IMG/VR virus record: IMGVR_UViG_3300027969_000332
Coordinates: 1-29,190 of that record
Reading direction: 5' to 3' (one strand)
Origin: a virus
Length of the DNA stretch: 29,190 nucleotides
In this document: in pieces, positions 1 through 29,190 of the stretch
Numbering within the stretch: the stretch's first letter is position 1
Layout: each line of letters begins with the position of its first letter
Translations under genes and position numbers: made by a program
The notes under the pieces: model-generated
The model's database searches: none
The model's input: only the letters and a program-made list of their open reading frames with translations
What the model was told of the DNA's origin: nothing

Positions 1-1
1 A

Positions 2-1375
2 GCTGCAACTACTACTCCAGTCACAACTCCCCCTCCCGCTGGTGACCCTACACTTACAGCAAGAGGTATTCCTAGTATCCCATCTACTGGTGACGCTAAT
101 ACTGATAATGCTGCGCAAAATACTTTTAGGAAACAGATTGGTGAGGGCGCTGTACGTACTACGTTGCCTACCGCTCCAGTAGGCGCTCCTCCGTTAGACC
201 CCTATTCAGTAGGCGCTAATTACAACCTTGCACCGCAAGCTGGCGCTCCTGCGACTAACTCCATGGCTGGGGCTAGTGGTACAGGTATTAAAGCCGCCGG
301 TGCGGAAGTGGCGCCGCCTAGTATGTTTGATAAAGCAGCCGCGTTTGCTAAAGAAAGTCCATGGATTGCTGGTGGTCTAGGCTATCTTGGCGCATATAAC
401 CTTGGTCTGCTTGACCCCCGTGGTGGTAAGGAAGAAGAGAAGTACAACGGCGTACTTACTAGATATAAGATGTCGCCTAACTTCCAAGCCAGCAATGCGC
501 AACCTAATGTATATAGACCTACCTACGCTGCGGCTGGCGGCATCATGCAGGCTGGCGGTCCGGTAGAGCAGATGTCTATGAACGCTATTGGTGGTAATAC
601 GGGTTATCCCCAAGCAGGTTTACCTCACTCAGCAGGATACGCTTCCCCTACGGCAAGTCCCATTCCTCAAAACGTAGTGCAGGGCGATGCAGGAGATACT
701 GGGGTAAACCCTCAGACTGGGCAGGAAAGATTTGCCCAAGGCGGTATTGCTCATTTCCGTAGAGGTGATTTAGCTGACTCATTAGATTTCTATAAAAGCC
801 TGACTGAATCCCGTGGCGGTAGAGGACATAGCGGAAAGTCAGATCCCGGAGCTAGTTATGCATCGGATATCTATTACGACATGGATCCTGATACCCGATA
901 CCAAGACGCATTGACTGCGGCACAGATCCGCCAAGCCAAGATTAACAAGCGTTCAAATGTGGAGCCGCCTGTGGCTAAGCGTCCTACACCTATGGGTCAA
1001 TTAAATCTTAGACCGCCCGGAGTCCAAGCAGCTGCAGCTAGTGGTTCTTCACTAGATCCAGAAAATGCAGCGCAGGGTGGCATCATGCATTCTTCGCTAG
1101 GTGGCTACGCTGCTGGTGGAAACCCTAGGTTACTTAAAGGGCCGGGGGATGGCATGTCTGACAACATTCCAGCAACGATTGCTAACAAGCAACCTGCCCG
1201 ACTAGCCGATGGTGAGTTTGTGATCCCTGCCGATGTGGTATCGCATCTAGGTAATGGTTCTACCGAGGCTGGCGCTAAGCGTTTGCATGAGATGATGAAC
1301 AAAGTACGCAAGGCGCGTACTGGCAATCCAAAGCAAGGTAAGCAGATCAACCCTAACAAGTTCATGCCTGCATGA
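2..1375 (+). CDS. Virion structural protein with conserved C-terminal domain, 5'-truncated
   Basis: The frame is open from base 2, so the start lies outside the window; the in-frame TTG at 164 is not a credible start. The visible part (457 residues) is rich in Ala, Gly and Pro and looks flexible. Three short Gly-Gly-Ile motifs preceded by Ala-X (codons at about 536, 740 and 1076) punctuate it. The C-terminal 70 residues (bases 1140-1350) are more ordered and carry GDGMSDNIPATI, ARLADGEFVIPADVVSHLG and a basic tail; from memory this block recurs at the end of virion proteins in many uncultured tailed phages. It is the first gene of a + strand cluster with the internal virion proteins, and its stop overlaps the next start as ATGA. 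A role in the particle is inferred from domain and neighbours; the exact part (tail, portal-associated, internal) is not known. Confidence 0.8.
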   Translation, partial: AATTTPVTTPPPAGDPTLTARGIPSIPSTGDANTDNAAQNTFRKQIGEGAVRTTLPTAPVGAPPLDPYSVGANYNLAPQAGAPATNSMAGASGTGIKAAGAEVAPPSMFDKAAAFAKESPWIAGGLGYLGAYNLGLLDPRGGKEEEKYNGVLTRYKMSPNFQASNAQPNVYRPTYAAAGGIMQAGGPVEQMSMNAIGGNTGYPQAGLPHSAGYASPTASPIPQNVVQGDAGDTGVNPQTGQERFAQGGIAHFRRGDLADSLDFYKSLTESRGGRGHSGKSDPGASYASDIYYDMDPDTRYQDALTAAQIRQAKINKRSNVEPPVAKRPTPMGQLNLRPPGVQAAAASGSSLDPENAAQGGIMHSSLGGYAAGGNPRLLKGPGDGMSDNIPATIANKQPARLADGEFVIPADVVSHLGNGSTEAGAKRLHEMMNKVRKARTGNPKQGKQINPNKFMPA

Positions 1376-1803
1376 TCGAAGTCTCTATGGTCCCGACTCA
1401 GTACGTGGATACGTGCTGGGCAAAGATCGCTCCTTTTCTGGAGAAGGCGGCAGACTATACTTATGGACGTTATACAGTCGATGATATCTATGACTCGATC
1501 ACAGACTACGACTATCAGCTTTGGGTCGCATATGAAGGCGGAGAATTCAAAGGCGCAGTGGTAACAAACTTTGTTATCTACCCTAAACGCAAAGTGCTAT
1601 GCATGTCGTTTTGCGGTGGTGTTGAATTAAGACTATGGAAAGCCCCGATGCTAGAACTTCTTCAGAGGTTTGCACGGGACACAAACTGTGATGGGATTGA
1701 GGCAACTGCTCGCCGTGGGTGGGCTAAAGTATTTCAATCCGATGGTTATAAAAGTAATTGGGTAACGTTCGAGTTGCCCCTTGAAGGAGCTCATTATGGG
1801 TAA
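1372..1803 (+). CDS. GNAT-like acyltransferase
   Basis: This 143-residue protein looks like a GCN5-related N-acetyltransferase fold. It has an N-terminal helical part with conserved aromatics (YTYGRYTVDDIYDSI), a central strand pair (LWVAYEGGEFKGAVVTNFVIYP), a strand and helix (VLCMSFCGGVELRLWKAPMLELLQRFA), then DGIEATARRGWAKVFQSDGYK, the usual late segment in which a Gly-Tyr ends the binding cleft. GNAT enzymes move an acyl group from acyl-CoA to an amine; no substrate can be named. The start is ATG at 1372, coupled to the upstream stop by ATGA; ATG at 1387 is an alternative. Its end overlaps the next gene by 8 bases. Such genes are often seen among phage virion genes, so modification of a virion or host protein is possible. 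The canonical acetyl-CoA pyrophosphate loop is not obvious. Confidence 0.7.
   Translation: MIEVSMVPTQYVDTCWAKIAPFLEKAADYTYGRYTVDDIYDSITDYDYQLWVAYEGGEFKGAVVTNFVIYPKRKVLCMSFCGGVELRLWKAPMLELLQRFARDTNCDGIEATARRGWAKVFQSDGYKSNWVTFELPLEGAHYG
1784..1789 (+). promoter_or_regulatory. Ribosome binding site deciding the start at 1796
   Basis: AAGGAG lies six bases before ATG 1796, inside the end of the acyltransferase gene. It favours ATG 1796 over the in-frame TTG at 1781, which precedes the site. Confidence 0.8.
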
Positions 1804-4363
1804 AGGCGGCGGTAATCAAACAAGTACCGGAACAACGTACACCTCAAACATCCCCGAGTATGCAAAGCCATACGTCGAGACGATGCTGGGCGCGACCCAG
1901 AAGCAATTGTTTACGGGGAACGATACTGAGGACGGCGGCTATAACATAACTGGTTTCAAACCATATCAGCCGTACAGTACAAACGCATCTGACTATATTG
2001 CGGGTTTTAGCCCTCTTCAACAACAAGCACAAAAGACTGTCGGCGGTATGCAAACCCCCGGATCATTTGGGCAAGCTATGGATGTCACGGGCCGAGGCAT
2101 TATGGGCGCGGCGCAAGTTGGACAGCAAGCTGGTAGTCTGTATGGCATGGGTAACGCAGCGGCTAATGCTGGTAATCAGTATGCGCAGCAAGCAACTGAC
2201 CCTAACGCTATATCGGCGTATATGTCCCCATACATGCAAAACGTACTGCAGGGGCAACAAAACGAAGCTATTCGCCAGTCTGAAATGCAGAAACAAGGTA
2301 ACAATGCGCAAGCGGTACAAGCAGGCGCATTTGGTGGTAGCCGTCAAGCATTGGTAGAAGCAGAGCGTCAACGCAACCTAGGTACTCAGCTTGGTGGTAT
2401 CCAAGCCCAAGGTTTGCAAAATGCTTTCCAAAATGCACAACAAGCTCAGCAGTATGGTGCGGGATTAAACCTGCAAGGTTTGCAAGCTGGCGCTGGTATG
2501 TACGGGCAAGGTATTGGTGCGCAACAAGCCGCTATCAATCAAACTATGCAAGGCGCTGGGCAGTACGCAGGACTTGGCGCACAACAACTCCAAACGGAGC
2601 AAGGTATTGCTAATCTGCAAAACACGGTTGGCGCACAACAGCAGTCAATGGAGCAGCAGAAGATCAACCAGTCTATCCAAGACTATGCCAATGCGCAGCA
2701 GTACCCGCTCATGCAGTTGGGTGTCATGTCCAACATGTTACGTGGTCTGCCAATGCAAGCCACTACAACTAACCAGTACGTTGCGGCTCCTAACGCTATC
2801 ACTCAAGGTATTGGTACTGCAGGCGCGGCTGCTTCTATCTATAACGCTACTAAGGCTGAAGGTGGCGTGATCAAGTCTATGGCTCAAGGCGGTATTACGT
2901 CTGTGCCTAGCTACGACGTTGGTGGCGAAATCAAAGGCCAACTTGCAAGTATGGAAGTAGAAGACTTAGAGAGACAAGCTAACGAGTCTTCTAGCAAAAC
3001 TGTGCGTGAGATGGCAAAACAACTCTTACGCGAAAAGAAAATGGCGCAGGGCGCTGGTCCTACTGGGCCAATGGGTGTTGACTATCAAGCACCACAGTTG
3101 GCGGGTGGTGGCATCATTGCGTTTGCTAAGCCCGATAAAAGAAATAACTACAGCCTTGTAGATACCGCAACTCTTGCTCCTACGGACGAAAGTTATGAAA
3201 TAGCGCCAAATAGGGGTGCAAAAGTAGCTCCTAGCTTTGATGAAAACCCTGCGGGCGGCATACTTGGTAACGCCTCTACTTCACTTACCAAAGCAGCGCC
3301 GATGACTGCTGAAAGAGCAATTCCAGTAGAAGATTTTTCTGGAGAGAATGATCAATATCTAGCTCAGCTTAAGAGGGAGCATTCCAAACTAAAGCAGCAA
3401 GATGCGCGTACGGTGGAAGAGATAGCGGCTGCAAAAGAAGCGGCTATGGGTCCTAACGTAGCAGCTCAAGAGATGCGCGCTAAGGTTATGGACGAACGCG
3501 CTAATGCAGATGACGAGGCTAAACGCCAACGTTGGATGCGCGCTGCTCAATTCTTTGCTAAGTGGGGTTCAACTCCCGGCCCAGTGCTTGTTGCTGGTAT
3601 GAACGCATTGAATGAAAAATTGCCTGACATCATTACTGATGAACAGTCTTATAAGAAAATCAAACGTGATCTTGACAAAGGTATATACGATCTGGATCAA
3701 GCTACTCGTCTTGAGAAGATGGGCTATATGAAAGAGGCTTCTGCAGAGAAGAAAGATATTGCTGAAAGAATGTCTAAGTCATGGTCAGATATCACTAACT
3801 TTATGTCGCGTGCTAGATCCGATGAGACAACAGGTAGAAATGCTCTTGAGCGCACTAAGATGGAAGTAGACTCTAGAGATAGAGCTACCGCTGCGCAAAT
3901 TGCAAACACAAACGTGTTTAGAGATCAAGGTAATGTGACCAAAGCTTTCCAGCAAGCAAGAGAAGCAGAAGCAAAGGCGGCTGATATTAAAGGCGCTATT
4001 GCACGAGAGAAAGGTCTAAAAGATGGCGAGTATGCAAAGAATGCTGCTGTAGTCGAAAGATACGAAAGAGCCGACGAGGAAAAACTAACTCCAGAAATGA
4101 AAACACAGCTAGCAAAAGCAAAAGCCGCCATAATAAAACTGGATAGAGAATACAACGATAGGATTGTTGTTGCAGAAACAGTGGTGCAAGATTACCGAGA
4201 TCGAGCAATGGAGCTTAAAGATAAAAAGAACCCAGACGCTTTCAACCCTAAAACATTGACTGGCGATGACAAAGCCGCATGGGATTGGGCAAATAACCCG
4301 ACATCTACAGGATGGTCTAGAGTAAAGGCGGAAGAAATAAAACGCGATTTGAGAGGTCGTTAA
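1796..4363 (+). CDS. Putative internal virion (ejection) protein, Gln/Ala-rich
   Basis: 855 residues from ATG 1796. The N-terminus is Gly/Thr rich (GKGGGNQTSTGTTYTSNIPEY). Residues of about 110-320 form a long Gln/Ala/Asn/Gly-rich helical stretch containing NAISAYMSPYMQNVL and GAFGGSRQALVEAERQRN, both familiar from structural proteins of uncultured podovirus-like phages. Three Gly-Gly-Ile/Val motifs (codons about 2861, 2888 and 3107) resemble those of the upstream virion protein. The C-terminal half (about 500-855) is charged, with many Ala, Glu, Lys and Arg residues, and probably forms coiled coils. It has no enzymatic motif. It ends one base before the giant protein starts, so the two are probably cotranslated. 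Length, composition and position resemble internal core proteins ejected with DNA, such as T7 gp14-16 in role, not in sequence. The function is inferred. Confidence 0.7.
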   Translation: MGKGGGNQTSTGTTYTSNIPEYAKPYVETMLGATQKQLFTGNDTEDGGYNITGFKPYQPYSTNASDYIAGFSPLQQQAQKTVGGMQTPGSFGQAMDVTGRGIMGAAQVGQQAGSLYGMGNAAANAGNQYAQQATDPNAISAYMSPYMQNVLQGQQNEAIRQSEMQKQGNNAQAVQAGAFGGSRQALVEAERQRNLGTQLGGIQAQGLQNAFQNAQQAQQYGAGLNLQGLQAGAGMYGQGIGAQQAAINQTMQGAGQYAGLGAQQLQTEQGIANLQNTVGAQQQSMEQQKINQSIQDYANAQQYPLMQLGVMSNMLRGLPMQATTTNQYVAAPNAITQGIGTAGAAASIYNATKAEGGVIKSMAQGGITSVPSYDVGGEIKGQLASMEVEDLERQANESSSKTVREMAKQLLREKKMAQGAGPTGPMGVDYQAPQLAGGGIIAFAKPDKRNNYSLVDTATLAPTDESYEIAPNRGAKVAPSFDENPAGGILGNASTSLTKAAPMTAERAIPVEDFSGENDQYLAQLKREHSKLKQQDARTVEEIAAAKEAAMGPNVAAQEMRAKVMDERANADDEAKRQRWMRAAQFFAKWGSTPGPVLVAGMNALNEKLPDIITDEQSYKKIKRDLDKGIYDLDQATRLEKMGYMKEASAEKKDIAERMSKSWSDITNFMSRARSDETTGRNALERTKMEVDSRDRATAAQIANTNVFRDQGNVTKAFQQAREAEAKAADIKGAIAREKGLKDGEYAKNAAVVERYERADEEKLTPEMKTQLAKAKAAIIKLDREYNDRIVVAETVVQDYRDRAMELKDKKNPDAFNPKTLTGDDKAAWDWANNPTSTGWSRVKAEEIKRDLRGR

Positions 4364-4364
4364 T

Positions 4365-7300
4365 ATGGGAGCTTTTGATCCTGATGCATGGCTTGCTGAA
4401 AGAAGAGCTGCCAAAGAAAAACCGATTGATCTTGAAAAAGCAACTACTGAAAAAGCAACTACTGAAAAACCAGCTGAGCCAACTGCTTCTACCGGATTTG
4501 ATCCGGATGCTTGGCTTGCTAGTAGAAAAACTGCAAGAGGAGAGGCTGCGCCTGCGCCTACTACGGCTACTGAAAAGCCTGTTGAGCCACCACCGGCTAA
4601 AAAAGAAGCGCGTCCAGAAGACCAAAACTTTCTCCGTCAAGTTGCTGACGTTCCATTAAAAGTTGGTAGCGGTGTTGTAAGTGGTGTCCGTATGGTGGCA
4701 GATGCCATGGGCGCTGACTCGGCTGTATCTAAAAACTTACGTGGTGCAGAAGACTGGATTGCTGAGTTATATAGCGCGCAGTCCAAAAAAGACAGTAAGC
4801 GCATGGCTGAGATTATGAAAGCCGCTGAAGATCAAGGCGTGGTTGCAAACATCGTTGCTGCGCTTAACGCTTTTAAAGAAGCTCCGGTCGATCTAATTGC
4901 TCAAGGGCTTGGTACTGCTGCTCCGGGAATTTTGACTGGTATTGCCACATTTGTAGCAGGCGCTCCTGTTGCTTTAGCTACCGCTGCCTCCCTAGGTGTT
5001 GGTACTGTGATGGGTGCTGGTACTGTTAAGAGTTCTATTTATGACGCTACCAAACAAACTCTAGCAGAACAAAAAGATTTAAAACTTTCTCCAAAACAGA
5101 TTGAAGAGATTGCGGTAAAAGCACAAGAGTATGGTGGCAAGAACACCGACATGATTCTGGGGGGCATGATACTTGGAGCTCTCGGTTCTTACTCTGGTGC
5201 TGAGCCAATTATTGCCCGTGAGTTGGGTAAAAAAATCATAGGTAAAGCAGTTGCAGAAGAATCTAAAGCTGTGGCTGGCGCTGCAGCAAAACAAACTGCT
5301 ACTGATGCCGCTATTAAAGCCTCGCAACGGGAAGCAACTGAACTAGCTGCTAAACGCGGTATGTTGAAGAACGCTTCGGTTGCTGGTGGTAAAGAATTCT
5401 TAACTGAGTTTGGTCAAGGCGGTCAAGAACAGTTAGCACAGAACATTGCATTGCAACGTGAGGGCTTTGATGTCCCCACTATGCGCGGTGTAGTGGGTCA
5501 AGGTACGTTGGAAGGTCTTGCTGGTTTAGGCATGGGTGCGCCAGCGGGCGCTATTGAAGCAGCTAGAGCTAAGCGTGAACTAGCTGAAGAAAAAGTTAAG
5601 ACAGAAGGCGAAGATCCTTCTCTTAAGAATGTATTAACTACCGGCAACCTAAACAGAACTAAAGCCGCAATCAGCGCTACGGCTGACGACATAAACACTT
5701 TGGTGCCTGCTACAGATAAAGCAGGTAAAGCGCTAACGGATATTGATCCTGATACGCAGACGGCAAAAACAAAGGCCGATACAGAAGCTGCTGCTGTTGC
5801 AGCGCAGACCAAAATATCTCTTGATGAAGCAACTGTAAAAGCAAATGAGATCATTGCTAAAGCTGACGCTGGAGAGAAATTAAATTTAAAGAACGATATT
5901 CGCCCAGTTGCTAAAGCGCTAGGTGTAAAACTACCGTTTGCAATTTCTAGTGTTGGTGCGATCAAACTTATCAGAGACCAGCTTGGAGAACAAGGAACAC
6001 CAGATGCGACAGCTACAACAGTTAAACCTGCAGAACCTATCAAACCAGCAGATCGAAGTGGTGCTGAGTTGGCTGTTCCATCAAAAGACGTCACCCAGAC
6101 TGGAGACGGAGGAGCTGCCGGACCTATCGCCGGTGGAGTGGTATCTGATGGAACAACTACTGGACCAACTACTGTTGGAAAAGCTGCACAGTCCACTGCA
6201 CTAGATGATTTAAAAGCTAAGAAGGCACAGTTAACAGAACAACGTCTCAAACTGTTTGGTGGCAGTGATAGAAAGCCTAGCCCTAAGTCTAAAAAAGGCG
6301 TGGCGCTTGCCGCACTCAACGCGCAGACTCTTGAGATAGATAACCAAATACAGAAGCTAGAAGCTGAGACTGGTACTACAGAAGTTGCGCAACCTAAAAA
6401 TGCTGCGCAACAGGATATGGATTACCTAAACGATTTGTTAGGTAATGATGGTTTACCCGCCCGTATACGCCGCAGTGACGCACAAATTGAAGTAGACCAA
6501 AAACTTGATGCGCTTGCTAAGCGGTATGGTTTGAGCCGCAGTCTTGATGAGACTGCTAAAGAGTTTGGTGCACGCATTAAAGACGCGATTGAGTTTGAAA
6601 ACATGCGTACAGACAAGCCTTTGTCTGCCGTGTCAGATCAAGACATTGCCAAGCAGACTTTGCGCGAAGACACCTCATACATCCCGCCTGATCTTCAGAT
6701 TGAAGAATATGAGAGACAACGCCAAAAGTTCAACGAGTCTATTGAAAGAGACCCAGAGACAGGTGAACTACAGTCAGATGAACTTCCTGCATATAAGGAA
6801 CTCTCTGCCGATGACCGCCGTGTGTACTTCCAAGAAGGTATTTCACGCCCCGGCGCTGGCTCGAATACAGAACATGCGCAAGCAGCACAAAGACTCTCCG
6901 ACTACCGCAGCGGTGTAAAAGAAGAAGCCGAGCCTTATCAAATAAAAGATAAGAAGACTGGTGAACTTCTATTCAATCCAGATGGTACTCCAATGATGGC
7001 GAAGACTACTTTGCCCGGAGAAACCCGCGCAAGAGAGTCATACAACCGTGAACGCGATTCATTTGGGCGTAAGACAGGTCTATCTTATTCTTTCCCTGCT
7101 TGGAATATTCTGTCAGACGAAAGCAAAAAACTTTTTACGTCGATTTATAAGGCTGATAGTGTTCTTTCACAAGACATGGCGTTTCGTCTAGTAAAGAAAC
7201 AAATACAAAAAGAACTGTCAGAGGAAGCTAGCGGTAATCGTACTCGAAATGAGCAGTCTTGGGTATCGTCTCAAGTTCAACAGGCTATGGAGACGAGTAA

Positions 7301-10300
7301 GACTAAGGGACAAACTACTGAGGCGCTCCCAGCAAATGTAGTTGAAATGCTTTTTAAGGGCGATATCAAAGGTGTATTGGACTACATCTATGAGAATGGT
7401 AATGGTCGCAAACTAAAGACTGTCAAACAGTCGGTTATGACCGACATCTTTATAAATAAACTAGGTCGTAAACAAGCTGGATATAGAAGGCAAAGAGTCA
7501 ATATCCGTGACTCCATTGCTATGGGTGTGTTCCGTCTGGTAGCTGGGCGTCTTGGCGCTATTGAAAACCTACAAGTAAACGTGGTGTATGACCCCGGCAT
7601 GGTCTATGGTGATCTTGCGCGATACAACGCCAACACAAATACTGTTTACGTTGGTCCTAACGGTTTGACCGAAGGCACTATTTTGCATGAATTAGTGCAT
7701 GCTGCTACTGTCAAGATCATCCATCAATTCTTCACTGATCCTTCTAAACTGCCAGCGCACATGCGCAAAGCTGTTGAGCAATTAATTCGCGTCGCAGCTG
7801 CTGCACAAAAACGTCTTGGCGGTATTGAAAAATACAAAGAAGCGTTTGACAATATTTATGAGTTTATTGCTTATGCAATGACCGACCCTGATTTTCAAGC
7901 TGATCTGGCTAACCAGCAGGTTGAGAGCCTTGCTACTGTCACCTCTAGGGATGAAGAACAATCTGAAGCACTCCGTTTAGAGCGTGAGAGGGCTGGCGGA
8001 GAAAAGCAGTACGACTCATTTATGGACAACTTGTTCAACTCGTTTACTGGCGCGTTGGCATACATGTACAAGTTGTTTACGCCAAAGTCTAAGTCTGAAA
8101 AGGTTTATCTCTATACAGAGCAAACAGGCTTTCCAAAAGTACGCACAGAAAAAGAAATTAAAGAAGGTGAAGAGTTAGAAAAGGCAGCAAAGGGGCCCGG
8201 AAAAGAGATGACTGCCTCGGAGATGGAAGCGTTGTCTCCCGGTAAGTTGTTTGACAGAATCAATGAAAAGCCAGAGGGCGAACCCAAGTTCAAGTCAACG
8301 ATTCAATACTCGCATGTCAACGGCATTACCAATTTGAAGAAAGCTTTTTTGCGTGAGCCCGGCTTCAAGGGTAATCTTCTTTTAGAAGCTGCCGAGATGT
8401 TCCAGTTAATCCTTGCTGCACCAGAAGGTGGCATAGCGCAGTTGGCAGGTAAGGGGAGCATCGGTTCAGAACTTGCCGCTAAAGATCAAAATAAACCACC
8501 AGCAGCGCCGCGTGAAGGTGGCGGCATCTATAAGAAAGAGATACGTGATAGTTACGCGTTATCTGTACTTGAAAAGTCAGCCTCTAGAACTAAAGCGTTT
8601 TTAAACCGAGTCTTCACTAACAAAGGCTGGAGAAAAACATTTACAGAAAACATTGACCGTACGTTACCTTTGCGGTTACGTGAGCAACAATTCAGTAGGG
8701 CTAAAAAGCTAGAGCGTGATCCGACTAAATATTTTAACAATATTGTTGAGCACATGGATAACGCGTCTGGTAAGGCGCGTCAGTATTTAGTTCAATACAT
8801 ATACGAACCGATGAAGGAACTGCAAGATAGCATCGCAGAGCTAGCTAAGATAACTAAGCAGGACATAGAGAAAGATATTCTGCCTACACTGCATATGCTG
8901 GCTGAAGCATTTGGTGAGCCTGAGAAGCGCCACATGAAATGGTTACTTAGCGTACCACTTAGCCTAACTAAAAATCTAATGCACAACGGCAAGATGATAA
9001 GCGCTGCTCAGCGTCGTATTGACTTGATGGGTGATCCACGCACTGGTAAACCCGGTATTGTTCATAAGATTGAATTGACTGAAGCTCAACAGAAACAAGT
9101 ACGCGCTGAGTTAGAAGCGTTGGCAAAAGGGCATGTTGACCCATTAGGTGATAGCCCACGTATTAAAAACGAAAAGATCCGTGAACGTGCGCTGACTAAG
9201 CGTCAGAAGAAGAATCAACTTGGTGTGATGGACATCAACGAAGATAGCTCTACCTATAACGTATTGGGTATTAACAAAGAAGAAGTTGAACTGCGTTTAC
9301 AGCAGTTTAAGGATATGGATCCGGCTGAAAAAGAAGCTATCAATAAAGTAATGGCTTCTATCCGTAAGCTTACAAAGAGTACTTCTGATCTTAATAAGAT
9401 TGGTAACTACTGGTCGTACCCTGTGACTAACATTGTGGGTATCTACGACTACCAGAACTACATGCCGTTCAAAGGTTTGGCAAAGCACTCCATCGTGGAT
9501 GAGATGATTGAGCCAGATGGTGGACGCACTAAGACAAGTCGTATCCTTATAGATGAAGAGAAGGCAGCGCATGGTCGTTTCACCGTGTCTGATAACCCAA
9601 TCCTACAGACAATGAGTGATGCTGCCCGTGCCGCTGGTCGTGCGGGCCGTGCTGAGTTTATGCAGGCTGTACTGAATGCATCTAACCCAGACAAGAAAAA
9701 GAATCCAAACGGTACAGGCATTATTGATGCCGATGTAGTTGAGCGCGTAGAGTTTGCAGACAAAGAAACAACCGACCTATCAAAATACAAAGGCAAGTCA
9801 CACATATTTGTGCATAGCCCTGACGGTAGTCTTAGCATCATCAAGGTTAATGAGCCTGACATCCTCAAAGCGTTACGCTACCAGTACAAAGACAACGGGT
9901 TCTTGATGGACTTAGCTGCTCAACTTACTAGCAAAGTTGGGTCTATGCACACTAGATGGAACATGAACTTTGCAGCTAAGAACTTTGTTAGCGATACGTT
10001 GCAGAACGCTTGGAACATAGGCGCTGGAACAGTTGGTCCATTGAGCTCGCTCAAGTATTTAATAGATACCGTAAGTACCACTGTTACTAAGAACGGTCTT
10101 GGTAAGTCCATGGAAGTCGCTATGCTCTATGAGAATGGCGATGATGCGAGCAACCTCAGACTACGTGAAATGGCAGAAAAAGATGAGTTTGTTGCCGCCC
10201 TACTCAAGATGCTGAAGTTTGGTGGTAAGACAGCCTATATCCAGAGCATGTCTCTTAAATCCAGCTTAAATGAGTTGGAAAAAGGAGTGACTAAAAATGG

Positions 10301-11795
10301 TGTGACTAAGAGCCTTGAGGCAGTAGGTAAAGTCGCTGACGTCTGGGGTAGTATGTTTGAATTTACAAGCCGCGCTGCTGCTTTCCAACTATTCGAGCGT
10401 GAGTACCTTAAGCGAGAGATAGAAGCCGGGACATCTAATAAAAGAGAACCCGGGGAAGAAATGTCTCCAGCGGAATATGCTGCCGCTGTACGTGCCGCTG
10501 CTGATACAAAGAACTTAACTAATTTTGAGTTAGTGGGCTCGGCTGATTCAGCAACATGGATGTCTACATTTTTCATGTTCTTTAAAGCGTCAGCAGTTAG
10601 TTCATTACGTACTATGGAATCACTCTCCCCAATGTTCCGTAGGATGGAGTGGGAAGAGAAACTACTGCCCCCAGCTATCCGCGATGACCAGACAGCTCTA
10701 AATAACTGGAGAAAAGAATACAAGAATCTGCAAACTAATGCACAAATTATGTTTGGTTCGTTGGCTGCTTTTGGTTACGCTATGTACATCATGTCAATGA
10801 TGATGGCTCCCGAAGATGAGTGGAGGCGTAACGCTACTAAGACTGACAACATGGATCAATGGATTCGTTATGCGCGTTTCCATCTACCTCCTAGCATCCT
10901 TAAATACATGGGTCTACGTGAAGATACTGTGTTGCAGTCGCCTTGGGGCTTTGGTCTAGGCGCTATCGCATCTATGGGCGCGCAGATAGCTGGCATGGTT
11001 CATGGTGAGACTTCGTTGAAGAAGGGCTTAGCAAATATTGCTGCTGGGTCGTTGGCTGATGCGTTCTTCCCATTGCCTGTCTCTAAGATGCCTTGGTCAG
11101 AAATGCCGGGTTATGCTATTGCAGACACTATGACACCTTCGCTTGTACGTCCTTACTTCGAGTACTTATTCAACATTGACGGTGTGGGTCGCGCTATTAA
11201 CAGCACTTCAAACAGACGTCTAGGTGATGCTTATACAGGAAGTGATCGCGTGCCGCAGGTTTATAAAGACATATCTGACAAAATGTTCCGTGTCTCTAAT
11301 GGTGATTTTAGTTGGCCTCCTAACACAATACATTTCTTTGCTAATAGCTATATTGACGGTATTGCGCGTTTGGGTGAAGTTGCTTACTCATTAGTAGGCG
11401 TTAGTAAAGAAGAGAAGACATTCAACCCTAAGACTGACTTACCTTTGTTTGGCTCGTTCTTTGGCGCTAAATCTAACGTTGATGCAAGAGAGTACAGCGC
11501 GATGGAGTCACAGATCAAGAAGATGGATAAGACTATCTATACTCTTGAACAACAAGATCCTGCTGGCGCGCTTCAGTACGAAGCAAAAAATCCGTTCAAT
11601 GTTACGCTTGTGGAAATGTACAAGGCTCGCCAAGGTGAACTTAATAAACTACGACAGAAGGCTACTGAGATCCGTACAGATAGAACGCTTCAACCTAGCT
11701 CTAAAGAGGCGATGCTAAAGATTATTACCTTTGAGCAAAACATCATCAAGCATGAGATGGTGGAAGACTTCAAAGCATACGGATTGAAACCCTAA
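4365..11795 (+). CDS. Giant polyvalent virion protein: zincin metallopeptidase motif and LPD38-like C-terminus
   Basis: 2476 residues. The N-terminus carries two copies of FDPDAWLA (residues 4-11 and 45-52) in a disordered Glu/Lys/Thr linker. Gly/Ala-rich hydrophobic stretches follow (about 190-235 and 263-275), possibly membrane-inserting, then a long Ala/Lys/Thr linker. A zinc metallopeptidase motif HELVH is at 1108-1112, with Glu1166 in YEFIAYAMTDPDF as candidate third ligand. Residues about 1866-2200 (NMNFAAKNFVSDTLQNAWN onward, hydrophobic 2128-2152) match the style of LPD38, the large polyvalent-protein-associated domain 38. Polyvalent proteins are described as multi-domain effectors of phages and conjugative elements thought to enter the cell with the DNA. 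The N-terminal repeats, the peptidase and the terminal position in the virion cluster fit an ejected protein; its substrate is unknown. The stop overlaps the stop of the convergent gene. Confidence 0.8.
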   Translation: MGAFDPDAWLAERRAAKEKPIDLEKATTEKATTEKPAEPTASTGFDPDAWLASRKTARGEAAPAPTTATEKPVEPPPAKKEARPEDQNFLRQVADVPLKVGSGVVSGVRMVADAMGADSAVSKNLRGAEDWIAELYSAQSKKDSKRMAEIMKAAEDQGVVANIVAALNAFKEAPVDLIAQGLGTAAPGILTGIATFVAGAPVALATAASLGVGTVMGAGTVKSSIYDATKQTLAEQKDLKLSPKQIEEIAVKAQEYGGKNTDMILGGMILGALGSYSGAEPIIARELGKKIIGKAVAEESKAVAGAAAKQTATDAAIKASQREATELAAKRGMLKNASVAGGKEFLTEFGQGGQEQLAQNIALQREGFDVPTMRGVVGQGTLEGLAGLGMGAPAGAIEAARAKRELAEEKVKTEGEDPSLKNVLTTGNLNRTKAAISATADDINTLVPATDKAGKALTDIDPDTQTAKTKADTEAAAVAAQTKISLDEATVKANEIIAKADAGEKLNLKNDIRPVAKALGVKLPFAISSVGAIKLIRDQLGEQGTPDATATTVKPAEPIKPADRSGAELAVPSKDVTQTGDGGAAGPIAGGVVSDGTTTGPTTVGKAAQSTALDDLKAKKAQLTEQRLKLFGGSDRKPSPKSKKGVALAALNAQTLEIDNQIQKLEAETGTTEVAQPKNAAQQDMDYLNDLLGNDGLPARIRRSDAQIEVDQKLDALAKRYGLSRSLDETAKEFGARIKDAIEFENMRTDKPLSAVSDQDIAKQTLREDTSYIPPDLQIEEYERQRQKFNESIERDPETGELQSDELPAYKELSADDRRVYFQEGISRPGAGSNTEHAQAAQRLSDYRSGVKEEAEPYQIKDKKTGELLFNPDGTPMMAKTTLPGETRARESYNRERDSFGRKTGLSYSFPAWNILSDESKKLFTSIYKADSVLSQDMAFRLVKKQIQKELSEEASGNRTRNEQSWVSSQVQQAMETSKTKGQTTEALPANVVEMLFKGDIKGVLDYIYENGNGRKLKTVKQSVMTDIFINKLGRKQAGYRRQRVNIRDSIAMGVFRLVAGRLGAIENLQVNVVYDPGMVYGDLARYNANTNTVYVGPNGLTEGTILHELVHAATVKIIHQFFTDPSKLPAHMRKAVEQLIRVAAAAQKRLGGIEKYKEAFDNIYEFIAYAMTDPDFQADLANQQVESLATVTSRDEEQSEALRLERERAGGEKQYDSFMDNLFNSFTGALAYMYKLFTPKSKSEKVYLYTEQTGFPKVRTEKEIKEGEELEKAAKGPGKEMTASEMEALSPGKLFDRINEKPEGEPKFKSTIQYSHVNGITNLKKAFLREPGFKGNLLLEAAEMFQLILAAPEGGIAQLAGKGSIGSELAAKDQNKPPAAPREGGGIYKKEIRDSYALSVLEKSASRTKAFLNRVFTNKGWRKTFTENIDRTLPLRLREQQFSRAKKLERDPTKYFNNIVEHMDNASGKARQYLVQYIYEPMKELQDSIAELAKITKQDIEKDILPTLHMLAEAFGEPEKRHMKWLLSVPLSLTKNLMHNGKMISAAQRRIDLMGDPRTGKPGIVHKIELTEAQQKQVRAELEALAKGHVDPLGDSPRIKNEKIRERALTKRQKKNQLGVMDINEDSSTYNVLGINKEEVELRLQQFKDMDPAEKEAINKVMASIRKLTKSTSDLNKIGNYWSYPVTNIVGIYDYQNYMPFKGLAKHSIVDEMIEPDGGRTKTSRILIDEEKAAHGRFTVSDNPILQTMSDAARAAGRAGRAEFMQAVLNASNPDKKKNPNGTGIIDADVVERVEFADKETTDLSKYKGKSHIFVHSPDGSLSIIKVNEPDILKALRYQYKDNGFLMDLAAQLTSKVGSMHTRWNMNFAAKNFVSDTLQNAWNIGAGTVGPLSSLKYLIDTVSTTVTKNGLGKSMEVAMLYENGDDASNLRLREMAEKDEFVAALLKMLKFGGKTAYIQSMSLKSSLNELEKGVTKNGVTKSLEAVGKVADVWGSMFEFTSRAAAFQLFEREYLKREIEAGTSNKREPGEEMSPAEYAAAVRAAADTKNLTNFELVGSADSATWMSTFFMFFKASAVSSLRTMESLSPMFRRMEWEEKLLPPAIRDDQTALNNWRKEYKNLQTNAQIMFGSLAAFGYAMYIMSMMMAPEDEWRRNATKTDNMDQWIRYARFHLPPSILKYMGLREDTVLQSPWGFGLGAIASMGAQIAGMVHGETSLKKGLANIAAGSLADAFFPLPVSKMPWSEMPGYAIADTMTPSLVRPYFEYLFNIDGVGRAINSTSNRRLGDAYTGSDRVPQVYKDISDKMFRVSNGDFSWPPNTIHFFANSYIDGIARLGEVAYSLVGVSKEEKTFNPKTDLPLFGSFFGAKSNVDAREYSAMESQIKKMDKTIYTLEQQDPAGALQYEAKNPFNVTLVEMYKARQGELNKLRQKATEIRTDRTLQPSSKEAMLKIITFEQNIIKHEMVEDFKAYGLKP
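4434..4463 (+). repeat. Two tandem 15-base repeats in the N-terminal linker
   Basis: Two perfect in-frame copies of GAAAAAGCAACTACT followed by a six-base partial copy encode the repeated EKATT. They lie between the two FDPDAWLA motifs of the giant protein. Replication slippage in a disordered linker explains them. Confidence 0.85.
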
Positions 11796-12010
11796 CCAAC
11801 GCGCCATACCCGTACGCCTATGTGTGAGTCTTTGACTGTAACGTAGGACTTAACACGGAGTTTGGCGCGCTTGCTTCCGCTATCAACTGCATAGATCATC
11901 TCTGCGAAGCGCAAGGTAGGGATGAAGAAACTATCGCCTATCTCCATCCCTTGAAACGGAAAGATCCATTCAGGTTCTTTTAGTTCACTCGGTATCATTG
12001 AAGAAACCAT
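11792..12010 (-). CDS. Small conserved phage protein of unknown function
   Basis: 72 residues from ATG 12010, or 68 from ATG 11998; neither has a clear ribosome binding site. The core FPFQGMEIGDSFFIPTLR, followed by a basic stretch (GSKRAKLRVKSYVTV) and HIGVRVWRVG, recurs, as far as I recall, in small proteins beside replication genes of many phages. The pattern of beta strands with basic residues would suit nucleic acid binding, but this is a guess. It is the last gene of the leftward block, overlaps the 3' end of the primase-helicase gene, and its stop codon overlaps the stop of the giant virion gene from the other strand. Confidence 0.65.
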   Translation of the reverse strand: MVSSMIPSELKEPEWIFPFQGMEIGDSFFIPTLRFAEMIYAVDSGSKRAKLRVKSYVTVKDSHIGVRVWRVG

Positions 12011-14822
12011 CTGGCAACTGGGTCTTGAACCAATACAGATTAGTTGGGTCTATGTGTATAGCGCTCTTCCAACCTGTAGTGAGTCGTCCCTTCTTGTCCT
12101 CAATCAGCGCACCGTTCTGCCGCATCTCAAACTCAAACTCACGGCTACTGATCTGACACTCTGCCAAATACTTCTTGAGTGCGGTCTTAGACACTTGCAG
12201 AAGATTCTCATCGCTGACCATACGTGCAACGATCTGGTTAGTAGGTTCTTTGGTGACCTTGCCGTCCTTGATAACCAGCAGACTGTTGGTGTTCTTGTGC
12301 AGGAAGTCAGACAGTACAGATGGATAGTCAGTGCGGTTGACCTTGACTACCTTGTCACGGATGGTGATCATCTCACGCACAGTCTCGTGATAGACGCGGG
12401 ATATATCTAGTTTGATGATGTTGGCTTCGTGCGCCATCGTGCCAGACATGCAAGCGGTAGACACAAGGTTCTGATAGAAACGATACGTGCCATCATCTCC
12501 AAAGTCTTTAGTGAATCTCTCATCCCATAATCCAAGGTTGTCTTCTATATAACTGTCGCCTAAACGCAAACCTTCTTGGATGACCATCGGCCCAGTGTGC
12601 CCGTAGTTAACGCGGAACGCATCGAAGATGTGCTTACCTAATGCCGCGCCACCTTCTGCCTTGAGCAGTTCTGGCTTCTGGATTAAGAACTCAATCAGAC
12701 GTGCGGCTTCACCATCAGGGCTAGACTTGATCAACTCAAACTTGTTATACGCTGACTGGTTAGTAGTCATGATGCAGGTCATAGAGGCAGACATCTCATG
12801 CTCACGTTCTGCATTGACTGAACCTTGCATCCTGATTTTGGCTTTACCGTGAGAGATCTTATGCACTAGCTGAGACAGTATCTTTGCATCCTTGTTAGAG
12901 ATCTCGTCAATGCCTAGCGGTATGTTGTGCAGTCCTAGGAAGCGACCCACCATGCCGTTGTCTGTTGCTTCAAACACGCTGAGATCTTTTGGGTTGCCCC
13001 ACATGCTTAGTCCTGCGTACATTGCACCTGTCTTGGCACTACCCGACTGCCCTAAAAGGCACACAGTCACTCCGGCAGTTGACGTATAGGTCATATATGG
13101 AGACGCCATACCACATAGCATCGTGAATGCATGCATCTCAAAGCCGGGTTTGTCTAGATAGTCTGCTGACTCACGCCACCTCTCGTACGTTCCACGTGGA
13201 ACAAGATGCTTAGCGATGCCACGCACAAAGGGTGAGGATGGTGCATCAATGATCTCGCCATTCGTTAATATCTCGCGCTTACCAATTACAAAGCTTCGAG
13301 TAGCCCAAGCGATCTCGTCTGCTGGTTCTTCAGTCCAGCCCATCTGCATGCGCATCATCTCTGCCTTGTCGGTCAGTTGCATGTACTGACCCCATTTAAT
13401 TATGTAGTTCATAAGGTGCGGTAATTTCTCTGCTGAAGCAAACACGCCATTGGATGACATGAGTGATTTAAAGTTTTCTAGGGCATACACATGTTTCATG
13501 GGCACGAGGATCTCACGCACAGGGTCACGGGGCAACTCCAAGCGCATGAGTAAGCACTCACCATCATGTTTGCTGAACATCCTACGGACAGGAAAGAATT
13601 CATGAGGCAGGATCAGGATAGGGTCTTGCGGTACAGCTTCGCCCTTCTTGTTGTATTTGTTTGGTGGCTGGTAGTAGATGCCCCCGTTCTCGCCCTTCAA
13701 GAAAGGGAATAGGAAGTCTGGGAAAGCAGAAACTGCTTTGGTATCCGACTCTTGCCGAACTGATTCCGCTTTATCTGGCGCGGGTGCGGCTTTGAAGGTT
13801 TTTCCCAAGACGATTGGGGTTGTAATCTTTCCTCGGTGCTGACATCCTTGGCAACGGGAGGGGTAGTTACTAATGAACCAATCACAGGTTCTCGGAGCAG
13901 GTATGGCGTCTGCCTTTTCTTGTGTTTTTGCATAGTCATATCTTGGGTCAGGGTTAGATAGTTCATGGATAGCGGTGGCTCCATCATCACAAAACTTAGC
14001 GATTGATAGGCCAGCACGCCATAGCGGTTCTTCAAGTGCCTCGGCATTCATGAGGATGTATTTGATCTGCTCACATCCACCTTCGTCGTCTATGCTTTTC
14101 TGCGCTAATACCTCAAATGTTTTAGCGAAGTTGTCCAACTTGAGCATCGCTTTAGTGTCATCGTCCAGACCCTTGGGTACTTGTGCAAGAACATCTCGTG
14201 GCTCATAGGCATGCTCTACTGCTTCTCCCCCGAGGAATGCTTTGAACTCTTTCCAGCTATAGACAAAGATCTCTTCATTGATAACAAACGTAGGAGCAGG
14301 CGGATCAAACTTATGGTTGAACGTCTCAGGTGCGCGCATGATACGTGCGGCGTCTGCGGTAACCACTGGATCAATAGAGATATGTTCTAGGCATAGTCCT
14401 TTGAATATCTCAGCGTACACTTTCCATTCGTCTTTGGGGATGTCTTCATCCATGATCCAGTAGGCGTGTACCCCACCACCAGAATCAATTAGCACAGGCT
14501 CTGGTAATCCAGCCTTCGCAACTAGTTTGTAGACCGCAATGTGCGCGTCTTCTTTGCCAGCGTAGTCTTTGTGTTCACCAACATCTAGGTCAATGAAGAA
14601 TGATCGCATGAAGAGGCAATCATCTGCTTTTCTGCTGAACCCGTCGAATGTGCCAAGGGCAACAAAAGTGTTTAGGTTCTTAGCCTTGAGTCTTTCGACC
14701 TGTTCAATTACTTCGTCAAGTGTCTCTGCAAACTTGTTCGTGACTTTCTTATCAGTCCCGATGCTCGTGATGCAATAGACACCCTGACTTGGTAATGCTT
14801 TCTCGTAGAATTGTTTTAACAT
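11985..14822 (-). CDS. Primase-helicase: AEP-type primase fused to a DUF927-like AAA ATPase
   Basis: 945 residues. The N-terminal third resembles an archaeo-eukaryotic primase/PrimPol domain: FFIDLDVG gives metal-binding Asp78 and Asp80, SGGGVHAYW (114-122) gives the His of motif II, and DPVVTADAARIMRAPETF (151-168) forms motif III. A Cys cluster (Cys313, Cys324, Cys327, His329) may bind zinc. The C-terminal part has a P-loop GQSGSAKT (591-598), Walker B IPLGIDE (634-640) and a sensor TTN (686-688), in an arrangement like the helicase-like DUF927 family. Together they would synthesise primers and unwind DNA at the phage fork. Neighbours (HTH protein, Cys-cluster protein, SNF2 helicase, polymerase on the same strand) support this. 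The ATG at 14822 has only a weak ribosome binding site, and hairpins lie just upstream. Confidence 0.85.
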   Translation of the reverse strand: MLKQFYEKALPSQGVYCITSIGTDKKVTNKFAETLDEVIEQVERLKAKNLNTFVALGTFDGFSRKADDCLFMRSFFIDLDVGEHKDYAGKEDAHIAVYKLVAKAGLPEPVLIDSGGGVHAYWIMDEDIPKDEWKVYAEIFKGLCLEHISIDPVVTADAARIMRAPETFNHKFDPPAPTFVINEEIFVYSWKEFKAFLGGEAVEHAYEPRDVLAQVPKGLDDDTKAMLKLDNFAKTFEVLAQKSIDDEGGCEQIKYILMNAEALEEPLWRAGLSIAKFCDDGATAIHELSNPDPRYDYAKTQEKADAIPAPRTCDWFISNYPSRCQGCQHRGKITTPIVLGKTFKAAPAPDKAESVRQESDTKAVSAFPDFLFPFLKGENGGIYYQPPNKYNKKGEAVPQDPILILPHEFFPVRRMFSKHDGECLLMRLELPRDPVREILVPMKHVYALENFKSLMSSNGVFASAEKLPHLMNYIIKWGQYMQLTDKAEMMRMQMGWTEEPADEIAWATRSFVIGKREILTNGEIIDAPSSPFVRGIAKHLVPRGTYERWRESADYLDKPGFEMHAFTMLCGMASPYMTYTSTAGVTVCLLGQSGSAKTGAMYAGLSMWGNPKDLSVFEATDNGMVGRFLGLHNIPLGIDEISNKDAKILSQLVHKISHGKAKIRMQGSVNAEREHEMSASMTCIMTTNQSAYNKFELIKSSPDGEAARLIEFLIQKPELLKAEGGAALGKHIFDAFRVNYGHTGPMVIQEGLRLGDSYIEDNLGLWDERFTKDFGDDGTYRFYQNLVSTACMSGTMAHEANIIKLDISRVYHETVREMITIRDKVVKVNRTDYPSVLSDFLHKNTNSLLVIKDGKVTKEPTNQIVARMVSDENLLQVSKTALKKYLAECQISSREFEFEMRQNGALIEDKKGRLTTGWKSAIHIDPTNLYWFKTQLPDGFFNDTE

Positions 14823-14841
14823 GTCTCGTCAGAGTTGAAAA

Positions 14842-14861
14842 GAGCGGGACGATGCCCGCTC
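14842..14861 (-). terminator. Terminator-like hairpin reading leftward
   Basis: A perfect 7-bp stem (GAGCGGG / CCCGCTC) with a 6-base loop is followed, on the - strand, by TTTT. It lies in the 80-base gap between the HTH gene and the primase-helicase start. The short T run suggests partial termination or attenuation rather than a full stop. Confidence 0.5.
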
Positions 14862-14875
14862 GGTGAAAGAAATGT

Positions 14876-14900
14876 GAGGGGTGTTCAGCCCCTCTTTTTT
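14876..14900 (+). terminator. Terminator-like hairpin reading rightward
   Basis: A 6-bp GC-rich stem (GAGGGG / CCCCTC) with a 7-base loop is followed on the + strand by six T residues. This is a good intrinsic terminator shape, but it points against the direction of all neighbouring genes. It could stop antisense transcripts or act as a processing hairpin for the leftward mRNA. Confidence 0.5.
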
Positions 14901-14902
14901 GG

Positions 14903-15217
14903 TTAGTCGAATTTCCTCCCAACCATATCTTCGAGATACGCTTTAGCCCCTTTAACAGTCTTGGCTGGCAAGGTGCCTTTGGCTGTATCGCTCTCGATCA
15001 AGTCAGTTAGTGTTTCGACTTTTAGAAGGTTCTTATGGCGAATTGGATTGCCACGGAACCAACTAAAGACAGTCATGCGAGATACTTCAAGGGTCTCCGC
15101 AATAAACTTAGCAGGTAAGTTTGCCTTAACGCATGCTAGTGCTAGGGCAGTACCTGCCCTATTAGGGTTTGCCTTGTGTAACTCGATTAAAAAAGCTTCG
15201 CTGTACGTCCGTGACAT
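14903..15217 (-). CDS. Helix-turn-helix DNA-binding protein
   Basis: 104 residues. Residues 33-56 (ANLPAKFIAETLEVSRMTVFSWFRG region) read as a helix-turn-helix: a first helix PAKFIAETL, a turn at EVS, and a recognition helix RMTVFSWFRG. The rest is helical and basic at the C-terminus. The start ATG at 15217 follows AAGGA. The stop sits three bases from the + strand terminator-like hairpin. It lies between the Cys-cluster protein and the primase-helicase, so it may be a regulator of this leftward operon or an origin-binding protein; the sequence does not decide which. It is shorter than a Cro/CI repressor pair, and no integrase was seen, so a lysogeny repressor is less likely. Confidence 0.7.
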   Translation of the reverse strand: MSRTYSEAFLIELHKANPNRAGTALALACVKANLPAKFIAETLEVSRMTVFSWFRGNPIRHKNLLKVETLTDLIESDTAKGTLPAKTVKGAKAYLEDMVGRKFD

Positions 15218-15225
15218 GCCTATCC

Positions 15226-16089
15226 TTATTTCTTAGACCACTTCTTCACTACGTCAGATATTTGTTTCTCATCTGATGGCGAAGCCTTAGTTGTTTCACG
15301 CTTGACTGGCTCGGGAGTCTCCGCCACTTCTTCACGTACACGGGCAGGTGCGGCAACCTCTGCATCACCTGTGCTATCGCTTTGGAAGACATTCATCTTC
15401 ACTGCGGCTTCTGCGGCTGGGCTCTTAGCCTGACGCGCAATGATCTCCAAGACGTTGTCTTCCACCTTACCAGCGGGGCTAAACAATACCTTGGGCGTAG
15501 GAGCCTTGGTATCAAATGCCATCTTAGTAATAACCCTACCTGCCGACACATTGTGCGAAGCCAAGTGTTGGATGTAAGGACGGAAAGGCCAACGCCCAGT
15601 ATCTTCTTTACCGAAGGCAGAGGTTGCTGGGAGCACCAACTGCATCACGTCCCCTGCTGGGTCGTTAGGAAGAACCACGGCAGTGCGCCAAGACAAGCGA
15701 CATGCTGAGCCTGTACCACCCTGACCAGAGCCTCTGACTGACTTATCGCAGTCATTGCATGTGGATGCGCAAGGGGTTTTAACATCCGCATCTGGGGTCT
15801 CAGAGTCGGTTGACCAGCAGGTTGGGCTGATCTTCTGACCTTCTTGGTATGCACCCTCGTAGTACATACGTGAGGCTTTGTGCGCCATCTTGACGAAGAT
15901 CACGTTCATGTGGCGATCTTCGATAGCACCGATTTCTTTACCGCCCGCATACTTGCGGAATACGCCACCCTTGATAGAGATGCGTTTGTTGCCTTGACGG
16001 GCACCACCTGCTACGGCAAGCGTGTCGTCATCTAAGCCTTCAACGGGCACCATTGCACCGCTGAACATTGTTGCGAGATCATTACTCAT
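15226..16089 (-). CDS. Cys-cluster replication protein, possible ssDNA-binding protein
   Basis: 287 residues. A basic, beta-rich N-terminal half holds a zinc-binding-like cluster, Cys107-x3-Cys111-x2-Cys114-x15-Cys130, ending in GTGSACRLSWRTAVVL. The last 60 residues are a low-complexity tail rich in Ala, Glu, Lys and Pro. I recall this Cys pattern from phage proteins annotated as ssDNA-binding, but the tail here ends in basic residues (KKWSKK), not the acidic tip of T7 gp2.5 or E. coli SSB. The start ATG at 16089 has a good ribosome binding site (AAAGGAAA). It lies between the Gam-like protein and the HTH protein in the replication cluster. Function is inferred mainly from location; a zinc-binding transcription factor is an alternative. 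Confidence 0.6.
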   Translation of the reverse strand: MSNDLATMFSGAMVPVEGLDDDTLAVAGGARQGNKRISIKGGVFRKYAGGKEIGAIEDRHMNVIFVKMAHKASRMYYEGAYQEGQKISPTCWSTDSETPDADVKTPCASTCNDCDKSVRGSGQGGTGSACRLSWRTAVVLPNDPAGDVMQLVLPATSAFGKEDTGRWPFRPYIQHLASHNVSAGRVITKMAFDTKAPTPKVLFSPAGKVEDNVLEIIARQAKSPAAEAAVKMNVFQSDSTGDAEVAAPARVREEVAETPEPVKRETTKASPSDEKQISDVVKKWSKK

Positions 16090-16119
16090 TTGAGTTTCCT
16101 TTGTTACTAAATTTACTAA

Positions 16120-16536
16120 TTAAGAGGGTTTACGCACGACTATCGTGAATTCCCTCATCACATTCACACCGGGGGGCAAGCCATCAGCTTTGCGATCGGC
16201 AATGAATTCTTTGAAGTTGGCTTGAGCAATTCTTGCTTCCAACAACTCTGGCATTTCGTTATCCATAACAAACTTTCTGAACGCTGTGCCGTCGCTGACG
16301 GTGTAACGCTCACTCAGTTTACGCATAACGGTGCCGTAATCTGTCCTAATGCTTTTGGCATTCGACTCGTTGCAATGCGTCATGAACGTCTGTGCTAGAA
16401 CATCTAACTCGGCTTTGAGTTCTTTGTCTTTCACTGCCCACTCCGCTTCGATTCTTTCACGTTCATTTCTAATTGTCAAGTATACCTTGACTAATTCATC
16501 CAATTTTGTATCGACTACTTCTTCTATTTCGGTCAT
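16120..16536 (-). CDS. Gam-like protein, possible DNA-end protection
   Basis: 138 residues. The N-terminal 65 residues are helical and highly charged (VYLTIRNERERIEAEWAV, KDKELKAELDVLAQTFM) and likely form an antiparallel coiled coil. A strand follows with IRTDYGTVMRK, then a helix containing FRKFVMDNEMPELLEARIAQ, and LPPGVNVMREFTIVVRKP. This order (coiled coil, then GTV, then LPGV and a closing strand) is the layout of the Mu Gam / host-nuclease-inhibitor family, which binds dsDNA ends and protects them from exonuclease. I judge the match by eye only. The start ATG follows AGGAG and overlaps the helicase stop as ATGA, so the two are probably cotranslated. A plain coiled-coil protein of unknown role is the alternative. 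Confidence 0.5.
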   Translation of the reverse strand: MTEIEEVVDTKLDELVKVYLTIRNERERIEAEWAVKDKELKAELDVLAQTFMTHCNESNAKSIRTDYGTVMRKLSERYTVSDGTAFRKFVMDNEMPELLEARIAQANFKEFIADRKADGLPPGVNVMREFTIVVRKPS

Positions 16537-18089
16537 ATTCCTAACTCCTGTTTGTACAACTCAACCAAGCTTTCATGCATGTTGACCTTGCCTCGTAGCA
16601 TTTGATAGATCTTTCTTTCAGCCTCTGACCCTTGCAGGTGTACGACTGTCATACTGTTCTTCTGCCCGACACGATCAATACGCGCTATGCATTGCAGATA
16701 GGTCTCCACAGACATGACAGGCGACCAAAACACTACTGTGTCAGCGGCTGTCAACGTCACCCCGTGCGATGCGGCTTGCGGTTGAATAATTAAGACTCGT
16801 GGATTTGTTTGCGTCTGAAACCGATTGATGATCTCAGAGCGTTCCCTTGCTGGGACAGCGCCATTTATTATTTCATTGACTACTCCTTGTTGATTTAAAA
16901 ACTTACTCACTAACAAAATGGTGTGCGTGTAAGGCACGAAAATTATGACCTTGTGCTCTGTCTCGTCTAGCACTTCCATAAGTGTGTTGAGACGCGGGGA
17001 CACATCAAACTCGACAACCTCTTTTGTGTCGGTATACATAGCACCGCCAGAGATCTGCAACAACTTGCTCAACATCGCAGCCGCGTTTACAGCGCTGATC
17101 TGCTCACCAGCCGCAGTGATTAGCATCTCCCTCTTGAGCGCCTTGTAGTATTTCTCTACCTGAGAGGTAAGGGGGACTTCACGGGTCTGATACACCAAGT
17201 CTGGTAGGTCTAGACAGTCAGCCTTCTCAAAGCGAATAGCGGGTTGCAGGGCGTTATAAACATCTGTCTTGCTAGTGGTCTTCGGAACCCACTTGAAGCG
17301 GGTCGCTTGGTGCATGACCTTATCGCGCCACGCCCCGAAGAATCTAGGCACGCCAGCGGGGTTAACCAACTTGGCGAGACCAAAGGCATCGAGCGGGGAT
17401 TGAGATGCAGGTGTGCCCGTCATCATCCATAGACGGGTTTCGGGGGTAATCAATTTAGCCAATGTTTTCCAGCGTTTCGTAGATACTGTTTTATATGCAT
17501 TCGCCTCATCAATAACAATTAGGTCAAACCCTGCTTTACTTATTTCATCTTCAACTGTGGCTACACCATCAAAATTAATGATGACGAACTCGTACTGTCC
17601 GCTAATAACCTTCTTACGCTTGTTGCTGTCTCCATGAGCTACTGCCACGGTTCGATGCATAGCGGTCTTGAAGATGTCGGCCTGCCACGCTGAATACATG
17701 ATCGAGAGAGGACAGATGACTAACACCCGTTTGATGAGCCCCTTGTTCATCATGTAATCAGCCGCCCAAATTGCGGAGGAGGTCTTGCCTGTGCCCGCTT
17801 CATTGAAGCAAAAGCACCGGTCGCGTAGAACTAGGTATGAGGCAGTAACTCTCTGGTGGACGAAAGGCGTATAGAGTCCGGGCCAGTCGTACTCTTTGTC
17901 CATTGGGCTAGGAGCATCACCATACATACGAACAAGTCGTTGCATCTCGGGTAAACCCCAATAGACTAGTACACTTGCAAAAATGCCGTCATCTTTGAGG
18001 ACTTCGACTCTGTCCATGTATCCAAGGATCAACTGCAAATCCTTAGACGGAATAACCATGTGGACTGCTGTGTCCTGTACAACTTTCAT
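16533..18089 (-). CDS. SNF2-like superfamily 2 DNA helicase/translocase
   Basis: 518 residues. Motifs in order: motif I NEAGTGKTSSA (96-106), motif Ia VLVICPLSIMYSAW, motif II IVIDEANAYK (191-200), motif III MMTGTPASQ (222-230), motif IV VIIFVPYTHT, motif V SHGVTLTAADTVVFW and motif VI QCIARIDRVGQ. The order and the RIDRVGQ signature are those of SNF2-type ATPases, which translocate on dsDNA and can remodel forks or displace proteins. Motif II is DEAN, where SNF2 proteins usually have DEAH. It is shorter than cellular SNF2 proteins and lacks chromatin domains. The ATG at 18089 follows AAAGGA. The gene begins the leftward segment after the 170-base noncoding region and is coupled to the Gam-like gene, fitting a role in recombination-dependent replication. 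Confidence 0.85.
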   Translation of the reverse strand: MKVVQDTAVHMVIPSKDLQLILGYMDRVEVLKDDGIFASVLVYWGLPEMQRLVRMYGDAPSPMDKEYDWPGLYTPFVHQRVTASYLVLRDRCFCFNEAGTGKTSSAIWAADYMMNKGLIKRVLVICPLSIMYSAWQADIFKTAMHRTVAVAHGDSNKRKKVISGQYEFVIINFDGVATVEDEISKAGFDLIVIDEANAYKTVSTKRWKTLAKLITPETRLWMMTGTPASQSPLDAFGLAKLVNPAGVPRFFGAWRDKVMHQATRFKWVPKTTSKTDVYNALQPAIRFEKADCLDLPDLVYQTREVPLTSQVEKYYKALKREMLITAAGEQISAVNAAAMLSKLLQISGGAMYTDTKEVVEFDVSPRLNTLMEVLDETEHKVIIFVPYTHTILLVSKFLNQQGVVNEIINGAVPARERSEIINRFQTQTNPRVLIIQPQAASHGVTLTAADTVVFWSPVMSVETYLQCIARIDRVGQKNSMTVVHLQGSEAERKIYQMLRGKVNMHESLVELYKQELGI

Positions 18090-18113
18090 TACTATCCTTT
18101 ACTGAATTAAACG

Positions 18114-18132
18114 TAGCCCCTTACGGGGGCTA
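18114..18132 (-). other. GC-rich hairpin upstream of the helicase gene
   Basis: A perfect 7-bp stem (TAGCCCC / GGGGCTA) with a 5-base loop lies 24 bases before the helicase start. On the - strand it is followed by CGTTTAATT, too weak a T run for a good terminator. The stem and loop share the core CCTTACGG (18119-18126) with a second hairpin at 18243-18250. Confidence 0.5.
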
Positions 18133-18194
18133 GTCGGTCAAGCCTGTCACGCTCAGGGAGATTGAACAATCTAAAAGCGCCTCTCGACTGACTA
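18131..18194. other. Nested inverted repeats in the noncoding region
   Basis: Outer arms TAGTCGGTC (18131-18139) and GACTGACTA (18186-18194) pair over 9 bp with one G-U in + sense. Inside lie CGCT/AGCG (18150-18153 with 18176-18179) and the palindrome AGATTGAACAATCT (18159-18172). The innermost palindrome could be an operator for a dimeric protein; the full nest could fold as RNA. The flanking 18090-18259 stretch holds no open gene. Confidence 0.45.
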
Positions 18195-18199
18195 CGGTT

Positions 18200-18224
18200 A
18201 AAAGGGGTAAAAATCATAAACCCC
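18200..18224 (-). terminator. Weak terminator-like hairpin after the HNH-like gene
   Basis: On the - strand GGGGT and ACCCC (stem 18220-18224 with 18204-18208) enclose an 11-base AT-rich loop and are followed by TTTT (18203-18200). It comes 36 bases after the stop of the HNH-like gene, a reasonable place for the operon to end. The stem is short. Confidence 0.4.
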
Positions 18225-18226
18225 GC

Positions 18227-18255
18227 CACTGCCCACTCATAGCCTTACGGCAGTG
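18227..18255. other. Inverted repeat after the HNH-like gene
   Basis: CACTGCC (18227-18233) and GGCAGTG (18249-18255) form a perfect 7-bp stem around a 15-base loop; a smaller alternative hairpin GCC-TTAC-GGC sits within it. In - sense that inner loop is GTAA, a GNRA tetraloop. Role unknown. Confidence 0.4.
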
Positions 18256-18259
18256 ACTA

Positions 18260-18571
18260 TTACTTCTTGCGTTCTTTCTTGCTTGTCTCTGACACAAGGT
18301 TGCCTTGCGAGTCACGCTTGAATGATCGGTTTTTAGCCGCTGATTGGATGCGTAACCCATTCTTGTTTGAACCGCCTTTGTCAAGGGCAACCACATGCGC
18401 TACGTCTTTGCCTTCGCGTCTGTCCGCTTTGCCGTTGCCGTTAGCGTCTGTTCCTGTCTTGTCAATAGAGCGACGTCCGCGCTGGCGTTCCATGCGACGC
18501 TCGTGTTCACCACGGGCTTTCTGTTGCTCATACTCTTTAGCATAGGGTCTAGGTTTGTTTACGTAGGGCAT
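18260..18571 (-). CDS. HNH-like endonuclease or basic nucleic-acid-binding protein
   Basis: 103 residues from ATG 18571, which follows AGAAGGTGA; the alternative GTG at 18577 overlaps the upstream stop as GTGA. The N-terminal half is very basic (EHERRMERQRGRRSIDK). The C-terminal half has KDVAHVVALDKGG, then NGLRIQSAAKNRSFKR, which resembles the small phage HNH proteins whose consensus is D-x-D-H, an Asn-rich turn, then NLR and NRS. Only part of the classic His-Asn-His set is visible: His in DVAH, Asn in NKNGLR and Asn in NRS. The second histidine is missing, so cleavage activity is uncertain. It follows the Cas4-like nuclease directly. A DNA-packaging HNH is less likely here, away from terminase genes. 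Confidence 0.6.
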   Translation of the reverse strand: MPYVNKPRPYAKEYEQQKARGEHERRMERQRGRRSIDKTGTDANGNGKADRREGKDVAHVVALDKGGSNKNGLRIQSAAKNRSFKRDSQGNLVSETSKKERKK

Positions 18572-18573
18572 AT

Positions 18574-19233
18574 TCACCTTCTAACTTTGTGAAATTCGCA
18601 GGTGGTGACGGGACACCAACCGCATAGGGGGGTTCTGTTTGGATTCCAAACACCCGTCTCGAATGAGGTTTCTAACTGTATCAGAGCGGGTACAAACGCG
18701 CCCCATAGATCGTCAATCTGACTGCGTGTGTATTCTTCATCCATGAAGCTGTTATGCACTATGAATAGAAGCCCAGCCTTGATGCGTTTGACCTCGGGGA
18801 AGTGAGCAAAGGTCATGAGCGCCATCAGCTTTAATTGTTTTGGGTCAGGGTACTTGTTGCTACCTGTCTTGTAGTCAACTAGGTAGGCTGTCTCACCGTC
18901 CACGATCAGCAAGTCAACGATGCCACGCACATAGCGTTCGGGGTCATCAAAATCACAGGCTGTGCCGTCACGGTACAAGCCCATCTCATACTCAGGATAG
19001 CGCATGCCGTCGATCTCTAAGAGCGAGTCCAAGATAGGTTGGAAGTGCTGATAGTTCTTAGCGAGTGGTCGGCCTTGACCAACATAATCTTCGCAAGCCT
19101 TATGCACCTCAGTGCCGTAGGTCATCTGCTGTGTGACCTTCTTTTCATAGCGCTTCAGTACCTTGGTTTCGTGGTACTGCCGAGGGCAGTTGACATACTC
19201 TTTGAGAGCGGAGAACGACCAAGTAAAACTCAT
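18574..19233 (-). CDS. Cas4/RecB-like PD-(D/E)XK exonuclease with Fe-S cysteines
   Basis: 219 residues. Nuclease motifs: GTEVH (40-44), which supplies the His; Asp107 in GIVDLLI; DYKTG (120-124), with the catalytic Asp and Lys; and PKQLKLMALM (Gln133). Cys16 in NCPRQY together with Cys204, Cys207 and Cys212 near the C-terminus gives the four-cysteine pattern that holds a 4Fe-4S cluster in Cas4 and AddB-type nucleases. The length is typical of Cas4-like phage proteins. No cas1, cas2 or CRISPR array is present, so a role in phage recombination or DNA-end processing is more likely than spacer acquisition. The ATG overlaps the stop of the 67-residue protein as ATGA; the gene lies between small unknown genes and the HNH-like gene. 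Confidence 0.85.
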   Translation of the reverse strand: MSFTWSFSALKEYVNCPRQYHETKVLKRYEKKVTQQMTYGTEVHKACEDYVGQGRPLAKNYQHFQPILDSLLEIDGMRYPEYEMGLYRDGTACDFDDPERYVRGIVDLLIVDGETAYLVDYKTGSNKYPDPKQLKLMALMTFAHFPEVKRIKAGLLFIVHNSFMDEEYTRSQIDDLWGAFVPALIQLETSFETGVWNPNRTPLCGWCPVTTCEFHKVRR

Positions 19234-19433
19234 TTGATTTCTTTCAGACGTTCTTCTAAACGACGGATACGTTGGCGGTTGTAGTCCACAACGCTTGTTG
19301 CATACTCAAGTGCTTTCTCTGCGTCCATCTTGGAGATGTATGCCTCGCGCATTTCCTTGGCGATGATCTCTTCAAGCGTGCGTGGGCGCAACATGTCTTT
19401 GATGAAAGCAATAATTGTTTCTCGTTTAGTCAT
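19230..19433 (-). CDS. Small helical protein of unknown function
   Basis: 67 residues, strongly helical and charged. It starts MTKRETIIAFIKDMLRPRTLEEI and ends in a Lys/Arg/Glu-rich helix (NRQRIRRLEERLKEIK), likely a coiled coil. No family is recognised. It overlaps both neighbours by ATGA, and its start is preceded by AAGGAGAAGAAC in the tail of the upstream gene. Because it feeds directly into the Cas4-like nuclease, the two are probably made together; a regulatory or accessory role is possible but unsupported. Confidence 0.65.
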   Translation of the reverse strand: MTKRETIIAFIKDMLRPRTLEEIIAKEMREAYISKMDAEKALEYATSVVDYNRQRIRRLEERLKEIK

Positions 19434-19657
19434 GCGTTCTTCTCCTTGAGTTTCTGGTCTGTTTTGTTTATGGCATCACGAATTGAATGCGCTGACAAAA
19501 CAATTTCTTCTTGTTCTTCATATGTCAACCCTACCCATGTGCGTGGCATTGATTGATAAAGTAAGTCACGGAAAAAATCTATTGGTAATGACACTTCTTC
19601 TGCGCCTTCAGACCTCTGTAAATGGGACATAAGAATTTCTTTTGGTACTAAGTTCAT
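19430..19657 (-). CDS. Small phage protein with WVGLT motif
   Basis: 75 residues from ATG 19657, chosen because it overlaps the upstream membrane-peptide stop as ATGA; an in-frame ATG at 19687 would extend it by ten residues into that gene. The centre reads PRTWVGLTYEEQEEIV and the end LKEKNA. The same WVGLT and LKEKN elements are in the 53-residue protein two genes upstream, so the two are probably distant paralogs. From memory, W-x-G-L-T-x-E-E peptides are frequent in small phage genes of unknown function. The codons of LKEKNA supply AAGGAG, the ribosome binding site of the next gene. Confidence 0.65.
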   Translation of the reverse strand: MNLVPKEILMSHLQRSEGAEEVSLPIDFFRDLLYQSMPRTWVGLTYEEQEEIVLSAHSIRDAINKTDQKLKEKNA

Positions 19658-19779
19658 AAAGTCACCCCTATTGCAAGGCCAAGCCATGCCAGTTCAATCC
19701 AAAATTTACCTTCAATACTGAACGCTATGGTGGGCAATACAAAAACGACACTACTGTTTAATCGTGTGTATACATTCAT
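19654..19779 (-). CDS. 41-residue membrane peptide
   Basis: This gene reads MNVYTRLNSSVVFVLPTIAF, then SIEGKFWIELAWLGLAIGVTL. Both halves are hydrophobic, with a short polar link (SIEGKF), so one or two short membrane segments are possible. It is supported mainly by its fit: the start overlaps the upstream stop as ATGA, the stop overlaps the downstream start as ATGA, and it exactly fills an otherwise empty stretch. An AAGGAG lies about eight bases before the ATG, within the upstream gene. No family is recognised. Holin, antiholin or a membrane anchor are options that the sequence cannot separate; its place in a replication operon does not favour lysis. Confidence 0.6.
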   Translation of the reverse strand: MNVYTRLNSSVVFVLPTIAFSIEGKFWIELAWLGLAIGVTL

Positions 19780-19937
19780 GTGTTCTTCTCCTTTAATGCT
19801 TGTTCAATCGCTTTAGCAAATGCAAAACGATTTTCAGTCTCGGAGGGCGTTGTAAGCCACAATTTATACCGCTCATCTTCCGTCAACCCAACCCAAGGTT
19901 TCTTGTAGTCTTGGATGTCATCGTCATCTTCAATCAT
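19776..19937 (-). CDS. 53-residue phage protein with WVGLT motif
   Basis: Starts MIEDDDDIQDYKKPWVGLTE and ends FAKAIEQALKEKNT. An acidic N-terminus is followed by WVGLTEDERYKLW and an amphipathic C-terminal helix. It shares the WVGLT and LKEKN elements with the 75-residue protein downstream. The start overlaps the upstream stop as ATGA, and AAGGAG lies nine bases before it. The last codons provide AAGGAGAAGAAC before the next start. Function unknown; the recurring Trp-Val-Gly-Leu-Thr may be a peptide that binds a host or phage protein, which is a guess. Confidence 0.7.
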   Translation of the reverse strand: MIEDDDDIQDYKKPWVGLTEDERYKLWLTTPSETENRFAFAKAIEQALKEKNT

Positions 19938-20266
19938 TCCTTCATACTCCTTATGAGCGTCATGAAACTGTGAACTGTGTCCACACCGAATGCGATGGCA
20001 AGGCTTTCTATTTCTTTAGTGACTTCGTCTAGCACATCGTTACGCTTGACGTGTGTCTTCTCCATTTCAGCAATTTTGATAGACAGACCTTGTACCAACT
20101 CAGTCAGCACATTGATCTCTGCCATCAGGCGTTCTTTGGTTGTGCCATACGCATCTTGGTATAGCCCAAGGCGTTCGTTCTCGTCGTGCAGGGCTTGCAG
20201 GACTGCTTCCTTGCGTTGTTTGGCTTGCCGTTCAATGTCGTTGAATGCTTCGTCTTCGGGTGTCAT
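19934..20266 (-). CDS. Coiled-coil protein of unknown function
   Basis: 110 residues. It starts MTPEDEAFNDIERQAKQRKE, a helical opening I recall from several small phage proteins. Two long heptad-like helices follow (ERLMAEINVLTELVQGLSIKI and the HVKRNDVLDEVTKEIESLAI region), so a coiled coil or helical hairpin is expected. It has no catalytic motif. The ATG overlaps the stop of the 52-residue protein as ATGA, with GGAG seven bases upstream. It is the second gene after DNA polymerase in a cascade of small genes. It could scaffold replication proteins, but nothing in the sequence proves it. Confidence 0.7.
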   Translation of the reverse strand: MTPEDEAFNDIERQAKQRKEAVLQALHDENERLGLYQDAYGTTKERLMAEINVLTELVQGLSIKIAEMEKTHVKRNDVLDEVTKEIESLAIAFGVDTVHSFMTLIRSMKE

Positions 20267-20421
20267 TTCATTACTCCACTTTGTTTCATACTGTTTGCTA
20301 GCGCAACGTCGTGTCTTGCTTTGGCTTCTTTCAAGGCTTTAAGCACGTCTTCTAACTCTTCGATGGTGTACCAGCCTTCTAGCCAAAACTGCGCGTTACC
20401 CCATATCTCTGTGGATTCCAT
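20263..20421 (-). CDS. 52-residue protein of unknown function after DNA polymerase
   Basis: Starts MESTEIWGNAQFWLEGWYTI and ends LANSMKQSGVMK. It is Trp/Glu-rich at the start, then a charged helix (EELEDVLKALKEAKARHD). The ATG at 20421 lies 15 bases after the polymerase stop and follows AAGGA. The stop overlaps the next start as ATGA. No family is recognised. Confidence comes from the ribosome binding site, the coupling, and the lack of any other use for this stretch. Confidence 0.65.
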   Translation of the reverse strand: MESTEIWGNAQFWLEGWYTIEELEDVLKALKEAKARHDVALANSMKQSGVMK

Positions 20422-20436
20422 TTGTCAATTCCTTCT

Positions 20437-22320
20437 TTACTTATACTCTACCATATCACCATAGCTTTCGCCATAGTGTGCTTCACAAGTCACGGGTAAA
20501 CCCCTAGCCCAATCGGGAGTCCATTTCATGCACTCGACGATATATGCAAGAGCGTTATTTAGCTCTTCCTCTTTAACCACGACAACTGCCGCGTCATGTA
20601 CCGTGAGGGCGACCCGATATTTCTGCTGTATCTTGAGCATCTGTTGTCCGACCACTATCCTAGCCAACGCTTGAACTACGTTTTCAACTAGCGACCCGCC
20701 CCATAGAGACACGGGCCCCTTACGTGACTGATACTCGTATCGGGATTTAGATTCTTCAGTGTTGAGGTGGAGGTTGGGGTAACGAATCATTAACCCATTG
20801 GGTAACTTGATGCCGTCTTTTGTAACCATGACGCACCTGTGCTGACCATAGTAATACGCTTTGAGCCTGCCCCAGTCGGCAAGATCTTTGATCACATCGT
20901 CCCCTTCCCGCCACAGATCAATGATCTGATCGTTGGCTTGTCGGTATGTATTAACATATTCTTTAGCCTCGTCTTCGGTAACGACCGCGCCGGGGGGAGT
21001 TGTCTTGAGCGTGTGCTGAAGCTTTAACGCGCCAGTCCCATAACCAAGCCCCAGAATGCATGTCTTTCCAACGAAGCGTTCTACTGGGTTCGCTTTGGAG
21101 ATTGGGCGATCATATATTTTGGTTGCAAAGAGTGAATAAACATCCTCTCCCTTTGCAAACTGCTCGACAACATCATTCTGCCCTGCCAACCATGCGAGGA
21201 CACGCGCCTCGATTTGAGACGAGTCGCAGTTGATAACGAAGTGACCATCGGGCGCAACCACCGCGTTCTTGAGGGCTTTCTTCTTTTTATCTCTTGATGG
21301 AAGGTTCTGGAAGTTGACCTTGTCTGACCCTGCCCATCTGCCTGTGTGTGCCCCGTAGTATTTGAGCGGGATGGGTAGCTTACCCTTGTTACGCTTGCCA
21401 ACGTCGATGAATCTCTCAATCCTTGACTCTTCAATGGTTGACTTAGTACCCAGTCGAACTGAACATAACTGTTGGATGAATAGATCTTCGTGTTCAGTGA
21501 GCGCCAAAAAGCCCTCATCGTTTTTAGCCAGTGCATATGTTTGTTTCCCTGTTGTTTTGCTTTCCTTCATCGGTGCAGTGATGCCATGCTCCAACAATAG
21601 TTCAGCGAATTGTTTGTTGCTTGCTAACTTCTTTCTGACCTGCTCTGCTGTCTCGCATTTGAGTTTCCCCATCAAGCCTTCCAGTAGTGCGTTCTTCTCT
21701 TCGCGTAGTTCCTCGCCACGTTCTTGTAGAAGCGCATCGTCCACATGGAACACGGGCTCGGTGAACATGCGCAATGTCATGTCGATCAGCGAATATTCGT
21801 CTTCAGGAAACGCGCTCGACATTACTTGGAAAAGCTTAAATGTGAGTGACACATCGTTCTTACAGTATTCACCGTAGCGTGCTAACTCATCCCTAGTGAA
21901 GTCGAGTCGTTGTTTGCCTTCAGCCATTACAACCTCATCTCCTTTGACACCAAGATGGTAGCGCTCGGCTAACTTGGCAAGCGAACCGCCTACCTCCACG
22001 CCATGCACGGCACGCGCCATGCAAAGTGTGTCAAGTAATATCGAAGGCTTGATTCCAAAATGCCAACTAAGAATACATCCATCGAAGATCGTGTTGTGAC
22101 ATAGAAGCGCAGATCCCGGGATATCTAAGCGCTCGAGGTAACCTAAAATTTCCTTACGCGAGCCCGAGAACCACTCCGCTGCGCCATCGTCTATCTGAAC
22201 GCCCACGCCTATGACTTCAAAACGCTTGTCCCGAACATACTCTTCTGTGGTTTGGTGCTTGAACCCAAGTTTGATCTTGGAGTCGTAGTAGGTCTCGAAG
22301 TCGAGAGTAATTAGTTTCAC
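20437..22320 (-). CDS. Family A DNA polymerase with 3'-5' exonuclease domain
   Basis: 627 residues from GTG 22320, which overlaps the upstream stop as GTGA and begins directly with the exonuclease strand VKLITLDFETYYD; an in-frame ATG at 22362 would add 14 residues inside the upstream gene. Exonuclease motifs: Asp7 and Glu9, CHNTIFDG, and Tyr152/Asp156 in YCKND. Polymerase motifs: HTGRW (325-329), motif A INCDSSQIEARVLAW with Asp366 and Glu371, motif B RFVGKTCILGLGYGTG, and motif C TVHDAAVV with Asp576. The position equivalent to Phe762 of E. coli Pol I is leucine, and the Glu after the motif C Asp is alanine. There is no 5'-3' exonuclease domain. It is the likely replicative polymerase, working with the primase-helicase and SNF2-like protein on the same strand. 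Confidence 0.93.
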   Translation of the reverse strand: MKLITLDFETYYDSKIKLGFKHQTTEEYVRDKRFEVIGVGVQIDDGAAEWFSGSRKEILGYLERLDIPGSALLCHNTIFDGCILSWHFGIKPSILLDTLCMARAVHGVEVGGSLAKLAERYHLGVKGDEVVMAEGKQRLDFTRDELARYGEYCKNDVSLTFKLFQVMSSAFPEDEYSLIDMTLRMFTEPVFHVDDALLQERGEELREEKNALLEGLMGKLKCETAEQVRKKLASNKQFAELLLEHGITAPMKESKTTGKQTYALAKNDEGFLALTEHEDLFIQQLCSVRLGTKSTIEESRIERFIDVGKRNKGKLPIPLKYYGAHTGRWAGSDKVNFQNLPSRDKKKKALKNAVVAPDGHFVINCDSSQIEARVLAWLAGQNDVVEQFAKGEDVYSLFATKIYDRPISKANPVERFVGKTCILGLGYGTGALKLQHTLKTTPPGAVVTEDEAKEYVNTYRQANDQIIDLWREGDDVIKDLADWGRLKAYYYGQHRCVMVTKDGIKLPNGLMIRYPNLHLNTEESKSRYEYQSRKGPVSLWGGSLVENVVQALARIVVGQQMLKIQQKYRVALTVHDAAVVVVKEEELNNALAYIVECMKWTPDWARGLPVTCEAHYGESYGDMVEYK

Positions 22321-22529
22321 TCTTCTCTCGCTTTCATCATTGCGTCTGCCATTGCGTAGCATGATTCAGCAATTTCATCTGATGGAGGTTTATCACCTTT
22401 AGAAAATACGATGCCCATCTCTACACTTGACATGACTCCCTGCAATACCTTACTCGCAAAGTAATCACGCAAGGTCATGCCTCGATGAGACAAAAAATTC
22501 TCGTGCGGAAATGCTGATATATTTTTCAT
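22317..22529 (-). CDS. Small conserved phage protein, DYFA/ADAM type
   Basis: 70 residues. GMTLRDYFASKVLQGVM in the middle and CYAMADAMMKAREE at the end match a small family I know from many tailed phages, with a DYFA box and a closing YxxADAMxxAR helix. No function is established for it. A second member with the same closing helix is at 24547-24753. The ATG overlaps an upstream stop in the 65-codon frame as ATGA. The stop overlaps the polymerase GTG as GTGA, so polymerase translation probably depends on ribosomes finishing this gene. Confidence 0.75.
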   Translation of the reverse strand: MKNISAFPHENFLSHRGMTLRDYFASKVLQGVMSSVEMGIVFSKGDKPPSDEIAESCYAMADAMMKAREE

Positions 22530-22723
22530 AGTGGTGCGTCCTCGTATTGTTCTTTTTGTTTCTTAGTAGATGCGCGCATTACTTTTTCTAACACGCGGGG
22601 GTCTACGCGTTTGAATGGATTCCAATCGTTTGCGGATATTTTCAAGATGAGTTCTGCGTTCGTAGTCAATCGCTTCTTGCGGGATGACGAGTTCTTGGGT
22701 TGTAAATCGGTGTTCGTTTGCAC
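22526..22723 (-). CDS. Possible out-of-frame gene overlapping the zinc-ribbon gene
   Basis: 65 codons from GTG 22723, in another frame from the NrdR-like gene and overlapping it for 161 bases. A strong AAGGAG lies five bases before the GTG, and the stop overlaps the next gene's start as ATGA, the coupling used throughout this operon. The product is basic (NSSSRKKRLTTNAEL, RASTKKQKEQYEDAPL). Against it, the ribosome binding site also encodes conserved Arg-Arg-Arg-Glu-Cys of the zinc ribbon, so it may be accidental. Alternatively only the last 17 codons, from an ATG near 22579, are used. Confidence 0.4.
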   Translation of the reverse strand: MQTNTDLQPKNSSSRKKRLTTNAELILKISANDWNPFKRVDPRVLEKVMRASTKKQKEQYEDAPL

Positions 22724-22808
22724 ACTCTCTCCTTCGTGTTTGCCCGAATGTGGGCGATTGTCTTGTCTCTTTAATTAGTGTCCATGCACCACAAGTGGGG
22801 CACTTCAT
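22563..22808 (-). CDS. NrdR-like zinc-ribbon protein
   Basis: 81 residues from ATG 22808, which overlaps the upstream stop as ATGA; an in-frame ATG at 22856 lies inside that gene and is less likely. MKCPTCGAWTLIKETR, then RRRECANEHRFTTQE, is the zinc ribbon of the NrdR type, with CPxC as the first pair and Cys plus a likely His (CANEH) as the second. Bacterial NrdR goes on with an ATP-cone of about 90 residues and represses ribonucleotide reductase genes; here that domain is absent and the protein ends in a basic helix. Stand-alone ribbons like this are common in phages and may bind DNA or RNA polymerase. No ribonucleotide reductase is in the window. Confidence 0.75.
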   Translation of the reverse strand: MKCPTCGAWTLIKETRQSPTFGQTRRRECANEHRFTTQELVIPQEAIDYERRTHLENIRKRLESIQTRRPPRVRKSNARIY

Positions 22809-23260
22809 CGTCTGCCTAACCGTGCGCCACGCCCAGTTCCCTTGGTAACGCCCCAATCGGTTGCTTGATTTCTAACTGATCGTTGCAAAGAACTCATAGC
22901 CATGCGTTTTCTGTTAGTAGAGGTTCGATTCCTCTCGTTGTTCATTTCCCTGTCAGGGTTAGTGGCTTGCTCAGTTGTTGTGTATTTAGATGTTTGCAGT
23001 TTTTTTAAAAGTGCTATGTCATGCTCGGGTGAGTAATCCCATAGCCGTCTGCTTATCTTCTCTAAATACTGTGCTACATATGCACGGGCGGGTATCTTCC
23101 AAGGAACATTCTCTCTAGGTGTGCGCAACAAAGGTTCTTCTCTGTCGAACACAAATCGCCCTGTTACGCTCGTGAACATCCTGTATGCATCCCCAAGTTT
23201 GCCGTCATTGCGCCATGTCTTTATAAGACACGCATCCCAATACTCTTGGTCGGTGCTCAT
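22805..23260 (-). CDS. Conserved phage protein of unknown function
   Basis: 151 residues. It opens DQEYWDACLIKTWRNDGKLG, then DAYRMFTSVTGRF, a compact helical segment rich in Trp and Tyr. The middle (VPWKIPARAYVAQYLEKI, then RRLWDYSPEHDIALLKKL) is also helical. The final 60 residues are basic and Asn/Arg/Thr-rich (NNERNRTSTNRKRMAMSSL), suitable for binding nucleic acid. The general pattern is familiar from uncultured phage genomes, but I know no function. It overlaps both neighbours by four bases (ATGA at each end). Confidence 0.65.
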   Translation of the reverse strand: MSTDQEYWDACLIKTWRNDGKLGDAYRMFTSVTGRFVFDREEPLLRTPRENVPWKIPARAYVAQYLEKISRRLWDYSPEHDIALLKKLQTSKYTTTEQATNPDREMNNERNRTSTNRKRMAMSSLQRSVRNQATDWGVTKGTGRGARLGRR

Positions 23261-23625
23261 TCAAACGCCCTCGCTTGCGCAGGGTTGTATGCGGTGGTTG
23301 ATATAGTGCCATTACCTATCGAAGTGCTAAACAAGTTTCTTGGGTCAGTGAGTCCTGTCGCGTAGCGATCTTTGGCTTTATAGCGAATAGTATTTTCAGC
23401 ACTACCCAATGGTTCACGCTCGCCTGCTAGTGTTGCAAGAACCTCTCCATTGAAGTTCTCGATCTTTGCTCGTTTAAATGCGTCTCTAAGAGCCTGCAAA
23501 TCCTCATCGGGTAGACACTCGTTTGCCATGTTCATAACCCGACTCCACTTAGTAAGTGCGCCCTCAACAAACTCTTCGGGGTGAGACGCCATGCGTGCGA
23601 GCAAAATTTCTGTTCCTGTTTCCAT
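23257..23625 (-). CDS. Conserved phage protein of unknown function
   Basis: 122 residues from ATG 23625 (TGATG overlap with the upstream stop, after GGAAGGGGA); a GTG one codon earlier would give a GTGA overlap. The first part, ETGTEILLARMASHPEEFVE, then KWSRVMNMANECLPDEDLQA, is helical and resembles a small phage family with a TEIxLxRxxxHPEEF start. The C-terminal third (LTDPRNLFSTSIGNGTISTT) is polar and probably unstructured. No motif suggests an activity. Confidence 0.65.
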   Translation of the reverse strand: METGTEILLARMASHPEEFVEGALTKWSRVMNMANECLPDEDLQALRDAFKRAKIENFNGEVLATLAGEREPLGSAENTIRYKAKDRYATGLTDPRNLFSTSIGNGTISTTAYNPAQARAFE

Positions 23626-23951
23626 CACACTTCCCCTTCCATATTTTGAAAGTATTGGTTAATAGGTTCTTGGTTGTTGAAAGAGATCAGGACATTCTCG
23701 CAACGCTGTCTCGTCGCTTTGTGTTCCTTTCCTATATGGAAAGGTGAGTTTCCATCGTGATAGAACCACGCTTGCCCTACATACCGTATCCGTGTGTCAC
23801 GGCTCAACGGCACTGGGTAATCATTAACCGATGCTCGAGTAAGCATGGGTTGGTATTTGCGGTTGTATAAAGTTTCTCGCCCATCAGCACCGACATAAAC
23901 GCCATAGGGTAATCTCTCACGCAATTCTTCTTGCTTCTTTTGACTAAGCAT
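23625..23951 (-). CDS. Conserved phage protein of unknown function
   Basis: 108 residues. ERLPYGVYVGADGRETLYNR, then KYQPMLTR, suggests a small beta-rich domain; PYGVY...DGRE(T/V)L(Y/F)NR is a recurring phage motif to my memory. The second half (RIRYVGQAWFYHDGNSPFH) is aromatic and followed by a polar, Gln/Asn-rich tail. The ATG at 23951 follows AGGAG and comes after an 87-base gap with a large stem-loop, so this may be where a new transcript or a controlled segment begins. Confidence 0.65.
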   Translation of the reverse strand: MLSQKKQEELRERLPYGVYVGADGRETLYNRKYQPMLTRASVNDYPVPLSRDTRIRYVGQAWFYHDGNSPFHIGKEHKATRQRCENVLISFNNQEPINQYFQNMEGEV

Positions 23952-23981
23952 TTTTAAACTCCTAAATTAAGGGAACTGGTA

Positions 23982-24021
23982 TCTATCTAGCGTCCCACCC
24001 AAGGATGGAAGGCTAGATAGA
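23982..24021. other. Stem-loop with 10-bp perfect stem
   Basis: TCTATCTAGC (23982-23991) and GCTAGATAGA (24012-24021) are perfect inverted repeats around a 20-base loop that can pair a little further (TCC with GGA). It fills much of the 87-base gap between the DUF3310 and 23951 genes. There is no T run on either strand, so a simple terminator is unlikely; an operator, RNA-processing site or mRNA-stability element is possible. Confidence 0.6.
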
Positions 24022-24038
24022 AGGTTGAGGGAAAGGGA

Positions 24039-24554
24039 TTACTTGGCTAACTTAGCGATCTCACGATTGAGATACCAACGCGCCTTGCATAAATCTTCGT
24101 GCTTGTCGCCCTTGTGATCGGCTCGTGTAATGTATTTCACAACATTGCCCAAGTTGTATCCCAACGACTTCGCTTCGATAAAGTCAATAGTCTCAATACC
24201 ACCTGCCGTGTAGTGGGGCGGATGGTTGACCATATCGGTGTGATGCACCTCTATGATGCGTTGCTCTTCTTTACCCTCGCCTACTTTATAGGCTCGTATT
24301 AGTTCGGCTACGGATTTATTAGTGGTCAGTGCTTCTACTGAAACATTCCCCTGCATGCGTGCCTTCTGTTTCCACACGGCATCTTTGCCACGACCAACTT
24401 TGTGTAGGCGTAACTTCTTGCGTGCGTTATACATTAGGTTGTGTGCGGAGTCCATCGCCACCCCGATCTCTTTTGATAATTCATTCGCTGATAAATTAAA
24501 GTTTTTAGCCACGAGTTTTATTGACTTGGCTTGGTTGCTGTTCGATCTAATCAT
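24039..24554 (-). CDS. HTH-DUF3310 fusion protein (T7 gp1.7-like C-terminal domain)
   Basis: 171 residues. The N-terminal half (about 10-65) reads as a DNA-binding helix-turn-helix: AKSIKLVAKNFNLSANELSK, then a helix EIGVAMDSAHNLMYNARKKL and a basic stretch. The C-terminal half is a clear DUF3310 domain: MVNHPPHYTAGGIETIDFIE (108-127), GNVVKYITRADHKGDKHEDL (136-155) and KARWYLNREI. In T7, gp1.7 carries this domain and is reported as a nucleoside monophosphate kinase, so a role in nucleotide supply is possible; the domain alone does not prove activity. The ATG at 24554 follows AAGGAG and overlaps the upstream gene by 8 bases. Coupling a DNA-binding head to this domain is unusual in my memory. 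Confidence 0.8.
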   Translation of the reverse strand: MIRSNSNQAKSIKLVAKNFNLSANELSKEIGVAMDSAHNLMYNARKKLRLHKVGRGKDAVWKQKARMQGNVSVEALTTNKSVAELIRAYKVGEGKEEQRIIEVHHTDMVNHPPHYTAGGIETIDFIEAKSLGYNLGNVVKYITRADHKGDKHEDLCKARWYLNREIAKLAK

Positions 24555-24753
24555 GTGCCTTCTCCTTCTTGATACGGCTTTTTACGGATACGATTCCCTT
24601 TAGTTGTAGGTCTCGTGCTTCTTGCATAGCATCTGCGAGTTCATATGCTAGGGATGGAATAGTGGGCGGATGTTCTCCTTTCATGAGTAGCCCAATCATT
24701 GCAAACCCCGCATGTAGATCTCGCAGATTGCTACGATCTTCTTCATCGGTCAT
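24547..24753 (-). CDS. Small conserved phage protein, ADAM-helix type
   Basis: 68 residues. HAGFAMIGLLM, then PSLAYELADAMQEARD, matches the closing helix of the 22317-22529 protein (CYAMADAMMKAREE), so the two are probable paralogs. The DYFA box of that protein appears here as HAGFAM. The tail is basic (SRIKKEKAHD) and its codons provide the AAGGAG used by the next gene. The ATG at 24753 shares one base with the upstream stop (TAATG). Function unknown. Confidence 0.7.
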   Translation of the reverse strand: MTDEEDRSNLRDLHAGFAMIGLLMKGEHPPTIPSLAYELADAMQEARDLQLKGIVSVKSRIKKEKAHD

Positions 24754-25037
24754 TACAGTCCTTTCAATAAAGAATCTAACTCGTCATAGTTATCTTCGTT
24801 AACTACAAGTGTGTGTCCCCCTCGCCCACGAATATTCTTCATGTGGTCGAGTTGTAGTGCAGTTGGTTTGTTGTCGCCTGACTTTGCTTCAATACCAATA
24901 AACTTTCCCTTATGGCATACAACAAAATCAGGCACACCCATGCAACCAAACCCAGTGCCGATAGGCATGGTGAAGTAGGCATCATGTGCCTTAAGAATCT
25001 TTTTGATCTTGTCCTTGACCTTGCCTTCGGGTGTCAT
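24753..25037 (-). CDS. VRR-NUC domain nuclease
   Basis: 94 residues, almost exactly one VRR-NUC domain. Motifs: Glu4 in the opening helix (PEGKVKDKIKKIL), GVPDFVV with Asp37, GIEAKSG with Glu50 and Lys52, and LQLDHM with Gln62, ending GHTLVVNE. These are the PD-(D/E)XK core residues of the family found in phage nucleases and in FAN1. Stand-alone VRR-NUC proteins of phages have been reported to cut branched DNA such as Holliday junctions, so resolving replication or recombination intermediates before packaging is the likely job. The ATG overlaps the stop of the 34-residue membrane peptide as ATGA. Confidence 0.88.
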   Translation of the reverse strand: MTPEGKVKDKIKKILKAHDAYFTMPIGTGFGCMGVPDFVVCHKGKFIGIEAKSGDNKPTALQLDHMKNIRGRGGHTLVVNEDNYDELDSLLKGL

Positions 25038-25138
25038 TCGTCATCCTTACTCAACATAAAGATTGCTACGCCAACAATCACTACGATCGCCCCGCCCATG
25101 ACCATTAGCATCACTGCCCACGCAATAGTTTCAAGCAT
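25034..25138 (-). CDS. 34-residue single-pass membrane peptide
   Basis: MLETIAWAVMLMVMGGAIVV continues as IVGVAIFMLSKDDE. One membrane-spanning segment of about 22 residues is followed by a charged C-terminus (SKDDE). The ATG at 25138 follows AAGGAG by seven bases and overlaps the upstream gene by 8 bases; the stop overlaps the nuclease start as ATGA. Its precise fit between two genes supports translation. No family is recognised; small-peptide membrane effectors and lysis regulators are possible roles. Confidence 0.65.
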   Translation of the reverse strand: MLETIAWAVMLMVMGGAIVVIVGVAIFMLSKDDE

Positions 25139-25490
25139 TTTCTTTCTCCTTAGTTAGAGTCCCACCCTTCAGTGAGTTTAAAGTTAAGCGATCTATCACC
25201 AAGCAAAACCATGTATCAGATACACGCCAACCCACCAACGCAAGTTCGGGCATGCTGACGCTATACACATCTAATTTCTGTAGCCTATGCTCGGGTATGA
25301 GATTGGGTTGTGGTGACGCAAGAATCATTGCCATCTTTGATTTCAATACATCAGGCAATGTCTTTTCATCGTAGTGGCGCACGAGGTCATCAGATACATA
25401 CACGCTGTATTTGTTCTCAAACTTGTGCAAAGGAACTCTGATGAGATTCCAGTCCTTCGGATGCACGACAGGGCTCATGTGTCCTAGCAT
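25131..25490 (-). CDS. Phage protein of unknown function
   Basis: 119 residues from ATG 25490, which overlaps the upstream stop by 7 bases after GGTGA; an in-frame ATG at 25505 would add five residues. A beta-rich pattern is visible: WNLIRVPLHKFENKYSVYVS, then QKLDVYSVSMPELALVGWRV and TWFCLVIDRLTL. It holds no known motif. The tail KEKENA codes the AAGGAG that serves the next gene. It belongs to the leftward operon led by the VWA protein. Confidence 0.65.
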   Translation of the reverse strand: MLGHMSPVVHPKDWNLIRVPLHKFENKYSVYVSDDLVRHYDEKTLPDVLKSKMAMILASPQPNLIPEHRLQKLDVYSVSMPELALVGWRVSDTWFCLVIDRLTLNSLKGGTLTKEKENA

Positions 25491-26398
25491 GGTGTCACCA
25501 TCCATGCGTGATCGTAAATAGTTGGGCGAGAGTTGTAGAAGAACACCGCATCGAGGTTCGGGTCATACCCATCCATGATAGGTATGAAGCCTTGCCTGCT
25601 ATGGTTAGAGTTCTCATAGGCTAACTTGGTCATAGTCATTACTGGAATGAACTCTGCCACTTGCTCGAAACTACCATAGCGTTTGAACGGCTCGACTGTT
25701 TCATAACATAATTTACTTGCATCTGAACTCACTGTTGTTAACTTGAATTTACCGATGAGGTAGTGATCGTTCACATCAACACCAATCATGTAGAAAGGGT
25801 TAGTAAAGAACCGATTACTCTCTTCGATCTTTGTTTTCTTGATTTTATCTGCTTCCTCGAATTTGTCAAGTATTATTTGACATTTATTTTGGTCTACTTG
25901 CACCCATTCGCTATTAGGACTTTTACCTAGTGCCATCAACATCAATGCATGAACTTCATTACCAGTCAACCCATGATCTTTGTTGTGGTTACCCAAGTCT
26001 GTGCGCAATCTACTTACTGCATCGGTGAGTCTGCGCACATAGGTATGAGTTGTTTTCTCAACAGCAGGCACTGCTTCCATGCGCTTGAGTGTTGCCATGA
26101 GTGAAGAGATTTTTACACTACCAACAGTCTCTCTGTCTGATGCACTGCTACCTCGTTGTTTCCTATACCAAGGCGAGCGGTATTTGTATTGAGTTTCATC
26201 GTGGTCATACCACACATGGCTCACAGCAAAGCCATTAGGGTGACACATCATGTAGCCGTCACCTTGCGACTTCTGATAGACCTTTAGACCATAGGTAAAT
26301 TGCAACTCACGCACCAGTGGGAAGATCTTTGAGGCTTTCAACTCCTCGTAAGTCTGCTCACTACCAAATCCTTCAACAAAGTATTTCTCTAATGACAT
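25484..26398 (-). CDS. Unknown 304-residue protein of the VWA operon
   Basis: ATG 26398 is chosen because GGGAGA lies five bases upstream and the previous stop is just before it; an upstream in-frame ATG at 26449 lies inside the previous gene. The N-terminal half has ELQFTYGLKVYQKSQGDGYM, then HPNGFAVSHVWYDHDETQ, beta-rich and aromatic. A helical middle (YVRRLTDAVSRLRTDL) follows. The end (EFIPVMTMTKLAYENSNHS, FIPIMDGYDPNLDAVFFYN) is mixed. I recognise no family or catalytic motif. Along with the 359-residue protein it is one of two large unknowns beside the VWA gene. Confidence 0.7.
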   Translation of the reverse strand: MSLEKYFVEGFGSEQTYEELKASKIFPLVRELQFTYGLKVYQKSQGDGYMMCHPNGFAVSHVWYDHDETQYKYRSPWYRKQRGSSASDRETVGSVKISSLMATLKRMEAVPAVEKTTHTYVRRLTDAVSRLRTDLGNHNKDHGLTGNEVHALMLMALGKSPNSEWVQVDQNKCQIILDKFEEADKIKKTKIEESNRFFTNPFYMIGVDVNDHYLIGKFKLTTVSSDASKLCYETVEPFKRYGSFEQVAEFIPVMTMTKLAYENSNHSRQGFIPIMDGYDPNLDAVFFYNSRPTIYDHAWMVTPC

Positions 26399-26399
26399 A

Positions 26400-26594
26400 T
26401 CAATCTCCCAGTTGTGGTTCTCTAACTTTAATGATGACCGCATAATCAAGTAACTTGATCTGTTTGATCGTCTCCTTTGTGAGCGTTACTGTCCCTGCAA
26501 TTCGTGCAAAGATACACGCCTTCTCGCACACAGGGTAAAACTTTGTTACCCCATACACATCTCTCATCTCTACTTCTATGGCATTTAGACTCAT
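26400..26594 (-). CDS. Small conserved phage protein of unknown function
   Basis: 64 residues from ATG 26594, which overlaps the upstream stop as ATGA; an in-frame ATG at 26675 lies inside that gene. AIEVEMRDVYGVTKFYPVCE, then FARIAGTVTLTKETIKQIK, forms a compact alpha/beta domain. From memory IEVxMRDVYGVxKxYPxC is a recurrent motif of small proteins in uncultured phages. No function is known to me. Confidence 0.7.
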   Translation of the reverse strand: MSLNAIEVEMRDVYGVTKFYPVCEKACIFARIAGTVTLTKETIKQIKLLDYAVIIKVREPQLGD

Positions 26595-27670
26595 GTTGAT
26601 TGCTCCACTTGTTGACCATTGACCATTACTTTCACACCCCAATCGCATGCGGGGTAACGCTTGCCCCCCACGCACGACACCTCCTTGAGAATCGCAGGGT
26701 TTTGTTTATAAATCTCTCTAGCGATCTTGCGCTTAGTAGCCATGAAGATGTTCTCAGGTGTGTCATCAGTATGGTTGTTCATGCCATATCTCATGCGATA
26801 CCCTACATGTCTGACATCATGCGCAAGAGTAAACAACAGCAATGCATCCAATGGCGCATCGTCTATTAGTTTCTCAGCGTGTTCCATGCATTCTTTATTC
26901 ATATTTTTCTTGTGTTCGCCCTCACCGTAGAGACCGTCAACAATCTCAATACAAGTGTTGTTGATTGAGTTCAAATCCATAGCCTTGAGCATCACCTCAG
27001 AAACTTTGAACATATGCTCATACTTTGACAAGACACCCTTTCCAGACTTGCGATCGATATGATGTATGACTACCTCATATGGTGTTACTGCTTCCATCGT
27101 GTCGCAGTTGACACGCATGCCTTTCCATATCGCATGGAACACAGCGTGTTCATCAGTATGGTTGTTCATGCCAAATACCATCCCACCTCTGCGTGAGTCC
27201 GTAGAGAAGTAGCCCGCACTGTTCTGAGATAGAAAGCAACGATCGCCTTGGTAGTAGCGTGACTTAGTGAACTCAAACGAGTTGTCAGGGCGCACAGTGC
27301 CAATGATGTTGTGACCTCTGTCTCGTCTATAGTATTCAAACTGTTTGGGCAGTTCGACATAGTGACCTTTATCGTTGTAGGTATGCTTTACCCACTTGAA
27401 CACATAGGTTTGCGCGCGCTGTGTGCCAGTCGCTTTTCTGAACTTTCTGTGTTCGAGTTTCAGTCGTATGTATTCGAGCCTATCAATCTCAGTTGAGTGC
27501 CATGTCTCTCCATACACGATGTCGAATACTGTGTAACCATCTTCGTCTCGTCTGAGAAAGTATTTGCCGTTCTGCTTGCGGTTACCGATAGGAAACCTAT
27601 TTACGTTCCCACGGAAGGATGGGACTGTATTTGTGATCTCAAGCAGTCGCTTGTAGTTAAATGCTTTCAT
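26591..27670 (-). CDS. Unknown 359-residue protein with internal GMNNHTD duplication
   Basis: ATG 27670 follows AGGAGAAAGAA and overlaps the upstream stop as ATGA; an in-frame ATG at 27739 lies within that gene. The N-terminal 120 residues are basic and aromatic (RFPIGNRKQNGKYFLRRDED). GMNNHTD occurs twice, as FGMNNHTDEHAVFHAIWKG and YGMNNHTDDTPENIF, encoded by an identical 24-base DNA stretch. A helical segment LLLFTLAHDVRHVGYRMRYG and a Cys-containing end (VSCVGGKRYPACDWG) follow. His and Asp residues are frequent, hinting at metal binding, but no catalytic family is recognised. Confidence 0.72.
   Translation of the reverse strand: MKAFNYKRLLEITNTVPSFRGNVNRFPIGNRKQNGKYFLRRDEDGYTVFDIVYGETWHSTEIDRLEYIRLKLEHRKFRKATGTQRAQTYVFKWVKHTYNDKGHYVELPKQFEYYRRDRGHNIIGTVRPDNSFEFTKSRYYQGDRCFLSQNSAGYFSTDSRRGGMVFGMNNHTDEHAVFHAIWKGMRVNCDTMEAVTPYEVVIHHIDRKSGKGVLSKYEHMFKVSEVMLKAMDLNSINNTCIEIVDGLYGEGEHKKNMNKECMEHAEKLIDDAPLDALLLFTLAHDVRHVGYRMRYGMNNHTDDTPENIFMATKRKIAREIYKQNPAILKEVSCVGGKRYPACDWGVKVMVNGQQVEQST
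26763..26786 (-). repeat. 24-base direct repeat, copy 2 within the 359-residue gene
   Basis: Identical over 24 bases to 27150-27173, same strand and same reading frame, encoding GMNNHTDD here. The copies are 387 bases apart, a multiple of three. Confidence 0.9.
27150..27173 (-). repeat. 24-base direct repeat, copy 1 within the 359-residue gene
   Basis: Identical to 26763-26786 and in the same frame, encoding GMNNHTDE. Perfect DNA identity at both copies, while the surroundings differ, suggests a recent copy or gene conversion, or strong selection on the peptide. Confidence 0.9.
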
Positions 27671-28083
27671 TTCTTTCTCCTGTTTAAACGTGTAACTGTT
27701 TCTTTGAAGTATTGAATAGCGTCGGCTTGATGTTTCCATGTTTCACCGCCATTGTCATCACCATAAACATGGGCGTAGTAATGATTACTTCCCACTTCTA
27801 GCATTCCCTTGCTTTTTATCTTTGGGAAATCAAAGTGGTAGTGTTGACACCACAGTAAATCCGATTCAGATTCGGGATGCTCCAATGCCCACTCAACTTT
27901 CGTCAGCACCGCCATACCCTTGGGCAAGCGGTCAACAATGCTTTGTGCAAACTCCTTGTCGGGTTCAACATCGGGTGGTGTGTTTCTGAATTGCTCAAAC
28001 AAAACTTGCGCCTTGTCTTCGCCATGCTCTTCAATCAAGTCATCTAAATCTACATAAGGTGTAGTAAGTATTGATATATTCAT
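27667..28083 (-). CDS. Phage protein of unknown function
   Basis: 138 residues. An acidic N-terminal half (DLDDLIEEHGEDKAQVLFEQ) is followed by a His/Tyr/Trp-rich centre (LLWCQHYHFDFPKIKSKG, VGSNHYYAHVYGDDNGGETW) that looks like a small beta domain, and a basic end (TVTRLNRRKK). The codons of that end give AGGAG for the next start. It overlaps both neighbours by ATGA. No family is recognised; the His cluster could bind metal. Confidence 0.65.
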   Translation of the reverse strand: MNISILTTPYVDLDDLIEEHGEDKAQVLFEQFRNTPPDVEPDKEFAQSIVDRLPKGMAVLTKVEWALEHPESESDLLWCQHYHFDFPKIKSKGMLEVGSNHYYAHVYGDDNGGETWKHQADAIQYFKETVTRLNRRKK

Positions 28084-28304
28084 TTTTTCCCTTTCATTTC
28101 ATCAAGACAAGTTAATACATCCCGCCATAGGCGGGGGCTTTGTGTGTTGTTAGCAAGTTTCTCTGTGCAGAAGAAATATGCACGATCGCCCATCTCTACT
28201 GTTAGTTCAATCGCTATCTCTCTAGACATTCGGTGTCTAGATATATCAGTGATATTTCTGTTACTAGCCATTTCCCTAAATTGAATTGCTGTTTCGTTAA
28301 TCAT
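28080..28304 (-). CDS. Small phage protein of unknown function
   Basis: 74 residues from ATG 28304, which overlaps the VWA stop by 8 bases; a TTG at 28310 is a weaker option. It is helical and charged: NETAIQFREMASNRNITDIS, then REIAIELTVEMGDRAYFFCT and a C-terminal helix with RLWRDVLTCLDEMKGKK. No motif is recognised. Its coupling to the VWA gene suggests coordinated synthesis. Confidence 0.6.
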   Translation of the reverse strand: MINETAIQFREMASNRNITDISRHRMSREIAIELTVEMGDRAYFFCTEKLANNTQSPRLWRDVLTCLDEMKGKK

Positions 28305-29190
28305 CGCCAAACACCACCATCTTGCCGACAGGAGGCTCGAAGTTTTTGTTGCGTGTGATCATCCACATCGTTGGGCTAGAGATATTCCATTGGATGTCAT
28401 GCTCTAGGTATCCATCGGTGAACACCAATACACACTCGGCATTTAGTTTCTCTTTGTTGATGTAGTCATTCACACAGGTGACGGTAGTCCCGCCACCGCC
28501 TAATGGTTTCAACAATGATGCGATGTTTTGATACTCGGCTTGGTTGAACACTTGCTCACCATGAACTTGGGTATCCCACCACAACACACGAACACGCTCG
28601 GGTTGGGCGATGTCGCAGATAGAGACCAGTTCTGTAGCGAACTCAGTTATCTCCTCACTACCAATAGAACCCGATGTGTCGATGGCAACGATAACCTCGC
28701 CTATCGTTTCATTCTCTACACTTGGTAAGAGAATGTCGTTAGCCAAATGACGCTTGTTCAACTTGCGCCATGTGAACTCATCCTTACCTTGGATTGATGA
28801 TGTAACGAAGTCACGCAACGCTTCACGCCAATCAATCTTGGGCTCGAGTAGATCGCTGATTGATCTAGGAATCTTTGCACCCATGCGACCCGCAAGCATG
28901 CCACCCTCACGCAACGCACGATCAATGTTGTCATTGATCTCCTTGACTTGCTCATGTGTGAGTTCACCACCGAAGTCATGTTCGTCTGCGTTAGAAAGGT
29001 CATACTCCTTGCCGTTGACTTCAACCGACTCCCACTCACCATCACCATCATCCTTATCTTGCTTCCCACCCGACTGTGGGTCATTACATTGCTCATTACC
29101 TTTCTGTGGCTGTGGCTTAGGCTTCGGCTTAGCGTGCTTCTTCAGATAGTTAAACACCTCACGCATCGACCAGTTGTGGAACATCTCGTC
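28297..29190 (-). CDS. VWA-domain protein (DUF2201-like), 5'-truncated
   Basis: The frame stays open to the window edge (two more codons before the ATG at 29184), so the N-terminus is missing. Counting from that ATG: a Lys/Pro/Gln-rich linker (15-50), a helical part, then a von Willebrand A domain with MIDAS motifs VIVAIDTSGSIGSEEI (DTSGS at 169-173), GGGGTT (229-234) and FTDG (255-258). The opening DEMFHNWSMREVFNYLKK resembles the end of the DUF2201 N-terminal region, a putative metallopeptidase, in VWA-like proteins. VWA proteins of this kind usually work with MoxR-type AAA+ ATPases to remodel protein complexes; such a partner would be expected upstream, beyond 29190. It heads a run of phage genes of unknown function. 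Confidence 0.85.
   Translation of the reverse strand, partial: DEMFHNWSMREVFNYLKKHAKPKPKPQPQKGNEQCNDPQSGGKQDKDDGDGEWESVEVNGKEYDLSNADEHDFGGELTHEQVKEINDNIDRALREGGMLAGRMGAKIPRSISDLLEPKIDWREALRDFVTSSIQGKDEFTWRKLNKRHLANDILLPSVENETIGEVIVAIDTSGSIGSEEITEFATELVSICDIAQPERVRVLWWDTQVHGEQVFNQAEYQNIASLLKPLGGGGTTVTCVNDYINKEKLNAECVLVFTDGYLEHDIQWNISSPTMWMITRNKNFEPPVGKMVVFGDD

Follow-up and report, generated by a model that had tools for sequence, protein, structure and literature searches.

A conserved pseudoknotted RNA family shared by aquatic phages and some freshwater and marine bacteria, with a possible role in translation

Small RNAs with anti-Shine-Dalgarno loops occur in other bacteria, for example AbcR. 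Their exposed C/U-rich loop, complementary to ribosome-binding sites, is also a feature of the RNA described here, which differs from them in having a pseudoknotted P1 scaffold and in being carried by phages. Several structured RNA motifs are also relevant for the comparison. The Polynucleobacter-1 RNA (RF01718) is reported from Burkholderiales and from fresh-water and estuary metagenomes (PMC2864571). The HRC-28-1 motif of Polynucleobacter, for which yggX is the reported site, is like the new RNA in being betaproteobacterial and multi-stem, with a last stem that is apparently an intrinsic terminator, and in lying 3' of a gene with a neighbour that faces oppositely; the same source places the icd-II and carA motifs of Polynucleobacter upstream of icd and carA (PMC8632094). 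The abiF RNA motif (RF03085) is 36-37 nt long and associated with abiF; like the new RNA it is structured, is borne by phages and bacteria and adjoins a protein gene (PMC12373285).

The RNA family described here is new in the sense that it has no match in Rfam 15 and that searches of the open-access literature did not find it. These searches, which leave most subscription papers outside, showed no description of this RNA, and a text search of PMC11109978 gave no mention of Polynucleobacter, Methylophil-, Burkholder-, phage or HTCC2181. At the Rfam 15 gathering cut-off there are no matches in the window, which is the whole 29,190-base stretch analyzed (an IMG/VR virus record), nor in the related loci L109, L098, L026, L142, L014, L341, L343, L346, L336 and L351, and the sole match in L190 and L174 is a tRNA in L190; the E-value mode gave nothing relevant. 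Polynucleobacter-1 is similar to the new RNA in its Burkholderiales and aquatic source, but its covariance model has no match with E up to 5 in L343, L346 and L341, and none in window positions 18000-18350. Identity with HRC-28-1 is rejected, as the broader of the two covariance models made here, R2, has no match with E up to 10 in any of 25 yggX loci from the genus of Polynucleobacter kasalickyi (yggX being located by motif in 24 of them), and the sequences downstream of yggX are plainly different by look from the new RNA. Both Polynucleobacter motifs tested, Polynucleobacter-1 and HRC-28-1, therefore differ from it. The abiF RNA is likewise rejected, since none of the scanned sources matches RF03085 at its gathering cut-off; self-cleaving ribozymes and the known riboswitch classes were considered as well and have no Rfam match. 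Downstream of yggX, L392-L404 have a different recurrent element, with a CCCGATGG..CCCCGTCGGG hairpin and a U-run at its end, which sits at the site reported for HRC-28-1 in PMC8632094.

The RNA lies in a leftward gene block that encodes a PolA-type DNA polymerase, a PD-(D/E)XK exonuclease and a 105-aa HNH-like protein, followed by the gap at 18090-18259, an SNF2 helicase (Pfam SNF2-rel_dom, 1.5e-21; phrog_62) and a DUF927 primase/helicase-like protein. The gap has no ORF of at least 50 aa of its own, and a 60-aa frame at 18214-18396 overlaps the 105-aa gene. The features are as follows.

18090-18259: gap of exactly 170 nt, bounded by the stop of the 105-aa ORF on one side and by the 518-aa SNF2 helicase start on the other
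18260-18577, minus strand: gene of the basic, HNH-like 105-aa protein ('sm'), the usual upstream neighbor of the RNA in phages, from alignment
16533-18089, minus strand: SNF2-family helicase gene, 518 aa, the usual downstream neighbor
18095-18100, minus strand: AAAGGA, which probably serves as the ribosome-binding site for the helicase, from sequence
18114-18259, minus strand: whole RNA, P1 to P4, transcribed leftward and starting immediately past the stop codon that ends the 105-aa ORF
18249-18257 (5' arm) and 18225-18233 (3' arm), minus strand: hairpin P1 with loop GUAAGGCUAUGAGUG, from covariation
18238-18242, minus strand: 5' strand of the pseudoknot, CUAUG, in the P1 loop, from covariation
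18204-18224, minus strand: hairpin P2, GGGGU...ACCCC, from sequence, outside the modeled structure
18192-18196, minus strand: 3' strand of the pseudoknot, CGUAG, after a conserved AAC, from alignment, pair letters and counts
18134-18191, minus strand: long hairpin P3, interrupted by an internal loop (ACAGG side) and carrying AGATTGTTCAATCT in its apical part, from covariation (helices 3 and 4)
18157-18161, minus strand: UCUCC, anti-Shine-Dalgarno-like piece of the P3 tip, from sequence and family enrichment
18114-18132, minus strand: hairpin P4, UAGCCCC-CGUAA-GGGGCUA, terminator-like in many bacterial copies, with a weak U tail here

The four inverted repeats that a first-pass annotation had pointed out in 18090-18259 are all present and correspond to hairpins of one minus-strand RNA. 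The repeat 18114-18132 is P4, the nested set 18131-18194 is P3 plus flanks, 18204-18224 is P2 and 18227-18255 is P1 (18225-18257), and the core common to two hairpins, CCTTACGG, is found in P1 and P4. The pseudoknot between 18238-18242 and 18192-18196 is absent from that annotation; in the window it has one extra base on each strand, and these are mutually complementary. A general repeat finder reported none of the four repeats within 17900-18450. The narrower covariance model, R1, matches 18132-18260 with 82.5 bits (E 1.4e-21), the window row being part of its training set, and P4 was appended to the RNA extent from the sequence, outside this match. When folded as a single sequence, the region is only modestly above chance, with z = -2.15 on the minus strand (8/200 shuffles) and z = -1.75 on the plus strand (11/200 shuffles); it is the covariation in relatives that places it far beyond chance.

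For the covariation analysis, at least 80 viral loci each were fetched with the helicase and with the 105-aa protein, and 83 distinct intergenic regions, including the window, were cut out among the matches listed. A motif pattern on the P1-loop side kept 66 of these, the window included, and 17 were dropped; alignment A2 consists of 40 of 61 distinct trimmed rows. In A2, 91.3% of the 929 cells are paired, double (compensatory) changes are seen in 22 of the 24 pairs, and the covariation score is 0.653, compared with 0.262 in shuffles, of which 0/500 reach it. Sliding the partner by 1-3 columns lowers the pairing to 27-43%, and because the structure was read by eye from the same sequences, A2 favors it over the slid versions. 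All 6 modeled pairs of P1 have double changes in the 40 sequences. In the pseudoknot (helix 2), 95.6% of the cells are paired, and two of its pairs change together without exception in the 40 sequences (C-G 32/U-A 8 and A-U 21/G-C 19), while the third pair is unpaired in five sequences and the fourth in two. The pseudoknot is in neither search model, R1 nor R2.

The 13 bacterial copies, when aligned to the model, give the same picture: 86.3% of 299 cells are paired and the covariation score is 0.686, against 0.226 in shuffles (0/500), with 71.8% pairing in the P1 stem. In the eight bacterial copies that were found without a pattern, the pseudoknot is fully paired in seven and has one mismatch in the other. 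Of the five covariation measures, "pairs with a change on both sides" is reached by 5/500 shuffles in alignment A3 and by 3/500 in the 13 bacterial copies, and the remaining four by 0/500 in both. A3 comprises chosen matches only (98/98 sources), and A3, A5, A6 and A7 were aligned to the model and so lean towards its structure. The patterns used to retrieve loci L161-L363 and L417-L588 specify the pseudoknot letters in part or completely, so the A3 counts for the pseudoknot are biased; A2 and the eight bacterial copies are free of this bias. The hairpins P1 and P3, and the pseudoknot in which the P1 loop pairs with the strand preceding P3, are established computationally, and the suggestion that the region could be a small structured RNA is borne out by the strongly positive covariation in its relatives. 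With compensatory changes beyond those in shuffles and an RNA-sense strand, as discussed below, the element is almost certainly a conserved structured RNA.

The layout shared on the coding strand starts with the P1 stem, whose loop reads GUNAGG-YRUG-AGUG, and the variable hairpin P2, and it ends with AAC, a short strand complementary to the P1 loop, the long hairpin P3 and the hairpin P4. The letters GUNAGG, AGUG and AAC are mostly conserved. P2 and P4 are recurrent hairpins of changing sequence, P2 also varying in length among relatives, and P3 is much shortened in L031 and L140. Some side features recur within groups. The P2 loop word TGCAGTTGC is found in several phage lineages (L083, L098, L113 and relatives) and could be another pairing or protein-binding site. 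An extra hairpin lies just upstream of P1 in L251, L308 and L316, and its arms are changed yet complementary within this group (GTTAGTC/GACTAAC versus GTTAGCC/GGCTAAC). The P4 loop word GGAAAGAC, common to the bacterial loci L382, L385, L379 and L386 and to the phage group L098/L031, could pair with the CUUUC of some P3 tips, which would be a possible loop-loop contact.

The same first-pass annotation had also considered that the region could be a replication origin or could contain an operator. A DNA-level element of this kind, whether replication origin, operator array or cruciform, would suit inverted repeats that adjoin replication genes, but G-U pairs outnumber A-C combinations (GU+UG 242, AC+CA 27 of 2167 cells in A3). 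Pairing is thus kept via G-U and not via A-C, and the folded molecule is the minus-strand RNA and not a DNA cruciform; the constraint acts on the RNA of one strand, which also speaks against the operator. In addition, the maximum of the cumulative GC skew is not at 18.1 kb but near 11-12 kb, at the flip in gene direction, and the RNA is also found on bacterial chromosomes in other surroundings. The replication origin is therefore rejected on the G-U test and the skew, and a DNA-level element of any of these kinds is extremely improbable. Next to the switch of gene direction there is a 2476-aa ORF on the plus strand (4365-11795).

Matches to R1 and R2 were accepted at E<=1e-3. Among viral sequences these were found in 28 of 80 pattern-fetched loci (among the matches listed), in 23 of 80 sources with the training rows included, in 68 of 93 further viral sources (among the matches listed), and in 53 of 61 and 64 of 76 sources of two later scans, the viral contigs being partly common to the several sets. 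One viral pattern scan gave at least 120 stretches, of which 120 were all scanned with the model; in later pattern scans the model was run on 61 of 96 and on 76 of at most 100 loci (the new ones among the matches listed). L276 and L303 are just above 1e-3 under R1. INPHARED phages have no DNA match to 16533-19233, only chance-level 24-nt matches to two RNA variants (E 5-6) and no match to the 105-aa protein, so no named phage was found with this RNA.

In bacterial genomes, one pattern scan gave 30 loci, and five of these match at E<=1e-3, namely Methylophilales HTCC2181, Polynucleobacter kasalickyi, two betaproteobacterial MAGs and one MAG labeled Actinomycetota. Genome searches with R2 found the RNA in 4 of 39 genomes of the genus of P. 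kasalickyi, to which a nearly identical sample adds one (5/40 in total), and in 4 of 31 of the genus of HTCC2181. Wider samples gave at least 2/249, 3/150, 3/81 (two weak) and 1/369, and these counts are lower bounds, since few candidates are scored for each genome once a search covers more than 40; the weak bacterial matches L373 and L374 were left out of the membership. Given the chromosomal copies in such bacteria, freshwater and marine Burkholderiales are by inference the likely host group.

The RNA is also dispensable, because 17 of the 83 intergenic regions fail the motif pattern (12 of them being 67-88 nt long; one of the 17, L025, nonetheless matches the model) and because in 27 further loci the helicase and 105-aa genes abut or nearly so, which leaves no room for the RNA. 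Upstream of the same helicase, seven intergenic regions of 67-87 nt without the RNA motif (L149, L152, L156, L146, L157, L010 and L024) have a promoter-like sequence of the TTGAC type.

Of 93 unique RNAs (the truncated L283 being left out), 18 have a promoter-like site of the TTGAC type at P1 or a little upstream of it; 200 mononucleotide shuffles give a mean of 1.3 and a maximum of 6. The spacing places the start in the 5' arm of P1 in 13 of the 18 and about 8-20 nt before P1 in the other five. At the other end of the RNA, most of the 13 bacterial copies keep P4 as a hairpin while its sequence changes, and a U-run follows it in seven of the 13 by our reading. As for the earlier idea of a promoter/terminator region, neither part is clear in the window itself, where a consensus scan of 17900-18700 gave no sigma70-type promoter and where P4 is called terminator-like with a weak tail, CGTTTAATTC.

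The tip of P3 is characterized by particular words. CTCC occurs within P3 in 49 of 71 clusters (dinucleotide-shuffle mean 15.8, maximum 25), CTCCTT in 22 (mean 2.3, maximum 7) and CCTTTC in 19 (mean 2.5, maximum 7). When considering the 31 clusters unlike the training set, CCTTTC is found in 13 (mean 1.2, maximum 5) and TCTCC in nine (mean 2.8, maximum 7), while CTCC is weakly raised (15/31; mean 8.1, maximum 15) and CTCCTT hardly so (3; mean 1.0, maximum 5); the complementary word GGAG is not enriched in these clusters (2 versus 2.4). The CTCC sites are central in P3 and less paired than the rest of its interior (unpaired 0.74 versus 0.50; 43/49). UCUCC and CCUUUC of the P3 tip are parts of CUCCUUUC, the anti-Shine-Dalgarno tail, within which AAAGGAG has its complement, and the 16S 3' end reads CACCTCCTTTCTAGAG, including CUCCUUUC, in two of three loci from bacterial genomes, the third not being 16S. 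The exposed anti-Shine-Dalgarno-like C/U loop is a trend of the family and is not seen in every member; in the window, UCUCC lies partly within a small apical stem and the P3 tip is without the CCUUUC part.

The pairing of this loop with the ribosome-binding site of its own helicase gene was assessed by permutation with 44 cluster representatives of 58 rows. The P3 loop of these representatives does not prefer its own site (3991 of 5000 permutations are as low, and 4793 of 5000 for the wider P3 loop), and the mean own pairing of -6.57 kcal/mol is no better than the -6.79 kcal/mol of shuffled loops. This is against simple masking in cis, and sequestration of the helicase ribosome-binding site by its own RNA is left unsupported.

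The neighboring genes were compared in two sets. In the second set, 77 unique RNAs fetched by RNA pattern only and outside the model building, the RNA is within 60 nt of the end of the HNH-like gene in 72, and the helicase starts within 120 nt of the RNA in 57, the cases with a far helicase being at least partly alignment artefacts (L432 was checked). The first set is mixed and has 93 unique RNAs; in it, the HNH-like gene is near in 60 and the helicase in 61, and neither gene is in the fetched stretch in 17. According to the translations, the RNA follows a small membrane-protein-like ORF and precedes the terminase in L190, L304 and L322, follows unrelated ORFs in L251, L289 and L303, follows a VRR-NUC-like ORF in L275 and precedes a nuclease-like ORF in L174. 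In bacteria the translations show the RNA after VIT-domain/sortase, MerR/VIT, small-plus-membrane pair or SEL1-type genes. The next gene faces the RNA in L380, L385, L387 and the L346/L336 MAGs (the latter being the L380 site), a same-strand gene lies further on in L379, L381-L384, L388 and L351, and the upstream gene of L380 is divergent. Neighbor genes are inconsistent across loci, and the RNA is independent of any one of them. In L384 and L388, of the HTCC2181 genus, some 90 nt separate the RNA from a downstream exonuclease gene that is YqaJ-like as judged from its sequence. The 105-aa protein, of whose group one of 10 members has a Pfam HNH match (E 0.0073), is far better conserved than its neighbors: relative to L107, it has 93% amino-acid identity and 78% DNA identity, against 64% for the helicase, and this suggests strong purifying selection rather than recent transfer.

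The RNA family is firm, and for its function we infer a stand-alone RNA that acts on other messages. The RNA may be transcribed from a promoter of its own or be processed out of a co-transcript, and it may end at P4 where P4 is a terminator; in the window it would travel between the HNH-like gene and the helicase within their transcript. The pseudoknotted 5' half would be a scaffold or a protein-binding part, and the P3 tip would base-pair with the Shine-Dalgarno sequences of other mRNAs, tuning their translation in trans. We give this full reading, a new family of structured small RNAs of about 150 nt that act on translation in trans, a probability of roughly 0.45. A bolder version is quite doubtful, according to which a mobile RNA displays a copy of the 16S rRNA tail (CUCCUUUC) on the pseudoknotted scaffold, with which phages and some hosts would broadly re-tune translation; the displayed copy would compete with ribosomes for ribosome-binding sites or bind ribosomal factors that recognize the tail.

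A riboswitch or protein-binding leader that regulates in cis the helicase gene and those following it would agree with the complex pseudoknotted fold, with the position of the RNA at most 120 nt 5' of the helicase in 57/77 and 61/93 RNAs, and with the order of promoter-like site, RNA and gene in 18/93. It is somewhat unlikely when considering the 17/93 RNAs with neither gene in the fetched stretch (for example the terminase region of L190/L304, L174, L275, L251 and L289), the bacterial loci in which the next gene faces the RNA, and the absence of own-site pairing, although the bacterial loci with a same-strand gene further on are a concession to it. The promoter-like site that in these 18/93 lies after the upstream gene and before the RNA, the divergent upstream gene of L380 and a structure that far exceeds the needs of end formation make it unlikely that the RNA is a structured 3' element of the upstream gene, in phages mostly the HNH-like gene, serving stability, end formation or a 3'-UTR-derived RNA. 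This would otherwise fit the start of the RNA within 60 nt of the end of that gene in 72/77 and 60/93, its position soon after varied genes in bacteria and the U-run in 7/13 bacterial copies by our reading.

The tight adjacency in phages (72/77) and the strong purifying selection on the 105-aa protein (93% amino-acid versus 78% DNA identity to L107) could also point to a ribonucleoprotein, in which the RNA would guide or stabilize the small HNH-like nuclease. By eye, no such gene lies beside the RNA in the bacterial stretches compared or in L190, L251, L289 and L303, many loci have the protein and no room for the RNA, and no variable guide-like segment is seen, so that a ribonucleoprotein is very unlikely.

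The small RNA preferred here belongs to a family that is unmatched in Rfam 15 and recurs in many aquatic phage contigs, and phages share it with some freshwater and marine bacteria (Polynucleobacter and the HTCC2181 group), which have it on their chromosomes. The chromosomal copies permit tests in cultured bacteria without a phage isolate. If it is true that the tip pairs with ribosome-binding sites, the RNA would be a simple and testable route by which phages steer translation by RNA.

What the first reader, a model, noticed from the sequence alone, without database searches (positions are those of the whole stretch)
28297..29190. Phage-borne VWA protein at the head of an operon of unknown proteins; predicted MoxR-type partner outside the window
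The MIDAS motifs are clear and the N-terminus is cut by the window edge. Known VWA/DUF2201 proteins pair with MoxR AAA+ ATPases. Here the VWA gene is translationally coupled to unknown proteins of 74, 138, 359, 64, 304 and 119 residues, down to base 25131. This block is the best candidate in the window for an undescribed system: it might remodel a host or phage complex. Partnership and function are inference.
Basis: partly seen in the sequence, partly recalled or inferred. Interest (0 to 1): 0.6.

Follow-up and report, generated by a model that had tools for sequence, protein, structure and literature searches.

The report
Phage AAA+ chaperone–peptidase operon, edge-cut
The window ends inside a phage gene whose relatives sit next to an ATP-driven protein-remodelling motor and two or three partner proteins; the motor pair is known from other phages, but the partners are undescribed and part of the set also rides on conjugative plasmids, which makes its function a testable open question.

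Summary
Bases 28297-29190 (minus strand) encode the C-terminal 297 residues of a DUF2201 VWA protein, coupled by 1-8 nt junctions to ORFs of 74, 138, 359, 64, 304 and 119 aa. The window is a whole IMG/VR fragment, so I tested the predictions in relatives. In 80 related viral contigs, each one with room upstream carries a same-strand MoxR-like AAA+ gene (77 loci). All 106 distinct complete VWA proteins carry HExxH, DxSxS and TDG. The 304- and 359-aa families were never found without VWA/MoxR where the contig had room (38/38 and 24/24).

The MoxR + metallopeptidase-VWA pair is not new: it is core in N4-like phages (function unknown) and was described in jumbo phages, where virion assembly was proposed. 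New here are a conserved third gene before MoxR, a distant relative of DUF3150 proteins; the same MoxR-DUF3150-VWA trio on seven of seven plasmids examined, most of them conjugative; and a fast-evolving 304-aa protein as an apparently obligate fourth member in this uncultivated lineage. Plasmid carriage and position among replication genes argue against a purely virion-assembly role. Function is inferred: ATP-driven remodelling/clipping. New variant of a known kind.

The parts
28297..29190 (-). C-terminal 297 aa of DUF2201_N (metallopeptidase-like) + DUF2201 VWA protein; N-terminus with HExxH lies beyond the window edge
28666..28680 (-). MIDAS motif 1, DTSGS
   Evidence: invariant in alignment A5
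28486..28500 (-). MIDAS region GGGGT (conserved Thr)
28411..28419 (-). MIDAS motif TDG
28080..28304 (-). 74-aa ORF (76 aa with TTG start), present in a subset of relatives
27667..28083 (-). 138-aa ORF, found in no relative tested; probably accessory
26591..27670 (-). 359-aa protein (family p382): lineage-restricted, fast-evolving, predicted with confidence, no PDB match
26400..26594 (-). 64-aa ORF, present in a subset of relatives
25484..26398 (-). 304-aa protein (family p321): present in every relative whose contig reaches it, fast-evolving, confident model without PDB match
25131..25490 (-). 119-aa protein (family p124), found in most relatives
24753..25037 (-). 94-aa nuclease-like protein (phrog_93 endonuclease), conserved downstream neighbour; membership in the system uncertain

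Best explanation
The window carries the 3' half of an operon for a MoxR-type AAA+ remodelling machine. In intact relatives the order is DUF3150-like protein, MoxR AAA+ ATPase, DUF2201 protein (HExxH metallopeptidase-like domain + VWA), small ORFs, 359-aa protein (often), 304-aa protein (apparently always), 119-aa protein, nuclease, then the DNA replication genes. Most likely mechanism: the MoxR hexamer uses ATP to pull on the VWA co-chaperone; the MIDAS of the VWA domain grips a client peptide, and the N-terminal zincin-like domain clips or releases it; the DUF3150-like protein is a constant structural or adaptor subunit; the fast-evolving 304- and 359-aa proteins are client-side adaptors or the clients themselves. 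The client is probably a protein complex met early in infection (replication, transcription or host-defence machinery), not mainly the virion. Shown: gene order, co-occurrence, conserved catalytic and MIDAS motifs, homology of the third gene to DUF3150 proteins of plasmids. Inferred: physical complex, peptidase activity, client and timing.
For: MoxR upstream in 77 of 77 loci with room, and the third gene in 70 of 70. MoxR Walker A in 96/96 distinct proteins; HExxH, DxSxS and TDG in 106/106 distinct complete VWA proteins. MoxR profile matches midasin best among PDB chains (E=2.9e-5) and phrog_1297 'ATPase' (5e-48). Third gene: hhalign 98.9% to MinM2 DUF3150, 99.6% and 98.8% to plasmid proteins. 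MoxR-DUF3150-VWA trio on seven of seven plasmids examined. p321/p382 never without VWA and MoxR where there is room; p321 lies 3-12 nt after VWA in L051, L065, L079, L081. Where MoxR is 50-70% identical between loci, median identity is 57-60% for VWA and 49-50% for the third gene but 19-25% for p321 and p382. Same strand as and next to PolA, SNF2 and DUF927 genes; also beside replication genes in XC38, MinM2 and Rhizobium phage RHph_TM3_14A.
Against: No complex, peptidase activity or client has been shown. Constant gene order in one phage lineage can reflect shared descent rather than a joint function; p321 and p382 were not found in the other MoxR-VWA phages and plasmids examined. The published proposal for the jumbo-phage pair is virion assembly (PMC7824862). 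The MoxR helix-2 insert was not checked on a structure.
Confidence: 0.5

Rival explanations
1. Virion assembly machine: MoxR and the metallopeptidase-VWA protein assemble and clip structural proteins, as proposed for group 2.2 jumbo phages and by analogy with the Acidianus two-tailed virus tail system.
For: Published proposal for the same domain pair (PMC7824862); a MoxR-VWA pair in archaeal virus tail assembly is cited there and in PMC7159879.
Against: The same trio sits on plasmids, which make no virions. In the window the block is on the minus strand with the replication genes while the large plus-strand genes on the other side look like structural or ejected proteins (inference); XC38, MinM2 and the Rhizobium phage also place it next to replication genes.
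Confidence: 0.2
2. Counter-defence or host takeover module: the machine extracts or cleaves a host protein that resists the incoming element; the fast-evolving 304/359-aa proteins choose the host target.
For: Carried by both phages and conjugative plasmids, which share the entry problem; client-side proteins diverge much faster than the motor.
Against: No match to PADLOC models for the main proteins; no known anti-defence gene recognised among the neighbours; fast divergence is common for small phage proteins (p124 is fast too).
Confidence: 0.2
3. Metal or cofactor insertion chaperone of the NorQD/CbbQO kind acting on a phage enzyme.
For: Several MoxR-VWA pairs do this (PMC13036017 for NorQD).
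Against: No metalloenzyme partner recognised in the block; the conserved HExxH domain is not part of NorD as far as I know (own knowledge).
Confidence: 0.07

Closest known systems
N4-like phages (Schitoviridae) core genes gp24 (AAA+ ATPase) and gp25 (vWFA)
   Same: MoxR-like AAA+ followed by DUF2201_N+DUF2201 VWA protein, next to helicase/DNA polymerase genes in XC38; the window protein matches phrog_1314, to which these belong by annotation, at 1.3e-59
   Different: No DUF3150-like third gene and no p321/p382 found near it in the two Schitoviridae regions examined, XC38 and MIF8; function there is also unknown
Group 2.2 jumbo-phage MoxR + metallopeptidase-vWA pair (Iyer et al. 2021, PMC7824862)
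   Same: Same two-protein design with an N-terminal metallopeptidase fused to the VWA domain
   Different: Described there as a pair with a proposed virion-assembly role; no third or fourth partner in the passages read
MoxR-DUF3150-VWA trio of plasmids (Burkholderiales, Rhodovastum) and of Synechococcus phage MinM2
   Same: Homologous MoxR, DUF3150-like and VWA proteins in one cluster
   Different: Order differs (the phage lineage has the DUF3150-like gene before MoxR); no p321/p382
Rhizobium phage RHph_TM3_14A (among the closest isolates by DNA polymerase)
   Same: MoxR and DUF2201 VWA genes just upstream of the DNA polymerase A gene
   Different: No third gene, p321 or p382 detected
RavA-ViaA, NorQ-NorD, CbbQ-CbbO
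   Same: MoxR AAA+ motor with VWA partner
   Different: Bacterial chromosomal chaperones; no N-terminal DUF2201_N domain as far as I know (own knowledge)

Membership tests
DUF2201 VWA-like / DUF2201_N putative metallopeptidase protein | Pfam PF09967 and PF13203 above curated cut-offs | tested here: met
   Window 62.5 and 45.7 bits against cut-offs 26.4 and 23.2; full-length L003 60.6 and 79.1 bits
DUF2201 VWA-like / DUF2201_N putative metallopeptidase protein | HExxH in the N-terminal domain | tested here: met
   106 of 106 distinct complete relatives; not visible in the window itself, which lacks the N-terminus
DUF2201 VWA-like / DUF2201_N putative metallopeptidase protein | Peptidase activity | not testable with these tools
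   Needs biochemistry
MoxR-VWA pair | Adjacent same-strand MoxR-clade AAA+ gene | tested here: met
   77 of 77 relatives with room; shown in relatives, the window's own copy is beyond its edge
MoxR-VWA pair | MoxR-clade helix-2 insert in the AAA+ domain | not tested
   No structure made; midasin is the best PDB profile match, SPR-type sensor 2 seen in the alignment
MoxR-VWA pair | MIDAS with both conserved Asp in the VWA domain | tested here: met
   DTSGS and TDG invariant
MoxR-VWA pair | Physical complex of the two proteins | not testable with these tools
   Needs biochemistry or complex prediction
DUF3150 (PF11348) for the third gene | Pfam score above curated cut-off | tested here: not met
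   Best 22.0 bits against cut-off 24.9 in L034, none in L003
DUF3150 (PF11348) for the third gene | Full-length homology to annotated DUF3150 proteins in the same gene context | tested here: met
   hhalign 98.9%, E=2.4e-17 over 267 columns to the MinM2 DUF3150 protein; HMMER 6e-20 to the annotated Cupriavidus DUF3150 protein. So a distant relative, not a formal Pfam member
Known anti-phage defence system | PADLOC model match | tested here: not met
   No match for the third gene, MoxR, VWA, 359-, 304- or 119-aa proteins

The most novel reading that the evidence does not exclude
A four-part AAA+ machine (DUF3150-like, MoxR, peptidase-VWA, 304-aa adaptor or client) whose three-gene core is shared by phages and conjugative plasmids and serves their establishment or replication in a new cell rather than virion assembly.
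Probability: 0.35. Interest if true: 0.75.

Novelty: new variant of a known kind. Interest (0 to 1): 0.5.

Why it matters
gp24 and gp25 of N4 and its relatives are core genes listed without a function in the papers read, and the one published proposal found for this protein pair is virion assembly. Finding the same motor, with a shared third subunit that no paper in the held library names by its Pfam label, on plasmids that make no virions narrows the possible functions and gives a direct test in laboratory E. coli phage N4 or in a soil bacterium's plasmid. It also gives two protein families with confident models and no PDB match.

Tried and rejected
p382 (359 aa) as a second metallopeptidase: the window's 'HDVRH' and L003's 'HEVRH' are not conserved in the family, rejected. 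p382 and p321 as homologues of each other, of the 300/346-aa genes after VWA in MinM2, or of the 257-aa gene in the Rhizobium phage: hhalign probabilities under 1%, rejected. Profile scans with the very divergent p321/p382 alignments could not be run; subclade alignments were used instead. Fold searches: p321 (mean pLDDT 91.4) has no PDB match below E=0.001 and best VIA Z 4.7, only unnamed or uncharacterised viral models at E below 0.001; p382 (86.4) has no PDB match, best Z 3.8. p321 profile hits to PDB at E about 0.002 were short and unrelated. Host: the only genome-contig hit is L200 in an actinobacterial MAG, but its phage block runs into a UDP-glucose dehydrogenase-like ORF that seems to lack its N-terminus, so I suspect an assembly chimera and draw no host from it. 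The PHROG label 'HNH endonuclease' for this VWA family is not supported by Pfam and was not adopted. The promoter scan found fewer sites than shuffles.

Full report
Observation. The minus-strand frame 28297-29190 is open to the window edge. MIDAS motifs are at 28666-28680, 28486-28500 and 28411-28419. The record is 29190 bp in all, so the test of the predictions had to be made in relatives.

Relatives. A scan of IMG/VR with the window protein gave 80 loci. In all of them that extend upstream of VWA, a MoxR-like AAA+ gene of about 360 aa lies before VWA on the same strand (77 loci), and where there is still more room a third gene of about 305 aa lies before MoxR (70 loci) (the loci without these genes are those cut at that end). 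Full-length VWA proteins are about 390-470 aa, mostly with HExxH near residue 75; all 106 distinct complete ones keep HExxH, DxSxS and TDG. MoxR proteins have a SEPGxGKS/T-type Walker A and, nearly all, a Walker B, match phrog_1297 'ATPase', and as a profile match midasin best in the PDB.

Downstream families. p321 (304 aa in the window) is in 76 of the 80 relatives; the four others end before it. p382 (359 aa) is in 59; twenty loci have VWA and p321 but no p382, and in several of these VWA and p321 are 3-12 nt apart. Further scans with p321 and p382 subclade profiles gave VWA upstream in 38/38 and 24/24 loci with room, MoxR in 34/34 and 20/20, the third gene in 28/28 and 17/17. Some contigs appear in more than one scan, so these counts are not all independent. 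Neither family, nor the third gene, has a tblastn match in 50,697 phage records.

Rates. In locus pairs with MoxR 50-60% identical, median identity is 57% for VWA, 49% for the third gene, 21% for p382 and 19% for p321. Where DNA polymerase could be compared (MoxR 60-90% identical), MoxR stays within about 8 points of it. The downstream partners diverge much faster. p124 is fast as well, so speed alone does not prove an adaptor role.

The third gene. It scores 22.0 bits against DUF3150 at best, below the cut-off of 24.9, but profile comparison gives 98.9% probability over nearly the whole length with the annotated DUF3150 protein of Synechococcus phage MinM2, which lies between MoxR and VWA there. 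The MinM2 protein led to 42 plasmid records. All seven examined carry MoxR, DUF3150-like and DUF2201 VWA genes in one cluster, adjacent in six and with several small genes between MoxR and the other two in Simplicispira; my profiles find all three families in each, and two of the plasmid proteins were checked by hhalign. Five of the seven are typed conjugative, one mobilizable, one non-mobilizable. The term DUF3150 occurs in no paper of the held library.

What is known. N4-like phages keep gp24 and gp25 as core genes; of the two papers read, one lists gp24 as unknown and gp25 as vWFA domain, the other gp24 as AAA+ ATPase, and neither gives a function. Iyer et al. 2021 describe a MoxR-vWA pair with an N-terminal metallopeptidase in group 2.2 jumbo phages and propose virion assembly. 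MoxR-VWA pairs in general remodel client complexes; [quoted passage not shown] So the pair is known; the third subunit in phages and plasmids, and the p321/p382 linkage, I did not find described.

Interpretation. In four phage groups the genes sit with replication genes, and plasmids carry the trio. That favours an early, genome- or host-directed role over a purely virion role. The motor mechanism is by analogy; the peptidase activity, the complex and the client are not shown.

Structure. p321 (pLDDT 91.4) and p382 (86.4) are confidently predicted but have no significant PDB match; this does not show new folds, since weak matches can be missed.

Noticed in passing
phage records matched, e.g. 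NC_055823.1, NC_023581.1, NC_027388.1: N4-like VWA/metallopeptidase proteins are named 'HNH endonuclease' in NC_ records, the same label as PHROG phrog_1314, while Pfam shows DUF2201_N + DUF2201; probably a propagated mis-annotation.
   Followed up: partly
L200:1-7581 (CAIPLJ010000099.1): Actinobacterial MAG contig in which the phage block (third gene, MoxR, VWA) runs into a UDP-glucose dehydrogenase-like ORF that seems to lack its N-terminus, followed by purE/purK-like genes; looks like an assembly chimera, judged from the translation only.
   Followed up: partly
window 24039-24554: 171-aa protein with a DUF3310 domain (E=1.2e-20) conserved downstream of the block in most relatives.
   Followed up: no
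window 4365-11795: 2476-aa plus-strand protein with an LPD38 polyvalent-protein domain near its C-terminus.
   Followed up: no
L207:6293-7254 and L209:6630-7097: In two plasmids oppositely oriented small genes (one a zinc-finger protein; one predicted by rgi as rphA, on a 468-bp gene far too short for that enzyme as far as I know) lie between the trio and the type IV secretion genes.
   Followed up: no
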